Assembly (NCBI RefSeq): GCF_900116205.1
Contig: NZ_FOZS01000004.1
Location: 310,001-374,000, forward strand
Length of the DNA stretch: 64,000 bases
Source: Halostagnicola kamekurae
Lineage (GTDB): Archaea > Halobacteriota > Halobacteria > Halobacteriales > Natrialbaceae
Direction of reading: 5' to 3'
In this document: piece by piece, positions 1 through 64,000 of the stretch
How positions within the stretch are numbered: position 1 is the first letter of the stretch
How the letters are laid out: each line of letters begins with the position of its first letter
Notes under the pieces: generated by a model
The model's input: only the letters and a program-made list of their open reading frames with translations
Databases searched by the model: none
Told to the model about the DNA's origin: nothing
Translations under genes and position numbers: made by a program

Positions 1-1
1 G

Positions 2-280
2 GGACTTCTCGGTATCGCCTGGTTCGCGTTCGTTCTCGGGTTTGCCCACGAGGAGGAGTTCGAAATTATCGCGCTTTGTGCCGGATCGAATCACTGTCTT
101 GAGTTGATGAGCGCATACGCGCTCACCGTGATCCTGGGTATCGTCGGACTGACGATGCTGTTGATCGCGGGCTACCAGCACTCCGAGGAGAAAGTCGAGC
201 AGTACACGCCGTATCTCCCGGTGTTCTCCGCCGCCGTCCTCGTTGTTATGGGAGTCGGGTTTATTATCGGGCTTTTCTGA
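2..280 (+). CDS. C-terminal part of a membrane protein, transporter-like (partial)
   Basis: An open frame enters from the left edge and stops at TGA 278-280. The visible 92 residues hold three hydrophobic segments: one at the very start, one after the Ser-Asn-His-Cys stretch, and a last one ending in Gly-Leu-Phe. A His-Glu-Glu-Glu motif follows the first segment. A polar loop with His, Ser, Glu and Lys lies between the second and third segments. This arrangement resembles the C-terminal half of small metal or sulfite exporters of the NicO/TauE type, but that is a weak resemblance. The start codon and N-terminal half are outside the window. Confidence 0.6.
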   Translation, partial: GLLGIAWFAFVLGFAHEEEFEIIALCAGSNHCLELMSAYALTVILGIVGLTMLLIAGYQHSEEKVEQYTPYLPVFSAAVLVVMGVGFIIGLF

Positions 281-285
281 CCCAT

Positions 286-298
286 CGTCTTTTTTACA
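286..298 (+). terminator. T-tract after the first gene
   Basis: A run of six T residues (CGTCTTTTTTACA) lies about 10 nt after the stop of the partial membrane gene. Archaeal terminators are usually such T-tracts. No strong hairpin precedes it. Confidence 0.4.
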
Positions 299-417
299 TA
301 GAAACGATCCAGTAACAGGCGGTCCGGCGACAGGTAGCGCCTCTGTGCTCTTTCGAAGATACGACGCAGTCCCGTGGGATTGACCGCCGATAGCAGGCCG
401 GCGGAGAAACCCGGGGG

Positions 418-957
418 TTACTCTCCGGGATTCTCGTCGGGCCCGAAAGCTCGATTGCTGGTTCGCATCCCCTGGTAGGCGAGAATAGCGCCCACGACGA
501 AGACGATCGTTGCGAGATAGATTGGGCCAAGGTGGGACGTCCAACTGTACGTGAAGAGCTCCATATAGTGCATCGGGAGTGCGAGTCCGAGGCCGACCAC
601 GGCGCCCACGACCGCAGTGGCCCACGCCCACAGCTGACCGGTGCGAACACCGTACCACGACAGCGCCGCGATGGCGATCCCGGTGGTGATGATGAACGCC
701 GCGGTCGCGACGTGGAGGTGGTTGATGTAGTGCATAACCGCCGGATCGATCGCGTTGAGATCCGCGGGAGTGACTCCGTTCAAGGTCGCGACGCCGAGTT
801 CGAACCCGGTGCCGAAGAACGTTCTGGCGAGGAACACCATCCCGTACCCGACGAATGCGATACCCGCCAGCGCCATCAGTACAGATCCGCTTCGTCCGCC
901 GCGGCCGAGTTCGTAGTCAGTTTCGTGCTGTTCGACGGTTGCTCGATCGACGCTCAT
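418..957 (-). CDS. four-helix integral membrane protein with conserved-looking histidines
   Basis: The start is the ATG at 955-957; an upstream extension of the frame is basic and overlaps the neighbouring gene, so it is not coding. The 179-residue protein has a short polar N-terminus with a Glu/His/Asp-rich segment, then four hydrophobic helices and a polar tail ending in Asn-Pro-Gly-Glu. Several histidines sit at membrane borders (HYINHLH between helices 1 and 2, MHYMELF near helix 3, SHLGP before helix 4). This could indicate heme or metal binding, but I cannot assign a family. It follows a 70-residue gene on the same strand, 38 bp away, so the two may be cotranscribed. Confidence 0.7.
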   Translation of the reverse strand: MSVDRATVEQHETDYELGRGGRSGSVLMALAGIAFVGYGMVFLARTFFGTGFELGVATLNGVTPADLNAIDPAVMHYINHLHVATAAFIITTGIAIAALSWYGVRTGQLWAWATAVVGAVVGLGLALPMHYMELFTYSWTSHLGPIYLATIVFVVGAILAYQGMRTSNRAFGPDENPGE

Positions 958-995
958 AGTTCGGCTTTCCCTTGTATTGGCGTTCGTCCGTCGAG

Positions 996-1208
996 TCAGA
1001 CCTCGACTTCGGTTACGTGTTGTTCCTCGATCTCCTCGAGGCTGTAGTCTTTTCCGTGCTGGTATCGGACGTGATCGCGGGTGATCTCGAGGAGTCGGTC
1101 TCTGTCGTTTTCCTCGGTCCGCATGAGGAAAAGACAGCCCGAGACCTCGGTGTCGCACGCTACTTGTAACGCTGTCTGCTGTTCTTCGGTCAGGGTGTCG
1201 TCTGGCAT
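996..1208 (-). CDS. small DUF1059-like protein
   Basis: The 70-residue acidic protein starts at the ATG at 1206-1208. It has the pattern of short DUF1059-type proteins: a Val-Ala-Cys near the front, a second Cys followed by Leu-Phe-Leu-Met-Arg, an acidic stretch, a Leu-Leu-Glu-Ile helix, two His residues (DHVRYQH) and an acidic C-terminal helix. Function of the family is unknown to me. The frame continues upstream to a TTG at 1352 through an 18-bp repeat; the ATG is preferred because the family-like part begins just after it. It lies immediately upstream of the four-helix membrane protein gene on the same strand. Confidence 0.6.
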   Translation of the reverse strand: MPDDTLTEEQQTALQVACDTEVSGCLFLMRTEENDRDRLLEITRDHVRYQHGKDYSLEEIEEQHVTEVEV

Positions 1209-1268
1209 TGTCAGTCCCCTCCAAGTGGAGGTACAGCGAGCGTGGTGATGTAGGCATCTAGTGAATTT

Positions 1269-1340
1269 CGTGCGACTAGTGCGTTTCGTGCAGACGTTAG
1301 GTGCCGTGCAGGCGGTGGGTATCGTGCAGCCCTTGCATCT
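1269..1340. repeat. 18-bp-period imperfect repeat
   Basis: The heptamer CGTGCAG (CGTGCGA in the first copy) begins at 1269, 1287, 1305 and 1323, exactly 18 bp apart. The rest of each unit is variable. On the minus strand the phase would encode a Cys-Thr hexapeptide repeat in frame with the 70-residue gene downstream, but only from a TTG codon. Confidence 0.6.
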
Positions 1341-1413
1341 GGTCGTCGACAACGAAACGAGCGCACCGAAAGCGGAAACTGCGGGGAAACCCGTTGTGAC
1401 CGCGCGATCCCGG

Positions 1414-2223
1414 TTAGGCTTCGGTCCCCTCGAGCGCGAGCGGCCGAGCCTCGTCGTGATAGGACTCGAAGATCGACTCCGCCCAGTCTCGCGCGACGGG
1501 GTCGTCCGTATCGAGTATCGCTCGAACCATTCCGCTGTCCGGGTCGTAGCAGCTAACGGCGATTCGGTCGTCGAAGAGGCTGACCCCGTAGGGCGGTAGA
1601 TCGTCGTGTAGCTTGACGGTGAAATTCCGCCGCTCGAGGGCCGGCGAGCAGTGGTCTCGGTACGTCGAGAGGATGTATTCGGCGACGCTCGGCGGGTCGA
1701 TGATCGACGTCTGCATTCCGCTTACGATCTGTTGGCGAAGCTCGTCCTTACAGGGCTCGAGTAGGGCGATATCGGCGCCGACGAAGCGAAACTGATCCGT
1801 TTCCCGGAGTAGCGACAGGAATCGATTGACCGGTGCGTACGGGGCGTCGGATTCGGCGACCGTCACAGTCGCATCGGCGACCATCTCGACGGTAAACCCG
1901 CCCGCATCGCTCGGAAACCACTGCCAGACGTCCCGAAGCGTTCGCTCGGTCTCGAGGCGGTCGATCAGGTCTCGCATTCCGGTCGCGACGAACGCACCCA
2001 GTTGCGTCGCTTCGTACCGATCGCCGTTTCTGCTGATCCAGTTTCGTTCTTCGAACGCGCGTACCGTCCGGCTGATCGTCGACGGCGACGCCGCCGTCTC
2101 GGCTCGAAGGTCTTCCCGGGTCGCTGGGCTTTCGGTCAACGCATCGAGGACGGCCACCCGATGCTTCGACCGGACGAGGAATTCGATGTCCTCGAGCGGG
2201 TCGCTGGTGGTTCTAAATAGCAT
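1414..2223 (-). CDS. FilR1-type winged-helix transcriptional regulator
   Basis: This is a 269-residue DNA-binding regulator. Residues about 10-75 form a winged helix (DIEFLVRSKHRVAVLDAL, then SPSTISRTVRAFEERNWI as the recognition helix and wing). The rest resembles the middle and C-terminal domains of the FilR1 (formerly DUF1724) family: a sensor part and a C-terminal segment with SLFDDRIAVSCYD. An in-frame ATG lies five codons further up (2238), but the ATG at 2221-2223 gives the usual N-terminus MLFRTTSDP. Haloarchaea carry many paralogues, and the ligand and targets cannot be told from sequence. It is transcribed toward the small-protein pair but separated from it by about 200 bp. Confidence 0.85.
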   Translation of the reverse strand: MLFRTTSDPLEDIEFLVRSKHRVAVLDALTESPATREDLRAETAASPSTISRTVRAFEERNWISRNGDRYEATQLGAFVATGMRDLIDRLETERTLRDVWQWFPSDAGGFTVEMVADATVTVAESDAPYAPVNRFLSLLRETDQFRFVGADIALLEPCKDELRQQIVSGMQTSIIDPPSVAEYILSTYRDHCSPALERRNFTVKLHDDLPPYGVSLFDDRIAVSCYDPDSGMVRAILDTDDPVARDWAESIFESYHDEARPLALEGTEA

Positions 2224-2428
2224 GGTAATAGTACACACTCGAAGAGCATAGTTGTTGGTTCTTCCGCGATTACTAACAGATGACGAGTCGTCGTTCGAAG
2301 TTCGAATCGATGTTCGATAGCTCGGGCGGCTCCTCCCCTCTCGTCAGAAGGCCACTGTGAGAACAGTAACTGACGAATCCTGAAGCGGTTTCACGGGTTT
2401 CTTAGCGACCGAACGTAAGATTAGCCCG

Positions 2429-3133
2429 ATGAGCATTCCCTCGTACATGGTCGCCATCGCCGGTGGGACCGGAGCCGGCAAGACGACGGTCTCGCGCGAA
2501 CTCGCCGACGCCGTCGGCGAAGCGGTGACGCGGATTCCGCTCGATAACTACTACAAGGACCTCTCTCATCTCGAGTACGAGGAGCGAGAGTCGGTCAACT
2601 ACGACCACCCCTCCGCGTTCGAGTGGGACCTCCTGTGTGACCACCTCGATTCGCTCTCGAGGGGGCAGGCGGTCGAGATGCCCCAGTACGATTTCGGCGT
2701 GCACAACCGCAAGGACGAGACGGTGACGGTCGAGCCGACTGACGTGATGGTACTCGAGGGGATCCTCTCGCTGTACGACGAGCGGATACTCGAAATGCTC
2801 GACTTGCGCGTCTACGTCATGACCGACGCGGACGTGCGCATTCTCCGGCGGATTCAGCGCGACGTCATCGAACGCGGACGCGATCTCGAGGGCGTCATCG
2901 ACCGGTATCTCGGCACCGTCAAGCCGATGCACGAGCAGTTCGTCGAACCGACGAAATCTGACGCCGACGTCATCATTCCCGAGGGGGCGAATCGGGTCGC
3001 TGTCGATCTGCTCACCGAAAAAGTCCAGGCCGAACTCGGGACGGACTCGACTGACGTGACCGAGCGCGGTTCGTTCGACTCTCTCGAGGGCCGTTCGTCG
3101 ACGGTCGGGACCGAATCAGATCGGTCGGACTAG
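2429..3133 (+). CDS. udk: uridine kinase
   Basis: The 234-residue protein phosphorylates uridine (and probably cytidine) to the monophosphate in pyrimidine salvage. The P-loop GGTGAGKTT is at residues 11-19. It is followed by the family's PLDNYYKDLSH segment and YDHPSAFEWDLL, both typical of the nucleoside-binding region, and then by RRIQRDVIERGRD of the lid. The last 40 or so residues, after QAELGTD, are a Ser/Thr/Asp-rich tail with no family similarity, common in haloarchaeal enzymes. It stands alone between divergent or unrelated genes. Confidence 0.93.
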   Translation: MSIPSYMVAIAGGTGAGKTTVSRELADAVGEAVTRIPLDNYYKDLSHLEYEERESVNYDHPSAFEWDLLCDHLDSLSRGQAVEMPQYDFGVHNRKDETVTVEPTDVMVLEGILSLYDERILEMLDLRVYVMTDADVRILRRIQRDVIERGRDLEGVIDRYLGTVKPMHEQFVEPTKSDADVIIPEGANRVAVDLLTEKVQAELGTDSTDVTERGSFDSLEGRSSTVGTESDRSD

Positions 3134-3420
3134 TCGGACCGTTGGATCGGAGACGCTCGGGTGGATCCAAGGCGGCCCGATGAATCGGTCTCTACACCAG
3201 CGTCCGGTCGTTTAGGACATCGGTAGCGCGACTGTAGGCAGACACTGTCGGCGGTAGGCTGAGTCGTCCTCACGGACGAAAATAGATCACGGCGGCTGTC
3301 ACTCGATGGATTCGAACTGACACGGTCGTTCGACACTCACCGGGAGTAGTACGATGCTACTCGTGACCGTCAGGGATTTCTAACAAATGATTGATACGCC
3401 GAGTGACGGAGAGGGCTCGT

Positions 3421-5034
3421 ATGGTAGGGTACGACCGACGGCGGTTTCTCGCGGCCGCGGCGACCACGGCGGGTCTCTCGTCGATACCCGGATCCGCGCT
3501 GGGCGGCGGGGAGTCGAACGTCACTACAACCGGTGGAACCGAGTGGGAATACGCGAGGCCGCCGAGCAGTCTGTACGAGGACGTCCTTCGAATCGATGAC
3601 GGCTATCTGGTCGTCGGCGGCACCGACGTTCCGGACGTATTCGAAACGCGAGGACTCGCAACGGCGCTTTCGACGGACGTCGAGGAGCGGTGGAATCGTA
3701 CGTACCAGTCGACGCCACAACGAGAGGCTCGAGCGATGGAGCCCCAAATCGGACCGATCCCCGAGGATTGGCTGACCCTGGCGTTCGAGACCGGCGACGG
3801 CTATCTGTTGATCGGGTGGACTTACTTCGACAGCGCCGCGGTTTACGTTACTCGTGTCTACGAGGTCGACGAGGACGGCACTGTCCGAAGCGAGCGCTCG
3901 CTCGGCGACCTCGAGGACGCGTCCGCGTTCAGCTACCTGACCGACGGCGTCGAGACCGCCGACGGCTTTCTCTGCTGTGGGACCGAATCGCCCGGTATCT
4001 CGCTCGGAAGCGCCGGGTGGCTGGTGGACCTCGAGGGAGACGGCTCGGTCGCCGACTACACGAGAGTCCCGGCGACCGACCGTGATCTCGAGACGACGAC
4101 CCGGTCCGACGTGTTTCAGGCGATTACGCCGGCCCCCGGCGGGTACGCCGTCGCCGGTTCGTACGAACCCGAACCGGATGCGCCAGCAGAGGGCTGGATC
4201 GTCGGCCTCGACGCGGACCTGAACCAGCGCTGGGACGAGCGGTTCGCACTCGAGGCGGGCGAACCGACGATCGTCTACGATATCGCGCCCAGCGACGTCG
4301 ACGGGTACGATTTCGTTGTCGTCGGAACGACCGGCGAGTTCGATCGGTTCGGACGGTCGATACTCACCGATCCCGCCGTCACGGGTGACGGTTTCGTCGC
4401 GGGGTACACGGACGCCGGCGAACGGCGGTGGCTCGAGGTGCTCGAGAACCAGCCGCTTTTCTGTGCGCTGCGGACGCCCTCGGGCGTCGTCGCGGGCGGC
4501 GCTCGAGACGGAAACGGGTGGGTGGGAACGGCCGATCGAACGGACTTCGAGACCGACGATCCGGGTGTCGTCACCGCGCTCTCGCGCGGATACGGACGCG
4601 AGGTAGTCGCCGCGGGAAGGCGAATCGAAGACGGAGCACCCGCAGCCTGGGCGCGGACCGTCTCGGTCGGGAGCGGGACCGACCGACCCGAGACGCCGTC
4701 GAACGACGGACCGGCCGAGTTCCTCGATTGCCAGCGCGTTCGAATCGACGGAGATTATACGGACGTTATCGCTCGCGTCACGTTCGACCCCGGCGACGGC
4801 CAGGTCGGAAATATCGTCGAACCGATCGGTGGCGTCGACGGAAACAGACTTATCGACGTCGTAGCCGAGTTCGACGTCGATCCGACCACCGCCGCCCTGA
4901 CCTCCGTCGAACTGTTCACGTCCGACGGCATCGCGGTTCCCGGCCTCGGCGACGACGAAATACGGAACCCGAACCTGAGTGCGTGTTTCGACGACGTGCT
5001 CGGCCACCTCGACATCGACTCACTGGGCCAGTGA
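3421..5034 (+). CDS. Tat-exported beta-propeller-like protein
   Basis: The 537-residue protein begins with a twin-arginine signal (YDRRRFLAAAATTAGLSS) when the ATG at 3421 is used; an earlier in-frame start at 3391 would only add ten residues before the signal. The mature part contains repeated beta-rich blocks of the form (D)GYL(V/L)(V/I)GG or GYAVAGSY, with Trp-Val-Asp or Trp-Ile-Val-Gly-Leu-Asp strands. These look like blades of a propeller built from quinoprotein- or kelch-like repeats. A separate C-terminal domain of about 110 residues follows a Pro/Thr linker near residue 420. It is presumably secreted into a high-salt medium. I recognise no active site. The function is unknown. Confidence 0.8.
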   Translation: MVGYDRRRFLAAAATTAGLSSIPGSALGGGESNVTTTGGTEWEYARPPSSLYEDVLRIDDGYLVVGGTDVPDVFETRGLATALSTDVEERWNRTYQSTPQREARAMEPQIGPIPEDWLTLAFETGDGYLLIGWTYFDSAAVYVTRVYEVDEDGTVRSERSLGDLEDASAFSYLTDGVETADGFLCCGTESPGISLGSAGWLVDLEGDGSVADYTRVPATDRDLETTTRSDVFQAITPAPGGYAVAGSYEPEPDAPAEGWIVGLDADLNQRWDERFALEAGEPTIVYDIAPSDVDGYDFVVVGTTGEFDRFGRSILTDPAVTGDGFVAGYTDAGERRWLEVLENQPLFCALRTPSGVVAGGARDGNGWVGTADRTDFETDDPGVVTALSRGYGREVVAAGRRIEDGAPAAWARTVSVGSGTDRPETPSNDGPAEFLDCQRVRIDGDYTDVIARVTFDPGDGQVGNIVEPIGGVDGNRLIDVVAEFDVDPTTAALTSVELFTSDGIAVPGLGDDEIRNPNLSACFDDVLGHLDIDSLGQ

Positions 5035-5114
5035 CGAGTTGCAGTATCGAAATGAAAAACTCGGCAAAAGCGTCAGACGGAGGGCAGACGAGCGTCATCG
5101 GAGGATCACCGGAG

Positions 5115-5123
5115 TTTATATAA
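5115..5123 (+). promoter_or_regulatory. TATA box of the HalOD1 gene
   Basis: The sequence TTTATATAA is centred about 26 nt before the ATG at 5145. This is the spacing of a leaderless archaeal transcript and supports the ATG at 5145 over the one at 5130. Confidence 0.6.
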
Positions 5124-5144
5124 CGGAACGTGGCAGCGAAGTAT

Positions 5145-5417
5145 ATGACACGCGAAGAACTGATGAGCGTTCGAGTCGCCGAGAAAATCGCAGCTCGTGA
5201 AGGGGTACCCTCTTCTGAACTGACGCCGCCGATGTACAACGTTATCGACACGGACGCGCTCGACTCACTCTATCGCTCGACCCGCGACGGTCAGGTCAAA
5301 CCGAGCCTCGAGTTCACGTACAACGGCTACTTCGTTCGCATCGATTCCTCCGGGCGGATTCACGTCGACGAGACGGCGACGACCCCCGACCCCGACGCCC
5401 ACGGATTGAGCTGTTGA
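5145..5417 (+). CDS. HalOD1 output-domain protein
   Basis: The 90-residue protein matches the haloarchaeal HalOD1 domain: (Y)NVIDTDALDSLYRST in the middle, LEFTYNGYFVRIDSSGRIHV near the end. The domain occurs as a stand-alone protein or as the output part of response regulators and is thought to act in signal transduction; its molecular activity is not established. An N-terminal helix (MTREELMSVRVAEKIAAREG) precedes the domain. The start at 5145 is chosen because a TATA box lies 26 nt before it. Confidence 0.8.
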   Translation: MTREELMSVRVAEKIAAREGVPSSELTPPMYNVIDTDALDSLYRSTRDGQVKPSLEFTYNGYFVRIDSSGRIHVDETATTPDPDAHGLSC

Positions 5418-5485
5418 GAGAGACGCATTCACGTTCTATCGCTTCGTGCGGCTATCGGACCGAGTGAGAGACCGAGCTACCCCGA

Positions 5486-5941
5486 TCAGTAATCGCTAAA
5501 GAACCCGAATTCCTCACCGCTACGGTGAATATAGTCCGTTTCCAGAACGTCACTAACCGTCCGGCCGAGTTCGTTTAGCTCCTCTTCGATACCTTGGATC
5601 TCCCCCCGATCGAATCTGTCATCGTATGGTGCTGGCAAATCCTCGGGGACGGCGGGTGCCCGGTACCCGACGTCTTCCGCGGCCACATTCCAGTAGAAAT
5701 CGAACGCATCGATCAGTCCAAGCTCACGTACGAACTGGAATTCATCCACTTCCATATACGTCTGATCCTGCCATTCGTCGAATCCGGTTTCCCAGGCACC
5801 CTCCTGGAGGAACGTCGCTAACGCTTCGCGAGGGGTACTATCGCCGACCCGTTCGTCCGGTTCGACGACGGCGTCGTAGTCGCCCGGAGACGGTGGACTG
5901 TCGAGCGTCGGTGGTTCGGGGATATCGACATCGAGTGACAT
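5486..5941 (-). CDS. acidic protein of unknown function
   Basis: The 151-residue protein is very acidic and rich in Pro and aromatic residues (FDEWQDQTYMEVDEFQFV, FDFYWNVAAEDVGY). It has no signal peptide, membrane helix or cysteine. The start is the ATG at 5939-5941; the longer frame to 6085 adds a basic, low-complexity stretch and is rejected. The amino-acid bias fits a soluble haloarchaeal cytoplasmic protein. I do not recognise the family. Confidence 0.65.
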   Translation of the reverse strand: MSLDVDIPEPPTLDSPPSPGDYDAVVEPDERVGDSTPREALATFLQEGAWETGFDEWQDQTYMEVDEFQFVRELGLIDAFDFYWNVAAEDVGYRAPAVPEDLPAPYDDRFDRGEIQGIEEELNELGRTVSDVLETDYIHRSGEEFGFFSDY

Positions 5942-6038
5942 ACTACGAGTTCGTTCGACAGAGATTTGATGGTTTCTATCACGGTGCTTGTCTCTCTGAT
6001 TCACCGATGTGTTTCGATTTCGGCATCCGATTTGTCGA

Positions 6039-7397
6039 TCAGCTCCGCTCGGTCCGACTCGGCCAGCCGTCGCATTGGCGTGCATCCAACCGGTCGTCGG
6101 TCATTGCGACCCACCGGATTTCGTTCCAGCTCAATCGATAGTGACAGGTATCTGGCTTGAGCTGTTCCCAGTAGATGGTTTGCATGGAGGGGGCGTTTCC
6201 GTCCGCGGGGGTTATCGGGAGGTCCTCCCCGGGTGGTTCGGCCTGCTGTTGATTCGTTTGCAGCGTCGGTTTCGGTGGCGGCGAATCGAGGTGCCAGACG
6301 ACTCCGCCGAGAACGAGCACACCGACGAGCAATACGATGACGACACTCGCCAACAGACTGTTGTTCGTTCGGGAAATATCGTCACGGCGATCGTCTGTCG
6401 ACTCTGTGCGCAGCGCGATTACGCGCTCTACGGTGACCGCAACTCCCAGTGCGATGAACGAAAGCAACAGGAACGCATCCGTCGAGCCGTCGAGATCGAC
6501 GAACAGTACCTGCAGGGTGAGAATCACGCCTCCGACCGGTATCCACCAGCGCGAGTCCAAATCGCGGACGGCTGCCCGGCCCCAGCCGTAGAGCGCCACA
6601 GGAAAGATCACCGCTCCGTAGCCGAACACCAGCAATATCGAGTAGACGCGTTCGGCCAGAGTATACGGTCCGCCGGCGCGCAGCGGCGCGACGATCGACT
6701 GGACGACCATGGGAACGAAAGCCCCCGCGGCCGCGAATACGACGACGACGATCCCGGTCACGACGCCACCGCCCGCGATGGCCCTGACCGCGGCTCGTCC
6801 GCCGTATCGCTGATAGGCCATCCCGACGATCAGTGGCGCGAAGACGGCCCCCGACTGCCACGATCCGGCGGAGAGCGCCGCGGCGACCCCCGCGAGAAAT
6901 GGGCGGTCGCGGAGGACGAGTACGAGCGCGAGCGATCCGAAAAACAGCGCGTAGAACTGCGCTCTGACCCCTTCCAGAGAGAGGACGACGAGTTCCGGAA
7001 CGATCAGCATCGCGAGGCCGGCGGCGATCGCCGCAACGTGCTCTTCGGTCACGAGATACGCAGTCCAGCCCACGAGCAGGACGCTCGAGGCCGCGACGAG
7101 CACCGTGAGTGCGGTGCTCAGACCATGGAGGACGAGCATGTCCCCGCCGGAGAGGACGGCGAGCACGGCCGTAATGGCGAATGGAACGGGCGGGTTCACA
7201 TCCCAGACGTCGACGTATGGAACGCCGCCGTGAACGATGTACCAGCCCGTGTGCTGGAAGAACGCCGGATCCGTTGCGAGCGTGGGCCACCTGGTCTGTA
7301 CGTAGCGGACGGACGCGATAGCGAACAGGACCGCGACTATCGGACCGAGGACGACGAGCCAACGGGCGTGGATCTCGGAGAGTGAACGCGGCGACAT
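6039..7397 (-). CDS. GT-C type membrane glycosyltransferase (dolichol-phosphate-mannose mannosyltransferase-like)
   Basis: The 452-residue protein has about ten membrane helices and a short soluble C-terminal tail of about 75 residues. After the first helix comes a periplasm-facing type loop with DPAFFQHTGWYIVHGG and VPYVDVWDVNPP, the pattern seen in archaeal DolP-mannose mannosyltransferases and other GT-C enzymes, where an acidic residue in this loop is catalytic. Such enzymes take a sugar from a lipid-phosphate carrier outside the cell and add it to a glycan or protein. It lies 27 bp downstream of the epimerase gene on the same strand and probably shares its transcript. The acceptor cannot be predicted. 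Confidence 0.75.
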   Translation of the reverse strand: MSPRSLSEIHARWLVVLGPIVAVLFAIASVRYVQTRWPTLATDPAFFQHTGWYIVHGGVPYVDVWDVNPPVPFAITAVLAVLSGGDMLVLHGLSTALTVLVAASSVLLVGWTAYLVTEEHVAAIAAGLAMLIVPELVVLSLEGVRAQFYALFFGSLALVLVLRDRPFLAGVAAALSAGSWQSGAVFAPLIVGMAYQRYGGRAAVRAIAGGGVVTGIVVVVFAAAGAFVPMVVQSIVAPLRAGGPYTLAERVYSILLVFGYGAVIFPVALYGWGRAAVRDLDSRWWIPVGGVILTLQVLFVDLDGSTDAFLLLSFIALGVAVTVERVIALRTESTDDRRDDISRTNNSLLASVVIVLLVGVLVLGGVVWHLDSPPPKPTLQTNQQQAEPPGEDLPITPADGNAPSMQTIYWEQLKPDTCHYRLSWNEIRWVAMTDDRLDARQCDGWPSRTERS

Positions 7398-7424
7398 AGT
7401 TGGGAATTCGTCGGGACCGACTCG

Positions 7425-8516
7425 TCAGATTCGCTGGGAGACTTTCTTCGCGATGGTGAGTGCTCCCTGATCCCACGCGACGCGGTGATCGAGGCCGGTT
7501 TCGTCTGCCGCTTCGTCCGACGCGTCGTGCTCTAAGTACCAGTCGTACGTCTCCACGAGCGCCTCTCGATTGGAGTACGTCGGCTCCCAGCCGAGCCCTT
7601 TCAGTTTCTCGACCGAGACGTAGGAGTCCTCGTGGGCTGTCTCGTAGACCCATGGGTAGAGCGGAGAGAGGTTCAGGCGATCCAGGACGCGCAGGACTGC
7701 AACCGTGAGGAAGGCCGGCGTTCCGATTGTGCGCTTGCCCGTATCCGCGTAATCGATTGGCGCCTGAAAATCCGCTTTCATGGTCGTGAACTCATCCGTG
7801 CCGACGTTGAACGTGTCGTTGGCCGCCGCCTCGTCGGCGGTGAGCAGCAGGTCGATCGCGGTGAGGAGGTCGTGGACGTGCAACAGTTGGTACCGGTTGT
7901 TTCCCCACCCGACGAGCGGGACGTTCGCGCCGTCTTCGATCCAGTCGAACAACACCTGAAACACGCCGAGCCGTTTCGGCCCGATGAACGTTTTCGGACG
8001 AAGGATGGGGACGCACAGCCCCATGCGCCGGAAGTCTTCGCACACCTTCTCGGCCTGTATCTTGGCCTCGCCGTAGGGACCGACCCCCTCGAGCGGCGAC
8101 CGCTCGGTGATGGGATGCGTGTCGTGGGTCCCGTACACCGCGGTCGAAGAGACGTAACAGACCCGTTCGACGCCGGCTTCTTTCGCCGCCCAGAGCACGT
8201 TTCGCGTCCCGTCGATGGTCGTCTCTCGGATGCGGTCTGCGTCCCACAGCGGGAGCGCGGCCGCGGCGTGGACAACGGCCGTGGCGTCGCTGCGCTCGAG
8301 GGCGTCGGCCACGGAGCTTTCGCTTCGCACGTCTCCCTCGACGTAATCGATTCCGTCCGCGTCGTCGTCCGCCTCGAAGGGCTTCAGATCGAACGCGGTA
8401 ACGTCCCACCCTTGATCCCGGAAGTACTGGCACGCGTGGAGACCGAGGAATCCGGTTCCCCCCGTCACGAGCAGGGAACCGGCGGCGGTACCGTCGTCGC
8501 GTTCACTCTCGCTCAT
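7425..8516 (-). CDS. NAD-dependent nucleotide-sugar epimerase/dehydratase
   Basis: The 363-residue protein is an extended short-chain dehydrogenase. GGTGFLGLHA binds the dinucleotide near residue 19, the catalytic pair is in GPYGEAK, and Ser-Ser-Thr before Ala-Val-Tyr supplies the catalytic Ser/Thr. The C-terminal half carries the sugar-nucleotide-binding part. Its gene precedes the GT-C glycosyltransferase gene by 27 bp, suggesting that it makes or modifies the sugar used there. The exact substrate is unknown. A Ser/Asp/Glu-rich patch of about 12 residues precedes the Rossmann fold. Confidence 0.85.
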   Translation of the reverse strand: MSESERDDGTAAGSLLVTGGTGFLGLHACQYFRDQGWDVTAFDLKPFEADDDADGIDYVEGDVRSESSVADALERSDATAVVHAAAALPLWDADRIRETTIDGTRNVLWAAKEAGVERVCYVSSTAVYGTHDTHPITERSPLEGVGPYGEAKIQAEKVCEDFRRMGLCVPILRPKTFIGPKRLGVFQVLFDWIEDGANVPLVGWGNNRYQLLHVHDLLTAIDLLLTADEAAANDTFNVGTDEFTTMKADFQAPIDYADTGKRTIGTPAFLTVAVLRVLDRLNLSPLYPWVYETAHEDSYVSVEKLKGLGWEPTYSNREALVETYDWYLEHDASDEAADETGLDHRVAWDQGALTIAKKVSQRI

Positions 8517-8660
8517 TGCGGTATCGAACTATTTCTCGAGACGACGGGTGAATAGTGTATCGCCGAGTAACACCTGTCTAACCAGCAGTATCGGCCGTCG
8601 GCTAACGAAAAGGAGTTATTACGATACCGCGCGAGTAGGATGGCCGAATCGAGCGATGCG

Positions 8661-8722
8661 TATCGTACGTTCGTCTGACCGTTTCATCAACACATATCGT
8701 GCGCTCAACTGACCGTTTCATC
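8661..8722. repeat. 34-bp-period tandem repeat before the UbiA-family gene
   Basis: Two 28-bp units, at 8661-8688 and 8695-8722, start TATCGT and end with the identical CTGACCGTTTCATC; they differ at four positions. They lie between the divergent epimerase and prenyltransferase genes, about 80-140 nt before the latter. They could be a double binding site for a regulator. Confidence 0.6.
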
Positions 8723-8803
8723 GGTAGTCGGATATTACGGGCTGGAACGGATTTCGGATAAGCCGGGTTTTTTTGCCACTATATGTCGGAGTGAGACCGA
8801 TCG

Positions 8804-9718
8804 ATGGCCCGAGCATACACCACTCATCGCCGGGTCGCAGTGACCGTTTCGGGATTGGCCAAGGAGATCCGTCCCTGGCAGTGGTACAAACAGGGCATCC
8901 TGCTGCTGGGGCTCGTTTTCTCGGGACGCCTCTTCGATCCGGTCGCCGTTACGGACGTCACCGTCGGGATCGTCGCCTTCTGTGCCATCGCGGGCGCGAC
9001 GTACATCGGTAACGACATCGCCGATCTCGAGGAGGACCGCAAACATCCGCAGAAGAAACATCGTCCCATCGCAAGCGGGCAAGTGCCGATCGCCGTCGCT
9101 GTGACGTTCGCGGCGGTGTTGTTCGTCGGCGGTATCTCCCTTTCTGTCGTCCTCGGACCGCTTTTTCTCCTGATCGTCCTCGCGTACCTCGCGCAGAACG
9201 CGCTTTACTCCGTGTTTCTGAAGCAGGTCGTCCTCGTCGACGTGATGGTGATCGCCGTCGGGTTCGTGTTGCGGGCCATCGCCGGCGTGGTCGCAATCGA
9301 CGTCTCACTGAGTCCCTGGCTCGTCGTCTGCACCTTCCTCGGAGCGCTGATGCTCGCGTTCGGCAAGCGCCGCCACGAACTGGTCGTGAACGACGATCCG
9401 TCCGCATCGCGGTCGATTCTCGCCGACTACACCGAGGAGATACTCGACCAGTTCCTCGTCGTCGTGCTGACTGCGCTGCTCGTTTCCTACTCGCTGTACA
9501 CGTTCTTCGGCAGCGGCGTCTGGATGATGGCCACCTTGCCGTTCGCTTTCTTCGCGGCGTTCAGGTACCACTATCTCGCCCACACGCGCGATCTCGGCGG
9601 CGATCCGAAGTTCCTCTTCGCCGACCGCCCGTTCTTTCTCAATCTCCTCGTCTGGGGTCTCGTCGTCGTCGGGATTCTGTACGACGTCCCGATCGTGCTC
9701 GTCGAACTATTCGCCTGA
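8804..9718 (+). CDS. UbiA-family polyprenyl-phosphate phosphoribosyltransferase-like protein
   Basis: The 304-residue membrane protein has about eight helices. The first Asp-rich motif is NDIADLEEDR (near residue 67) with KHRPIASG after it. The second active-site region is in the VDVMVIAVGFVLRAIAG segment, followed by SPWLVVCTFLGALMLAFGKRRHEL. This combination is closer to decaprenyl-phosphate phosphoribosyltransferase (Rv3806c type) than to menaquinone or geranylgeranyl transferases. The enzyme would join 5-phosphoribosyl diphosphate to a polyprenyl phosphate. It heads a group of genes on the plus strand (PHP protein, flippase-like, sulfotransferase-like). In archaea the product is not established; the ribose transfer is inferred from the family. 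Confidence 0.8.
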   Translation: MARAYTTHRRVAVTVSGLAKEIRPWQWYKQGILLLGLVFSGRLFDPVAVTDVTVGIVAFCAIAGATYIGNDIADLEEDRKHPQKKHRPIASGQVPIAVAVTFAAVLFVGGISLSVVLGPLFLLIVLAYLAQNALYSVFLKQVVLVDVMVIAVGFVLRAIAGVVAIDVSLSPWLVVCTFLGALMLAFGKRRHELVVNDDPSASRSILADYTEEILDQFLVVVLTALLVSYSLYTFFGSGVWMMATLPFAFFAAFRYHYLAHTRDLGGDPKFLFADRPFFLNLLVWGLVVVGILYDVPIVLVELFA

Positions 9719-9746
9719 TACGTAACACATAGAGTCTACCACCCAC

Positions 9747-10427
9747 ATGACCCGTCGATACGATCTACAGGTCCACACGGACGCTTCGCCCTGCTCGAGC
9801 ACGCCGCCAGAGCGCGTCGGTGCGGCGGCGGTCGAGGCCGGCCTCGACGGTATCGCGGTTACCGACCACGATACGCTCGCCAACGTCGACGCCGTTCGGG
9901 ACGCCGCGCCGTCGTCGCTGGACGTGATCGCAGGAGTCGAGGTCACGACGACCGAGGGGCATCTTTTGGCACTCGAGGTGACCGAACCCCCGCCCCAGAC
10001 CGACCCGCTGACCGTCGTCGACCACGTTCACGATCAGGGGGGAATCGCCGTCCTCTCGCATCCGTTCGACGCGATGCGCCAGTCCTACGTGACGAACCTC
10101 GACGAACTCGCAGACGCCATCGACGCGGTCGAAGCGGTAAACTCCCGCTGCGTTCGCCGCCGGTTCAACGAGCGCGCGACGGCCTTCGCGGCCGCCCACG
10201 ACTTGCCGACGACGGGAGGGAGCGACGCCCACTTCCCGATGGAGGTCGGTCGCGCGTACGCCGTCGTCGAGGGAGACGGGTCGCTGGTCAACGCCGTAGT
10301 CGAGGGTCGCGTTCGACCCGGCGGCCGCGGCCGGTACCTTTCGGGTCACATCGCGACAAAAATACATCAGTTCCGCACCGTTTCCGGTCGTCTCGTCGCC
10401 GACCTCAAACCGGGGCGATCACCGTGA
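9747..10427 (+). CDS. PHP-domain phosphoesterase
   Basis: The 226-residue protein is a PHP-superfamily metal-dependent phosphoesterase. The four metal-binding motifs are visible: LQVHTDASPCS, VTDHDTL, LSHPFD and GSDAH. The protein ends just after the domain with a basic tail. Its stop overlaps the start of the next gene (GTGA), which points to translational coupling. In this context it could remove a phosphate from a lipid-linked phosphosugar made by the UbiA-family enzyme 28 bp upstream; that is inference from the order of the genes. Confidence 0.85.
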   Translation: MTRRYDLQVHTDASPCSSTPPERVGAAAVEAGLDGIAVTDHDTLANVDAVRDAAPSSLDVIAGVEVTTTEGHLLALEVTEPPPQTDPLTVVDHVHDQGGIAVLSHPFDAMRQSYVTNLDELADAIDAVEAVNSRCVRRRFNERATAFAAAHDLPTTGGSDAHFPMEVGRAYAVVEGDGSLVNAVVEGRVRPGGRGRYLSGHIATKIHQFRTVSGRLVADLKPGRSP

Positions 10428-11389
10428 CGGAGAGCTCGAAGGCGATCGTCGATCGCGGCTGGACCGTCGTCCGGGATCACGGCGTCTGGCTGACGGCGTT
10501 GCTCTCGGTCGTCGTCTTCTTCGCCCTGGCCGCGTACGCGGACATCGACAGCGTGACGAGCGCGCTGGCCGCGGTGGACTGGAGCACGTTCGCAATCGTC
10601 ATCGGTCTCACGACAGTCGGGTACGGCTTTCGATTCGCCAAGTGGCACTACTACCTCCGACGCCTCGACGTGAACGTCCCGCTCGAGGCGAGCGCTATCA
10701 CCTTCTTCAGCGGGCTGATGATGGTCGTCACGCCGGGGAAAGCCGGCGAGGTCTGGAAGGCGTGGTTCCTCCGGGACACGCGCGACGTCCCCGCGAGCAA
10801 GACCACCTCCGTCGTGGGCGCAGAGCGCATCACCGATCTCATCGCGTTGAGTGCGTTGGCCGCGCTCGGCGTCCTGGTTTACAGCCGCTCGACGTTCGCC
10901 GTGATCGCCCTCTTCGGCTCTCTCATGGTCGGGATCGGTCTGCTCCAGTGGCGACGGGGCTGTTTGGCGCTTCTCGGACGGCTCGAGTCGGCCCCCGTCG
11001 TCGGCGAGTACGCGGCCGAACTCGAGCAGTTCTACGAGAGCGCCTACAGCCTGTTCCAGTTTCGCCCGTTGGTCGTCTCGACGCTGCTGAGTCTCGTCGC
11101 GTGGGGACTCGAGGGCGTCGCGTTCTGGCTGGTACTCGCCGGGTTCGGCGTCGACGCCGGCGTCGTGATCGGCCTGTTCGTCTTCGGCTTCGGGTCGGTC
11201 GTCGGCGCGGTGTCGATGCTCCCCGGTGGACTCGCGGCGACGGAGGCGTCGATGGTCGGCGTCTTGCTCTCGATCGGATACCCCGAGACCGTCGCGGCCG
11301 CCGCCACGATCGTGATCCGCGTGGGAACGCTCTGGTACGCCGCCGCACTCGGAACAGCCGCATTCCTCACGTACAAGGGGACGCGATGA
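10424..11389 (+). CDS. flippase-like membrane protein (LPG synthase TM / UPF0104 family)
   Basis: The 321-residue protein has about eight membrane helices and the two hallmark motifs of the family: TPGKAGEVWKAWFLRD in the first half and MLPGGLAATEASMVG in the second. Members resemble the flippase half of MprF and are found in glycan clusters, where they are thought to move lipid-linked intermediates across the membrane. The start is a GTG overlapping the stop of the PHP gene by four bases. No soluble aminoacyltransferase domain is present. Confidence 0.85.
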   Translation: MTESSKAIVDRGWTVVRDHGVWLTALLSVVVFFALAAYADIDSVTSALAAVDWSTFAIVIGLTTVGYGFRFAKWHYYLRRLDVNVPLEASAITFFSGLMMVVTPGKAGEVWKAWFLRDTRDVPASKTTSVVGAERITDLIALSALAALGVLVYSRSTFAVIALFGSLMVGIGLLQWRRGCLALLGRLESAPVVGEYAAELEQFYESAYSLFQFRPLVVSTLLSLVAWGLEGVAFWLVLAGFGVDAGVVIGLFVFGFGSVVGAVSMLPGGLAATEASMVGVLLSIGYPETVAAAATIVIRVGTLWYAAALGTAAFLTYKGTR

Positions 11390-11468
11390 GGGGGAACTCA
11401 GCCGAACCAGCAGGAAGTAAACCAACCAAATCGGCCGAGAGCGAGCCAACTGAACCAATCGAGAGTCC

Positions 11469-12782
11469 ATGAACCAGCGTACCCGCGTCACCATCGCCGC
11501 CGTTGCCGTCGTCCTTCTGGTCGCATCGCTCGGCGTTCAGGCGCTTGTCATCGATCGCGAGCCGACCGTCGTCAACGAAGACGGCCGCTACCCTGGAAAC
11601 ACGCTCGTGGGCGTCCACTCCTATACGGATGACGGGCGAGTCGTCGAACTGGCGCCGGACGGCGACGTCGTCTGGGAGTGGTCGATCCCTGACTCGCGCG
11701 TGTTCGGCGTCGAACAGATCGATCCCGAGCGGGTGCTCGCGGCGGTCGCCGTCAAGACACCCGCTGAAGCGTGCGACGAGGAGTACCTGGAGTACGAGGA
11801 GTACGACGACCACTGCGTGCACAACCGCGTCGTCGAAATCGACAAGGAATCGAAGGAGGTCGTCTGGGAATACGACTGGTACGACGACTTCATCGACTAC
11901 CAGGAGGTACACGACTTCGAACGCCTCGAGAACGGCGAGACGGCGATCATCGACATGGGAAACGACCGCTCGTTTACGGTCGACCGCGACGGTGAGATCA
12001 CCTGGGAGTGGCACGCCGAGAATCATTTGACGCCCGGGACGCCGTTCTACGAGGAGTACGGCGGTCACGAGCGGGACGGCGAACACGACGACTGGACGCA
12101 CATGAACGACATCGACCGTCTGGAAAACGGCAACTTCCAGATGAGCATCCGTAACTTCGACTCGGTGATCGAAGTCGATCCGGAGACCGACGAAATCGTC
12201 GACGTAATCGGCGAGCCGGGGAACAAAAGCGTGCTGGACGAACAGCACAACCCCCACCGCATCGAAGCCGAAGGCACGATGGTCGTCGCCGACAGCCGAA
12301 ACAACCGGATCGTCGAACTCGACCTCGAGGACAGCGAGGAGATTTGGCGCTATACCGGTCCTGACCACGACCCTCTCCAGTGGCCTCGTGACGCCGACCG
12401 ACTGCCCAACGGCAACACGCTCATCACCGATTCGCGGAACAATCGCGTCCTCGAGATCGACCCAGACGGTGAGATCGTCTGGGAGTTCGACGATGCCGCC
12501 GGGGAGGTTATCCCGTTGGCGTACGAGGCCGACCGCATCGGAGTCGGCGAACGATCGGACGTCCCGCCGGGGAGCGAACTGACCGAGGTCGACGACGAAC
12601 CCGGTCCAGTCGAGTCGACGATTCTGCGGGGGGAAGCCATGGCGCAGTACGTCTTTCCGACGTGGATGCACCTCCCGCAAATACTCCACGTCGTCGGTAT
12701 CGCCCTGGGGATGCTATGGCTCTGTGTCGAAGGGAGCGTTATTGGCTGGCGGAAAGTGAGGGTGCGATATAAGCGGATCTGA
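11469..12782 (+). CDS. membrane-anchored arylsulfotransferase (ASST)-like protein
   Basis: The 437-residue protein has an N-terminal membrane helix (residues 8-26), a large propeller of repeated units ending in VVEID or VLEIDPDGEIVWEF, and a C-terminal membrane helix followed by a basic tail. His residues in VHDF, THMND and EQHNPH lie at positions typical of ASST-family active sites. The family moves sulfate from phenolic donors, and relatives are frequent in haloarchaeal surface-glycan clusters, where sulfated sugars are known. An NHL-like binding protein is the alternative. It follows the flippase-like gene by 79 bp on the same strand. Confidence 0.75.
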   Translation: MNQRTRVTIAAVAVVLLVASLGVQALVIDREPTVVNEDGRYPGNTLVGVHSYTDDGRVVELAPDGDVVWEWSIPDSRVFGVEQIDPERVLAAVAVKTPAEACDEEYLEYEEYDDHCVHNRVVEIDKESKEVVWEYDWYDDFIDYQEVHDFERLENGETAIIDMGNDRSFTVDRDGEITWEWHAENHLTPGTPFYEEYGGHERDGEHDDWTHMNDIDRLENGNFQMSIRNFDSVIEVDPETDEIVDVIGEPGNKSVLDEQHNPHRIEAEGTMVVADSRNNRIVELDLEDSEEIWRYTGPDHDPLQWPRDADRLPNGNTLITDSRNNRVLEIDPDGEIVWEFDDAAGEVIPLAYEADRIGVGERSDVPPGSELTEVDDEPGPVESTILRGEAMAQYVFPTWMHLPQILHVVGIALGMLWLCVEGSVIGWRKVRVRYKRI

Positions 12783-12980
12783 TTGCCTCCTGTCTCGATA
12801 CGCGCAGTTAGTGTCTCGAGCAGTCTGAACGGGATTCGCCTCCATGCTTCGTGTCAATCTCCGGACCAGACCGTCCACTCCCGCGCGGCACCATGTCGTA
12901 TGGTGTCGAACCGGAACCGGGCTTCCCTGCCGCGTCGCGAACGTCTTTTTTAGGTGGCCGGCTAGGCGCGACAGATTCGT

Positions 12981-14495
12981 TTGACACGACGCATTCCGAA
13001 CCCGTTCCGACAACTCATCCTGTGGATCGGTCTCGCGCTCGCCCACCTCGGTCTGATCGACCGCGAGCGGGCGCGCCGCACGGCCGATCTCGCGTGGCCG
13101 CGGATCGTCACCGGCCTCGCACGGATGTCGAAAAACGCGGTCGACGTCGCGATGGTCGGCGTCGCCGTCGGATCGGGTGCTATCGCGGGGGTCGGCTTCG
13201 CCGCGCCCTACTGGGGGCTCGCGTTCGCGCTGGGCGGCGGCGTCGCGGGCGGAACGATCGCGCTCGTTTCACAGCGCTACGGGGCCGACCGCTTCGACCA
13301 GATGGGGCAGGCTGTCCGCTCGAGCGTCGTCTGCGTGCTGGCAGTTACGATCCCGGTCGCGGCCCTGTTCTGGGCGTTTCCCGTCGAGCTCATCTCGCTG
13401 ATCAGCGACAATCAGGAGGCCATCGGCTACGGTGCAGACTACCTGCAGATCGTCGCGCTCGGGATCCCGTTCGCCGGGTTGAACCTGATCGGTAGTCGCA
13501 CCTTCGTCGGCATGGACGACTCGTGGACGCCGATGGTCATCAGGGCGGGCGGCGCCGTCGCGAACATCGTCCTCAACTCGGTGCTCATATTCGGGTTCGA
13601 TATGGGCGTCGACGGCGCTGCGCTCGGAACCGTTCTCGCGAACGTCGTCGTGACGAGCGCGTTCGGCATCGGGCTTGTCGCGGGACGACTCCCGGGACTC
13701 GGCTCGTTCGACGTCTCCATCAGCCCCGTCGGGACGTACCTCGACGGCGAGACGATCTGGGACCTGACGACGATCGGCCTCCCCGTGCTGGGATCGAAAC
13801 TCGTCTGGACCGTCGCCGAGTTCCCGATGCTCGCCATCGTCGACATCTTCGGACAGGACACCGTCGCCGCCTACGTCATCGCCCGCCGGATCTGGGGCCT
13901 GATGAACACGCCCGGCTGGGGCTTCGGTCTCGCCGCCTCGAGTCTGGTCGGCCAGCACCTCGGGACGGGCGACGAGCACACCGCAGAGCGGTACGGTCGT
14001 GAGATCGTCTACTTCTCGGCGGCGGTCTACATGGTCGCCGCGGTCATCGTCTTCGCGCTCGCCGAACCGATCACGCTCGCGTTCACCGACGATCCGAGCG
14101 AGCTGTCGGTGCCGACGACGGTCGCGCTCATCCGAGCGGCCTGTGGCGCCATCGTCTTCAAGGGGATCCACACGGCCGCAGCCGGCGCGCTCAACGGCAG
14201 CGGCGACACGCGATGGCCGTTCTACAGCCAACTGCTCGGCATGTTCGGCCTGTCGATTCCGGTGGCGTACCTCGGCGCGACTGCCGTCACGATCCCGACT
14301 ATCGGCCCGATTCCGTTGCTCGGGGTTACCATCCCTGGCGGGACGATACCGGCGCTAGGACTCACCGGCCTCTATCTCACTTTCTTCGCCGAGACGCTCA
14401 CGCCGGCGCTGATCAACTACTACCGGTTCTCGAGCGGCAAGTGGAAGGCCATCAGTCGAAGTTATCGTCCGGACGCGGCCCCGGCCGACGACTGA
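12981..14495 (+). CDS. MATE-family transporter
   Basis: The 504-residue protein has twelve membrane helices in two similar halves. The first half contains RTADLAWPRIVTGLARMSKNAVDVAMVG, the usual beginning of haloarchaeal MATE exporters. The start at TTG 12981 is chosen because the family's conserved N-terminal stretch begins before the first ATG (13124). MATE proteins export cationic compounds in exchange for Na+ or H+; relatives also flip lipid-linked sugars. Being at the end of a glycan cluster, either role is possible. A T-run (CTTTTTTAGG) lies about 35 nt before the start. Confidence 0.85.
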   Translation: MTRRIPNPFRQLILWIGLALAHLGLIDRERARRTADLAWPRIVTGLARMSKNAVDVAMVGVAVGSGAIAGVGFAAPYWGLAFALGGGVAGGTIALVSQRYGADRFDQMGQAVRSSVVCVLAVTIPVAALFWAFPVELISLISDNQEAIGYGADYLQIVALGIPFAGLNLIGSRTFVGMDDSWTPMVIRAGGAVANIVLNSVLIFGFDMGVDGAALGTVLANVVVTSAFGIGLVAGRLPGLGSFDVSISPVGTYLDGETIWDLTTIGLPVLGSKLVWTVAEFPMLAIVDIFGQDTVAAYVIARRIWGLMNTPGWGFGLAASSLVGQHLGTGDEHTAERYGREIVYFSAAVYMVAAVIVFALAEPITLAFTDDPSELSVPTTVALIRAACGAIVFKGIHTAAAGALNGSGDTRWPFYSQLLGMFGLSIPVAYLGATAVTIPTIGPIPLLGVTIPGGTIPALGLTGLYLTFFAETLTPALINYYRFSSGKWKAISRSYRPDAAPADD

Positions 14496-14856
14496 CGATA
14501 GGTGAGTACAAGGACTGCCTCACGGCGAGTAGGCAGTCAGGATATGCGTGCACGAGCGCGCGGTTGGCCTCGCCAGCGCCGACGGTCACTCGAGCACCGA
14601 GAGATCTCGTCCGCAACAAGTGCTGAGAGTATCATAGAACAATTCTATGGTGTTTTTCGAACCAATTGAGATGAGTTAGCCGTTAACCACACGTGCGTAC
14701 TTACTGCTGTGATTTCCATCAAATTATGAATGTATTATGTGGATCATGTTGAATAGAGGGTGCGTATCTCTCACAGCCCTGTTAACGGCAGATTGGTAGG
14801 GTTACGCCGGTAATAAAATACGACGGATTTTTATTCCTATGATTTTTGATTTAATT
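14496..14856. other. 361-bp AT-rich gap without a gene
   Basis: No convincing reading frame is present. The GC content falls sharply after about 14640. It contains one hairpin with a T-tract (14633-14656) and a longer AT-rich stretch (14810-14870) that runs into the end of the hydrolase gene on the other strand. Confidence 0.6.
14633..14656 (+). terminator. hairpin with T-tract
   Basis: The arms CATAGAA and TTCTATG (14633-14639 and 14643-14649) enclose a three-base loop and are followed by GTGTTTTT. It lies about 140 nt after the MATE gene and may end that transcript. Confidence 0.4.
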
Positions 14857-15660
14857 TTATTTACTAAATTCAGTCAGTTCTTGGTTGAGCTTCTCTTTTT
14901 CCTCGTAGAAGAGTGCATGGCTACTCTCCTCGAAACTAACGAGTTCCGTGTTTTCGATTCCGTTGTGGAGCTTCTCTGCCGTCAAGTCGAACGGACAGGC
15001 TTGATCGTGGACACCGTGACAGATGAGCGTCGGAACAGAGATGTCTGCGAGGTCAGAACGGAGATCCATCTCGCCGACAGCTTCGATCGAATCGGCCATG
15101 GCCTGCGGCGACGATTCCATGCTCATGTTTTGGAGCCAATCTTTCAGTTCGGGACTGGGTGCGGAGTGAAACATCGAATCGGCGAAGTCACTGCTGATCT
15201 TCGCCCGGTCCTCATAGCACCCCTCGGCAAGATCCATGAATGCGGCTTCATCAACACCTTCCGGAAAGTCGGGTTTCTTAGCCAGGACGGGGCTCGCAGC
15301 ACCGAGCAGGGCCAATTTTGCAACATGTTCTTCGTTATGACGGCTCATATATCGTGTGACGACTCCCCCACCCATCGAAAACCCCGCAAGTGTTACATCA
15401 TCGACGTCGAGTTCATCGAGAATCCTCTTAAGATCGTCAGCGAACATGTCGAAGTCGTATTCACTCCACGGTTTACTTGACCGTCCATAGCCACGGAGAT
15501 CAATACCGATGCACCGAATGCCCTCCCTCGGGAGTTGGATGTACTGATATTCGAACATCCTGTGGCTCAGCGGCCACCCGTGAATAAACACAATCGGAGT
15601 ACCTGATCCCCAGTCCTGAACGAACAGCTCTACTCCCTCTTCAACTTGTATTCGGCTCAT
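14857..15660 (-). CDS. alpha/beta hydrolase
   Basis: The 267-residue enzyme has the fold's usual landmarks: the oxyanion-hole motif HGWPLS, the nucleophile elbow GFSMGG, an Asp in HGVHDQACP and the catalytic His in EESSHALFYEE. This pattern matches the haloperoxidase or esterase branch. Codon use and base composition are clearly more AT-rich than in neighbouring genes, and its flanks are AT-rich and gene-poor, so it may have arrived by transfer. A TATA-like TATATAAA on the plus-strand numbering at 15690-15697 lies about 30 nt before the ATG. Confidence 0.88.
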   Translation of the reverse strand: MSRIQVEEGVELFVQDWGSGTPIVFIHGWPLSHRMFEYQYIQLPREGIRCIGIDLRGYGRSSKPWSEYDFDMFADDLKRILDELDVDDVTLAGFSMGGGVVTRYMSRHNEEHVAKLALLGAASPVLAKKPDFPEGVDEAAFMDLAEGCYEDRAKISSDFADSMFHSAPSPELKDWLQNMSMESSPQAMADSIEAVGEMDLRSDLADISVPTLICHGVHDQACPFDLTAEKLHNGIENTELVSFEESSHALFYEEKEKLNQELTEFSK

Positions 15661-16444
15661 ATTGACCAGAGTTCAGTCCCACATGTGAGTATATAAACAC
15701 CTACCCAACTCTCTTGGATGTTTGATGTTTTTCGTAGACGGTTTTTCTTGCTATGTTCGGTTGTATCTTATAATTATAGAAACTCACCAGATGATTCCAC
15801 TTCTGCTTAGATACGTATTTGAGAAAACGACCAGTTGCTAAATAGGTTCTCTGGGCCTTATTCAGGACACTGCTGATATTCAGCCGAGATCGAGTCGCCG
15901 CTCCGGTAACGCCTTCACCCGTACTTACCGTTCGTCGGCTGGTCACAGAGTGGGTATGCGAACCGTTCTATGACACCCCCCTGCCGCATCTACAGACAAC
16001 CCAATGCAACTCTCCCTGATTGACCGGGTTGTGACTCTCGAAAGTAAAGATTTAGGAGAACGCCCCTTGCCGTATCTATACCTTGTGACGAGAAGCACTT
16101 AAATAGAATCTGTTTTTCAGTGCGCTTTTAGCGCCCTTGGCGAAAGACAGAGTCGTCAGAGGCCCCCAATCTGCAGACATCGGTTCGATATATACGATAC
16201 CCTCTCTATCCACTCGAGGAACAAACAGTAACCCCACGGTGCAATCAGTTTCTTCGGCGCTTAGTTCCTGTGTCAACGTTTTGCCGAGCGAGGGAGCGTA
16301 GAGAAAAACGTTGATGAAAATCACTCCTCTCCGGGTCGGTCGTCGGCCCGTTTCCACAACCGACTGCAATGAAGAACGAAGTTTCGGTAACTACGTGTGC
16401 GTACTTATCGAAAATGATTACATAGAAACGGCTAATGTTATGCT
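15661..16444. other. 784-bp gene-poor AT-rich stretch
   Basis: Two minus-strand frames, 15701-15946 (81 codons) and 16076-16369 (97 codons), are open. The first has a Lys/Tyr/Asn-rich composition unlike the acidic proteome and the second has no recognisable family. They may be gene remnants. No transposase motif was found. The stretch probably belongs to the same low-GC island as the hydrolase gene. Confidence 0.5.
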
Positions 16445-16627
16445 ATGGACGATACTCGGATTATTCAGGTGGCAACTCTCTGGTTTGTTGTCCTCATCTA
16501 CATACAGACAGGCTCTGGTGGTGGTGGCGCAATTAATATGGCCATCGGGTTCATTGCTCTTCTCCTCATGTATATTCTTCCGCTCACTCTCGTTATTTTT
16601 GTCATCCTACAACTCATCGATAGATAG
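16445..16627 (+). CDS. possible 60-residue membrane protein
   Basis: The frame starts with ATG 16445 and encodes a short polar start (MDDTR), a hydrophobic helix, a Gly-rich turn (TGSGGGG) and a long second hydrophobic helix ending in LIDR. Two helices with an Asp/Arg-charged start and end look like a genuine small membrane protein, but no homologue is known to me. It is flanked by two near-identical 16-bp stretches (16386-16401 and 16697-16712). Confidence 0.4.
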   Translation: MDDTRIIQVATLWFVVLIYIQTGSGGGGAINMAIGFIALLLMYILPLTLVIFVILQLIDR

Positions 16628-16727
16628 ACCACCTCTACTTACCGTTGCTTCACGATCCTGTCCGTCATTGCACTGCTTCTCGGCCGCAGCACACACGGTA
16701 ACTACATCTGCGAATTTATGAGATGAA

Positions 16728-16770
16728 CAGGCGCGAAACCTCGCGCTTCAGCGCGGGGAGGGTATCAAAT
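16728..16770 (+). mobile_element. orphan right end of an IS200/IS605-type (TnpB) element
   Basis: A GAAACC stretch leads into a nine-base-pair stem (16739-16747 with 16750-16758, one G-T pair) closed by CTTCAG, then GGGGAGGGTATCAAA. This order (GAA, CC, GC-rich stem with a TTCA or TTTA loop, GGGGAGG, TCAA) is the pattern known for the right ends of IS200/IS605-family elements, where the transcribed end forms the scaffold of the TnpB guide RNA. No tnpA or tnpB reading frame lies upstream. If it is such an end, the sequence after TCAA (from about 16770) takes the position of the guide. This is a pattern match by eye. Confidence 0.5.
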
Positions 16771-16828
16771 ACCAAACAACGTGCCTGTGATAGCCCAGAG
16801 CTATCGTTCTCGAAGTCCAAGAGAGCGT

Positions 16829-18337
16829 ATGGGCACCACGACCTCCCCCATTGAGGAAATAACGATCGGGCAGATCCATCGAGCATTCGAAGCGGGAACG
16901 CTCACCAGCGAAGACCTAATCGAGCGGTACGAAGAGCGCATCGAGAGCTACGATCGGAACGGCCCGGAACTCAATTCGATCGTCACTTACAACGAAAACG
17001 CGAGGGAACGAGCGGCGGAACTCGACGACGAGTTCGCCGAGTCGGGAACGTTCGTCGGCCCGCTACACGGGGTTCCGGTGGTCGTCAAAGACCACATCGA
17101 GACGACCGATCTCCCGACGTCGTACGGCTCGGTCGCATTCGAGGACTACTACCCTGAGGCAGAATCGGGCGTAACCCAGCGCCTGCAGGACGCAGGAGCG
17201 ATTATTCTGGGGAAGACGACCATGCCCGACTGGGCCACGTCGTGGTTCGGCTTCTCCTCGCTGACGGGGCGGACGAAAAACCCCTACGACCCGGAGCGCG
17301 ATCCCGGCGGCTCGAGCAGCGGAACAGGCGCGGCCGTCGCCGCGAACCTGGCGACGGTCGGCATCGGAACCGACTGCGGTGGCTCGATTCGCGTCCCCGC
17401 GTCGTTCGACAACCTCGTCGGCGTTCGCGTAACGCCCGGACTGATCAGCCGTGCGGGGGTGAGTCCGCTGGTCTCACAGCAGGATACCGCCGGGCCGATG
17501 ACCCGGACGGTCCGCGATGCGGCCAAGATGCTCGACGTGCTCGTCGACTACGACGAGCACGACGAACTGACGGGAAAGACCGAACTCGCACAGACCGGCG
17601 GGTCGTATACGAACGCCCTCCGTGCCGACGGCCTCCGCGGCGCTCGAGTCGGCGTCCTCCGGGACGGGTTCGGCGACGACGAGAACCCGGACGCTGCGCC
17701 GGTCAACGAGGTAACTGAGCGGGCTATCACGACGATCGAAAACGTCGGCGCGGAAGTGGTCGATCCGGTAGAGATTCCGCGGCTCGAGGAGTATCTCGGC
17801 GAGACGATGCTGTACATTCTTCAGTCCAAGCGAGATCTCAACGAATTTCTCGCCGACCGAGACGGCCCGGCCGATTCCGTCGACGAACTCTACGAGAACG
17901 GACAGTATCACGAACTACTCGATCTCTTTATCGGTTTCGCCGAAGACGGGCCGGACGACCTCTCGGACCACCTTGAGTACTGGAAACGCCGAAACGCTCA
18001 GCACGACTTCCAACAGGAGATCTTGAACGTCTTCGCCGCTCACGACCTCGACGCGATCGTCTATCCGGACGTGCAGGTCGTGCCGCCGACGGCCGAGGAG
18101 ATTCGGGACGGAAAGTACGAAACGATGACGTTCGCAACGAACACGATCATCGCCTCCCAGTCGCTCTGTAGTGCGGTCTCAGTCCCAGCGGGGTTCACCG
18201 ACGACGGCCTCCCGGTCGGACTCGAACTGCTCGGACGGCCGTTCGACGAGCCGACGCTACTGGAACTGGCCTACTCGTTCGAACGAGAGACGGAGCACCG
18301 TCGGACCCCGGAGACCGCATCACCGCTGTCGGAGTAA
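16829..18337 (+). CDS. amidase-signature family amidase
   Basis: The 502-residue enzyme hydrolyses a carboxylic amide. The Ser-cisSer-Lys triad of the amidase signature family is visible: Lys in VVVKDHIETT (near residue 90), the cis-Ser in GGSSSGTG, and the nucleophile Ser in GTDCGGSIRVPAS. The domain is complete, with the hydrophobic SVPAGFTDDGLPVGLELLG near the end. The ATG at 16829 is preferred to 16781, because the extra residues are basic and unlike the family. Substrate is unknown; it lacks GatA context (no GatC or GatB nearby). It begins shortly after the orphan mobile-element end. Confidence 0.9.
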   Translation: MGTTTSPIEEITIGQIHRAFEAGTLTSEDLIERYEERIESYDRNGPELNSIVTYNENARERAAELDDEFAESGTFVGPLHGVPVVVKDHIETTDLPTSYGSVAFEDYYPEAESGVTQRLQDAGAIILGKTTMPDWATSWFGFSSLTGRTKNPYDPERDPGGSSSGTGAAVAANLATVGIGTDCGGSIRVPASFDNLVGVRVTPGLISRAGVSPLVSQQDTAGPMTRTVRDAAKMLDVLVDYDEHDELTGKTELAQTGGSYTNALRADGLRGARVGVLRDGFGDDENPDAAPVNEVTERAITTIENVGAEVVDPVEIPRLEEYLGETMLYILQSKRDLNEFLADRDGPADSVDELYENGQYHELLDLFIGFAEDGPDDLSDHLEYWKRRNAQHDFQQEILNVFAAHDLDAIVYPDVQVVPPTAEEIRDGKYETMTFATNTIIASQSLCSAVSVPAGFTDDGLPVGLELLGRPFDEPTLLELAYSFERETEHRRTPETASPLSE

Positions 18338-18405
18338 GCGCGACATCGCTCCCGTGGTTCCGAATTGGATAGCGTTTTTGAGTCCCGAGCCATCTACACG
18401 CATAC

Positions 18406-19242
18406 ATGTACGCTTACTCCGTCTGGTCCCCCGAACGCGGGCCACAGACGACCGCTCTCATCGCGGGACTCGCTCGAGCGCACGCCGAACGGGACGATCG
18501 GGTTCTCGTCGTCGACTTTACGCCACCCGGCGACGGGGTGTCCGAGTACTTCGGGGTCGAACCGGGCGGCGAATCGGACGAAAACGTCGTCACTCACCTG
18601 ATCGAAGAGAACGACGACCCGTTCGAAGAACTCGCAGAGCCCGTCGAACCGGGCGTCGATCTCGTGCCGACCCACGAGCACCTCGCAGACCTCGAGAACA
18701 CGCTCGATCAGAACGCGATGCTGGCCGAAATTTCCGCGTCCAGCCGAAACTACGAGTACCCGCGATCGGAACAACTCCACCGCGTCATCTCCGATTCGAA
18801 AGCATTCTACGAATATGATATAATACTGGTCGACGCCGGGTCCGGAACGGATCAACACGCGTACAACGGGATATACGCCGCCAACAGGGTGCTACTGCCG
18901 TACGAGGCAGGTGGCGATCCCGAAGCCGTGACCGCCGGGTTCGAGGACGTCCAGAACGCCCTCGAGTCAATCGACGTCGTACCGCTCGGGACGGTTGCGA
19001 CGGGCGTCGAACCAGGAGAAACCGGCGACAGGGGCGACACACCTCCAGATCTGCCGTCGATGGATAGTTCGATTGCGGACTGTCCGTCGCTGTTCGAAGA
19101 CGCTCGAGTCGCCTGCTCGAGTTTCCTCGATTTCGAGCAAAACGAGGAGTATCGTCAGCTAGAACCGAACGAACGAAACGTCGTGGAATCGATTTCGAAA
19201 CTCGCCGCGGACATCGCGACGACGCTAAAGAATCCGAACTAA
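18406..19242 (+). CDS. ParA/MinD-like protein with degenerate Walker A motif
   Basis: The 278-residue protein follows the plan of haloarchaeal ParA proteins: a first strand (MYAYSVWS), the P-loop region, LVVDFTPPGDGVSEYFGV, VDLVPTHEHLADLE, YDIILVDAGSGTDQHAYNGIYAANRVLLPYE and a C-terminal Val-Glu-Ser-Ile-Ser-Lys-Leu helix. The P-loop position reads ERGPQTTA, so both the signature Lys and the Walker Lys of KGGxGKTT are missing, as is the usual acidic pair DPQ after the second strand. It may bind but not hydrolyse nucleotide, or act as a regulator. It is monocistronic and ends convergent with the quinone oxidoreductase gene. No centromere-like repeat or ParB is nearby. Confidence 0.75.
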   Translation: MYAYSVWSPERGPQTTALIAGLARAHAERDDRVLVVDFTPPGDGVSEYFGVEPGGESDENVVTHLIEENDDPFEELAEPVEPGVDLVPTHEHLADLENTLDQNAMLAEISASSRNYEYPRSEQLHRVISDSKAFYEYDIILVDAGSGTDQHAYNGIYAANRVLLPYEAGGDPEAVTAGFEDVQNALESIDVVPLGTVATGVEPGETGDRGDTPPDLPSMDSSIADCPSLFEDARVACSSFLDFEQNEEYRQLEPNERNVVESISKLAADIATTLKNPN

Positions 19243-19343
19243 CCGGTTGACGACGTTCTCTCATCTCGCACTGTATTGACACCTTCGAGGAGTGATCGAT
19301 AGATACGGTAGTTGTCACTACCGCAAATAGATATTCTTCTTAG

Positions 19344-19366
19344 AGTATTCAAATACTATTATTTTT
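19344..19366 (+). terminator. weak hairpin with T-tract
   Basis: AGTAT and ATACT pair around TCAA, followed by ATTATTTTT. It lies between two convergent genes, about 100 nt after the ParA-like gene. Confidence 0.35.
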
Positions 19367-19446
19367 GCTACAATACGATGGCTAGGAGGAGATGAGAACG
19401 ATGCGCTTCAAAAAGAGTCGACGAGCGGTTGAGTAAAACGACGTGA

Positions 19447-20490
19447 TTAGTCCATTTCGCTGTCCGGTTTGACCACCACTTTCCCGAATCCTTCTCGGTT
19501 CTGTAGCATCTCGTGGGCCCGAGACGCCTCGCTCATTGGGAGAACATCTCGAATCGCCGGCTCGAAGGTGCCGTCCCAGACGAGTTCCATCACGTCGTCG
19601 ACTTCGCCCGGCGTCGCCATCGTCGAGCCCATGATGTTCAGCTGATTCCAGAAGATGCGCTGGATATCCGTCTCGGGCGCACCGCCTGCGGTCCCGCCGC
19701 AGGTCACCAGCCGCCCGCCTTTCGCCAGACTCTTGATCGAATCGCGCCAGGTCGGTTCGCCGACGTGTTCGACGACGACGTCGACGCCACGGCCGCCGGT
19801 CTCCTCGAGGACCCAGTCGGCGAAGTTCTCCTCCTCGTAGTTGCAGACGTAATCTGCCCCGTGTTCGCGCGCGTACTCGAGTTTCTGTTCGCTGCTTCCG
19901 GTCGCGTAGATCTCCGCCCCTGCGTAGTCGGCGATCTGGAGCGCCGCGTGGCCGACCCCACCGCTCGCGCCCAAAACGAGGATGTTCTCGCCCGCGGAGA
20001 GTTCGGCGCGGTCGATCAACATCCGCCAGGCGGTCTGGAAAACGAGCGACGACGACCCCGCGGTCTCCCAGTCGACGTGCTCCGGGACCGAGATCAAATT
20101 CTCCTCCGGGATCGCAGCGTACTCGCTGTGAACGCCCGGCACGTGCTCGCCGATGATGTGAAAGGTCTTACAGAGCGAGGCTTCGCCGTCGCGACAGAAC
20201 TCGCACTCGCCACAGGAGACGCCGGCCGAGAGCGCGACTCGATCCCCGGCTTCGTACTGTGTCACGTCCTCGCCGACGCGTTCGACGATGCCGGCCCCGT
20301 CGCTCCCGGTGACGTGTGGAAGTTCGAGGTCGAGTCCCGGTAGTCCGCGGCGCACCCAGACATCGAGGTGATTGAGCGCACCGGCTTTGATGTCGACTAA
20401 AACCTCATCGCGGGCGGGCTCCGGATCCGGAACCGATCCGTACTCGAGTCCATCCGTGCCGCCGTGTTCCGTGACTGTGATGGCGTCCAT
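19447..20490 (-). CDS. zinc-binding alcohol dehydrogenase / quinone oxidoreductase
   Basis: The 347-residue protein is a medium-chain dehydrogenase. The N-terminal catalytic domain has GSDGAGIVE, and the cysteine cluster CGECEFCRDGEASLC that binds structural zinc. The nucleotide-binding domain shows VLGASGGVGHAALQIA, typical of NADPH-quinone oxidoreductases. It ends with the usual GFGKVVVKP. It could reduce quinones or enals; substrate is not predictable. The gene is downstream of the methylmalonyl-CoA mutase gene on the same strand (191 bp apart). Confidence 0.88.
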   Translation of the reverse strand: MDAITVTEHGGTDGLEYGSVPDPEPARDEVLVDIKAGALNHLDVWVRRGLPGLDLELPHVTGSDGAGIVERVGEDVTQYEAGDRVALSAGVSCGECEFCRDGEASLCKTFHIIGEHVPGVHSEYAAIPEENLISVPEHVDWETAGSSSLVFQTAWRMLIDRAELSAGENILVLGASGGVGHAALQIADYAGAEIYATGSSEQKLEYAREHGADYVCNYEEENFADWVLEETGGRGVDVVVEHVGEPTWRDSIKSLAKGGRLVTCGGTAGGAPETDIQRIFWNQLNIMGSTMATPGEVDDVMELVWDGTFEPAIRDVLPMSEASRAHEMLQNREGFGKVVVKPDSEMD

Positions 20491-20681
20491 ACGCTGGTAA
20501 TTGTGAACGTGGGGGATAATTCTGGTGGAACCGGCGACGGGAGCCGCGGGCCGTAGGCATCTGGACCCGGCAAATGAGCGCGCCGACGGTGGTGTGAACG
20601 ACGAGTACGTCCCACAGCTGTCAGAGCCGTTATCAAAGAACGACCGACGGAAGCCGCCTCAAAGCCGCTCGAGACGACGTG

Positions 20682-22367
20682 CTAGGCGAGGCTCACGGCT
20701 TCCTGGTAGGAGCCGTATTTCTCCTCGAAGACCTGCATGATCTCTCCCATCGTCGCGTAGGCTTTTACTGCGTCGACGATCGGCGGCATGACGTTCTCAC
20801 CCTCCTCGAGTCGACGCGAGAGGTCCTCGAGCGCCGCCTCGACTTCGGCGTCGTCGCGTTCGGATTTGACGCGCTCGAGTCGCTCGAGCTGTCGGTCGCG
20901 CGCCATCTCGTCGACCTGGAGGATCTCGGGCGAGGTGTCCTCTTCGATCGTGTACTCGTTGACGCCGACGACGACCTCCTCGCCGCGTTCGACGCGCTGT
21001 TGGTACTCGTAGCTCGACTCTTGGATCTCTCGGTGGAAGTAGCCCTCGTCGATCCCCTGGAGGATGCCGTCGCGGACGGAGCCGTCGCCGATCGATTTGA
21101 TCTCCTCGAGGTAGTCCATCATCGCCGCCTCCATCTCGTCGGTCAACGCTTCGATCGCGAAGCTCCCGCCGAGCGGGTCAACGATGTCCGCGGCGCCCGA
21201 CTCCTCGGCGATGATCTGCTGGGTTCTGAGCGCGACGCGAACCGCCTCCTCGCTCGGCAGCGCCAGCGCCTCGTCGAAGCTGTTCGTGTGCAGCGACTGG
21301 GTCCCGCCGAGAACGCCCGCGAGCGCCTGAATCGTCACCCGGACGATGTTGTTGAGCGGCTGTTGGGCCGTCAGCGACTGGCCGGCGGTCTGCGTGTGGA
21401 ACTTCAGTCGTCTGGATTCCCGGCGCTCGGCGCCGTACCACTCGTTCATCACGTGCGCGTAGAGCCGCCGCGACGCGCGATACTTCGCGACCTCCTCGAA
21501 GATCGAGTTGTGAGAGTTGAAGAAAAAGGACAGCAGCGGCGCGAACTCGTCGACATCGAGACCGCGCTCGAGACAGTCCTCGACGTAGGCGAAGCCGTCG
21601 GCGAGCGTGAACGCCGCCTCCTGGGCGGCCGTCGAGCCAGCCTCTCGAATGTGATAGCCGGAGACCGAGACGGGGTGAAACGACGGCGTTTCCTCGACTG
21701 CGAACTCGATGGTGTCCGTAACGATCGACAGCGACGGTTCGGGCGGGATCACCCACTCCTTCTGGGCGATGAACTCCTTGAACATGTCGTTCTGGAGGGT
21801 CCCGCGCAGTTCCGAGCGCGGAACGCCCTGTCGGTCCGCCAGCGCGACGTACATCGCGTAAATGACCGCCGCGGAGGGATTGATCGTAAACGAGGTCGAG
21901 ATCTCGTCGATGTCGATCCCGTCGAACAGCACTTCGAAGTCGGCCAGCGTATCGACGGCGACGCCCTCTTTGCCGACTTCGCCCTCGCTCATCGGATCGT
22001 CCGAATCGATTCCCATCAGCGTGGGCATATCGAAGGCGACTGACAGTCCCGTCTGACCCTCGTCGATCAGATACTGAAAGCGTTCGTTCGTCTCCTCGGC
22101 GGTCCCGAACCCGGCGAACTGGCGCATCGTCCACGTTCGCCCGCGGTACATCGTCGGATACGGGCCGCGGGTAAACGGCGGTTCGCCCGGAAACCCAAGA
22201 TCCGACTCGTAGTCTAGGTCTGCGACGTCCGCGGGCGTGTAGAGACGGTCGACTTCGTGATTCGATACCGTCGCGAACCGATCCTTCCGTTCGTCGGCCT
22301 CCAGGGTTTCGCTCTCCCACCGACTGCGGTGGTCGCGAACCGCCTCGAGGTCGTCTCGGTCATACAT
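20682..22367 (-). CDS. mcmA1: methylmalonyl-CoA mutase, large (catalytic) subunit
   Basis: The 561-residue protein interconverts (R)-methylmalonyl-CoA and succinyl-CoA with adenosylcobalamin. The catalytic TIM-barrel domain is complete: PGEPPFTRGPYPTMYRGRTWTMRQFAGF near the N-terminus (the substrate-binding region), then DMPTLMGIDSDDP and the later SGYHIREAGSTAAQE and TNSFDEALALPSE. The cobalamin-binding domain is absent, as usual for archaea where it is a separate small subunit; that gene is not in the window. It probably serves propionyl-CoA use together with the adjacent acyl-CoA dehydrogenase gene. The upstream region contains an AT-rich element (AAATATAAATAAAC on the minus strand, 22411-22424). 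Confidence 0.95.
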   Translation of the reverse strand: MYDRDDLEAVRDHRSRWESETLEADERKDRFATVSNHEVDRLYTPADVADLDYESDLGFPGEPPFTRGPYPTMYRGRTWTMRQFAGFGTAEETNERFQYLIDEGQTGLSVAFDMPTLMGIDSDDPMSEGEVGKEGVAVDTLADFEVLFDGIDIDEISTSFTINPSAAVIYAMYVALADRQGVPRSELRGTLQNDMFKEFIAQKEWVIPPEPSLSIVTDTIEFAVEETPSFHPVSVSGYHIREAGSTAAQEAAFTLADGFAYVEDCLERGLDVDEFAPLLSFFFNSHNSIFEEVAKYRASRRLYAHVMNEWYGAERRESRRLKFHTQTAGQSLTAQQPLNNIVRVTIQALAGVLGGTQSLHTNSFDEALALPSEEAVRVALRTQQIIAEESGAADIVDPLGGSFAIEALTDEMEAAMMDYLEEIKSIGDGSVRDGILQGIDEGYFHREIQESSYEYQQRVERGEEVVVGVNEYTIEEDTSPEILQVDEMARDRQLERLERVKSERDDAEVEAALEDLSRRLEEGENVMPPIVDAVKAYATMGEIMQVFEEKYGSYQEAVSLA

Positions 22368-22486
22368 GGTCGTCTATGATGGTCCCGACGCTCTAAATTC
22401 TTGTTCTCGTTTATTTATATTTTTGAGCGGGATTTGTTCGCGTTGATTCGACGGTCCGTGGTCGATCCAAACCGTACCCGTCTGAT

Positions 22487-23632
22487 TTATTGCTTTAGAT
22501 GGCCGGCGATAATCTTCTTTTGGATCTCGGAAGTGCCCTCGTAGATCGTCGTTATCTTCGCGTCGCGATAGTAGCGCTCGACGTCGAAATCGGTCGTATA
22601 GCCGTAGCCGCCGTGGACCTGAATGGCCTCGCCTGCGACGTCGACAGCCGTCTCGCTCGCGAAGTACTTCGCCATGCTGGCGGCCATCGGATCGACCCCG
22701 TCCTCGTTCTTTCGGGCGGCGTCTCGAGCCAGCAACCGTGCGGCCTGGACGTTCGTCTGCATGTCCGCGAGTTTCTGTCCGATCGCCTGGTGTTCGATGA
22801 TCGGGTCGCCGAACTGCTCGCGTTCGTTCGCGTAGGCGACAGCGTCCTCGAGAGCGGCTCGGGCGACGCCGACGGCCTGACTCGCGATCGCGATACGGCC
22901 GCCGGTGAGAATCGAGAAAGCGGCTTGCAACCCGTCGCCGACAGCAGTGAGGCGGTTTTCAGCTGGGATACGGACGTCGTCGAACACCAGCGTCGTCGTA
23001 TCGCTCGCTCGAAGCCCGAGTTTGTCCTCTTTCTTCCCGACCGAGAGCCCGTCCGCGTCTTTGGGCACGAGAAACTGGGTGATTGTCCCCGGATCGTCCC
23101 GGTCGGTTTTGGCGAAAAGAATAACGACGCCAGCGCGTTCGCCGTTCGTGATCCACTGTTTCGTTCCGTCGATGACGTACTCGTCGCTGTTGTCATCACC
23201 CAAACTTTCCTCGAGGCGGGCCTCAGTCGTCATCTCGGCTGGATTCGATCCGGCGTGGGGTTCGGACAGCGCGAAGGCGCCGACCGGACGACCGTCGGCC
23301 ATCGACGGAAGCCACCGCTCTTTGTGGGCCTCCGAGCCGAACGTGCGGATGCAGGAAGTCGCGAGACAGTGGACCGAAAGGGCCGTCGCGACCGCGAGGT
23401 GGCCCGCCGCGAGTTCCTCGTTGACGATGCTGTAGGTGAGTTCGTCGACGTCGATTCCGCCGTACTCCGTCGGGACGGTCAGCCCCGTCAGGTCGAGTTC
23501 TGCGAGGCCGTCCCAGACGGCTTCAGGAAACTGCTGTTCGCTCTCGGCTGTCGATGCAGCCTCGCTAACCTCCGATTCGACGAACTCCCTGACGGTATCT
23601 CTGATCAGCCGTTGTTCGTTCGTGAGGGACAT
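22487..23632 (-). CDS. acyl-CoA dehydrogenase
   Basis: The 381-residue FAD enzyme introduces a trans-2 double bond into acyl-CoA. Family landmarks are FALSEPHAGSNPAEM (FAD and substrate), ITNGERA and the C-terminal QVHGGYGYTTDFDVERYYRDAKITTIYEGTSEIQ, which includes the catalytic Glu of the short- and medium-chain classes. It lies upstream of the mutase gene on the same strand, 119 bp apart. A TTTACTA element about 26 nt before the ATG is a plausible TATA box, and a 22-bp dyad lies just beyond it. Confidence 0.93.
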   Translation of the reverse strand: MSLTNEQRLIRDTVREFVESEVSEAASTAESEQQFPEAVWDGLAELDLTGLTVPTEYGGIDVDELTYSIVNEELAAGHLAVATALSVHCLATSCIRTFGSEAHKERWLPSMADGRPVGAFALSEPHAGSNPAEMTTEARLEESLGDDNSDEYVIDGTKQWITNGERAGVVILFAKTDRDDPGTITQFLVPKDADGLSVGKKEDKLGLRASDTTTLVFDDVRIPAENRLTAVGDGLQAAFSILTGGRIAIASQAVGVARAALEDAVAYANEREQFGDPIIEHQAIGQKLADMQTNVQAARLLARDAARKNEDGVDPMAASMAKYFASETAVDVAGEAIQVHGGYGYTTDFDVERYYRDAKITTIYEGTSEIQKKIIAGHLKQ

Positions 23633-23681
23633 ACCTCAGTATCTATCGTGCAGATAGTAAAGGTCAGGTCTCGACCGATCC

Positions 23682-23703
23682 ATTACGCGCATATCTGTGT
23701 AAT
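23682..23703. promoter_or_regulatory. 22-bp dyad, ATTACGC-N8-GTGTAAT
   Basis: The two arms differ from a perfect inverted repeat at one position. The site lies about 50-70 nt before the acyl-CoA dehydrogenase start, just beyond its likely TATA box, in the divergent gap to rdfA. The same dyad with the same 8-nt spacer recurs at 26588, 33779 and, in a variant form, 38830. Confidence 0.5.
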
Positions 23704-23894
23704 CGAATACGCATTGCTAGTGTATAGCGGCTACTTTCGGGACGAATGCTCGATCGGTCCATCTCTGGGAGTCAGCCCAGAGCGAGTGCGTTCTACTAAT
23801 AATTTGTTCACGGTCTCGCACCCAACAGAGGCAGATAACGACCGAAACGATGGCATTCGGAACATTTGTATCGCGGGACGACGATGCGTATCCT

Positions 23895-24512
23895 ATGACA
23901 GGTGAGTCGGATAGCCGCCGACGAACGAAGGTCGAGCGAGTGATCGATACCTACGATCTCGACGAGTGGGGGGCCCGACTCGAGGCCGAGTGGCTCGGCG
24001 ACGGCGGGAATCGAACGAGTCTGCGCGACCTCGCGACCGAGTTCAATATCGCGATTCTCCAGAAAGCGCTTCGAGAAGCCGGCGGCACACCGACACGACG
24101 AGACGTCGAGAACACCTACGAGATACTGACCGACCAGGAGGGCAGTTCCGCAGAGCGGATTCGGAAACGACGGGGCTTAGAGCGCACCGGGGTCGACATC
24201 GACGAGGTTCGATCAGATTTCGTCACCCACCAGGCGATCCACACGTATCTCACGACGGTCAGGGAAGCCGAACTCCCGAAAGATGACGACGACGAATCGA
24301 GACGAGACCGAAAGAAAGAGACCATCCAGCGTCTGGCGAGTCGGACCCAGGTCGTTACGGATTCGACCGTCGGGGAACTGGTTCGGGCCGGATTGCTCAC
24401 GGATCGCCAGTACGACGTGCTCGTCTCGGTGACGGTCGTCTGTGAGGAGTGTGGAACGACCTACACCGTCGACGAACTCATCGATACGGGTGGCTGTGAG
24501 TGTACGCCGTGA
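23895..24512 (+). CDS. rdfA: rod-determining factor RdfA
   Basis: The 205-residue protein matches the RdfA family, first described in Haloferax where it is needed for the rod cell shape. Seen here are an N-terminal KVERVIDTYDLDEWGARLEAEWLG, SLRDLATEFNIAILQKALREAG, a helical middle with charged residues, and a C-terminal zinc-binding-like Cys pattern (CEECGTTYTVDELIDTGGCEC). The ATG at 23895 begins just before the family's conserved part; the earlier ATG at 23850 is not supported. The gene for the SMC-related protein follows 78 bp downstream, the order seen in other haloarchaea. Confidence 0.88.
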   Translation: MTGESDSRRRTKVERVIDTYDLDEWGARLEAEWLGDGGNRTSLRDLATEFNIAILQKALREAGGTPTRRDVENTYEILTDQEGSSAERIRKRRGLERTGVDIDEVRSDFVTHQAIHTYLTTVREAELPKDDDDESRRDRKKETIQRLASRTQVVTDSTVGELVRAGLLTDRQYDVLVSVTVVCEECGTTYTVDELIDTGGCECTP

Positions 24513-24559
24513 GAAGCGTTCCGGTGTATCGACACGCGAGACCCGTCGCTGGTGATGGT

Positions 24560-24568
24560 TATTTATAC
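24560..24568 (+). promoter_or_regulatory. TATA box of the SMC-related gene
   Basis: ATTTATACA lies about 26 nt before the ATG at 24591, so this gene probably has its own leaderless promoter in addition to any read-through from rdfA. This also decides the start against the earlier in-frame ATG at 24552. Confidence 0.55.
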
Positions 24569-24590
24569 AGGGAACACAAATCTGCGGGCA

Positions 24591-26540
24591 ATGTCAACAG
24601 CGAGGTCACTCGAATCGACTATCGATCTCACCGCCGAAAATATTGGCGGGATCGACGAAACATCGGTTCGGCTACATCCGGGCGTGAACGTCCTCACGGG
24701 ACGAAACGCGACCAACCGAACGTCGTTTCTGCAGGCGATTATGGCTGCACTCGGAAGCGAGCAGTCCTCGCTCAAGGGCGACGCGGATAGGGGAGCAGTC
24801 GAGTTGACGTTCGGAGACGACGAGTACACCCGATCGCTGTTTCGCCAGAACGGCGGCGTCTCCTTCGACGGCGATCCGTACCTCGAGGATCCGGAGCTCG
24901 CAGACCTCTTCGCGTTTCTCCTCGAATCGAACGAGGCGAGGCGAGCGGTCGGCCGCGGTGACGACCTCCGAGAGATCATCATGCGGCCAATCGATACTGA
25001 CGAAATCGAAGCCGAGATCAGCGCCCTCGAAACCGAGAAACGGGAACTCGACGACCGAATCGCCGAACTCGAACGCCTCGAGGAGGAACTGCCCGATCTC
25101 GAGTCAGAACGAGTCTCCATCGACGAGGAAATCGATCGCCTCACGGCGCGGATCGGCGAACTCGAGACCGAACTCGAAGAACACGAGATCAACGTCGACG
25201 AGAGCCGAACGCGAAAGGACGAACTCGAAACGGCCTTCGAGCAGCTTCGAGACGCGCGCAAGGAACTCGAATCCGTCGAATACGATCTGGAAACCGAACG
25301 AGAGAGCCTGGCAGAACTCGAGCGAGAGCGGGAAGAACTCGAGGAAACGATAGACGAGCAGACGGCCGACGACACTGAATCGCCCGACCAGTTAGACGGT
25401 CGTATTTCGGAGCTTCGAGAGCGGAAGCGATCGTTGGATTCGAAGCTCACCGAGCTTCAGAACGTCATACAGTTCAACGAGAATCGGCTGTCGGGAGACG
25501 GTGTCGCCTTGGAGGGCGAACTCGGTGCGCCTGCCGATTCGGCTGAACTCACGGACCAGTTAGTCGAAACGTCTGACGAAATCGTCTGCTGGACCTGCGG
25601 GTCGAGCGTCGAACGCGACCGCATCGAATCGACGCTCGAACGACTGCAATCGCTTCATCAACAGACGCTTGCAGAGCGCAACGACGTACAGGACACGATC
25701 GACGAGTTGGCAACACGAAAGGCGACGATACAGGAAAACGCCCAGCGTCGGAGCCGACTCGAGCGGAAACTGTCGTCGATCGAGGACGAAATCGAACTGC
25801 GAGACGAACAGATCGACTCGCTCGTGGACGAACGGGACCGACTCCGCGAGCGGGTCGAACGACTCGAGAGCGAGGCGGAATCGTTCGAGGACACGGATTA
25901 CAGCGACGTTCTCGAGACACACCGCGAGCTTAACCGTGTCGAACTCGAACTCGAGGAGCGACGTTCGGACCGAGAGCGCGTCGAGGGTCGCATCGAAGAG
26001 CTCGAGACGGCGGTCGACGAACGAGCGGATCTGTCCGAAAGACGCGCAGAACTCGAACAGGAGTTAACGGAGTTACGTACCCGCGTCGAACGAATCGAAT
26101 CGGATGCGATCGACGCGTTCAACGACCACATGGAGTCGATCCTCGGCGTCCTCGAGTACGCGAACATCGACCGAATCTGGATCGAGCGTCGCGAAACGAA
26201 CGTTCGAGAAGGTCGATCCACTGTCTCGAAGACCGCCTTCGACCTCCACGTCGTTCGAACCACCGACGACGGAGCGACCTACGAGGACACGATCGGACAC
26301 CTCTCGGAAAGCGAACGGGAGGTGACCGGCCTCGTCTTCGCGCTGGCCGGCTATCTGGTTCACAACGTCTACGAGGTCGTTCCGTTCATGTTGCTCGACT
26401 CGCTCGAGGCGATCGACTCCGACCGGATCGCCTCGGTCGTCGAGTACTTCGAGGAGTACGTCGACTGTCTCGTCGTCGCCTTGCTTCCCGAAGACGCCGA
26501 ACCGCTCCCCGAGTCCCATCACTACGTCACCGAGATATAG
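24591..26540 (+). CDS. archaea-specific SMC-related protein
   Basis: The 649-residue protein has an ATPase head split by a long coiled coil rich in Glu, Leu and Arg (about residues 130-500). A Cys-Trp-Thr-Cys pair at residues 333-336 resembles the zinc hook of Rad50. The N-terminal P-loop position reads GRNATNRTS, with Arg in place of the Walker Lys. The C-terminal half has the signature-like LSESEREVTGLVFALAGYL and FMLLDSLEAIDSDR in the Walker B position. Haloarchaeal relatives act with RdfA, but their detailed role is unsettled; both ATP-binding motifs look altered. It ends convergent with the XRE regulator gene. Confidence 0.85.
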   Translation: MSTARSLESTIDLTAENIGGIDETSVRLHPGVNVLTGRNATNRTSFLQAIMAALGSEQSSLKGDADRGAVELTFGDDEYTRSLFRQNGGVSFDGDPYLEDPELADLFAFLLESNEARRAVGRGDDLREIIMRPIDTDEIEAEISALETEKRELDDRIAELERLEEELPDLESERVSIDEEIDRLTARIGELETELEEHEINVDESRTRKDELETAFEQLRDARKELESVEYDLETERESLAELEREREELEETIDEQTADDTESPDQLDGRISELRERKRSLDSKLTELQNVIQFNENRLSGDGVALEGELGAPADSAELTDQLVETSDEIVCWTCGSSVERDRIESTLERLQSLHQQTLAERNDVQDTIDELATRKATIQENAQRRSRLERKLSSIEDEIELRDEQIDSLVDERDRLRERVERLESEAESFEDTDYSDVLETHRELNRVELELEERRSDRERVEGRIEELETAVDERADLSERRAELEQELTELRTRVERIESDAIDAFNDHMESILGVLEYANIDRIWIERRETNVREGRSTVSKTAFDLHVVRTTDDGATYEDTIGHLSESEREVTGLVFALAGYLVHNVYEVVPFMLLDSLEAIDSDRIASVVEYFEEYVDCLVVALLPEDAEPLPESHHYVTEI

Positions 26541-26587
26541 CCGCTCGAGCCTCAAACGGGGTGACACGACGACTTCCGATCCGAACT

Positions 26588-26609
26588 ACGTTACACAGAT
26601 ACGGGTGTA
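26588..26609. promoter_or_regulatory. 22-bp dyad, GTTACAC-N8-GTGTAAC
   Basis: A perfect inverted repeat (arms extend to nine bases with flanking A and T). It lies between the convergent stops of the SMC-related and XRE genes, so here it could act as a terminator hairpin or as a binding site without adjacent promoter. Confidence 0.5.
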
Positions 26610-26671
26610 ACGTCTATTCTGTGCGGAAACAGTTTTTGGCAGCTGATCGCCGATTACGAGAAACAGAATCG

Positions 26672-27379
26672 TCACTCCGGAGCGTCTCGGAGTCGTTCGA
26701 GAAGTAAATCGATGTCTATCGTCGTCACGGCGAGGGAGATGTTTTCGCTGCGGGCGAGATCGGGCGCGTACTCCCACAGCTCCGCCTCGCTCACCCCGTG
26801 GAGGACGACGGCGTTCGGCGTCGGATTGATCACTCGCAGCGCCACGAGCGCTCCCTTCCCCGAGGTGTTGTTCGTAAAGACGAGCGCACGATTGGTGCTC
26901 TGTCCGTAGAGGTTGTAAAACTCGCTGCTCGAGAGGTGTCTGATCGCCTCGACGCTGTCGACGACCGTGTGTCCTGCGACGGTCGTGCGTTCCCCTGTCT
27001 CGACCTCCGTCGCCTCGATGTTCTCGTAACACTGTGCGAGCGAAACGTTCGCACGATATTCGTGTAGATCCAGAATAATTCCGCTATCGACCCCGGCAGA
27101 GAGCGCCCGCGTGTGCTGGCGAATGTGAGCGCCGCCGCGGTACTCGTCGATATCGAGCAAGGCCTTGACCGTGCGCCGGATCGTTCCGCTTCCCGGGTTC
27201 TCTCGTCGACCCGTTTCGTAATCCGAAATGACAGAGACGGAGACGTCGAGCTCGTCGGCGAGATCGTTCTGTGCGATCTCGAAATCCGTGCGCCACTTTC
27301 GAAGCGTCGCACCCGGATCTTCACTTAGGGCGATCTCACCCGCGATTTTTTCGGCCAGTTTGTCCCGTGCTTCGACCAT
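26672..27379 (-). CDS. XRE-type helix-turn-helix regulator
   Basis: The 235-residue protein has a Cro/XRE helix-turn-helix at residues about 25-80 (WRTDFEIAQNDLADELDVSVSVISDYETGRR). A second domain of about 130 residues follows, with LHEYRANVSLAQCYENIEATEV and a C-terminal part ALVALRVINPTPNAVVLHG. This layout is known from haloarchaeal regulators, but the ligand is not known. The ATG at 27379 is chosen since the longer frame adds a Cys/His-rich segment before it. A TTAAATA element on the minus strand, 23-29 nt before the ATG, is the likely TATA box. Confidence 0.85.
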   Translation of the reverse strand: MVEARDKLAEKIAGEIALSEDPGATLRKWRTDFEIAQNDLADELDVSVSVISDYETGRRENPGSGTIRRTVKALLDIDEYRGGAHIRQHTRALSAGVDSGIILDLHEYRANVSLAQCYENIEATEVETGERTTVAGHTVVDSVEAIRHLSSSEFYNLYGQSTNRALVFTNNTSGKGALVALRVINPTPNAVVLHGVSEAELWEYAPDLARSENISLAVTTIDIDLLLERLRDAPE

Positions 27380-27634
27380 ATGTAAATAATGTGCCAAACA
27401 GTATTTAACGGTGCCGAAATGAAGAACGTCGACGAAGCGTATCAACGAGCAGTTATATAAACGTTAAGATGCCAGTACGCTCGAGAGATTCGATGTGGTG
27501 TCCAACACTCGGGGGAGAACAGATCGTCCGAGAAACGCCGTCCTCGAGCGCGAACGATACTTCTCGGGACGGACCGAGTGAAGTCAGCCAGATCAGTCAT
27601 AATCGTAAAACAATGAATTTATGATTATTGGGAC

Positions 27635-27644
27635 GAACTAGTTC
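27635..27644. promoter_or_regulatory. 10-bp palindrome before the PadR gene
   Basis: GAACTAGTTC is a perfect palindrome ending six bases before the ATG of the PadR gene. An AT-rich TTTATGATTATT lies 20-33 nt before the ATG, so the palindrome would overlap the transcription start, a good place for autorepression. Confidence 0.45.
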
Positions 27645-27649
27645 AATGA

Positions 27650-27925
27650 ATGTACGACCTCACTGGATTCCAACGTGACTTGCTGTTAGTAATCGAAGGA
27701 CTGGACGAGCCACACGGGCTCGCAATCAAAGACGAACTCGAGGACTACTACGAAAAGGAGATTCATCACGGCCGGCTGTATCCGAATCTCGACACGCTCG
27801 TCGAGAAGGGGTTGGTCGAAAAAGGCGAACTCGATCAACGGACGAACTTCTATACGACCACGCGGCGAGGTCGACGTGAGATCGAAGCCCGCCGCGAGTG
27901 GGAGAACCAGTACATCGACGTCTGA
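27650..27925 (+). CDS. PadR-family regulator
   Basis: The 91-residue winged-helix protein shows the PadR pattern: FQRDLLLVIEGLDEPHGLAIKDELEDYY, then GRLYPNLDTLVEKGLVEKGELDQRTNFYTTTRRGRREIEAR. It lacks the C-terminal dimerisation helices of long PadR proteins and belongs to the short haloarchaeal form. Members are repressors of their own or neighbouring genes. A palindrome directly before the ATG is a candidate operator. Confidence 0.88.
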   Translation: MYDLTGFQRDLLLVIEGLDEPHGLAIKDELEDYYEKEIHHGRLYPNLDTLVEKGLVEKGELDQRTNFYTTTRRGRREIEARREWENQYIDV

Positions 27926-28408
27926 GACGAACAGGGACTGCCGCTTCACGCCAATATTTTCGCCGCTGAGGGCACGCTGGCCAAATTCTCGAGAGAGGGA
28001 TCACGCGGTGGGAGAGGGAATCGGGATGCAGAAAAGTACTGCACTAAACTGTCCTTTAGTGCAGTGAATTGAGTTAGCCATCTATCGCAGGAATATGAGG
28101 GTTTGAGCGTCCCTGGGCGGCCAATGCAGCTTCTATAAATGATATAATGCAATATTAAATCCGATCGAACGGCACGGTACTGGTGAAAAGGGTACCCCCG
28201 ACAAAACAGTCGAGATGGGGCCGATCACGGCTGGCTGGGTCTTCGACAGACGGCTCGAGCGAGATTTGGGTCCAGAAACGAGTCGTTTCCACTCCGCGGC
28301 CCGCTTTCGTACTCGAGTCGCGTACGCAGAAGTCGAATTCACGCTGGCGATGGCACCGAAGATCGGTCCGTTCCCTATCACAACGAATATCGGCTGCGCC
28401 TTCGTCGT
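27926..28408. other. 483-bp gap without a recognised gene
   Basis: Short frames exist on both strands (for example 28133-28432 minus, 28215-28412 plus) but none has recognisable family features. The stretch holds the perfect inverted repeat at 28038-28065 and an AT-rich block at 28130-28160. Confidence 0.5.
28038..28065. repeat. 11-bp perfect inverted repeat with 6-nt loop
   Basis: ACTGCACTAAA (28038-28048) and TTTAGTGCAGT (28055-28065) are exact inverse copies around CTGTCC. The sequence is more AT-rich than its surroundings. It could be a hairpin terminator of the PadR gene or the scar of two inverted mobile-element ends; there is no T-tract. Confidence 0.6.
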
Positions 28409-28414
28409 GTGAGT

Positions 28415-29611
28415 ATGCAGCGAGCCGAACAAACGGATCCGTATATCGATGTCGCGGTTCTCGGCGGCGGTGTCATCGGAATCTCAACTGCACTCTATCT
28501 CGAGTTACGAGGGTATTCGACCGCCATCTATACCGAAAAGATCCCGTTCCGGGACGAGCCAGCGCCGCGGTTTGCGACGCCGTACGCCGCTGCATCGATC
28601 AAGCCGGCGTCGGTAACCATGTCGGAACAGCGGCAGGCGCTTTCGATTTCCCAGGACGTATTCCGACTGTTCGCGGACTCGGGATCGATGGGAATCCGCC
28701 AGCAGGCACATTTCGTCGTCTACGAACGAGATCGTGCCGATCCTTCGTACGCGGAGATCGTGAGCGGATTTCGACGCCTGTCCGAGGTCGGACGGCACCC
28801 GAAACGTCCGGACGCCCGATCCGTCTTCGGGTGGCAGTTCGAGGCCTACTTCGCCGAACTCCCGGCGTATCTCTCCCGCTGTTATGCCCTCTACGAGTCC
28901 ATCGGCGGGCACGTATTCGAACGCTCGCTCACTCGAGACGACTGTCGCAACCTTCCCGGCGAGGCGCTTGTGAACTGCACCGGACTCGGCGCTCGAGACT
29001 TGTTCCCGGATCCACGGCCGTGGACGGTTCACGTCGGACATCAGGTGCTCGCAGATGGAGTTCAGCTCGTCCGAAACGATGATGGCGAGCCGTTTTCGTA
29101 CAACTATACGCCAGATCCCGACGCTGTCGGGGACGGAACGGCTGGCGAAGTGTATGCCTATCCTCGGATGGACACGCTCGTGCTGGGCGGCAGTCGAATA
29201 GAGGTCTCGCCGGACGACGAGTGGAACGGAGACGTTCCGGGTCGTTCCCGGTCGGTTGGCGGAGTCGAGGTGCCATCACGCATCATCGACCTGAACCAGG
29301 AGCTCCTCGAGACGTACGCTGGCGTGACACTCGAACGAGGAGAGCTGACCGGCCGCTACGGGTTCCGACCCGTTCGTGACCCCGATGGCCAGGGCGTTCG
29401 GCTCGAGCGCGTTTCGCTCGATGGTCGTCCAGTCGTGCACAACTGCGGCCACGGTGGTGCCGGCGTCACCCTCTCCTGGGGCTCCGCAGCGAAGGCGTGC
29501 GAACTGGTAGAAGAAGTGCTAGAACCGGAGCCGACTTCGCTTTCCGTGCCGCGCGAGTTCGCGGTTGCCGAGCGGTTGGCGGACCGAATTCGCTGTGGCC
29601 GCTACTCGTGA
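28415..29611 (+). CDS. FAD-dependent D-amino-acid oxidase-like enzyme
   Basis: The 398-residue protein starts with VAVLGGGVIGISTALYLELRGY, a dinucleotide-binding Rossmann fold, and ends with RPVVHNCGHGGAGVTLSWGSA, the second FAD-contacting motif of D-amino-acid oxidases. The middle has VNCTGLGARDL, also a DAO landmark. It would oxidise a D-amino acid (or a similar amine) to the keto acid, releasing ammonia and peroxide. A GTG two codons before the ATG at 28415 is an alternative start. Asparaginase is encoded convergently, 43 bp away. Confidence 0.88.
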   Translation: MQRAEQTDPYIDVAVLGGGVIGISTALYLELRGYSTAIYTEKIPFRDEPAPRFATPYAAASIKPASVTMSEQRQALSISQDVFRLFADSGSMGIRQQAHFVVYERDRADPSYAEIVSGFRRLSEVGRHPKRPDARSVFGWQFEAYFAELPAYLSRCYALYESIGGHVFERSLTRDDCRNLPGEALVNCTGLGARDLFPDPRPWTVHVGHQVLADGVQLVRNDDGEPFSYNYTPDPDAVGDGTAGEVYAYPRMDTLVLGGSRIEVSPDDEWNGDVPGRSRSVGGVEVPSRIIDLNQELLETYAGVTLERGELTGRYGFRPVRDPDGQGVRLERVSLDGRPVVHNCGHGGAGVTLSWGSAAKACELVEEVLEPEPTSLSVPREFAVAERLADRIRCGRYS

Positions 29612-29654
29612 CGAAACGTATTCAGTCCCAGTCTGACAATTCGACCGGCACGTC

Positions 29655-30656
29655 TCACTCTGACTCCGACGACTGGTATCCGTGTCCCTCGAACGTGCGA
29701 GAGTCGAACGCTCGGTCGACGGTCCGTGGGGAATAATACGACAGGGCGACCAGCAGTTTGATTCGGGCCTTGTGTGCCGGGAGATTCGATGCGAACAGGA
29801 CGCCTTTTTCCGCGAGGACTGCGGCTCCCCCATCGGATCCGTATACGGGCGAGACGACGCCGTTCCGACATCTCGTCGCGATCGAGACGACGATACCGTC
29901 GTCGATCGCATCGTCGATAGCGTCCGCGACCCCGGCGGGGACGTTTCCCAATCCGAGCGCGTCGACGACGATCCCGTCGACGCCGCGCTCGAGGGCGGTC
30001 TCGATCTGCGCACCCGTCGTTCCCGTCGACGTGGGAACGATATCGACAGTTGCCGTCACCGTTTCAGCCGGGATCGATGCTGTGAGACTCTCGGGCCGAC
30101 GGTAGAACCAGAACCCCTCGGGCGTTCGCTCGGCAACGATACCGTAATTGCCGGAGTCGTACGCGTCGAGATTTGTGCTGTGAGCTTTGGTTACCGGTCG
30201 AGCCGCATGGAGTCGATCGTTGAAGAAGACGTAGGTCCCGGATCGAACGTGATCGTGACTCGCCGCGGCGAGGGCTCCGCGAACGTTTGCCGGTCCGTCG
30301 GGGTTCAGGCTATCGTTCGCTCGTTGTGCGCCCGTGAGAACGACCGGGACGGTCTCCTCGAGAACGAGGTCGAGGAAGTAGGCGGTCTCTTCGATCGTAT
30401 CGGTTCCGTGGAGGACGACTACGCCGTCAGCGTCATCGGCGACGTCTCGAACGCGATTTCCGAGCGCCTCGAGATCGGCGATCGTCAGCTCCGAACTCGG
30501 TATTTGCGCGAGTTGGACCAACTCGAGGTCGACGTGGTCGACCCCCTCCAGCGAGGCGTCCATCAACTCTTGGACCGATTCCGTCGGAACCGTGCCGCGT
30601 TCGCTCGAGGTGCTGGCAATTGTCCCACCGGTGGCAATGACGTAGACAGTCGGCAT
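29655..30656 (-). CDS. ansA: L-asparaginase (type I/II family)
   Basis: The 333-residue enzyme hydrolyses asparagine to aspartate and ammonia. The first catalytic Thr is in YVIATGGTIAST (near residue 11), the second with Asp in VVVLHGTDTIEETA. The Lys is in VTKAHSTNLDAYDS. No signal peptide is present, so it acts in the cytoplasm. It may also act on glutamine. It neighbours an amino-acid oxidase gene and a transporter gene, consistent with use of amino acids as carbon or nitrogen source. Confidence 0.92.
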   Translation of the reverse strand: MPTVYVIATGGTIASTSSERGTVPTESVQELMDASLEGVDHVDLELVQLAQIPSSELTIADLEALGNRVRDVADDADGVVVLHGTDTIEETAYFLDLVLEETVPVVLTGAQRANDSLNPDGPANVRGALAAASHDHVRSGTYVFFNDRLHAARPVTKAHSTNLDAYDSGNYGIVAERTPEGFWFYRRPESLTASIPAETVTATVDIVPTSTGTTGAQIETALERGVDGIVVDALGLGNVPAGVADAIDDAIDDGIVVSIATRCRNGVVSPVYGSDGGAAVLAEKGVLFASNLPAHKARIKLLVALSYYSPRTVDRAFDSRTFEGHGYQSSESE

Positions 30657-30845
30657 ACGTCGTATTGTTCGAACGAAACGTATAGCGATTATGATTAACT
30701 ACGGGTTTGCGTCCAGAGCCGAGTCGAAGCGATTCGGGTTACCGGCTATCACGTGGTCCAGTCAGGGAAGTCGATAACAACCGGAGCCGACCAAACCGGT
30801 AGGAGCCGAACGCTTCGCAGTGCCAATAGAAAACCTGTGTGATGG

Positions 30846-32615
30846 TCAGTAGCCGAGTTGCATGAACGCGAAGACCAGACAGAGATATCCGACGACGATA
30901 CCGATCGAAATCACCGGAATCGACTCGAAGAACTTGTAGGTCCCGTTGATACGTGTCTCCTCGGTTCGAGTTCCGTTCTCGAGCGCCTCGACGTTTATCT
31001 CCCCGCTGTCGATCGCCTCGGTTGTCGGCATGACTTCGGGGAGGTCTTTGCGCCGTGCGTCGACCTTGTTCAGCGCGACGACCGCGACCGCCGTAACCAC
31101 TATCGAAAGCGGCAGGAGGACGACCGCGGAGGTAATTCCGATCGCGTACAAAAGCAACATCAGTACCGTCACACCTGCTGCGGTCATCGCGAACGGAATC
31201 TGCGTGCGCACGTGATCGATGTGATCCGAACCGGCGAAAATCGAGGACATGACAGTCGTATCACTGATGGGTGAGACGTGATCGCCCCAGATCGCGCCAC
31301 CGAACAGGACGCCAACGAGGACCGGGAGAATCGATAGCCCGGATAGCTCGTAGCCGAGCGGAATCGCGAGCGGCGTCAGAATAGCCATGGTTCCCCACGA
31401 CGTTCCCGTCGTAAACGCGATGAACATCGCGGCGAGGAAGATCAGTAGCGGCAGGAACGAACCCGGGACGCCGCTGTTGACCATCACGTCGACGATGTAC
31501 TGGGCTGTCCCAACCTGTTCAGCCGCGTGGCCGATACTCCAGGCCAGCACGATGATCGCCGCCGCGATCATCATCGTCTTGAACCCGCTAATTACGGTAT
31601 CACTCGCCTCCTCGAGGTCCATCGTCCCGAAACCGATAGAACCGACCATACCGACGACCATGAACGCGAACGAACCGTAGAGCAAGCCGAGTGCCACATC
31701 GGTTTCCTGGAACGCAGTCGCGATATCGACGCCGGACTGGTGGCCTCCACCGAGCCACCACATCGAGACGAGTCCGACCACCAGAAGAGAAAGGATCGGC
31801 GCGAAGAAATTGATCAGCGTCGGGTTCTTCTCGCTTGGCTCACCGACGTCGGTCTCAATATCCGAGAGGGGCGTCGCGTCGTCTCGTCGGGTCTTCTTTT
31901 CTTTCCTGGCGCGCCACTCCGCGTTCAGCATCGGGCCGTAGAATCGCTGGGTGATCGAAATGAATCCGACCATGAAAAACGCCAGAAAGCAGTAGATGTT
32001 CCACGGAATGCTCTGTAAGAACAGGCCGAACGCTGTAATCCCAACTTCCTCGGCCGTAAATCGCGCGGCCTCGAACCCGACGATGATCATCGAGACCTGA
32101 TACCCTATCCAGTTCGAAACGGGACCGAACGTCGTGACGGGCGAAGTCGTCGAGTCCAGCACGTACGCGTGCATCTCCCGGGACGTATTGTTCTCCTGGG
32201 AGAGTTCTCGAGTGGCGTTCCCGGTCACGATCGTACTCGTATACGAATCGAAGAAGATGAAGATTCCGATGAGCCAGGTGAGCACCTGCGAGTCACGGGC
32301 GGTAGTAACATGGTCTCCGATCCAGTTCTCGAGGGCGAGAATACCGCCCGATTTGTAAATAAACGCGGCCCCGGCCCCCATGAACATGATCAAGAGCAAG
32401 AATTTGGTATCGAACGGCGATCTGACGACTTCGACGAGCCAGTCCATCGATAGCGCCGTTGCGGCTATCGGGTTCCAGTCGGCGATCATCAACGCACCGA
32501 TCCAAACGCCGGCGAACAGCGACACCAACACCTGTCGCGTGTACATCGCGAGTACGATCGCGAGCAATGGAGGTGCCAATGCTAGCGCTGCGAACGGCAA
32601 TGATTCGTATGGCAT
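30846..32615 (-). CDS. NhaC-family Na+/H+ antiporter
   Basis: The 589-residue protein has about twelve membrane helices. FFDSYTSTIVTGNATRELS in the fourth block and GTSWGTMAILTPLAIPLGYEL with WGDHVSPISDTTVMSS in the second half are the NhaC-family motifs. A charged cytoplasmic loop of about 50 residues (NAEWRARKEKKTRRDDATP) splits the halves. Family members exchange Na+ for H+, and some carry lactate, malate or basic amino acids. With asparaginase, an amino-acid oxidase and an IclR regulator around it, a substrate transporter role is conceivable. Confidence 0.88.
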   Translation of the reverse strand: MPYESLPFAALALAPPLLAIVLAMYTRQVLVSLFAGVWIGALMIADWNPIAATALSMDWLVEVVRSPFDTKFLLLIMFMGAGAAFIYKSGGILALENWIGDHVTTARDSQVLTWLIGIFIFFDSYTSTIVTGNATRELSQENNTSREMHAYVLDSTTSPVTTFGPVSNWIGYQVSMIIVGFEAARFTAEEVGITAFGLFLQSIPWNIYCFLAFFMVGFISITQRFYGPMLNAEWRARKEKKTRRDDATPLSDIETDVGEPSEKNPTLINFFAPILSLLVVGLVSMWWLGGGHQSGVDIATAFQETDVALGLLYGSFAFMVVGMVGSIGFGTMDLEEASDTVISGFKTMMIAAAIIVLAWSIGHAAEQVGTAQYIVDVMVNSGVPGSFLPLLIFLAAMFIAFTTGTSWGTMAILTPLAIPLGYELSGLSILPVLVGVLFGGAIWGDHVSPISDTTVMSSIFAGSDHIDHVRTQIPFAMTAAGVTVLMLLLYAIGITSAVVLLPLSIVVTAVAVVALNKVDARRKDLPEVMPTTEAIDSGEINVEALENGTRTEETRINGTYKFFESIPVISIGIVVGYLCLVFAFMQLGY

Positions 32616-32812
32616 ACATTCTCCTACGAGTCCGGTTCTCGTACTTTAACCTTTTGAATGCAGTTTCGGAAAGCGTCCATCTGCAATCGATTGGCGGAAT
32701 TCGATTGGTGACGTTCAATAATATCTCCGATTAGCTTGTGGAATTAGAGATTATTTTGGATTTCGAGGGTGGGAACAGTGATCGTCGTCTCGGATCGTCC
32801 AGAGATAGCGAG

Positions 32813-33577
32813 TCAGCCCAACTCCTGTGAGGCGAGTTCCGCCTCGAATTTGGGGACCACCCGCTGCAAGATATCCGGGAACTCCTGGTGGAGATCAGCG
32901 TCCTCGATCCTGTAGTCCGGTCCGGAGACCGTGAATCCGCCGATGATACTCCCTGACGGACCTTCGGCGACGACACCAGCCACCCGCTTTCCCAATATCG
33001 ACTCTTGGTCGTTGATCGCGTAGCCACGGTCTCGGACCCGATCGAGTTCGGCCTCGAGTGCCGCTCGAGACGTAATCGTGCTCTCGGTGAGTTGGGGGAG
33101 CCCCCACTGATCGACGATGTCATCGATTCGTGAGTCGGGCAGGCGTGCCAGAATCGCCTTCCCGATCGCCGTAGCGTGTATGTACTCGTAGTTGTTGAGC
33201 CTGGAGCTCGGTTTTGCGGACGGACCGACCGCGTCGAACAGGGTGACGATTCGGCCGTTCTGTTCGATTCCGAAATCGGACTCCTCGTTAGATTGCTCGA
33301 CGAGCTCGACGACGTACTTTCCGGCCAGTTCGTACACTTTAGAGCGGTTGCGGACGTACATACCGATATCGTAGAATCGCCCGCCGAGGTGATATTCGTC
33401 GTCGTCAGCGACAACGTATCCGTGCTTCCCGAGCGTGTACAGGTGTTTGTATATTGTGCTCTCGGACCGCTCGAGCGCCTCCGCCAGTTCCGGTGGCGTC
33501 GCCCCATCGAGTTCCTGAATCGTTTCGATGACCGCTAACGACGTCTCGGTCGTCGTTAAAAGTTGACTGGGAGCCAT
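32813..33577 (-). CDS. IclR-family transcriptional regulator
   Basis: The 254-residue protein has an N-terminal winged helix (LAVIETIQELDGATPPELAEALERSESTIYKHLYTLGKHGYV) and a C-terminal effector domain with ATAIGKAILARLPD, GYAINDQESILGKRVAGVVAE and IGGFTVSGPDYRI. Family members bind small carboxylic or sugar acids and control catabolic operons. It lies about 200 bp upstream of the NhaC-type gene, same strand, and probably regulates it, or itself from the long upstream gap. Confidence 0.92.
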   Translation of the reverse strand: MAPSQLLTTTETSLAVIETIQELDGATPPELAEALERSESTIYKHLYTLGKHGYVVADDDEYHLGGRFYDIGMYVRNRSKVYELAGKYVVELVEQSNEESDFGIEQNGRIVTLFDAVGPSAKPSSRLNNYEYIHATAIGKAILARLPDSRIDDIVDQWGLPQLTESTITSRAALEAELDRVRDRGYAINDQESILGKRVAGVVAEGPSGSIIGGFTVSGPDYRIEDADLHQEFPDILQRVVPKFEAELASQELG

Positions 33578-33778
33578 ACTCTCTCTGTTACGGGAGACTA
33601 CTTAAATCCATATATTGTAGAACGATCTCTTTTGTCCGTGTGGCTCTCGTTCATAGTAGACGGCTTTAGAGTTCGAGAGCGCTAAATTCTAAGGTCGTAG
33701 AACAACGCTCGAAAGCACCGAATTTTGGCTATTGAAGCACGATAACAGCAAGTATAGTACCATGATGACACCGATTTC

Positions 33779-33800
33779 ATTACACAAGTATGTGTGTAAT
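33779..33800. promoter_or_regulatory. 22-bp dyad, ATTACAC-N8-GTGTAAT
   Basis: A perfect inverted repeat with seven-base arms. It is one of four sites in the window with the same arms and the same spacer length. It lies 200 nt before the IclR start in the AT-rich divergent gap. Confidence 0.5.
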
Positions 33801-33827
33801 TCGATTGTTCGACTGACGGGGACATCT

Positions 33828-33846
33828 ATTCTATAAAACATAGAAT
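33828..33846. repeat. 7-bp hairpin with 5-nt loop
   Basis: ATTCTAT and ATAGAAT pair around AAAAC. A similar CATAGAA/TTCTATG hairpin is at 14633. Short and AT-rich, so a chance occurrence is possible. Confidence 0.4.
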
Positions 33847-34433
33847 TATGCTCGCTAATTTCAGTTTTCCAATAGCCATTACTCGTTTGGCTCGTTGCAC
33901 TCAGGTAGCACTCAACAACAAAAATATTTACACAGTATATATCATATAAGGTGATTACTATATCTCACCGCGGATGATGTTTACTATCTATATTCATAAC
34001 TTGCATTATTATTATCAGTAGCCATTTCTATACCGAGATACCGAATCTATGAATCATTGGACGACGGTATAAACTAGCTGCTGTGGAGATACAGATGGCA
34101 TTCGTCATATTAATTGAAGTTTCAATAGGTCACTCTCATACACGCTATTCAATACGTTCGATATATATGATGTTTAGTCAGCTATCAAAATATATCTTCT
34201 TGCACTCCTTTTATACTACTATTATAATGTGATTTACTGACTTATACTGGGTAAATATATCTAATTCTATTACAGCCAGTAGCCAACGAGTTCTGCACTG
34301 ACAAGACTCGTTTTCGGTCCACCCTGCCTGCCCGGAGTTTTTTTCGAGCGATTTACCGCTTCGGATCGTTTCCAGTCCGGCAGAAGCAAGCTTAAGCCCT
34401 AACCGGCGCAGTCGCTTCGAGTAGCGTACTACT

Positions 34434-34793
34434 ATGTCGGTAGCGACATCCCACGCCCGAAATCCGGATCGACCCGGCGGACCGCGGTTACGAAAGGCGT
34501 TTTACCTCGTGTGGTTCGTCGACCTCATGGCGACTATGCAGTTGTTTCTCGTCCCGTACGCTCGAGAGTTGAACCCCATCACGGTCATGTTCTACGAGAG
34601 CATCGGGTTGGTCGGCGTCGCCCTCGCAGCGGTCACGTACGCGGCGATAATCGTCGCGGTCGGGCACCTCCTCTCGAGACCGTTCGACGTCGGCTTCGTC
34701 ACCGCGGTCGTCTCGAGTTACGCCTTCTTCGCGAGTAACAACGTCTTCCTCCTGCTATTCCGCGAACCGCTGTTCAGCGGTGCGGGGATGTAA
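34434..34793 (+). CDS. small membrane protein of unknown function
   Basis: The 119-residue protein has a polar, Pro/Arg-rich N-terminus of about 25 residues, then three membrane helices (FYLVWFVDLMATMQLFLVPYA, VGVALAAVTYAAIIVAVGHLL and FVTAVVSSYAFFASNNVFLLLF). It has no recognised family motif. It precedes the sugar-lactonase gene on the same strand but with 91 bp between, so cotranscription is not certain. Confidence 0.65.
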   Translation: MSVATSHARNPDRPGGPRLRKAFYLVWFVDLMATMQLFLVPYARELNPITVMFYESIGLVGVALAAVTYAAIIVAVGHLLSRPFDVGFVTAVVSSYAFFASNNVFLLLFREPLFSGAGM

Positions 34794-34884
34794 CTCTCGA
34801 CGAAGAGAACCGTCTCGAAGGGTGGTCCAGCCGTTCGCATACTCGCCCCTGTGTATTCAAGTACGTACGTGAGAACGTCCAGAT

Positions 34885-35760
34885 ATGCAGGCGTTAGAGC
34901 GGATTGTCGATCCCTGCGCCGGGACGGGTGAAGGACCGTTGTGGCACCCCGGGGAGGCGGCGCTTTTCTGGGTGGACATTCCCGTGGGCGTACTGTACCG
35001 CTACGATCCCGAAACGGGCGAAAATGCCGTCGCCTACGAGACCGACGACTCGCCGCTGGGTGGATTTACCATCGAGGACGACGGCTGCCTGCTGCTTTTC
35101 GAGCACGGAGTGGTTCGTCGCCTGCAACCCGGATCGGTCGACGCCGACCCCGTCGTCCGAGTCGACTCGAGCACGCGATTCAACGACGTAATCGCCGACC
35201 CCGAGGGGCGCGTGTTCTGTGGCACGATGCCCGGCGAAAACGCGCTGGGGGACCTCTACCGCATCGATCCCGATGGTACCGTTCAAGTCGTCCTCGAGAA
35301 TGTCGACATTCCGAACGGAATGGGATTCACGACCGACGAGGAGACGTTCTACTTCACGGAATCGGAAGCGAATCGGATCTACGCGTTCGATTACGACAGG
35401 ACTACTGGGGAGATATCCGCCCAGCGGACGTTCGTCGAAACGCCGCCCGACGACGGGGTCCCGGACGGGATGACAGTCGACGAAAACGGACACATCTGGT
35501 CGGCGCGTTGGAACGGCGGTCGAATCCTGCGATACGATTCGACGGGTGCCGTCCGCGCCGAGTACGAACTTCCGGCCCGAAAGGTGTCCTCGGTTACGTT
35601 CGGTGGTTCGAAGTACGCGGATCTGTACGTTACGACCGCGCTCGACGGCGGAACGCGCGACGCGGAAGGAGACGGAGCTGGGGTGCTGTTTCGCGTTCCC
35701 GGCTCCGAAATCGACGCCGCCGGCGTTCCCGAGTTCCGATCGAGGATTGGGATCGAGTAA
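34885..35760 (+). CDS. SMP-30/gluconolactonase-family lactonase
   Basis: The 291-residue protein is a six-bladed propeller. Metal-binding residues are in TGEGPLWHP (Glu), FNDVIADPEGRVFCGTM (Asn and Asp), VDIPNGMGFTTD (Asn) and DGMTVDENGHIWSARWNGG (Asp). Relatives hydrolyse sugar lactones such as gluconolactone, a step after sugar dehydrogenases. The next gene downstream, convergent with it, encodes an enzyme resembling uronate dehydrogenase, which would produce such a lactone. A role in sugar-acid breakdown is likely. Confidence 0.9.
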   Translation: MQALERIVDPCAGTGEGPLWHPGEAALFWVDIPVGVLYRYDPETGENAVAYETDDSPLGGFTIEDDGCLLLFEHGVVRRLQPGSVDADPVVRVDSSTRFNDVIADPEGRVFCGTMPGENALGDLYRIDPDGTVQVVLENVDIPNGMGFTTDEETFYFTESEANRIYAFDYDRTTGEISAQRTFVETPPDDGVPDGMTVDENGHIWSARWNGGRILRYDSTGAVRAEYELPARKVSSVTFGGSKYADLYVTTALDGGTRDAEGDGAGVLFRVPGSEIDAAGVPEFRSRIGIE

Positions 35761-35824
35761 GCGAACGGGCCCTACCCAGAAGCGAACGAAGGTTCTCAAA
35801 ACCCGCGGCGAGATCGACTCCTGC

Positions 35825-36706
35825 TCAGCCCGACCGCCAACTTCGATCCGGTTTCCATCCGAGCACGCGACGGGCTTTCTCCGTCGAGATGAGCGACTGG
35901 TGGGACTCGAGGGGTGCATTCAGGCTCGCATTCGGATAGTAGCGCTCGACGAGCGTCTCGGAATCCGCGGCCGCGGTCGTGTCGGCCGCGACCGCCCAGA
36001 AGCGTTCGTGCCCGTCGAAGGACGCCTCGACCGCCAGCCGAGCGATCGACGCGGCGTCATCGATGTGGAGGTACGAAAAGAGCACGTCTCGAGTCGTGTG
36101 GTGCCAGGCGTCGGCCAGTCCCTCGAGCGATCGGTCCGTCTCGACGAACGTCTCTCGCAGTTCCTCGTCGGTCGCGACCCACGGGTACCGAAGCGACGAT
36201 ATCGTCGGCCCCTCGGGCGTTCGAGCGAATCCGTCCGCGGTGACCTCCATGGCGTGCTTGGCGACCGCGTACGGATCCCTGGGCGTCAACGGGTGGTCTT
36301 CGTCGACCGGGAGATATCTGACCTCGGTCGGCGCCTCCTGGTAGGCCGCCCCCATCGCGTTGATGCTCGAGGGGAGAACGACCGACTCGAGGCCGAGGTT
36401 CGTCGCGGCCTCGAGGACGTGGTAGGACGATTGAACCGTACTCTCGTACGTTTCGAACCCCGGATGGTCGGTCGGTCCCGGTATCGTTCCCATGTGAACG
36501 ACCGCGTCCGCGTTCGTCTGCGCGAGCGACCCGTACACCGCACCCGCATCGAGCAGGTCGATCGACTGGAACCGATCGGAGACGGTTTCGGTACGTTTTC
36601 CGCGAGAGAGATTGATCGTGTCGTATCCGTGCTCGCCGAGCTCCGCGAGGATCGCCTCGCCGATCTTGCCGTTGCCGCCGGTGACCGCAACTCGCTCGAT
36701 GGCCAT
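35825..36706 (-). CDS. NAD-dependent sugar dehydrogenase/epimerase, uronate-dehydrogenase-like
   Basis: The 293-residue short-chain dehydrogenase has VAVTGGNGKIGEAIL at the N-terminus, an SSINAMG active-site Ser block and YAVAKHAMEV with catalytic Tyr and Lys. The size and the SSINAMG/YAVAKH pattern are near those of uronate dehydrogenases, which oxidise glucuronate or galacturonate to the aldarolactone. It could instead be an epimerase. The ATG at 36706 begins at the Rossmann fold; the 24-bp longer frame is less likely. It is divergent from the mannonate dehydratase gene. Confidence 0.82.
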   Translation of the reverse strand: MAIERVAVTGGNGKIGEAILAELGEHGYDTINLSRGKRTETVSDRFQSIDLLDAGAVYGSLAQTNADAVVHMGTIPGPTDHPGFETYESTVQSSYHVLEAATNLGLESVVLPSSINAMGAAYQEAPTEVRYLPVDEDHPLTPRDPYAVAKHAMEVTADGFARTPEGPTISSLRYPWVATDEELRETFVETDRSLEGLADAWHHTTRDVLFSYLHIDDAASIARLAVEASFDGHERFWAVAADTTAAADSETLVERYYPNASLNAPLESHQSLISTEKARRVLGWKPDRSWRSG

Positions 36707-36924
36707 AGGCCACCTTCTCGAGGGGACCAATTATAGATGGCGTCTCGCAGAACGGTCGTTCGAAAACAAACAGCCGTAGGTAGCGGCGGGTTCGGCAGAA
36801 CTACACGGGAAACGCGGTGTGTCGATCCCGGACGATGGCGACGAGTTCCTTCGTTCGCCTTTGGGGGGCTTCCGTCCGTCGACGGGCGGGTGGGAAAGCA
36901 CATAAGACCGACCGAGAGAAACGT

Positions 36925-36936
36925 CGGTGTACACCG
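36925..36936. promoter_or_regulatory. 12-bp palindrome before mannonate dehydratase
   Basis: CGGTGTACACCG is a perfect palindrome ending 12 nt before the ATG at 36949. The TATA-like ACATAAGA at 36900-36907 would place the transcription start inside the palindrome, so a repressor there could block transcription. Confidence 0.45.
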
Positions 36937-36948
36937 CGTGAAACGCAC

Positions 36949-37911
36949 ATGGATCTCGCACTCGTACTTCCGCCGACGACGGACGACCGCTGGGATATCG
37001 CGACGCAACTGGGTGTCACCGACGCAGTCGTCCACACCCTCGAGATCGGGGAGGGCCAACGTCCGACGGACTACGATACGCTCTTACGTTGGAAGAACCG
37101 TTTCGAGCACGCCGGAATCGATCTGCGCGTCATCGAGGGAAGCGTCCCGTTGACCGATACGACGCGACTCGGAAAGCCCGGCAGGGACGAAGAGATCGAC
37201 GAATTCTGCCGGTTCGTTCGAAATATGGGTCGGCTCGATATCCCCGTGGTCTGCTACGACTGGATGGCCGGGATCCGCTGGGCGCGGACCGCGACGTCGG
37301 TCCCGTCTCGAGGCGGGTCGCTCACGACGGCCTATGACGACGACCAGATGTCTCGGGGGCCGACGCCGGACGTTCCACCGATCACCGCCGAGGAGCTCTG
37401 GGAGAACCTCGAGTACTTTCTCGAGCGCGTCGTCCCAGTGGCCGAAGAGGCGGGGGTCAAACTCGGCCTCCACCCCGACGATCCGCCGCGCGAGGAAGTC
37501 AGAGGGGTTCCCCGCATCGTAAACAGCGTCGAGGCGTACGAGCGCGTGCTCGATATCGTCGACAGCGAACACAACGGCGTCACGTTCTGTCAGGGGAACT
37601 TCGCGGCGATGGGCGTCGATATCCCCTCGACGATCCGACGGTTCGGCGACCGGGTCAACTTCGTCCACTTTCGGGACGTCGAGGGCGACGCCGACGGATT
37701 CGTCGAGACGTGGCACGACGACGGGCCGACCGACATGCTCGCCGCCATGGAGGCGTATCGCGATATCGGATTCGACGGCCCCGCGAGGCCCGATCACGTC
37801 CCCACGATGGCCACCGAGACGAACGACAATCCCGGCTACGAGACGATGGGGCGGCTGTTCGCGATCGGATACATGAAGGGGCTACTCGAGCAAATCGGGC
37901 CAGACGAATAA
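36949..37911 (+). CDS. uxuA: mannonate dehydratase
   Basis: The 320-residue enzyme turns D-mannonate into 2-keto-3-deoxygluconate. The divalent-metal ligands of the UxuA family are seen in KLGLHPDDPP (His), TFCQGNFAAMG (Cys), NFVHFRDVEG (His) and RPDHVPTM (Asp). CYDWMAGIRWARTAT is the family's substrate-loop region. The ATG at 36949 is chosen because the earlier start at 36817 adds a basic, non-homologous stretch. It is the first gene of the plus strand beside the divergent sugar dehydrogenase gene, within a sugar-acid catabolism neighbourhood. Confidence 0.93.
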   Translation: MDLALVLPPTTDDRWDIATQLGVTDAVVHTLEIGEGQRPTDYDTLLRWKNRFEHAGIDLRVIEGSVPLTDTTRLGKPGRDEEIDEFCRFVRNMGRLDIPVVCYDWMAGIRWARTATSVPSRGGSLTTAYDDDQMSRGPTPDVPPITAEELWENLEYFLERVVPVAEEAGVKLGLHPDDPPREEVRGVPRIVNSVEAYERVLDIVDSEHNGVTFCQGNFAAMGVDIPSTIRRFGDRVNFVHFRDVEGDADGFVETWHDDGPTDMLAAMEAYRDIGFDGPARPDHVPTMATETNDNPGYETMGRLFAIGYMKGLLEQIGPDE

Positions 37912-37966
37912 TCGACTCGCCGATAGAGTCGCCCAGATACGCCCTCCACGAGTCGTAATCGCACGT

Positions 37967-38704
37967 TCAGCCCAGTCGCTCGAGCGTCTCGGCACCGTCG
38001 GAGAGCGACCGGATCGGATCGGTCGGGCGATCGTGTTCGTAGATTCCCCACTCCGCGTTCGTCCGTTCGACCGCATCGAGACAGGCCTCCAGGTCGAGGT
38101 CGCCCTCGCCGAGTTCCGTCGGTGTTCCTGTCGACGTCTCGGCGTCGGCGAGGTGGACGAGCGAGATCCGATCCCGATACCGCTCGAGGAGTGAAACAGG
38201 GTCGACGCCGCCGACGTTCGCCCAGCCGAGGTCGATCTCGAATCCGACCGCGTCGTCGGTCCGCTCGAGCAACGCCTCCATCGCCGTCCGATCGCCGCAG
38301 GCGACGAACTCGTGGTCGTGGTTGTGGTAGTGGAGGTCGATCCCGTGGCCCTCGAGGGCCGCGGCGACCTCCGAGAGACGCGTCGCCGTCGATTCGACGG
38401 CCTCGGGAGACGCGAAGTGATCGTCGTCGAGATACGGGACGACGAACGTGTCACACCCGAACTGCGTGTACAGTTCGACCGTCTCCGAGAGGTCCTCTTC
38501 CAGCGCCTCGAGGCCAACGTGGGCCGCCGCCGGCGTCAGCCCGGTTCGCTCGAGCGCGCGTTCGATTTCCCGTGGCTCGGTCTGTCCGACTCGGTGGGCG
38601 AACTCGACGCCGTCGAAGGACGTCTCGCCGATGCGATCCAGAATCGATGGGATCGGTTCTTCGAGGTCGCGAAGGGAGTACAGCTGTATCGCCGTCCGGG
38701 TCAT
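37967..38704 (-). CDS. sugar phosphate isomerase/epimerase (AP-endonuclease 2 fold)
   Basis: The 245-residue TIM-barrel protein has ligands of the family in DLHYHNHDHEFV (His cluster), GFEIDLGWANVGGVDP (Asp) and ISLVHLADAE (His). Such enzymes epimerise or isomerise keto sugars or inositol derivatives. The substrate cannot be told. It lies head-on to the mannonate dehydratase gene (55 bp between stops), suggesting a role in the same pathway. The N-terminus (RTAIQLYSLRDLEEP) is typical of the family. Confidence 0.88.
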   Translation of the reverse strand: MTRTAIQLYSLRDLEEPIPSILDRIGETSFDGVEFAHRVGQTEPREIERALERTGLTPAAAHVGLEALEEDLSETVELYTQFGCDTFVVPYLDDDHFASPEAVESTATRLSEVAAALEGHGIDLHYHNHDHEFVACGDRTAMEALLERTDDAVGFEIDLGWANVGGVDPVSLLERYRDRISLVHLADAETSTGTPTELGEGDLDLEACLDAVERTNAEWGIYEHDRPTDPIRSLSDGAETLERLG

Positions 38705-38825
38705 ACGTACACGGATCGGCGACTCGAGGTATAGTTCTTGTGAGATTCTTCACGCCGAACACGTCGGTCCGATCGGACGAGAGGAGTTCGTTCCCGCCTG
38801 GAAAACGGCGGGCCCACGTACTAGC

Positions 38826-38855
38826 ATGAATTACAATCATAGCGTTGTAATTCAT
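38826..38855. promoter_or_regulatory. 30-bp perfect dyad, ATGAATTACAA-N8-TTGTAATTCAT
   Basis: Eleven-base arms form a perfect inverted repeat with an eight-nt spacer. Its core ATTACAA-N8-TTGTAAT has the same layout as the three 22-bp dyads. It lies after the amidohydrolase gene and 120 nt before the sugar isomerase start on the minus strand. Confidence 0.55.
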
Positions 38856-38897
38856 CCGAACGAGAGTCACCGAGAGATTGACGCCGATACGAACGGA

Positions 38898-40274
38898 CTA
38901 CGACTCCGTGACGGGTTCGACGCGGGTCCCGTGGCCCGATTCCCCGAGGAGCGCGCCATCATCGTAGACGACCTCGCCGCGGACGATCGTCGACACCGCC
39001 TTTCCGGTGAAGGATTCGCCTTCGAACGGTGTAACCCGCGATTTCGAGCGAAGCGTCTGTCGATCCTCGAGCGTCCACTCGCGGTCCGGATCGACGATCG
39101 TGATGTCCGCGTCGGTGCCGATCTGAAGCGAACCTTTCTTCGGATACATGCCCCAGACCTGCGCGGGGCGAGTCGAGTGTCGCCTGACCCACTCCTCGAG
39201 GGACAACCGCCCCTCGTCGACGAACGTGAGCATCGCCGGCACTTCGGTCTCGAGGCCGACGAAGCCAGAGATCGCGTCCCAGGTGTTTCCGAACGGATCG
39301 TCGACCATTTTTTCCTCGTCGGTGTGGGGGGCGTGATCGGTCGCGATACAGTCGATCGCGCCCTCGTCCAGGCCGGTCTCCCAGAGCTTCTGCCGTTCGT
39401 CCGCGTCGCGAATCGGCGGTTGGACTCGAGCGATGTTGCCCTTCTCGCGCATGACGTCCTCGGTGAACCAGAGGTAGTGCGGCGTCGTCTCCGCCGTCAC
39501 GTCCACGCCGCGATCTTTCCCACGGGCGACGGCCTCGGCGCCGGCTCCGGACGAGACGTGGAACATGTGGATCTTCGCGCCGGTTTCCGCCGCGAAGGTG
39601 ATCGTGCGTTCGATCGCTTCGCGTTCGGCGACGACCGGCCGGGAGTGCGAGTGATGGATCGGGTCCGATTTGCCCTCCGCTTTGAACCGGCGCTCGTAAT
39701 AGTCGATTATCTCGTCGTTCTCCTCGTGGAATCCGAGTCGCTTGCCCGTCTCGGCGATTCGCTTCATCGCCTCTACCACTTCACCGTCGGATGGCGGAGG
39801 CACGTCGCCGACGGTCGACCCGAGGAAGATCTTGTAGCCCAGCGCGCCCGCCTCGTCGAGGGCGGGAATGCGATCGAGATTCTCGGAGGTGATCACGGCG
39901 TAGCTCTGAAAGTCGACGTGGGCCGACGCCTCGGCGCGCTCGTACTTCAACTCGAGGCGTTCCGGACGGTCGATTATCGGGTCCGTGTTCGGCATCCCGA
40001 CGACGGTCGTCACGCCGCCCGCGGCTGCCGATCGGGTCGCCGACTCCCAGTCTTCTTTGTACTCGAGTCCGGGTTCGCGGTTGTGGATGTGACAGTCGAC
40101 GATTCCCGGGACGAGGACGTTCCCGTCGGCGTCTATGACTCGGTCGGCTTCGGGGAGCGCGTCGCTGTCCCCGACGGCGACGATCGACCCGTCCTCGACG
40201 GCGACGCCGGCGTCCTCGACCCGGCCCGTCGGCGTCACGATGGTGCTGTGTTTTACCACGAGATCGACAGTCAT
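38898..40274 (-). CDS. cyclic amidohydrolase (dihydroorotase/hydantoinase/allantoinase family)
   Basis: The 458-residue enzyme hydrolyses a cyclic amide. The metal-binding residues are DCHIHN (HxH), GYKIFLG (Lys that is carboxylated), RLGFHEEND (His), KIHMFHVSSG (His) and CIATDHAPH (Asp). The family contains dihydroorotase, allantoinase and hydantoinase; sequence patterns alone do not separate them here. No pyrimidine-biosynthesis gene is adjacent, so hydantoinase or allantoinase is as likely. The ATG at 40272-40274 is used; the longer frame to 40349 is not supported. Confidence 0.88.
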   Translation of the reverse strand: MTVDLVVKHSTIVTPTGRVEDAGVAVEDGSIVAVGDSDALPEADRVIDADGNVLVPGIVDCHIHNREPGLEYKEDWESATRSAAAGGVTTVVGMPNTDPIIDRPERLELKYERAEASAHVDFQSYAVITSENLDRIPALDEAGALGYKIFLGSTVGDVPPPSDGEVVEAMKRIAETGKRLGFHEENDEIIDYYERRFKAEGKSDPIHHSHSRPVVAEREAIERTITFAAETGAKIHMFHVSSGAGAEAVARGKDRGVDVTAETTPHYLWFTEDVMREKGNIARVQPPIRDADERQKLWETGLDEGAIDCIATDHAPHTDEEKMVDDPFGNTWDAISGFVGLETEVPAMLTFVDEGRLSLEEWVRRHSTRPAQVWGMYPKKGSLQIGTDADITIVDPDREWTLEDRQTLRSKSRVTPFEGESFTGKAVSTIVRGEVVYDDGALLGESGHGTRVEPVTES

Positions 40275-40517
40275 CGGGAGACGGTTTCGTTCAGGCGCGG
40301 ATATAGCTTCTGTTGCGTGGTGAGCAGGATTGTATCGCTCTCCTCGCACATGACCAGAGATGGATCACACTCGTCGCACACTGTGAGCGTCATTGAAGGC
40401 GGGGGTGCAGGTCTCACAGCACTGTTCCAGAGGCGGTGCGGGATTCGACAGTAAGGAGATGCTTCCCGGCTGGTACGTCTGGCATACTAAACGGGAAGGG
40501 AGTGGTTCGTTGGGTCG

Positions 40518-41516
40518 ATGCACTCTCCCGAACTCCGCGATCGAACGGTTCTCGTCACCGGCGGCGCAGGCTTCATCGGGAGCCACCTCGTCGAGGCGCT
40601 GGTGCCCGACAACGAGGTTCGCGTCCTCGACGACTTCTCGAGCGGGCATCGCGAGCACCTGCCCGAGGACGTCGCGGTCATCGAGGGCGACGTCGGCGAT
40701 CCGATCGCGCTGCAACGGGCCGCTCGGGGCGTCGACGTCATCTTTCACGAAGCGGCGCTCGTCAGCGTAACTCGGAGCGTCGACGCGCCGCGGACGAGCA
40801 ACCGGATCAACCTCGATGCGACGCTGCTCGTCTTAGAGCAGGCCCGCCAGGAAGACGCGCGGGTCGTCCTCGCCTCGAGTGCGGCGATATACGGCCATCC
40901 GGCGGAGCTCCCCGTCTCAGAGCGAACGACGCCGGACCCGACCTCGCCCTACGGCGTCCAGAAACTCGCGGTCGACCAGTACGCACGGTTGTACGACGAA
41001 ATCTACGGAGTCCCGACCGTCGCGTTGCGGTATTTCAACGTATACGGGCCGCGTCAACAGGGCCCCTACAGCGGCGTCATCTCGACGTTCCTCGAGCAAG
41101 CCCGAGACGGAACCCCGCTGACGGTCGACGGCGACGGCGAACAGACGCGGGACTTCGTCCACGTCTCCGACGTCGTCCGGGCGAACCTGCTGGCCGCGAC
41201 GACCGACCGAACCGGCGTCGCGTACAATATCGGAACCGGTCGATCGACCACGATTCGCGATCTCGCGGGACTCGTCTGCGACGCCACGGGCAGCGACTCC
41301 GCTATCGTCCACGAACCGCCGCGGGACGGCGACGTTCGCCACAGCAGGGCGGATATCTCGAGCGCTCGCGAGCACCTGTTGTTCGAACCTCGCGTCTCGC
41401 TCGAGGCGGGGATCCGGTCGCTGGCGACCGAGACGAGCGAACCCCCGGTTTCGAACCTCGAGGAGAGCCACTCCGTCGACTCGAGCGGCGGCGTGGCCGA
41501 CGAACCGATCAGATAG
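40518..41516 (+). CDS. UDP-glucose 4-epimerase-like nucleotide-sugar epimerase
   Basis: The 332-residue extended short-chain dehydrogenase has VLVTGGAGFIGSHLVEAL at its N-terminus, LASSAAIYG, and catalytic YGVQK in SPYGVQKLAVDQYARLY. RYFNVYGPRQ and YNIGTGRSTTIRDL are typical of UDP-hexose 4-epimerases. It probably interconverts UDP-Glc and UDP-Gal or their N-acetyl forms for surface glycans. A 23-residue Ser/Glu-rich tail follows the domain. It stands alone on its strand. Confidence 0.9.
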   Translation: MHSPELRDRTVLVTGGAGFIGSHLVEALVPDNEVRVLDDFSSGHREHLPEDVAVIEGDVGDPIALQRAARGVDVIFHEAALVSVTRSVDAPRTSNRINLDATLLVLEQARQEDARVVLASSAAIYGHPAELPVSERTTPDPTSPYGVQKLAVDQYARLYDEIYGVPTVALRYFNVYGPRQQGPYSGVISTFLEQARDGTPLTVDGDGEQTRDFVHVSDVVRANLLAATTDRTGVAYNIGTGRSTTIRDLAGLVCDATGSDSAIVHEPPRDGDVRHSRADISSAREHLLFEPRVSLEAGIRSLATETSEPPVSNLEESHSVDSSGGVADEPIR

Positions 41517-41677
41517 GGTGAAGCTACTGCTCGAGCGCGGGCGTAACCGATGATCGGATGGCCCGTAAAAAGCGCCAGTCGTTCCACGGACAGAGTGCTA
41601 TTTCACGCCGGGACGATCGAATATCCGTCGTTGTAGGTGAGTGATAACTATCGGCGTCGGTGGCCTACGAGGGACGT

Positions 41678-42031
41678 ATGATCGATAGTTTGATCGTATT
41701 CATCGTGAGTCTCCTGATCGGCGCGATCGGGATATACGTCGGCGCACGCCTCGTCGTGGATACAGAAGACTACACGTACGCGATCGTTACCGCGTTGCTC
41801 GGCGCGATCGTCTGGGGAGTCGTGGGCTTTTTCCTGGGCTGGATTCCGCTGCTCGGTCCGCTGCTGGTCCTCGTCGCCTACCTCGCCGTCGTCAACGCCC
41901 GCTACCCCGGCGGCTGGGTCCAGGCGGCAGCGATCACGATCATCGCCTGGATCTCGGTCCTCGTCGTCCTGTACGTGCTCGCGATCCTGGGCGTCACGGG
42001 ATTCGATGCGGTCGGCGTCCCCGGCATCTAA
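41678..42031 (+). CDS. small membrane protein of unknown function
   Basis: The 117-residue protein has four helices (MIDSLIVFIVSLLIGAIGIYV, ATALLGAIVWGVV, PLLGPLLVLVAYLAV, ITIIAWISVLVVLYVLAIL). There is one acidic loop after helix 1 (DTEDYTYA). The family is not recognised. It is isolated, with a 161-bp gap to the epimerase gene. Confidence 0.6.
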   Translation: MIDSLIVFIVSLLIGAIGIYVGARLVVDTEDYTYAIVTALLGAIVWGVVGFFLGWIPLLGPLLVLVAYLAVVNARYPGGWVQAAAITIIAWISVLVVLYVLAILGVTGFDAVGVPGI

Positions 42032-42524
42032 CCGACCGGCTCTCGAGCGCGGTCGTTGGGTCAGCCTACGAACGCGAAATACCGCGTTTCGCGGTCGCCG
42101 TGTCGAAAACTCCGTAACGTCAAACGGGAACCAAGAGCCGACACGACTCGACAAAGGCCGATATTACCGACACGAAATCACCGGATGCGACACGGGTTGA
42201 CCAACCGAATGCGGGTACTCGAGGCGGTCGTGGTCCCCTCGCTCGATTGGACAGCCGATGAGGCGACGGATCGGTTCCGCGATCATCCCTGGTTGCGCCG
42301 AGCGGGCCCATCCACGCCGACTGGCCGAACGCTCTAACTAGCCAGGAGTTTGACACCACACGTTCGAGTGGTCCAAGTCCGGTCCAACATCGAACGTAGC
42401 GCCATCGAAAAGCGTATTTACGTATAGCTAATCCGATAACAGAACATGACCGATAAAAATTACTTTGTAGCACCGTGACGTGGACAGGATCGACGATGAG
42501 CGATCACCACCGTCGGCCACAGCA
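42032..42524. other. 493-bp gap without a recognised gene
   Basis: Only short frames exist on both strands and none has a recognisable motif. GC content is near the window average. No tRNA or repeat structure was seen by eye. Confidence 0.5.
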
Positions 42525-42995
42525 ATGAGCACTCACGCCCAAGCATACACACCGGCGTCGATCCTCGCGCTGGGATACGACGCCGGGTTCGACGTGTCCG
42601 TCGCCGCGAGAAGCCCGCTCCAGCTCGAGTGGAGTACGCAACTGGTCGCGACCGCAGCGATGGTCGTCCTCGTCGTCCTCGGCGGGATGCTCCTGCTGAG
42701 GAATCGATTGGACGGTACCGGTTCGGGTTCGAATCAGTCGATGGTCGATCGACAGGAGTTCAAAACGGATCGCGAGAAAATCTGTGAACTCGTCGACGAA
42801 AACGGGGGGCGGATGAAACAATCCGAGATCGTCAACTCAGTGGACTGGTCGAAGGCGAAAGTGAGCCGGCTGTTAGCAGAGCTCGAGGAGGACGATCAGC
42901 TCACGAAGTTGCGGCTCGGACGAGAGAACCTGATCTGTCTCCCCGGACACGAACCGCCGGCGTCGAAGTCGACCGACGGGTCGGACGGCTCCTGA
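42525..42995 (+). CDS. membrane-anchored winged-helix protein
   Basis: The 156-residue protein has one membrane helix (residues about 40-60) and a C-terminal winged-helix domain: DREKICELVDENGGRMKQSEIVNSVDWSKAKVSRLLAELEEDDQL. This layout is seen in haloarchaeal one-component regulators in which the DNA-binding part is tied to the membrane. Start at ATG 42525 rather than 42480, where the frame adds a polar, non-homologous stretch. The effector and targets are unknown. Confidence 0.8.
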   Translation: MSTHAQAYTPASILALGYDAGFDVSVAARSPLQLEWSTQLVATAAMVVLVVLGGMLLLRNRLDGTGSGSNQSMVDRQEFKTDREKICELVDENGGRMKQSEIVNSVDWSKAKVSRLLAELEEDDQLTKLRLGRENLICLPGHEPPASKSTDGSDGS

Positions 42996-43120
42996 CGTTT
43001 CAGGGATAAATACCCGTTTTCTCGCGGCAAACCAGCGGCTGTACGCGCCGACTGACCGTAGTACTGAATTTCTCCCCGAAAAGATTGCTCCGGTTTATGC
43101 GCTGAAATGGCGATACTCCA

Positions 43121-43135
43121 GTGCCTTTCAGGCAC
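43121..43135 (+). promoter_or_regulatory. small hairpin before the acidic surface-protein gene
   Basis: GTGCCT and AGGCAC pair around TTC and end five bases before the ATG at 43140. It may be an operator or an RNA element affecting translation. Confidence 0.35.
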
Positions 43136-43139
43136 AGAC

Positions 43140-44924
43140 ATGAACACACGCAATCAACTCCTCGTCGTGGTAACCGTCGTGATGCTCGTACTCTCGAGCG
43201 GGGCGATGGTGACGGGCGCGTCACCGGCCGAGAATACGACAGATGATGAGACGGTCGACGACGGTCTCGAGACGGACTACGGCGATAACGACACAACGAA
43301 CGAATCGACAGACACGGACGGTGAGGTAACCGACGACGAGTCGGTGACGGTAACGATCGAAGAGGCGACGATCGTCCTCGTCGAGGATAACCTCTCGGAC
43401 GTAGCCGGCGAGGACGGCACGGAAATGATCGAGAACGCATCCGACGACGCGTACGCGGTCCACACCGTCGAGGACATGACCGTAACGATCGAGGAAAGCT
43501 CGGTTCACTCGATTAGCGACGGAAACGGCGCATCGACCGATGCACAGTCGAACGCAAGCGCCGACACCGGCCTCGAGTCCGGCGACGTGACAGTCGACGC
43601 GGCGACGATCTTCGTCACCGTCGACGGCGTCGAAGGGCTGACCGAGACGGCTGCAGACGACGACAGCGCCGACGAGTACGACTCAGAGAGCGATACGTCG
43701 ACCGACGACAACGTCTCGGTGACCGACGACGAAGCGAACGAATCCGAAACGAACGCTTCGGAAGAGGGCTACGACGATAACGCGTCGACTGCCGAAGACA
43801 ATAGCTACGACGACAACACGTCGACTACCGAAGACAACGGCTACGATGATAGCGCGTCGGCAGACGGAAACGGCTACGACGACAACGCGTCGGCAGATGA
43901 CGGAACGGTCGTCGACGACGAAGCCGACGAGACCAGTATCACGATCGAAGAGGCGACCGCGTTCGTCCTGATCGGCGACTACCCGAACATCGCCGATGCT
44001 GGTGCGACGGACGTATCTGACGCCGGCGACGCTGTCGACGAGAACGACACCAACGGCGCCGTCGAGACGAACGAAACTGATGGTGCCGTCGACGGAGACG
44101 GTGCTCTCGAGGATAACGAAACGACCGAGTCTGCCACCCAGAATGGCTGTGTGCCGGTCGAATCGAGCGACGGAGCGACGGATAACGGGGCGTACGACGA
44201 CGCGGGAGCGAACGGAAACGACTCGATCGACTGCAGCACCGAGACGAACGAAAGCGATAGCACGACCGACGGCGAAAACGGTATCGGTGCCGACAACGGT
44301 GCTGACACCGACGAAGCCGCTTCGGACACGTCGACCGAAGCGAACGTCTCCGTGACGATCGAGGAGGCGACCGTCTTCGTCCTCGACACCGAAGGCGAAC
44401 TCTCCGGAGCGAGCGAGACAAGCGCGAGCGATGACAGTGCCGCCAACGAGGCGCCAGTCGAGGACGACTCCGAGACGTCGACCGACGGCGACTCGATCGA
44501 CGTAACGATCGAAGAGGCGACGATGGTCCTCGTCGACAGCTCCGCTGACGAGCCAGCAGCCTCGGCACCCGCTGACAATGATGCGGTCGAAGACGAACCG
44601 GTCGAGGAACCGGCCCCAGCAGAGCCAGCGCCGGATGCGCCGGCGACGAACGACACTGACGACGGGCCTGCTGTCGACGGAGCGGACGAGACGACTGCCG
44701 ACCCGGCGACTGAGCCAGGCACAGACGAGACGACCGCTGCGAACGGCCCGGCCGCAAACGACTCGACAGATGCCGGTCTGGCCACTACCGACACGCCCGC
44801 CGAGCACGAGCAACGACGTCAACCGCGTTTCAGACGCGACGACCGCGGAGGCGGTAAAAGTCTTCGAGGGGATCTACCGGGACGTCAACATCGGACTGGC
44901 CAACGAACTCGCGCGCTCCTGTGA
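43140..44924 (+). CDS. secreted acidic repeat protein, 3' end replaced (truncated)
   Basis: The protein starts with a signal peptide (LLVVVTVVMLVLSSGAMVTG) and then consists of about 530 residues of Asp/Glu/Ser/Thr/Asn-rich spacers with six short beta-like blocks of the type VTIEEAT(I/V)(V/F)VL or VTIEES. Asn-X-Ser/Thr glycosylation sites are frequent, as in haloarchaeal surface glycoproteins, and there is a short run of Gly-Tyr-Asp-Asp repeats. Near codon 557 the reading frame leaves this composition and runs through a basic, unrelated tail (from about 44809) that is the nucleotide-sugar-dehydrogenase sequence read in the wrong frame. The natural C-terminus, probably with an anchor, is missing. 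Confidence 0.7.
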   Translation: MNTRNQLLVVVTVVMLVLSSGAMVTGASPAENTTDDETVDDGLETDYGDNDTTNESTDTDGEVTDDESVTVTIEEATIVLVEDNLSDVAGEDGTEMIENASDDAYAVHTVEDMTVTIEESSVHSISDGNGASTDAQSNASADTGLESGDVTVDAATIFVTVDGVEGLTETAADDDSADEYDSESDTSTDDNVSVTDDEANESETNASEEGYDDNASTAEDNSYDDNTSTTEDNGYDDSASADGNGYDDNASADDGTVVDDEADETSITIEEATAFVLIGDYPNIADAGATDVSDAGDAVDENDTNGAVETNETDGAVDGDGALEDNETTESATQNGCVPVESSDGATDNGAYDDAGANGNDSIDCSTETNESDSTTDGENGIGADNGADTDEAASDTSTEANVSVTIEEATVFVLDTEGELSGASETSASDDSAANEAPVEDDSETSTDGDSIDVTIEEATMVLVDSSADEPAASAPADNDAVEDEPVEEPAPAEPAPDAPATNDTDDGPAVDGADETTADPATEPGTDETTAANGPAANDSTDAGLATTDTPAEHEQRRQPRFRRDDRGGGKSLRGDLPGRQHRTGQRTRALL

Positions 44925-45594
44925 ATCGTTCGGCATCTCGGTCCGCGAGGCGATCGACACCGCGAACGACCTGCCGATGTGCGACCTCCACGACCCCGGT
45001 CCCGGCGTCGGCGGCCACTGCATCCCGTTTTACCCCCACTTCGTGCTCTCGCGGGTCGCCTCGGAGATGCCGGTGACGCGGGCGGCACGTCGGGTCAACG
45101 AGTCGATGCCCGCGGTCACCGTCGCCCGACTCGAGCGAGCGCTCGAGGACAGAGAGACGACGCTCGAAGACGCGGCGGTCGCAGTGCTCGGCATCACCTA
45201 TCGACCGGGCGTCGAAGAGACGCGAGCCGCCCCCGCCCTCGGCGTGATCGAGGAACTCGCAGATCGCGGAGCGACCGTCTACGGCCTCGATCCGCTGATC
45301 GATCCGGCTGCGTTCGGCGCTCGACCGCTCGAGATCGACGAGTTTCCGGACGCAGATGTCGATGCGGCGATCCTGGTGACGCCCCACGAGGAGTTCGAGG
45401 GGATCGACTGGGGCCGCCTCGAGCCGACCGTCGTCGTCGACGGCAGGGACGCGCTCGATTTCGACGACGAGGCGTTCGCCCGTCACCGCGGCTACACGCT
45501 CGGCGGCGCGAGAAGGGACGACGCGTTGGCCGGCGGAGCGGCGGTCGACGGAACGCCGATCGAGGACACGCCGGTCGACGGAGGTGGACCGTAG
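44809..45594 (+). pseudogene. nucleotide-sugar (UDP-glucose/GDP-mannose type) dehydrogenase, N-terminal domain missing
   Basis: From SNDVNRVSDATTAEAVKVFEGIYRDVN onward the frame matches UDP-glucose-type dehydrogenases: central dimerisation helix, the catalytic Cys in GPGVGGHCIPFYPH, and the C-terminal UDP-binding domain with AVLGITYRPGVEETRAAPAL. The N-terminal NAD-binding domain of about 190 residues is absent. Upstream in this frame the sequence is basic nonsense that is the acidic surface-protein gene in another frame. No start codon with a plausible signal lies at the join. The glycosyltransferase gene begins directly after its stop (TAG then ATG). It is a remnant, or a mis-assembly. Confidence 0.85.
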
Positions 45595-46641
45595 ATGTAC
45601 CGCGGAAAGACGATCGGCGTGGTCGTGACGGCGTACAACGAGGAGTCGTTCGTCGGCGAGGTTATCGAGACCGTCCCCGCGTTCGTCGACCGGATCTACG
45701 TCGTCGACGACGCGTCGCCGGACGGCTGCTGGGACGTCATTCAGCGGGTGAGCGCCCGAATCAACGACAACGCGACGCCGGAGCGCGCGGTGGCCGACGG
45801 CGGGGAAAGCAGGCGCGTCGTGCCGATTCGACACGCGGAGAATCGCGGCTACGGCGCGGCGGTCAAGAGCGGCTACGAACGCGCGGTGGCCGACGGCATC
45901 GACGTCGTCGCGGTGATGAACGGCGACGGGCAGATGGACCCCGAGATCCTGGATCGAATCGTTGACCCCGTCGTCGCCGGCGAAGCCGACTACGCGAAGG
46001 GCAACCGCCTTCGCAACCCGGGCGACCGCCGCGGAATGTCGACGTTCAGGTTCGTCGGGAACGCGCTCCTGACCGGCCTCTCGAAGTTCTCGACGGGCTA
46101 CTGGTCGATCAGCGACCCCCAAAACGGCTACACGGCCATCTCGAGCGACGCCATCGAAGCGCTCGATCTCGGGGCAGTAACTGACGAGTACGGCTTTCTG
46201 AACCACCTTCTCACGCACCTGAACGTCCGCGGGTTCCGAGTCGCCGACGTGCCGATGCGGGCCGTCTACGGCGACGAAGAGAGCAGTATTCGATACGTGA
46301 CGTTCATCAGGTTCGTCTCGACGCTGCTGTTGCGGAGTTTCCTCTGGCGGCTGCGGGTCCGGTACGTCCGGCACGAATTTCACCCCGCCGTCCTCTTCTA
46401 CGCTGCCGGTTCGGTCGGTTTGCTCGCGGGCACCGCCGGATTCGTCGGCTCGGTCGTCGAAGCGGCCCGGGACGGAGACGGGTTGACAGCTTCGATGACG
46501 GCGGTGCTGACGCTTCTCGTGAGCACGATGTCGCTCGCGGCAGCGATCACGATGGACGCCGAGGAAAACGAGGCCCTCGAGGTCACCTACGACGAACGCG
46601 ACTCGACGCCGACGGGCGATCGCGATCGCATCGAACGCTGA
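45595..46641 (+). CDS. family 2 glycosyltransferase (polyprenyl-phosphate sugar synthase-like)
   Basis: The 348-residue protein has VVVTAYNEESFVGEVI at the start, VVDDASPDGCWD (the metal-binding Asp-Asp region), VVAVMNGDGQMDPEIL and QNGYTAISSDAIEAL. The C-terminal part carries two membrane helices, as in dolichol-phosphate-mannose synthase-like enzymes of the AglE/AglJ group in archaeal N-glycosylation. It would move a sugar from a nucleotide donor to a lipid carrier. The start codon follows the stop of the broken dehydrogenase with no gap. Confidence 0.9.
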   Translation: MYRGKTIGVVVTAYNEESFVGEVIETVPAFVDRIYVVDDASPDGCWDVIQRVSARINDNATPERAVADGGESRRVVPIRHAENRGYGAAVKSGYERAVADGIDVVAVMNGDGQMDPEILDRIVDPVVAGEADYAKGNRLRNPGDRRGMSTFRFVGNALLTGLSKFSTGYWSISDPQNGYTAISSDAIEALDLGAVTDEYGFLNHLLTHLNVRGFRVADVPMRAVYGDEESSIRYVTFIRFVSTLLLRSFLWRLRVRYVRHEFHPAVLFYAAGSVGLLAGTAGFVGSVVEAARDGDGLTASMTAVLTLLVSTMSLAAAITMDAEENEALEVTYDERDSTPTGDRDRIER

Positions 46642-46725
46642 GACGATCTGCCGTGAATCAGCGCCGGTTCGACGAGGCGCTCTCACGGACCGGTCAAACA
46701 ATTAATATCTACGGTTACCAGTCTC

Positions 46726-46923
46726 TCAGTCGATCGCGTAGGTAACGATGTCGGTTCCCTCACACGCGGGGCACTGGATCGTCCGGTCGGAGACCGACGT
46801 GCCACAGGTCCGACACTCGTGGACGACCGTCCGGTCGACGGTCCCGTCCGGTCGCCTCGACGAGTCGGTTGTCGCGTCGGTCCCCGCGTGAGCGAGAACC
46901 TCGAACAGTTTTGAAAGGCTCAT
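46726..46923 (-). CDS. small zinc-ribbon protein
   Basis: The 65-residue protein has a hydrophobic N-terminal helix (SLSKLFEVLAHAG), an acidic linker and a C-terminal zinc ribbon CRTCGTSVSDRTIQCPACEGT. Such proteins are common in haloarchaea with unknown partners. The ATG at 46921-46923 is preferred to the one 36 bp upstream. It is convergent with the glycosyltransferase gene. Confidence 0.7.
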   Translation of the reverse strand: MSLSKLFEVLAHAGTDATTDSSRRPDGTVDRTVVHECRTCGTSVSDRTIQCPACEGTDIVTYAID

Positions 46924-47153
46924 AGCGCTGACGATCTGGAATACCTGAAAGACTGGCATAAGTGTTTCGCGCGTATGACCTCCATACTGGCAGTACGGCG
47001 CCTATACTGGTTTCCCGACGATCGGTCGACGACGAAAACTCGCCGGCGCGATCAGTCTCGATCCTGCAGTGGTCGCGGCCCAGCGGTCGCGGACCGACGA
47101 ACCGCAGGGCGCGGTTAACAAAGCCGGCCGAACTCGCCTAGTTCGCCAGCCGA

Positions 47154-48083
47154 ATGCACGTGCTGATTCTGACGACGAACGAGGACGCACCCTTCATGAA
47201 CCAGCAGCTCGCGGCGCTCGAGCGACTCGGAGTCTCGTTTACGGTTCGGTCGGTTCCCGGAGAGACGGGTCCCGGACGGTCGCGCAGCCCCCTCGAGTAC
47301 CTCAAGTTCTTCCCGACGGTCGTTCGCGAATCGCGAAACGGGTACGACCTGATCCACGCCCACTACGGGCTGACCGCGCCGATGGCGCTCGCTCAGTTCA
47401 GACAGCCGGTCGTGCTCTCGCTGTGGGGAACCGACGTCTACGGTCCCGGCGAACCGATCAGCCGATTCTGCGCGCCGTTTTGCGAGGAGGTCGTCGTGAT
47501 GTCTGCGGAGATGGGACGAACTCTCGGGCGGGACTGTACGGTGATCCCCGACGGCGTCAACGTAGCGCAGTTCTACCCGATCCCGCAGGCGGAAGCCAGA
47601 GAACGAGTCGGCTGGAACGAGGAGGGATACGACGTGCTCTTCCCGTACTCGCCCGACCGGGAGGTGAAAAATCATCCGCGGGCGAGGCGAGTCGTTCGGG
47701 CCGTCGAGGAACAGATCGGAGCGCCGGTTCGGCTTCGAACGGTGTACGGAGTCGACCACGACGAGGTCGTCCACTACATGAACGCGGCCGACGCGCTCCT
47801 TCTGACCTCCGAGAGCGAGGGGTCGCCGAACTCGGTCAAGGAGGCGATGGCCTGTAACGTCCCCGTCGTCGCCGTCGACGTCGGCGACGTCGCCGATCGG
47901 CTCGACGGCGTCTCGCCGTCGACTGTCGCCACGAGCGATCGCGATCTCATCGCGGGGCTTCGAGACATCTTAGAGCGCGGCGAGCGTTCGAACGGGCGCG
48001 AGGCGGCCGCCGAGATCAGCGTCGAACGAACGGCGGCGCGGATGCTCGAGACCTACGAGCGAGCCGTTGCGAGAAAATCTTGA
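47154..48083 (+). CDS. family 4 glycosyltransferase
   Basis: The 309-residue protein has the GT-B fold: an N-terminal half with NGYDLIHAHYGLTAPMAL and VVLSLWGTDVYG, and a C-terminal half with PYSPDREVKNHPRARRV and ALLLTSESEGSPNSVKEAMACNVPVVAVDVGDV, the latter being the donor-nucleotide site. It probably adds a sugar to a surface polymer or a lipid. The donor is unknown. It lies beside an upstream glycan cluster and is convergent with the NrfD module. Confidence 0.9.
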   Translation: MHVLILTTNEDAPFMNQQLAALERLGVSFTVRSVPGETGPGRSRSPLEYLKFFPTVVRESRNGYDLIHAHYGLTAPMALAQFRQPVVLSLWGTDVYGPGEPISRFCAPFCEEVVVMSAEMGRTLGRDCTVIPDGVNVAQFYPIPQAEARERVGWNEEGYDVLFPYSPDREVKNHPRARRVVRAVEEQIGAPVRLRTVYGVDHDEVVHYMNAADALLLTSESEGSPNSVKEAMACNVPVVAVDVGDVADRLDGVSPSTVATSDRDLIAGLRDILERGERSNGREAAAEISVERTAARMLETYERAVARKS

Positions 48084-48089
48084 TTCGAG

Positions 48090-48377
48090 TTAATAGAAGA
48101 CGATGCCGACCACTTCCATCGCGAAGAACATGGTTACCCAGAGGCCCGTCGTGATGATGACGAGATAGCCGACGCCCATCGCAGCCATCCGCGGGTTACG
48201 CGGCGAGCCGAGGAACCACGCGGCGATCATGACGTAGACCGGCATCAGGATGATGCCGAAAATGAGCCAGGTCCCCGTATCCGGAAACCCCGCTGTCGGG
48301 CCTCTGCCGCCGTAGCCGTGAGTCAACACGACCTCGAGGATCGAAACGAGCGCGCGATCGACCGCGATGGCGCTCAT
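48090..48377 (-). CDS. small membrane subunit of the NrfD module
   Basis: The 95-residue protein has two or three membrane helices (ILEVVLTHGYG, WLIFGIILMPVYVMIAAWFLG, MGVGYLVIITTGLWVTMFFAM). Its ATG overlaps the stop of the NrfD gene by four bases, so it is the last gene of a four-gene operon. No family is recognised; its place suggests an extra membrane subunit. Confidence 0.75.
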   Translation of the reverse strand: MSAIAVDRALVSILEVVLTHGYGGRGPTAGFPDTGTWLIFGIILMPVYVMIAAWFLGSPRNPRMAAMGVGYLVIITTGLWVTMFFAMEVVGIVFY

Positions 48378-49732
48378 GCTCTCACCTCCGCCATCTCGCC
48401 GCCGTCGTCCGACTCATCGTCAGTTTCGTTCTGTAAGTGTTCGATCGCGTGTAGTTCGACCACCGGGAACACCTTCGCGACCACGAGAAAGAACATGGTG
48501 ACCATCGCGATCGTTCCGGTTATCGACGCCAGTTCGATCAGGCTCGGCACGTAGCTACCCGGCACGGCTTCGTAGATATCGAACGTCGGGTGCAACAACC
48601 CGTCGGCGACGAACAGGACCTTCTCCATCAACGTCGCGGCGAGCACGGCGATCGCGGCGACGACAGAGCGTTTCTTCGTGAACACCGCGGGACGGACCGC
48701 CTGAGCGAACGTGTAGATGAGCACCAGCGTCACGAGGGTCATTGCGAGGATGTAGATCGGCGTCGAAAGCTTCGCGCCGACCGCCGCGGCCTGATCGACC
48801 GGCGGCAGGAACGTGCCGCTGATGTTCTGCTGGAGCTGGAGCCAGAGAAAGAGGAGACAGAAGAAGCCGAGCCAGAGGGTGAGCCCGCGGAACACGTCGT
48901 CGCCGATGATGTGGTCCCAGTCGTAGACGTATCGGAACCCGTACGATAACAGGATGACGCCGCTGATAGCCGAGGTCAACGCGATGGTCAGAAACTGCGG
49001 TCCCTGAATCGCACCGAACCAGCCGGGCATCGACGGGATCAACGCGAACAGCCACGGGATGACGCCGCCGTGGAGCAACAGGGGCGCGAGGATGATGATC
49101 GCGAGCGCGAGCCACCAGACCATCCGCTGGACCATCCGATCCTCGCTCTCGGTGTAGCCGATCGTCATGACTTTGTAAATCGGCTCGAAGTGGCTCGGAA
49201 GGTCGTCGCGGAGACGAGTGATGTCGTACCGGAGCGTCAGCGCCAGATACGTCGTCGTGAGAATGAGATAGAGCGTGATGACGGTCACGTCCCAGACCAG
49301 CGGCGAGCTGTGGACGGTGATGTGAAAGTGACCGACGATGCTTCGGACCATCCTGTCGGGCCGTCCCAGGTGGACGATGATGTAGAACCCGGCCGCGGAC
49401 AGTCCGGCGATCGTCAGGAGTTCGGCCAGTCGCGCGACCGGCATGTACCGCTCCATTCCGAGCAACCGAACGGCGGCAGAGAGGATGATACCGCCGTGGG
49501 CGATCCCGACCCACCAGATGAACGCGCCGATGTACACGCCCCACGGAACCCCGCCGCCGCTCCCCCAGTCCGAGAGGCCGGTCACGATGAGTCCACGAGA
49601 GAGCTGGTACATCCACCCAAGGAGAAACACACCGAACACGAGTCCCGCGACGGCAAACAGGACGTAATAGCCCCTCGAGGTGTCCTGAATCGGGCGCAAG
49701 ATGTCCTCTCTGGTCGGTCGTTCGGTGCTCAT
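48374..49732 (-). CDS. NrfD/PsrC-type quinone-interacting membrane subunit
   Basis: The 452-residue protein has about ten membrane helices and the NrfD/PsrC-family patterns: an N-terminal helix after PIQDTSRGYYVLFAVAG, VPWGVYIGAFIWWVGIAHGG, and a conserved HLGRPDRMV in the third block. In known complexes such subunits exchange electrons between quinone and a 4Fe-4S subunit. The gene overlaps the preceding Fe-S gene by four bases (ATGA). A longer reading frame to 50248 is a shadow of the Fe-S gene. A charged C-terminus (ENETDDESDDGGEM) faces the cytoplasm. Confidence 0.9.
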   Translation of the reverse strand: MSTERPTREDILRPIQDTSRGYYVLFAVAGLVFGVFLLGWMYQLSRGLIVTGLSDWGSGGGVPWGVYIGAFIWWVGIAHGGIILSAAVRLLGMERYMPVARLAELLTIAGLSAAGFYIIVHLGRPDRMVRSIVGHFHITVHSSPLVWDVTVITLYLILTTTYLALTLRYDITRLRDDLPSHFEPIYKVMTIGYTESEDRMVQRMVWWLALAIIILAPLLLHGGVIPWLFALIPSMPGWFGAIQGPQFLTIALTSAISGVILLSYGFRYVYDWDHIIGDDVFRGLTLWLGFFCLLFLWLQLQQNISGTFLPPVDQAAAVGAKLSTPIYILAMTLVTLVLIYTFAQAVRPAVFTKKRSVVAAIAVLAATLMEKVLFVADGLLHPTFDIYEAVPGSYVPSLIELASITGTIAMVTMFFLVVAKVFPVVELHAIEHLQNETDDESDDGGEMAEVRA

Positions 49733-51132
49733 AGCAGGTCCCCACCCACGGTTCCCTCCTCGGTGACGTTCTTTCGAGCGTCGGCGAGACGAATGGTGTC
49801 GTCGTCGTTGCTCAGGTAGCTCAGTTCGTCGTACTGAATCGGTCCCTCGACCTGCTGTGCGTTTGCTCCCGGCTCGTTGCCGATGTAGATGATGTTCGGA
49901 TTCGTCCCCATCTCCTCGAGCAACTTGAACGTCGAATCGGCTTCCCCGCCGAAGTCCTCGATCAGGGCCTGGGCCTCCGCTTCTGTCATCCCGTCGTCGC
50001 CCTCCTCGGCCGGTTCCGTCTCGCCGTCGACGATGTCGATCGCTTCCTGAATATCGTCGTCGTCGTCCGCGGCGACCGCCCTCGCTCGTGCGAGCGCCGG
50101 GTTGTCCAGGTACTGTCGGGGTGGGCTCTCGGGGTCGTTCATGTCGCCGAACTGGATCGCCTCGGGCGGACACGCGTCCTCGCAGGCCGTACTTCCGACC
50201 ATCTCCTCGCCCTCGTGTCCGTCCTGACGGGTTGGACAGAACGTACACTTGCTCATAACGCCGCGTGGCGCTCGGCTGTCGACGGGACGATCGCGCTCGT
50301 CGTATATGTGCTGGTCATCGATTGCGTCCTCCGGAACCTCGGGTTCCATCCACTGGAAGTAGTTAACACCGTACGGGCAGGCGACCTGACAGTACCGGCA
50401 CCCGATGCAAATCGCGTAATCGGTGAGTACGAGGCCGTCACTCTGGCGCGTGTGACGCGCCGTCGTCGGGCAGACTTTCTCACACGGCGCGTCGGTACAG
50501 TGCTGGCACGGACGGATGAGTCGCTGTGCGCCCGTTTCGAGTTGCTCGTTGGGGTCCTCCCAGTCGAGGACGTACATCCAGTTCACGCCGGAATCGAGCT
50601 GATTCTCGTCGGCGCAGGCCTCCACACAGGAGAGACACCCGTCACAGGTCTCGAGATCCAGGGCCATTCCCCACTGGAGTCCCTCGTCGTCACCACCGCC
50701 CTGGGTGCCGGCGTCGACGCTCGGTTCTGGGTCGTCCGCGGTCGACCACGCGCCGAGTCCGAGGAAGGCCGCGCCCGCTCCCATCTTCTTTATGACCTCG
50801 CGGCGGTCGACATCGCCGTCGCCGTCGAAGGCCTCGAGGGCTTTCGCGAGTCCGCCACTGTCCTCGTCGCCGGACTCCATCTCGGCCAGCGCCGCCTCGG
50901 TAGGTCGATCGTCCTGACCGAATTCCTCCATCACGTCCTCGTGATACCGCTCGTGAAACTCCGCCTCGGAGAGTGTTCCCTTCGTGACGGCCATCGCGTC
51001 GCGAGCCATCTCCATGCCGAGCTCGACGTCGTACTCGGTCTCCTCGAGTGATTCCTCGAGTTCGCGTTCCCACTCCTCGCCGAGCGGGTGGAACGAATCG
51101 TCCGTTCCGTTCGACTCGTCGTCCGCGTTCAT
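49729..51132 (-). CDS. four-cluster [4Fe-4S] subunit with N-terminal extension and internal twin-Arg motif
   Basis: The 467-residue protein contains four cysteine clusters: CDGCLSCVEAC, CQHCTDAPCEKVCP, CIGCRYCQVACPYG and the CTFCP...CEDACPPEA group, as in DmsB/PsrB-type electron-transfer subunits. Before them lie about 108 acidic residues of a helical N-terminal domain known from haloarchaeal 4Fe-4S proteins, then DRREVIKKMGAGAAFLGLG at residues 109-127, which looks like a Tat signal placed inside the protein. A Glu/Asp-rich insertion of about 60 residues follows the clusters. It overlaps both neighbours in the operon by four bases. Confidence 0.88.
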   Translation of the reverse strand: MNADDESNGTDDSFHPLGEEWERELEESLEETEYDVELGMEMARDAMAVTKGTLSEAEFHERYHEDVMEEFGQDDRPTEAALAEMESGDEDSGGLAKALEAFDGDGDVDRREVIKKMGAGAAFLGLGAWSTADDPEPSVDAGTQGGGDDEGLQWGMALDLETCDGCLSCVEACADENQLDSGVNWMYVLDWEDPNEQLETGAQRLIRPCQHCTDAPCEKVCPTTARHTRQSDGLVLTDYAICIGCRYCQVACPYGVNYFQWMEPEVPEDAIDDQHIYDERDRPVDSRAPRGVMSKCTFCPTRQDGHEGEEMVGSTACEDACPPEAIQFGDMNDPESPPRQYLDNPALARARAVAADDDDDIQEAIDIVDGETEPAEEGDDGMTEAEAQALIEDFGGEADSTFKLLEEMGTNPNIIYIGNEPGANAQQVEGPIQYDELSYLSNDDDTIRLADARKNVTEEGTVGGDLL

Positions 51133-51452
51133 TCAGCGCTCCCTCTGGAATTCGGCTCCGCAGTCGCAGTGGGACGCTTCGTGAGACCCCAGCTGATCAC
51201 GCCGAGTAACAACGCCGTGGCGACGGCCAACGTGAGCCAGCTCGTCGGCGAGGCCGCGCCGTACGCGTTGGATGCAGGGAATACTCGAGTCGTCTGGATC
51301 ATCACGAGGACGAGAAAGAGGACGCCGAACATCGACGCGACGGCGACCCAGATACCGTCGTAGAATGCTTTCATGGTCTCGTCCGCATCGCGGGCACCGC
51401 TCTCGGTCTGTTCTTCCGGTGGATCCGGTTCGGTTCGGTACGTGTGACCCAT
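51129..51452 (-). CDS. small membrane protein, first gene of the NrfD operon
   Basis: The 107-residue protein has a polar start, then two membrane helices (WVAVASMFGVLFLVLVMI and SWLTLAVATALLLGVISWGL) and a polar tail. It overlaps the Fe-S gene by four bases (ATGA), as do the other genes of this operon. A TATA-like TTTTGTAAC on the minus strand lies about 28 nt before the ATG. The family is unknown; it may anchor or assemble the complex. Confidence 0.75.
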   Translation of the reverse strand: MGHTYRTEPDPPEEQTESGARDADETMKAFYDGIWVAVASMFGVLFLVLVMIQTTRVFPASNAYGAASPTSWLTLAVATALLLGVISWGLTKRPTATAEPNSRGSAE

Positions 51453-51679
51453 GGGAACACAACCTACGTCAGCAGTTACAAAAGAACCGCGGGGAGATCC
51501 GAGGATAAATTCGAAATTAGACTGCGTTTGGGCGATGATACTGCGGCGTTATCGAGTAACGTTCAATAACACGGGAACGTCGTCAGTGTCGACATCGGCG
51601 GGTCGACCATCGGCCCGAACGACCACGGACGGGCGGCGTCACCCCACATCCGGGCAGTCGGCACACTCAAAAACAAGAG

Positions 51680-52093
51680 TCACTCGTCGCCCGCCAACTT
51701 CTCTCTGGGTTGCCAGAGCGCACACCAGTCTGCGGACCGTATCTGTCCGGCGACCTCCGTACACGCGCCGATCGCGTCGCCGTTGCGATCCGCGATGTAG
51801 AACGTGCAGTTGCCACACTGTGCGCCGTCTCTGGCACCGCACTCGTAGCCCGCGTTGCTCTTCGATTGCAGTTCGTCCTCGTCGGCTCGCTCGAGGCCGT
51901 CGATGCTCGGCGCGGTCGCTTCGGATTCCGGGACCTCGCCCTCTAAGACATCGAGACACCAGTCTTCGGGTCGTTGCACTGGCGGCGTTGGGTCCGCGCC
52001 AATATTGAGACAGCCAGCGAGACCGACGACCGCACCACTGCCGGCAAGTTGGAGCAATCGACGCCGCGTTTCTCGACGCTCGGAGTCGTTCAT
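51680..52093 (-). CDS. high-potential iron-sulfur protein (HiPIP), Tat lipoprotein
   Basis: The 137-residue protein has a Tat lipoprotein signal: RRETRRRLLQLAGSG followed by the lipobox VGLAGC, so it should be fixed outside the membrane by a lipid. The C-terminal domain has the HiPIP cysteine pattern: CGNCTFY, then GACTEVAG, then DWCALW, preceded by an Asn-Ala-Gly-Tyr-Glu-Cys segment. HiPIPs carry one [4Fe-4S] cluster and ferry electrons between membrane complexes and a terminal oxidase or reaction centre. It lies 227 bp upstream of the NrfD operon on the same strand. Two extra cysteines flank the motif. Confidence 0.88.
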   Translation of the reverse strand: MNDSERRETRRRLLQLAGSGAVVGLAGCLNIGADPTPPVQRPEDWCLDVLEGEVPESEATAPSIDGLERADEDELQSKSNAGYECGARDGAQCGNCTFYIADRNGDAIGACTEVAGQIRSADWCALWQPREKLAGDE

Positions 52094-52266
52094 GCGGAAA
52101 TCAGTCGACCGGACGTTCGAGTGCGAGCGGTATCAAGACGGTCACTGTTCCAGCGACAACGACGGGTTACTGGCCTCGACGTCCGTAAGTGCCTCGAGCG
52201 ATCGACGGCACTCACTGCTGAGCCACAGACGAGCGGTCGATCGGTTCGCGTCAGCTTCACCGCCGG

Positions 52267-52276
52267 TATTTATAAG
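52267..52276 (+). promoter_or_regulatory. TATA box of the UspA gene
   Basis: TATTTATAAG lies about 27 nt before the ATG at 52299, so the transcript is probably leaderless. Confidence 0.55.
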
Positions 52277-52298
52277 CACTCGATCGTAATCGGCACGT

Positions 52299-52715
52299 AT
52301 GACGGTACTGGTCGCGTACGATAACTCGGGTCCCGCACAGAAGGCCCTTCAGTGGGCCGTCGACGAACATCCCGGCGAAGAGATCGTTCTCCTCCGCGTC
52401 ATCGAAGCCGCGGGCGGTTCGACGTCCGCCGGAATCGGTCTCGCCAAGGAGAAACTCATGGAACTCCAAGAGGAGAAACACGACGAAGTCACCTCGGAGA
52501 TTGCGGACGTGCTCGACGACGACGACCTCGAAGTGCGGACCGAGACGGCCGTCGGCGACCCCGCTCGAGAGATCGTCGAATTCGCCGAGGAGAACGACGT
52601 CGATCACATCCTCGTCGGAAGCCACGGTCGATCGGGCGTCTCTCGCGTACTACTCGGCAGCGTCGCGGAGACGATTGCCCGCCGCGCGCCCGTGCCGGTG
52701 ACGGTCGTTCGGTAG
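52299..52715 (+). CDS. universal stress protein
   Basis: The 138-residue UspA-fold protein starts with VLVAYDNSGPAQKALQWAVDEH and ends with ILVGSHGRSGVSRVLLGSVAETIARRAPVPVTVV; the GSHGRSG part is the ATP-binding loop of the ATP-binding UspA class. Such proteins are induced by starvation or other stresses. A TATA box is visible. The gene is monocistronic. Confidence 0.93.
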   Translation: MTVLVAYDNSGPAQKALQWAVDEHPGEEIVLLRVIEAAGGSTSAGIGLAKEKLMELQEEKHDEVTSEIADVLDDDDLEVRTETAVGDPAREIVEFAEENDVDHILVGSHGRSGVSRVLLGSVAETIARRAPVPVTVVR

Positions 52716-52818
52716 TCGACCGAGGACGGTCGGTAGTCAATCGGAGACGTTCGAATCGGTTGGGGACCGGCTGACGAAGATGGCCCGCGCCGTGGGTAAG
52801 TAGATCCGGCCGAACGGC

Positions 52819-53310
52819 TCACTCGATTTCCTGTGTCTGCTCGAGAAGGGTTTCCGAATCGAAGTCGTTGAGCGCGTTAGGTTCGTCTTTGATGGTTTCG
52901 ATGACGAAGCGAGAACTCGTTCTGACGACTTCGTCGATGCGCTCGTAATCGCTGATGAGTCGGTGGACCATTTCCCTGTCCGAGAGGTGCGAAATGACGA
53001 CGAAATCCGTCTCGCCCATCGTGAAGTACACCTGATTGACGCCCTCGACGTCGGCGAGTTTCTCACCGACTCGCTTGTGATACTGCTCGTCGTACTCGGC
53101 GGCGACCTCCGTGATAACGGTGATGTCGAACCCCACCTTCTCGAGGTCGATGTCGTAGAGATCGTTGGTGACGATGCCGGCGTCTTTGAGCTTCGTCAGC
53201 CGGTAGTGAACCGTCGATTTCGGAATGTCGGTGTGACCCGCGATCTCGTCAGGACTTCCAGTTCCGAGTTCGGCGATCGCCTGCAAGATCTGGATGTCGC
53301 GTTGGTCCAT
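52819..53310 (-). CDS. Lrp/AsnC-family transcriptional regulator
   Basis: The protein has an N-terminal winged helix (DIQILQAIAELGTGSPDEIAGHTDIPKSTVHYRLTKL) and a C-terminal RAM-like domain (VEGVNQVYFTMGETDFVVISHLSDREMVHRLI) that in relatives binds amino acids. The start at 53310 (163 residues) is chosen over 53322 because a minus-strand TATA-like TGTTTATCC lies about 26 nt before it. It is divergent from the aminotransferase gene, so regulation of that gene is likely. Some members respond to glutamine, lysine or other amino acids. Confidence 0.9.
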   Translation of the reverse strand: MDQRDIQILQAIAELGTGSPDEIAGHTDIPKSTVHYRLTKLKDAGIVTNDLYDIDLEKVGFDITVITEVAAEYDEQYHKRVGEKLADVEGVNQVYFTMGETDFVVISHLSDREMVHRLISDYERIDEVVRTSSRFVIETIKDEPNALNDFDSETLLEQTQEIE

Positions 53311-53502
53311 ACCGTATCCCATGGGCGAGTCGGATAAACAACATTCGAAACGAACCCCTCGAGTTGAACCACGATCAGGAGATCCGGTCTATCTGGACGG
53401 GGAGAAAACGCTCACGAAGAGAGTATCAACGGAGGACCGCAGTTTGCAGAATGTGGTTTTACACGCAACGGTTTATTAGTACGGTGTGCGATATATATTA
53501 GT

Positions 53503-54810
53503 ATGTCTGAATTTGGGTCGAACTCGTCGGTCACCGACAGCTACGACGAGTACGTCATGCCGATCTGGAAGTCACTCGACGTGCCGGTCGAACGAGCCCA
53601 CGGCTGTACGCTCGAGGACTTCGACGGGAACGAGTACCTCGACGCGTTCTCGGGGATCTCGGTGACGAACGTCGGCCACGGAAACGACGCGGTCGTCGAG
53701 GCGGCGACGAACCAGCTCGAGCGGTTCGTCCACGGCTGTTCGTACGTCCACCCGAACGAACCGGTCGCCTCGCTCGCGGAGACGATCGCGGACGTGAGCC
53801 CGGGGGACCTCCAGAAGAGCTTCTTCTGTAATTCGGGGACCGAGGCGGTCGAGGGCGCGATCAAACTCGCCCGAAAGTACACCGGTTCGACGGAGGTCGT
53901 CGCCCTCGAAATGGGGTTTCACGGCAGGACGCTCGGCAGTCTCGCGCTGACCGGGAACAACGCCTACAAACGCGAGATGGCGCCGGCGCTCAACGACGTC
54001 TTTCACGCCGGCGCGCCCTACGGCTACCGGTGCCCCCGCTGCGAGGGCGAACGGTGTACGCCGTCCTGTGCCGACGACATAGAGCACGTCATCGGAACCC
54101 ACACCAGCGGGGACGTCGCCGCGGTCGTCGTCGAACCCGTCATGGGGGAAGCCGGAATCATCGTGCCGCCCGACGGGTGGCTCGAGCGCGTCCAGGAGAT
54201 CGCACACGACCACGGCGCGTTGCTCGTCTGCGACGAGGTCCAGACGGGGTACGGCCGAACCGGCGAGCTGTTCGCGAGCGCGCACTTCGACGTCGAACCC
54301 GACATTCTCACCCAGGCGAAGGGGATCGCCAACGGCCTCCCGCTCGGGGCGTTCACGGCCTCGGAAGCGGTCGCCGACGCGTTCGACGCCGGCGATCACC
54401 TCTCGACGTTCGGCGGGAATCCCGTGGCCTGCGCTAGCGCACTCGCGACGATCGACCAACTGCGAGGCGGGATCGTCGAAAACGTCCGAGAACAGGGCCG
54501 ATGGCTCGAGTCGGAGCTGGACTCGCTCGAAGGGGCCCACGACGCGGTCGGCCAGACGCGGGGGCTCGGGCTGATGTGGGGGATCGAACTCGTAGACCCC
54601 GAGAAGACCGGCCCTCGCGGCGTCGCACCCGCACCCGACGCCGACCTCGCCGCGTCGGTCCGCGACCACCTCCGCGATGAATCGGGCGTCGTCATCGGCG
54701 TCGGCGGCTACTACAAGAACGTACTGCGACTCCAGCCGCCGCTGTCGATGACGCGCGACCAGCTCCAGCGGGTGGTCGAAGCACTCGAGCGAGCGCTTGA
54801 GGCGGTCTGA
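53503..54810 (+). CDS. class III PLP-dependent aminotransferase
   Basis: The 435-residue enzyme has FFCNSGTEAVEGAIKLARKYTG, FHGRTLG, the PLP Asp in LLVCDEVQTGYGRTG and the Schiff-base Lys in LTQAKGIANGLPLGAFT. The fold type fits alanine-glyoxylate, GABA or ornithine aminotransferases. The CPRCEGERCTPSC insert is an unusual cysteine-rich patch that may bind a metal. A TTTATTAG element is about 30 nt before the ATG. The neighbouring Lrp regulator suggests amino-acid control. Confidence 0.92.
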   Translation: MSEFGSNSSVTDSYDEYVMPIWKSLDVPVERAHGCTLEDFDGNEYLDAFSGISVTNVGHGNDAVVEAATNQLERFVHGCSYVHPNEPVASLAETIADVSPGDLQKSFFCNSGTEAVEGAIKLARKYTGSTEVVALEMGFHGRTLGSLALTGNNAYKREMAPALNDVFHAGAPYGYRCPRCEGERCTPSCADDIEHVIGTHTSGDVAAVVVEPVMGEAGIIVPPDGWLERVQEIAHDHGALLVCDEVQTGYGRTGELFASAHFDVEPDILTQAKGIANGLPLGAFTASEAVADAFDAGDHLSTFGGNPVACASALATIDQLRGGIVENVREQGRWLESELDSLEGAHDAVGQTRGLGLMWGIELVDPEKTGPRGVAPAPDADLAASVRDHLRDESGVVIGVGGYYKNVLRLQPPLSMTRDQLQRVVEALERALEAV

Positions 54811-54930
54811 GCTCACTTGAGCGAGCGGTTGATCGAGATTCGGTTCCGGTCGTCACGCGTGGCGTGAACTGAATCCAACTGGAAATCACAGGGTAGCTTT
54901 AACAGCCAATAGAACACAGTATATTACACC

Positions 54931-56295
54931 GTGTTCGAGAAGGTTCTTATCGCCAATCGCGAGGAGATCGCGGTCCGGATTATGCAGGCCTGCACCGAGT
55001 TGGACATCGAGGCCGTCGCCGTCTACAGCGATGCCGACGAGGACGCAAAGCACGTTCGCCTCGCGGACGAGGCCTATCGCGTCGGGGGTTCGAAAGCCGC
55101 CGACAGCTACCTCGATCAGGAGTCCCTGCTCGAGGCCGCACGCGAGGCCGACGTCGACGCGATCCACCCGGGCTACGGGTTCTTGGCCGAGAACGAATCG
55201 TTTGCCGCGAACGTCGAATCGAGCGGGTTCGAGTGGATCGGGCCGCCGAGCGACGTGATGGCCGATTTCGGGGAGAAGACCAGAGCCCGGAAGATCATGT
55301 CGGCGGCCGACGTGCCGGTCGTGCCCGGAACGACCGACCCCGTCACCGATCCAGAGGCGGTGGCGGCCTTCGGCGAGGAACACGGCTACCCGGTCGCGAT
55401 CAAGGCGGACGGCGGTGGCGGGGGTCGGGGACTCAAAATCGTCCGCGAACCGGACCAGATCGAGGAGAAATTACGGGAGGCGATTCGCGAGGGCGAGGCT
55501 TACTTCGACAATCCGAACGTCTATCTCGAGCGCTTTCTCGAAGCCCCGCGTCACATCGAGGTGCAGGTGATCGCCGACGAGCACGGAACCGTCCGACACC
55601 TCGGCGAGCGAGACTGCAGCGTCCAGCGCCGCCAGCAGAAACTTCTCGAGGAGGCGCCGGCGCCGGGTCTCGACGACGACACTCGAGAACGCCTCTGCGA
55701 GGCCGCCTGTCGCGGGGTCTCGAGCGCCGACTACGTCAACGCCGGGACGGTCGAGTTCCTCTACGACGACAGTACGGGCGAAAGCGACGACGGCGAGTTC
55801 TACTTTCTCGAGGTCAACGCCCGGATTCAGGTCGAACACGGGGTCAGTGAGGAGCTGACCGGCATCGACCTCGTGAAGTGGCAACTGCGCGTCGCCGCGG
55901 GAGAGCGCCTCTCGTTCGAGCAGGACGAGGTCGAACACCGCGGCGCTGCGATGGAGTTTCGACTCAACGCCGAGGATCCGGACAACGACTTCACTCCCAT
56001 TCCCGGAACGCTGTCGACCTATAACCCGCCGCGTGGCATCGGCGTCCGGGTCGACGACGGCGTCGATGAGGGCGACGCGATCACGCCCTTTTACGATTCG
56101 ATGTTCGGCAAGGTGATCGTCACCGGGGAGGACAGGGCCGAAGCTATCGCCCGCGGTAAGCGAGCGCTCGCCGAAATCGAAATCGAAGGGATACCGACGA
56201 CGATTCCGTTCCACCGCCACATTCTCGAGGACGAGGGCTTTCTCGAGAACCGACACTCGACGACGTACGTCGAGGAGGAGTTGCTCGAGGAGTGA
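54931..56295 (+). CDS. accC: biotin carboxylase
   Basis: The 454-residue enzyme carboxylates the biotin carrier with ATP and bicarbonate. The N-terminal domain starts with [19 protein letters not shown], the ATP-grasp domain has [19 protein letters not shown], and later [20 protein letters not shown] and [20 protein letters not shown]. The start is GTG 54931. A TATA-like TTTAA lies about 29 nt before. No carboxyltransferase gene is next to it; the pxp genes with a small biotin carrier are convergent and 0.4 kb downstream. Confidence 0.93.
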
Positions 56296-56411
56296 CGAAC
56301 GTATCGTGAGCCCCTCATGGCGAGAGACTCACACGAGGGGCCCTGAGTGTTGTTCAAACTCGTACCGACACCGAGTGGTCGATAGATTGCCCAGCGTACT
56401 ACCTGAAAACA

Positions 56412-56612
56412 TCAACTATCGGTATTATCTCTGAGATAGAGTATCGTAACCCCGCTGGTGAGACCGATCGTAGCTCCTTCGACGACTGCACCAGTCAACG
56501 AACCGTCGAAGAGAAGTGTATGAACCGCACTGGCGACTACTATCCCGACGACGACGTTCATAAAAACGAACAGCAACGGATTCCCTTGATCGAAACGGCG
56601 TCGCACGTTCAT
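56412..56612 (-). CDS. possible 66-residue membrane protein
   Basis: It has a basic start (MNVRRRFDQ) and two hydrophobic helices (LLFVFMNVVVGIVVASAVHTLLF and AVVEGATIGLTSGVTILYL). It lies between convergent biotin carboxylase and pxpA genes. No family is recognised. Confidence 0.5.
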   Translation of the reverse strand: MNVRRRFDQGNPLLFVFMNVVVGIVVASAVHTLLFDGSLTGAVVEGATIGLTSGVTILYLRDNTDS

Positions 56613-56742
56613 ACGTCATTCACAAACTTCGACAATGAATACGTTTTTTGTATCGAGACATTCATCGATTCGAAAAACTGCTATCGAGCGTTCATCCCAC
56701 GTGTTTTGTGATAGCGATAGAAGGTAACTCGATTTGGTCTGC

Positions 56743-57504
56743 TCAGACGACCTCAGGAAGCGACGCGAGTTCGATGTCGTTATCCTCGAGTCGATCGTGT
56801 ATCTCCTCGAGAATCGCGACGGCGTTCGGATTGTCCCCGTGAATGCAGATGCTGTCGGCGGGGATATCTATCTGCTCGCCGTTTGCGGCTTCGACGACGC
56901 CTTCCGTCGCGATGGAGACGAATCGATCGGCGACGAGGGAGGGATCCCGGTCGCCGACCTGCTTTTCGACGATCAGCGATCGATCGGCGCGGTAGTCGAG
57001 GTCGATATACCCCTCGAAGACGGCCTGCAGGCCCTCGACGTCCCGTGCGACCTCGTAGATGTTCATATCGGTCGCGAGATAGATGAGGTCCGGATCGACC
57101 TCGAGCATCCCCTCCATGACGGCGCGGGCGTGTTCGTCGCTATCGGAGAGCATCGAGTACATCGCGCCGTGGGGTTTGACGTGTTGGACGCTCGCGCCGT
57201 GCCGGCGGGCAAACCCCATCAGCGCGCCGAGTTGATAGACGACGTAATCCCGGAGTTCCTCGGGGGTCGCGTCCATCGTTCGGCGCCCGAATCCCATCTT
57301 ATCCGGGAGGCCAGGGTGGACGCCGATGCCGACATCGTGTTCGGCGGCGAGTTCGACCGTCTCGCGCATGACGTGTGGATCACCCGCGTGGTAGCCGCCG
57401 GCGATATTCGCCGACGTGATGTAGGGCATGACCCCCTCGTCGTTGCCCATCTGCCAGTTGCCGAAGCTCTCGCCCATGTCGCAGTTGATGTCGATGGCGG
57501 TCAT
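56743..57504 (-). CDS. pxpA: 5-oxoprolinase subunit A (LamB/YcsF family)
   Basis: The 253-residue protein matches PxpA: DINCDMGESFG at the start, NIAGGYHAGDPHVM, GIGVHPGLPDKMGFGRR and QHVKPHGAMYSM, the conserved acidic and His residues of the family. With PxpB and PxpC it forms an ATP-dependent enzyme that opens 5-oxoproline (pyroglutamate) to glutamate. It is the last gene of the operon pxpB-pxpC-BCCP-pxpA, 72 bp after the biotin carrier gene. Confidence 0.93.
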   Translation of the reverse strand: MTAIDINCDMGESFGNWQMGNDEGVMPYITSANIAGGYHAGDPHVMRETVELAAEHDVGIGVHPGLPDKMGFGRRTMDATPEELRDYVVYQLGALMGFARRHGASVQHVKPHGAMYSMLSDSDEHARAVMEGMLEVDPDLIYLATDMNIYEVARDVEGLQAVFEGYIDLDYRADRSLIVEKQVGDRDPSLVADRFVSIATEGVVEAANGEQIDIPADSICIHGDNPNAVAILEEIHDRLEDNDIELASLPEVV

Positions 57505-57576
57505 AGTCGTATTTCGACCGCAAACGACATTATAGCTTGTGTCGGGGTAGCAAATCTCGAGGGGAGAGGCCCGGGG

Positions 57577-57819
57577 TCACTCGAGCGTCGCGATCGGCTG
57601 ATCGGCTTCGATCTCGGCTTCGTTTTCGACGTGGAACTCGGTGATCGTCCCCGCCTCCGGCGCTTCGATGTCGTGGAAATTCTTCATTACTTCGACGAGG
57701 CCGATGGTGTCTCCCTGCTCGACCTGGTCGCCCGGTTCGACGAATAGCGCTTCGTCCGGATCCGGCCGTCGGTAGAAGACGCCCGGCATCGGCGAGTTGA
57801 TGGTTGTTGTGTCAGTCAT
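57577..57819 (-). CDS. biotin carboxyl carrier protein (BCCP domain)
   Basis: The 80-residue protein is a stand-alone biotinyl/lipoyl domain. The modified Lys is in VEVMKNFHD, in place of the more common EAMKM; the hairpin before it and the VNEAEIEADQPI part after it complete the fold. It lies between pxpC and pxpA on the same strand, and is a natural partner for the biotin carboxylase. The ATG at 57817-57819 starts just before the domain; a longer frame to 57894 is basic and not homologous. Confidence 0.9.
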   Translation of the reverse strand: MTDTTTINSPMPGVFYRRPDPDEALFVEPGDQVEQGDTIGLVEVMKNFHDIEAPEAGTITEFHVENEAEIEADQPIATLE

Positions 57820-57920
57820 TGTAGTTAGTAGGTAGTGATGGTGGTTTCGTATACTGGTTCTGGAGCGGTCGCGTGGACTCGGTTTCCGATTCACCGGCTG
57901 GGCGTGTCATCCCGAGCATC

Positions 57921-58925
57921 TTAGCTATCGCCCGAGAGCACCGCCTCGATCTCGTCGAGTCGTTCTCGGCTATCGGTTCGAGCCGAAATAGCGGCTTCAA
58001 CGTCGACCGGTTCGAACGTGACCGTCTTGTGCGTTTGTCGCTGTGCGAGCAGTCCGCGATCGGCGCTGATGACGGTGCCGACGGTCGCGTAGCCGCCCCC
58101 CGTCACCGCGTCCTGCATGAGGACGATGGGCTTCTGGGGCACCTGAATCGAGCCGACCGGATAGCCGAGGTCGACGACGTTCGAGGGGTTCGTCCCCGCG
58201 CCGAACGGTTGCTCGCGCTCCTCGAACTCGATGTCGGGTCCCTCGAGTCGGTAGCCGGTTCGATCGGCTTCCGGCGAGACCGTCCACTCGGCGTCACAGA
58301 GGGTTTCCCTCGACTCCTCGGTGAGCCGATAGTCGGTAAGTCCCACGACGATCCGGACGGTGTCTTCCGCGGCGTAGTCCGGGACGTACTCCGCGGGCAG
58401 TTCGGTTCCGACCAGCGCCGTCGGGTCTCCGCCGTCGACGTGCTCGTTCGCGTCCGCCTCCGTCGAACCGATCTCGAGTCGATCTCCCTTCTCGAGTCCG
58501 CGCCCCTCGTGACCCCCTATTCCGACGAGCGTGTACGTCGATCGGCTTCCCATCACCTCGGGAACGTCGATCCCGCCGGCGACGGCGAGGTAGGCCCGCG
58601 CCCCGTCGGTCGCGAACGCCACCTCGAGTTCGTCGCCCGCCTCGACGGCCACCGTTTCCCACATGCCGATCGGCTCCCCGTCGAGACTGGGCGACATGTC
58701 CGCGCCGGTGATCGCGACGACGGCGTCCTCCCGAAACGTCGCCGTGATTCCCTGGTAGGTCATCTCGATCGTCGCCGCGTCCGCGTCGTTCCCGACGAGG
58801 AAATTGGCGACGCTGTGTGCGTAGGGATCCATCGCACCCGATGGCGGCATCCCAATGTGGTAGTTGCCGGACCGGCCGCGGTCCTGTATCGTACTCGAGA
58901 TGCCGCCGTCGCGGATTTCGATCAT
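57921..58925 (-). CDS. pxpC: 5-oxoprolinase subunit C (biotin-dependent-carboxyltransferase-like, KipA)
   Basis: The 334-residue protein has DRGRSGNYHIGMPPSGAMD at the start and SNVVDLGYPVGSIQVPQKPIVLMQDAVTGGGYATVGTVI later, both family landmarks; it is related to the carboxyltransferase domain of urea carboxylase. Its ATG overlaps the pxpB stop by four bases (ATGA), so the pair is translationally coupled. With PxpA and PxpB it should act on 5-oxoproline. The next gene downstream is the biotin carrier, 102 bp away. Confidence 0.92.
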   Translation of the reverse strand: MIEIRDGGISSTIQDRGRSGNYHIGMPPSGAMDPYAHSVANFLVGNDADAATIEMTYQGITATFREDAVVAITGADMSPSLDGEPIGMWETVAVEAGDELEVAFATDGARAYLAVAGGIDVPEVMGSRSTYTLVGIGGHEGRGLEKGDRLEIGSTEADANEHVDGGDPTALVGTELPAEYVPDYAAEDTVRIVVGLTDYRLTEESRETLCDAEWTVSPEADRTGYRLEGPDIEFEEREQPFGAGTNPSNVVDLGYPVGSIQVPQKPIVLMQDAVTGGGYATVGTVISADRGLLAQRQTHKTVTFEPVDVEAAISARTDSRERLDEIEAVLSGDS

Positions 58926-59824
58926 TGGATCCCCTCCACCAGCCGGTCGTTGTACGCGTGCGGGTCGGCGAAGAACTCGTCGGGGGAGAACTCGACCCGT
59001 TCGTAGGTGTACTCGTACGTGCCGGCTTCGACCTCCTCGCGGATCGCGTCGTACTCCGCGCGATCGATGGCGCGGTAGTTCAGGATATCGCCCGGATTGG
59101 GAAAGACGATCGACTCCGTGAAGTCCGGAAGCTCCTGATCGACGTCGAGCACTTCGACCGGCGTGCGCCCGTACAGCTGATAGCCACCCGCGCCCTGTAC
59201 GGGGTAGATGACCGAGAACGCGCCGCCGAACCCGACCGCCCGACTCGGCGTGTCGGTTCGGGGCTCGACGTACTTCGGAACCTCGAGTTGCTCGCTTCGG
59301 GGCACCATCTGGAAACACCACGGGAGGCCGGGAACGAACCCGACCATCGTCACCATGTGCGGCGCGCCGACGAACGCCTCGAGGAACGCGTCCACCGAGT
59401 CGAAACCGTTCAGCTGCGCGGAGTACTCGAGGTCAGTCCCGTCGGGGTCCTGATGGCGGTCTCGAAACTCCATGAGCGTCTCGTGGGTCCACGGATCCTC
59501 GAACAGGACCGGCACGTCGATGACGCGCGTCTCCCACTCGTACTCCTCGAGGTCGATCTCCGATTCGATCGTTTTCAGTCGCGCTATCAGATCGTCGGGG
59601 TGGATCACTTCGGGGTCGATTCGAAGCATGTACGAGGCGTTGCCGGGGCAGTTCTCGACGACGCCCTCGATCTCTTGTGCAGCGACCTGCTGGGTGATCG
59701 CCATCGCCTTGAAATTGGCGGTGAAACTCATCGCCTCCGCGAGTTCGACGAAGACGAAGTCGTCGGCCCCGTACTCGTAACGGGGATCGGGAAGCGCGGC
59801 TGGGGTGATTTGCTCGGGGGCCAT
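58922..59824 (-). CDS. pxpB: 5-oxoprolinase subunit B (KipI family)
   Basis: The 300-residue protein is longer than bacterial PxpB/KipI (about 220-240 residues) owing to insertions in its N-terminal half. The family core is in the second half: VGFVPGLPWCFQM, PSRAVGFGGAFSVIYPVQGAGGYQLYGRTP and SPDEF. It opens the pxpB-pxpC-BCCP-pxpA operon. A TCTTTAATCTT element on the minus strand about 30 nt before the ATG is the likely TATA box. Confidence 0.9.
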   Translation of the reverse strand: MAPEQITPAALPDPRYEYGADDFVFVELAEAMSFTANFKAMAITQQVAAQEIEGVVENCPGNASYMLRIDPEVIHPDDLIARLKTIESEIDLEEYEWETRVIDVPVLFEDPWTHETLMEFRDRHQDPDGTDLEYSAQLNGFDSVDAFLEAFVGAPHMVTMVGFVPGLPWCFQMVPRSEQLEVPKYVEPRTDTPSRAVGFGGAFSVIYPVQGAGGYQLYGRTPVEVLDVDQELPDFTESIVFPNPGDILNYRAIDRAEYDAIREEVEAGTYEYTYERVEFSPDEFFADPHAYNDRLVEGIQ

Positions 59825-59848
59825 ACTGTGTGACGCTAATTCATGCCA

Positions 59849-59859
59849 CGAAGATTAAA
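59849..59859 (-). promoter_or_regulatory. TATA box of the pxp operon
   Basis: On the minus strand TCTTTAATCTT lies about 30 nt before the pxpB ATG. It is the only AT-rich element close to the start. Confidence 0.45.
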
Positions 59860-59928
59860 GATATTGGTGTAGAGTCTATATTTCGACATGATGCCCAACC
59901 TTATACAACAGTCACGGGGAGAAATCGA

Positions 59929-60897
59929 CTAGCTCGAGCGATACCAGGCCATCGCCTCGGGGACGTGTTCCTCGAGCGGGTCGTAGTCGTAGCCGAGTTC
60001 GTCGCGAGCCCTCTCCGAGGTGTAGTAGAGGCGTTTGGTCGCCAGGCGAGCCATCTCTCGGTCGAAGGGGAACACTCGAATCCCCGAAACCGCCCCGACC
60101 GTTTCGACCACGGGGCCGGCGGCGTGAATCGCCGCCGCCGGTACCTCGAGCGGTGCGCGATGACCACCGGTGCAGTGGGCGATCCGCGATATCGCCTGCT
60201 CGAGCGTGAGATTCTCGCCCCCGAGGATGTAGTGAGCGCCGTTCTCCCCGCGTTCGAAGGCGGCCACGACGCCGTCGACCACGTCGCTCACCCCGACGAT
60301 GCTCAGTCCGCCGGGGAGATAGACCGCCATCGCCGGATCGGTCGCCATCGCGAGCAACTGCGTCGTGAACGTCTCGTCGCCGGGCCCGAAAATCGACGTG
60401 GGATGGACGGTGACGGCCTCGCCACCGGCGCTCGCGTAGTCGTCGACGAGCTCCTCCGCCTCGGCTTTCGATGACTGGTACGCGCCGACCGGCGGGACCA
60501 CGTCGGTTTCGTCGGCGACCCCGCCGTCCTCGGACGGTCGTCTCGTCCCCGCCGTGCTCGTGAACACCAGCCGACCCGGGTCGACGTCCGCGTGTCGACA
60601 CGCCTCGAGCAGTCGTCGGGTGCCGCCGGCGTTGACGCGCTCGACCGTCGCCGCATCGGCGCTCCAGAGGCCGATCCCCGCCAGATGGAAGACGGCGTCA
60701 GTCCCGTCAACGAGCGAGCGAAGCGTGCGGTCGTCGAACAGATCCCCGACGTGCCACTCGAGCGAATCCGCGAGCCCGCCGCGATCCGAGGTGGGGCGCG
60801 CGAGCCCCCGAACCGTCCAGCCGTCGGCGAGGAGGCGCTCGCACAGGTGGGTGCCGAGAAAGCCGGTCGCGCCGGTGACGGCGGCCGTCTTCGTCAT
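59929..60897 (-). CDS. NAD-dependent epimerase/dehydratase (dihydroflavonol-reductase-like)
   Basis: The 322-residue short-chain dehydrogenase has AAVTGATGFLGTHLCERLL at the start, FTSTAGTRRPSED, and YQSSKAEAEELV with the catalytic Tyr and Lys. VHPTSIFGPGD follows. It overlaps the DUF362 gene upstream by four bases (ATGA), showing cotranscription in the last operon of the window. A role in sugar or lipid-head-group modification is likely but unproven. Confidence 0.88.
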   Translation of the reverse strand: MTKTAAVTGATGFLGTHLCERLLADGWTVRGLARPTSDRGGLADSLEWHVGDLFDDRTLRSLVDGTDAVFHLAGIGLWSADAATVERVNAGGTRRLLEACRHADVDPGRLVFTSTAGTRRPSEDGGVADETDVVPPVGAYQSSKAEAEELVDDYASAGGEAVTVHPTSIFGPGDETFTTQLLAMATDPAMAVYLPGGLSIVGVSDVVDGVVAAFERGENGAHYILGGENLTLEQAISRIAHCTGGHRAPLEVPAAAIHAAGPVVETVGAVSGIRVFPFDREMARLATKRLYYTSERARDELGYDYDPLEEHVPEAMAWYRSS

Positions 60898-61901
60898 CGA
60901 TCCACCTCGAGTTGCGGCGGGACGGCGTCCCCGCTGACCATCGCGTACAGCCCGTAGGCGGCGGAAACAGCGGGGTGGGTCGACGTTCGCGGCGGCAGTC
61001 CGCCCGACGGAACGCGATCCCGAAGCTCCTCGAAGTCACAGCCGGTGACCCGCACCGACGATTTCCCCGGTCCGAGTTCCGCGGCCAACGCGTCGTCGTC
61101 GTTAACGTCGCGTCCGAGCAGCGTCGTTCCGATCGTATCCAGCGCGATCGCCTCGCCCGTAAACAGCGTCCGCGCGGCGAACGGCTCGCCGGCGAAGGCC
61201 GTCGTCGCGTCGAGGATCGACAGCGACGGGTCGATGACCTTCAGCGCCGCTCGAGCGCGCTTGTTCGCCGGGACTTCCGTCCCCTCGAGGCCGGCCTCGA
61301 CGTGGCGGCCGAGCGTCCGCATAACGCCGGCGACCGGCCCCGCTTCGTCGGGCCGAAGCGTCGGGACGACCACTATCGAGGTGTCAAGAAGCACATCGGG
61401 AACCGACAGCTCGAGCGATTTCGGCCGATCGGGGAGTGAAACGGCGACCCGGGAGTCCCGTTCGGCCGCGAGGTCGCATACCCGACAGTCGAAGCGGTCC
61501 TCGAGCGCGCCATAGCCGAGGTAGTCGACCGTCCGCTCGAGCGCGATCGAATCGTGACTCGAGCCGGCGATCGCGAGGTCGCTCGAAGTCCCTTCGGCGA
61601 GGCGGGCGACGACCGCTCCGACGACGGCCGGATCCGTCACCATGCCAGTCGAGGGGTGGAACGGGTAGTGAACGTCGGGAACGACCGTGATCTCGTCGGC
61701 GTCGACGAGACGTTCGTCGACCGGGTCGAGCAGTTCGCGGACGGGTCGTTCGAGTCTGGCCATCCGCGCGTCGATATCCGGGATCCAGTTGGCGCGGTGG
61801 GGTCCGGACCGCGGTCGCCCAACGGTAACCGGTCCGTCGACCGAAACGCCGACGGTCGCCCGGGAACGATCACGGTCGATCAGGGCGCTGTGAACCGTCA
61901 T
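60894..61901 (-). CDS. DUF362-domain protein
   Basis: The 335-residue protein matches DUF362: VVPDVHYPFHPSTGMVTDPAVVGAVV, AIAGSSHDSIALERTVDYLGY, VVVPTLRPDE and VIDPSLSILDATTAF. The family is related to iron-sulfur proteins, but no ferredoxin cluster motif is seen here. An alternative start is the GTG at 61919, which overlaps the preceding stop by four bases and would add six residues. The gene is between an oxidoreductase gene and an epimerase gene. Confidence 0.82.
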   Translation of the reverse strand: MTVHSALIDRDRSRATVGVSVDGPVTVGRPRSGPHRANWIPDIDARMARLERPVRELLDPVDERLVDADEITVVPDVHYPFHPSTGMVTDPAVVGAVVARLAEGTSSDLAIAGSSHDSIALERTVDYLGYGALEDRFDCRVCDLAAERDSRVAVSLPDRPKSLELSVPDVLLDTSIVVVPTLRPDEAGPVAGVMRTLGRHVEAGLEGTEVPANKRARAALKVIDPSLSILDATTAFAGEPFAARTLFTGEAIALDTIGTTLLGRDVNDDDALAAELGPGKSSVRVTGCDFEELRDRVPSGGLPPRTSTHPAVSAAYGLYAMVSGDAVPPQLEVDR

Positions 61902-61915
61902 CGATCGGGGGCGGT

Positions 61916-63016
61916 TCACGAAACCACCTCCACCGACTCGGCTTCCGGGCAATCGTCGGCTGCGAATCCGTAAGCCGTCTCGACGAGCTCGAGCGTTCGT
62001 CGGCCGTCCTCGCCGGTCACGGGCGGCCTCTCGCCCGCCCGAATCGCCTCGACGAAGTCCGCGAGGGCGTCGTAGTGCGCCTGAAGGTAGAACGTCGGTC
62101 CGTACACGTCCGGCTCGCCGCCGGTCACGCGACTCACGACGTTCGAGAGCGCCGAGAGCGCAGCGCTTCCGTAGAAGTTCGTGGGCAGGAACTCCTCGCT
62201 TTCAATCGTCCCCGTGATCCCCTCGAGGCGAACGTTGGTGTTGACCTCAGGGAGTTCCTCCCACTGGTAGGAGCCACAGTGAAGCGTGATCGCCGTTCCC
62301 GTCTCGGACGCCTCGAGAAGGACCGTCGCGGCGTCCTCGACCGGAACCTCGAGCGTCGAGTCCACCGTCGCGTCCCTGATCTCGAGCGGCCCGAAGGTCC
62401 ACTCGAGGTAGTCGAAACAGTGGACGCCCAGTTCCATCAGCGACCCGCCGCCGGCCGCGTCCGGATCGAGCGGCCAGGCGGGCGGCGCGTCTTCGACGGG
62501 CGGCCGACCGAGCGGGCCGTCGTTGACGCGAACCATCGATGCGTGGGGAACGTGACCCACCCGCCCGTCGTCGTAGGCACCCTTGAGTTCGCGGAGGTCC
62601 GGCTGGTAGCGCAGCGTGTGATCGACGCCGACGCGAATCCCCGCGTCGGCGGCTACCTCGAGCATTTCGTCCGCCTCTGTCGTCGACCGAGCGAACGGTT
62701 TCTCGACGAAGACGTCGACTCCCACGTCCGCCGCGGCTTCGACCGCATCTCGGTGCAAAAACGGCGGTAACGCGACGACCACCGCGTCGAGCGTCTCCGC
62801 CTCGATCAGTGTCTCGTAGTCGTCGTACACGCGGGTCGCGCCCGCCGCGGTCGCCCGATCGCGATTCGCCGGGACCGCATCGGCGGCCGCAACGACGTCG
62901 ACGCCCGCCATCGCGTGCGCCGATTTGAGGTGAACAGTACCGATGTTGCCGACTCCGAGCACGCCGAGTCGAACCGGATCGGCGCCGAAGAATCGTCGTC
63001 GAATGAAAGCGCGCAT
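61916..63016 (-). CDS. Gfo/Idh/MocA-family oxidoreductase
   Basis: The 366-residue enzyme has LGVLGVGNIGTVHLKSA (NAD-binding) at the N-terminus, VFVEKPFARSTTEADEM with the catalytic Lys, VGVDHTLRYQPDLRELK and MELGVHCFDYLEWTF in the C-terminal domain. Such enzymes oxidise or reduce a sugar hydroxyl. The ATG at 63016 is preferred to a TTG at 63037. In this operon it may help make a modified sugar for the surface polymer. Confidence 0.9.
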   Translation of the reverse strand: MRAFIRRRFFGADPVRLGVLGVGNIGTVHLKSAHAMAGVDVVAAADAVPANRDRATAAGATRVYDDYETLIEAETLDAVVVALPPFLHRDAVEAAADVGVDVFVEKPFARSTTEADEMLEVAADAGIRVGVDHTLRYQPDLRELKGAYDDGRVGHVPHASMVRVNDGPLGRPPVEDAPPAWPLDPDAAGGGSLMELGVHCFDYLEWTFGPLEIRDATVDSTLEVPVEDAATVLLEASETGTAITLHCGSYQWEELPEVNTNVRLEGITGTIESEEFLPTNFYGSAALSALSNVVSRVTGGEPDVYGPTFYLQAHYDALADFVEAIRAGERPPVTGEDGRRTLELVETAYGFAADDCPEAESVEVVS

Positions 63017-63098
63017 CTCCTCGAAAACGGACCGCAAGCGGGCTTTGTTATCGCTCGCTTACCGTTTGTCGACTCGAGGTAGGAATCGGTTTCTGCGG

Positions 63099-63998
63099 TT
63101 ACGGGCTCGACTGCGTGGACGCTGGCCGGCTTGGCTGGGCCGTCGGCGCCGACTCACGAAAACGGTCGGCGATGTCACCCATCGTCTCGACGACCAGGTC
63201 CGTCTCGCTGCGACGCCGCTCGACGTACTCGAGAATCGCTCGCATCCGCCGGTCGTCGCGCTCGTGCGTGAGGTTGTTCGGGTGCAACCACATGTGAAAG
63301 ACGCCGTCGCGGCTGGCCGCCTGATCGATACCGCGTCTCGCCAGGACCACCATCGGATCTGCCCACACCGACTCGGCGATCGTCCTGGCCGACCCCTCGA
63401 AGCCGAAACAAAACAGCGACGCCGGAATGTCGACCAGCCCGTACTCGTCGATCGACGGCTTGACCAGCAGGGATCGGTCGGTCAGGACCGAGTCGACGAC
63501 GCCGCGAGCGCCGTCGGCCGTCGGCGACCGTCCACGGTACGCCGCGATCCCGTGTTCAGCCAGTACGTCCCGATGGCCGACGCCGTTTCGCGGGTAGATA
63601 AACGAGTCGATCGTCTCTCCCCACTCCGCCGCGATCTCGACGCTGCGAGCGATTTCCGCCTCGGCGAGCGTCCTCGAGGTGGCCGGATTGTCGAACAGCA
63701 CGTGCGAAAACGAGTGGCTCGCGAACTCGTGGTCCGGCCCGCTCGAGAGGATACCCTCGACGAGGTCCCGGCCGTATCTGAGATCGGGGCGGTCGCGCCA
63801 CTCGGTTCGCTCGCGCTCGAACCAGCCCGCCGGCGCGGGATGGTCCGCGTGCTCGCCGTCGCAAGACTCGAGCATCAGGTGGCCGACGACCGCCCACGTC
63901 GCCGGAATATCGTACTCGGCGAACGAATCGAGCATCGCGCGCCAGCCGCTTCGCCCCGACTCGAGGCGAGTCGTCGGCGGGGACTCGAGGTCGTGGAA
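63099..63998 (-). CDS. polysaccharide deacetylase (partial at right edge)
   Basis: The frame is open to the right edge; the start lies outside the window, so the ATG at 63935 is internal. The NodB-type deacetylase domain shows WAVVGHLMLESCDG, ASHSFSHVLF (the metal-binding His pair), SFIYPRNGVGH and later HMWLHPNNLTHE. It would remove acetyl groups from a polysaccharide or a lipid-linked sugar. It leads into the MocA-type, DUF362 and epimerase genes on the same strand, with an 82-bp gap. Confidence 0.88.
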   Translation of the reverse strand, partial: FHDLESPPTTRLESGRSGWRAMLDSFAEYDIPATWAVVGHLMLESCDGEHADHPAPAGWFERERTEWRDRPDLRYGRDLVEGILSSGPDHEFASHSFSHVLFDNPATSRTLAEAEIARSVEIAAEWGETIDSFIYPRNGVGHRDVLAEHGIAAYRGRSPTADGARGVVDSVLTDRSLLVKPSIDEYGLVDIPASLFCFGFEGSARTIAESVWADPMVVLARRGIDQAASRDGVFHMWLHPNNLTHERDDRRMRAILEYVERRRSETDLVVETMGDIADRFRESAPTAQPSRPASTQSSP

Positions 63999-64000
63999 TC

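Follow-up and report, generated by a model that had tools for sequence, protein, structure and literature searches.

Five genes on the minus strand lie at positions 48090-52093 of the window, which is the whole stretch of DNA analysed (64 kb). As first described, they are open reading frames for a HiPIP lipoprotein, TM107, FES, NrfD and TM95, with the following features:

51680-52093, minus strand: HiPIP, 137 aa (PF01355, 25.5 bits, cut-off 22; PDB HiPIP 3h31, E=0.0014)
51129-51452, minus strand: TM107, small membrane protein with two predicted membrane helices (open reading frame, hydropathy, tblastn)
49729-51132, minus strand: FES, 467 aa, PF16947 N-terminal domain and four-cluster [4Fe-4S] region (PF16947, 114 bits; several Fer4 families)
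50896-51090, minus strand: Ferredoxin_N (PF16947) domain, FES residues 15-79 (Pfam)
50743-50811, minus strand: internal Tat-type motif DRREVIKKMGAGAAFLGLGAWST, FES residues 108-130 (sequence inspection)
50140-50673, minus strand: four [4Fe-4S] motifs, FES residues 154-331 (alignment, Cys positions)
48374-49732, minus strand: NrfD/ActC-type quinol-site membrane protein, 452 aa, ten predicted helices (PF03916, 68.5 bits)
48090-48377, minus strand: TM95, small membrane protein (open reading frame)

An ATGA overlap is present at each of three junctions (TM107/FES, FES/NrfD and NrfD/TM95), and 227 bp separate the HiPIP stop from the TM107 start; the genes, their strands, the junctions and the gap are all as stated in an earlier note on this DNA. 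Its observation that no molybdopterin gene is present in the 64 kb was likewise borne out, the three PF00384 matches of the genome being on other contigs. In Pfam, TM95 has no family and TM107 has no match over the cut-off. TM107 can be assigned to no family and is recognizable in three genomes only, while TM95 homologues are found directly 3' of NrfD in most FES-NrfD operons. Conservation of all five genes in order, which the earlier note had put forward as a check, holds in the exact order only in those three genomes, all of the window's genus, Halostagnicola; the FES-NrfD-TM95 core is far more widespread, as is the HiPIP-FES pairing.

The HiPIP N-terminus is a Tat-type lipoprotein signal (RRETRRRLLQLAGSGAVVGLAGC) with a lipobox, and the cluster ligands follow the pattern C93-x2-C96-x14-C111-x12-C124. 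With this export signal and a four-Cys domain above the curated cut-off, the protein belongs to the HiPIP family (PF01355), and it is proposed to be the one-electron acceptor outside the membrane. The case for this locus had been made to depend on linkage of HiPIP to the operon in other genomes, and the linkage holds: HiPIP adjoins FES in 15 of the 21 related genomes that carry both genes, in five genera and mostly as divergent pairs. Chance linkage in Halostagnicola only was rejected in view of these genomes. The HiPIP-neighbour label changes four times on the FES tree, and the chance of finding the HiPIP-FES neighbourhood in 5 of 9 genera is ~2e-13 (a simple estimate; the genera are not independent).

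In two families, a halocyanin gene (TIGR03102) lies immediately upstream of FES, in the place of HiPIP, and in most HiPIP-bearing haloarchaea the HiPIP gene is not beside the FES-NrfD module. Together with the status of halocyanin as a known haloarchaeal carrier (PMC8305020), this could indicate a quinol-oxidizing complex with halocyanin as its main acceptor, the adjacent HiPIP having a minor or separate part (e.g. in stress or iron chemistry). We consider this unlikely, given that HiPIP directly adjoins FES in the majority of the related genomes with both genes, and that no halocyanin gene was seen adjacent to the HiPIP-linked FES modules. Terminal oxidase genes adjoin the module in two cases (L142 and L210). 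A literature search, with subscription journals mostly beyond it, found no paper on HiPIP in haloarchaea and none on NrfD or alternative complex III (ACIII) in connection with halocyanin or haloarchaea.

FES contains exactly 16 Cys residues (163/166/169/173, 209/212/217/221, 242/245/248/252 and 296/299/317/321). An internal twin arginine at residues 110-111 is invariant in an alignment of 30 sequences (A2), and the Tat-type motif would imply export of the cluster domain; as the motif is ~108 residues inside FES, export is not certain. A domain of this length ahead of the motif is unusual for an export signal, and FES might instead stay in the cytoplasm and form with NrfD a ferredoxin- or NAD-side quinone oxidoreductase, with HiPIP, set apart from the four-gene operon by the 227 bp, serving something else nearby. 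This is highly improbable for three reasons. First, the twin arginine is kept in all 30 homologues. Second, the unfused state, seen in two haloarchaeal DMSO-reductase-type operons (L046 and L230), consists of a small leading protein and a Tat-bearing catalytic subunit. Third, the HiPIP-FES neighbourhood recurs in five genera. The best PDB match of FES is the C-terminal iron-sulfur domain of ActB from ACIII (6f0k_B, E=4e-27), and the non-archaeal loci found with FES as the query are ACIII-like ActB-ActC gene pairs, bacterial ActB being 967-1079 aa in length. The AlphaFold model of FES was poor (pLDDT 54) and was left out of the fold search.

In the PDB, the window NrfD has sequence relatives only among the ActC chains of four ACIII structures. 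Similarly, the only Foldseek matches of the NrfD model at E<0.001 were four ActC and three ActF chains; this AlphaFold model is modest (pLDDT 64) with TM-scores of ~0.4, and only the ranking was used. The quinol site of R. marinus ActC, the numbering of which is used here, consists of W82, I86, F89, P136, H139, L166, D169, V250 and D253 (PMC5928083). Six of these nine pocket residues are identical in NrfD: W82, I86, F89, H139, L166 and D169 correspond to W64, I68, F71, H121, L145 and D148 of the window protein. The pocket of the haloarchaeal proteins differs by two hydrophobic exchanges and by Leu in place of ActC D253, and ActC H247 is replaced by Gly. Residues of the cytoplasmic half-channel are also kept (H97, S103, R119, E122, T125, Y176, D191, R196 and D197), and this conserved ActC-type half-channel suggests that the module may translocate protons.

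With ACIII (ActABCDEF of Rhodothermus, Flavobacterium and Chloroflexus), the module has in common an ActC-type NrfD with a quinol site, most of the quinol-site and half-channel residues, an iron-sulfur protein resembling the ActB iron-sulfur domain and occurrence where bc1 is absent. The acceptor of bacterial ACIII is cytochrome c or HiPIP, the enzyme of Rhodothermus being known to pass electrons to HiPIP (PMC5928083). In contrast to ActB, FES has no MopB domain (PF16947 and Fer4 only), and it keeps all 16 Cys, with CIGC where R. marinus ActB has CIGT. The pentaheme ActA and monoheme ActE are missing: CxxCH is absent from all five proteins, and no c-type heme proteins were noticed among the conserved neighbours inspected. 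There is also no ActD family match and no second NrfD (ActF), as each operon has one NrfD and the query used here gave just one further NrfD in the genome, part of a paralogous operon. The proposed carriers here are HiPIP or, in other haloarchaea, halocyanin. In a published survey, the count of archaeal ActB was 0 (PMC10100899). Based on these comparisons, we predict an ACIII-like activity for a module that, having no MopB domain, hemes or ActF, does not belong to ACIII.

In NCBIfam, FES and NrfD match best to DsrO/DsrP (of DsrMKJOP) and QrcC/QrcD, which also pair a four-cluster iron-sulfur protein with an NrfD protein. However, every score is under its curated cut-off (FES: DsrO 144.8 bits, cut-off 200, and QrcC 135.3, cut-off 400; NrfD: DsrP 73.9, cut-off 350), and membership of either system was rejected on these scores; the neighbourhood also has no DsrM, K or J or Qrc A or B genes. 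The resemblance of FES to QrcC and DsrO could point to the reverse direction, that is, to a QrcCD-like menaquinone reductase fed by a periplasmic carrier (e.g. in reverse electron flow), and NrfD-type subunits are known from complexes running either way. Three points speak against it: the high potential of HiPIP and halocyanin would make electron transfer from menaquinol to either carrier downhill, CuA-type terminal oxidases are among the gene neighbours, and presence of the module tracks bc1 absence. We give this direction very little credence.

In L046 and L230, the PF16947 protein is encoded by a separate 74-81-aa gene ahead of the molybdopterin catalytic subunit, and the operon comprises this small protein, a Tat-type PF00384 subunit, B, C and a chaperone. 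The window module has in common with these operons a homologous small protein, an iron-sulfur subunit and an NrfD subunit, and L230 likewise has an Mrp/ApbC gene close by. It differs in having no molybdopterin catalytic subunit, the mark of a DMSO/polysulfide reductase (CISM) operon, in its linkage to HiPIP or halocyanin genes and in the fusion present in window-type FES, where the small protein and the Tat signal resemble those that precede or are carried on the catalytic subunit in L046 and L230. From gene arrangement, the module looks derived from a haloarchaeal DMSO-reductase-type operon, the catalytic subunit having been lost and the small protein and Tat signal joined to the iron-sulfur subunit. 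Alternatively, a gene elsewhere could supply the catalytic subunit of a DMSO/polysulfide-type molybdopterin reductase, to which FES and NrfD would contribute the electron-transfer and membrane parts. Both proteins are homologous to the corresponding B and C subunits, L046 and L230 have homologous genes next to a PF00384 subunit of Tat type, and a survey of NrfD files 42 archaeal ActC/DsrP-branch sequences as DmsC (PMC8076601). We find this alternative scarcely credible and rejected it for want of a catalytic gene: the three PF00384 proteins of the genome are two formate-dehydrogenase-alpha-like proteins and the assimilatory NasA, with no DmsA, PsrA or NarG, and no PF00384 gene was seen in the neighbourhoods of window-type modules inspected. 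Furthermore, FES already carries a leading protein and Tat signal resembling those of the lost subunit.

Neither PF00033 nor PF13631 has a match in the window's genome; a hidden cytochrome b was rejected with both Pfam families negative, and absence of cytochrome b means absence of the bc1 complex. Pfeiffer and Dyall-Smith noted that complex III genes are missing from ~1/3 of haloarchaea, Natrialbales above all, with the electron route there unresolved (PMC8305020); the same was stated of absent complex III for Natrialba magadii (PMC3403918), and no complex III was assignable in Natronomonas pharaonis (PMC2881530). Among 391 haloarchaeal genomes, 99 are without cytochrome b, and 96 of these have NrfD of the window type, while 33 genomes have both (anti-correlation: Fisher p=3e-58, uncorrected for phylogeny). 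Within the window's family, NrfD is found in 80/80 cytochrome-b-lacking genomes versus 10/21 cytochrome-b-bearing ones; in one genus (g58), NrfD only (n=6), cytochrome b only (n=4) and both (n=1) are all represented. Halocyanin-linked operons in this family are found in genomes also bearing cytochrome b, and most of its cytochrome-b-lacking genomes have an Mrp-linked operon without an adjacent carrier gene. The two heme-copper oxidases of the window's genome should need a one-electron carrier because the CuA motif is kept in subunit II. The FES-NrfD pair is near-universal in haloarchaea lacking complex III and in the window lies beside a likely periplasmic acceptor, HiPIP, which makes it a strong candidate enzyme of the quinol-to-oxygen step.

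We estimate a probability of roughly 70% that the five genes encode a heme-free, Rieske-free and Mo-free menaquinol:HiPIP oxidoreductase standing in for complex III. The quinol-HiPIP oxidoreductase or haloarchaeal respiratory branch suggested in the earlier note gains support from the missing cytochrome b, the near-constant NrfD in such genomes, the HiPIP, halocyanin and oxidase neighbourhoods and the lack of a fitting molybdopterin enzyme; the kinship with ActC, the complementarity to bc1, the second genomic copy and the descent from an operon for a molybdopterin reductase are additions to that note. Menaquinol would bind and be oxidized within the NrfD/ActC-like subunit, on the outer side of the membrane, its two electrons travelling singly through the four [4Fe-4S] clusters of exported FES. 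The distal cluster would pass single electrons directly to the lipid-anchored HiPIP (in other haloarchaea, to halocyanin), which would deliver them to the CuA-containing terminal oxidase, and the small membrane proteins may help in assembly or coupling. Of this picture, the sequences themselves establish the gene content, the kinship with ActC, the anti-correlation with cytochrome b, the carrier and oxidase genes nearby and the domain fusion, while the direction of electron flow, direct FES-HiPIP contact, FES export and proton pumping are inferred. The presumed job, transfer from quinol to a one-electron periplasmic carrier, is that of bc1/b6f (petABD of Haloferax), but the proteins are unrelated and cytochrome b is absent; as the module has one quinol site, the Q-cycle of bc1/b6f would be impossible.

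The locus and its relatives provide a named, testable gene set for the missing step in bc1-lacking haloarchaea. If the oxidoreductase reading is correct, one NrfD and one iron-sulfur protein would make a minimal alternative complex III, and a reductase that loses its catalytic subunit can become a quinol-oxidizing respiratory enzyme. We see about equal odds for and against a broader proposal, that such a heme-free and Mo-free module replaced bc1 several times in ~1/4 of the sampled haloarchaea, with HiPIP and halocyanin exchangeable as acceptors and proton pumping via the ActC-type channel, and so would count as a third type of complex III, descended from a DMSO-reductase-type complex minus its catalytic subunit. 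Several findings weigh against the oxidoreductase reading. The genome holds a second FES-NrfD-TM95-Mrp copy (G000:C1:1420063), which may leave the window copy with an accessory or condition-specific role, and in many genomes a long distance separates the FES gene from that of NrfD. The 33 genomes with both cytochrome b and NrfD, the halocyanin-linked operons of cytochrome-b-bearing genomes, the Mrp-linked operons without an adjacent carrier gene and the replacement of ActC D253 and H247 belong here too. The window's genome also has a cytochrome bd gene, which represents a quinol oxidase bypass.

Five genes, all on the minus strand of the window, make up the locus (TM107, TM95 and FES are names coined here):

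51680-52093, minus strand: Tat-type lipoprotein with a high-potential iron-sulfur protein (HiPIP) domain, 137 aa
51129-51452, minus strand: membrane protein TM107, 107 aa
49729-51132, minus strand: iron-sulfur protein FES, 467 aa
48374-49732, minus strand: NrfD protein, 452 aa
48090-48377, minus strand: membrane protein TM95, 95 aa

The last four genes are linked by ATGA overlaps, and the layout, strand and overlaps described in an earlier note were borne out in all checkable details. The same five genes are found in the congeneric genome Halostagnicola sp. A-GB9-2. FES contains exactly 16 cysteines, arranged in four cluster motifs, with a PF16947 domain at its N terminus and an internal twin-arginine stretch. 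The window HiPIP and its orthologues (L138, L140-L142) have an extra cysteine pair outside the cluster ligands (window C46 and C85), perhaps a disulfide. Elsewhere in the window, a nucleotide-sugar dehydrogenase-like frame (44770-45594) overlaps the preceding gene and apparently lacks the N-terminal NAD-binding part; it is possibly a truncated or frameshifted gene.

No cytochrome b (PF00033, PF13631) was found in the 99.94% complete window genome; both domains were detected in the positive control, Haloferax volcanii. Six Rieske-domain genes are present and their cytochrome b partner is absent, and, judged by gene content, the genome lacks complex III. Because subunit II of both of its heme-copper oxidases carries a CuA motif, these enzymes should require a one-electron carrier. 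A cytochrome bd gene is also present and could offer a bypass of the quinol-to-carrier step. Published work has called electron flow in haloarchaea without bc1 unresolved (PMC8305020, PMC3403918), and the Natronomonas pharaonis paper (PMC2881530) was unable to assign a complex III.

The FES-NrfD module is a candidate for this missing step. Cytochrome b is present in 292 of 391 genomes of the haloarchaeal class and absent in 99; 96 of these 99 encode an NrfD closely homologous to that of the window, and the other three have neither. Both occur together in 33 of the 391 genomes. For the association of NrfD with absence of cytochrome b, Fisher p = 3e-58, uncorrected, with a real weight made smaller by kinship. 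Within the window's family, NrfD is found in 80/80 cytochrome-b-lacking versus 10/21 cytochrome-b-bearing genomes. This complementarity recurs in separate lineages: genus g58 has six genomes with NrfD only, four with cytochrome b only and one with both, and genera g74, g37, g50 and g38, from other families, have NrfD and lack cytochrome b. In the open-access literature, we found no paper proposing the FES-NrfD module as the missing complex III step. A survey did not find archaeal ActB (PMC10100899), and an NrfD survey classed archaeal members of this branch as DmsC (PMC8076601).

In the PDB, the only sequences related to the window NrfD come from four alternative complex III (ACIII) structures, and all are ActC chains; FES is matched best there by the ActB iron-sulfur domain. 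The predicted NrfD model, of modest quality, shows ten long helices, in line with the published description of ActC (PMC5928083). A Foldseek search with this model gave hits with E below 0.001 to four ActC and three ActF chains and to nothing else. Searching 84,980 genomes with FES recovered homologues in haloarchaea; outside this group, it brought up bacterial genes of 967-1079 aa with an ActC-like gene behind, an arrangement as in ACIII. When published Rhodothermus ActC residues (PMC5928083) were mapped onto the window NrfD, pocket residues W82, I86, F89, H139, L166 and D169 corresponded to W64, I68, F71, H121, L145 and D148, and a further nine residues, in the cytoplasmic proton half-channel, were identical. 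In contrast, D253 is replaced by Leu and H247 by Gly in the whole haloarchaeal family, and these differences are real. Membership in ACIII itself was rejected because the MopB domain, the hemes and ActF are all missing.

A haloarchaeal DMSO-reductase-type operon (L046, L230) encodes a 74-81-aa PF16947 protein and then, in this order, a Tat-bearing molybdopterin subunit, the iron-sulfur and NrfD subunits and a chaperone. The window module, in contrast, has no catalytic subunit, and the leader is fused to FES. As FES aligns, in order, with the small PF16947 protein, a Tat signal and the iron-sulfur subunit, absence of the catalytic subunit is probably a derived state, in which the catalytic part was lost while its leader became joined to the electron-transfer subunit. 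The window genome encodes three molybdopterin proteins, two formate-dehydrogenase-like and one assimilatory nitrate reductase.

The linkage of HiPIP and module noted earlier holds in other genomes: of 21 genomes in the window's family that encode both proteins, 15, from five genera, have HiPIP adjoining FES, with spacings of 443-581 bases, measured by matched segments. Such neighbours occur in Halopiger djelfimassiliensis, Natronorubrum bangense, Haloterrigena salina and Halovivax asiaticus, and outside Halostagnicola the pairs are usually divergent. The HiPIP label requires four changes on the FES tree. HiPIP genes occur in 89 of the 391 genomes, most of them not beside the module, and FES and NrfD genes are separated in many genomes. 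In other lineages, the position directly upstream of FES-NrfD-TM95-Mrp is taken by a halocyanin gene (TIGR03102), both in the window's family (L063, L068, L211, L212, L213, L224, L225, L044), where the genomes also carry bc1, and in another family, in genomes without cytochrome b (L200, L202, L203, L205). Oxidase genes are also found nearby: at L210 a stretch of ~10 kb holds in succession a COX1-COX2 pair, genes for a small lipoprotein and a HiPIP-like protein, and an Mrp-TM95-NrfD-FES operon, and at L142 (Halovivax) coxB and a coxA/C fusion adjoin the HiPIP-FES pair.

We propose that menaquinol oxidation would take place on the outer side, in the NrfD pocket, and that the clusters of FES, which would be exported, would relay electrons onward. 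The distal cluster would then contact and reduce HiPIP, or halocyanin in relatives, and this carrier would deliver electrons to a CuA-type oxidase. Protons may be translocated through the ActC-type half-channel.

An Mrp/ApbC iron-sulfur cluster carrier gene (for example L031:7523-8620) lies behind FES-NrfD-TM95 operons almost everywhere, the window copy being the exception, which suggests a dedicated cluster-assembly factor. The window genome has a second, Mrp-linked module copy on another contig, and this copy, rather than that in the window, may be the main enzyme. Some copies of NrfD are interrupted by a single in-frame stop codon (G011:C4:111883, G079:C1:3101766, G026:C1:317745 and others), which suggests that one NrfD paralogue is decaying. 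In a 30-sequence FES alignment, the column of window C299 (fourth motif, second Cys) retains Cys in HiPIP-linked FES and holds Asp (KC[IV]FDP) in many HiPIP-unlinked, stand-alone FES (L143-L145, L147-L151, L153-L157, L165, L166), suggestive of an altered cluster. At L143, L145, L146, L150 and L164, a conserved 65-67-aa protein with apparently two membrane helices is encoded ~60-80 bases behind stand-alone FES and may be a counterpart of TM107 or TM95. Finally, more distant FES-NrfD modules (L037:12402-13787, L045:11975-13576) adjoin an ethylbenzene-dehydrogenase-gamma-like (EB_dh) gene, whose product probably binds heme b and is possibly a further type of acceptor.
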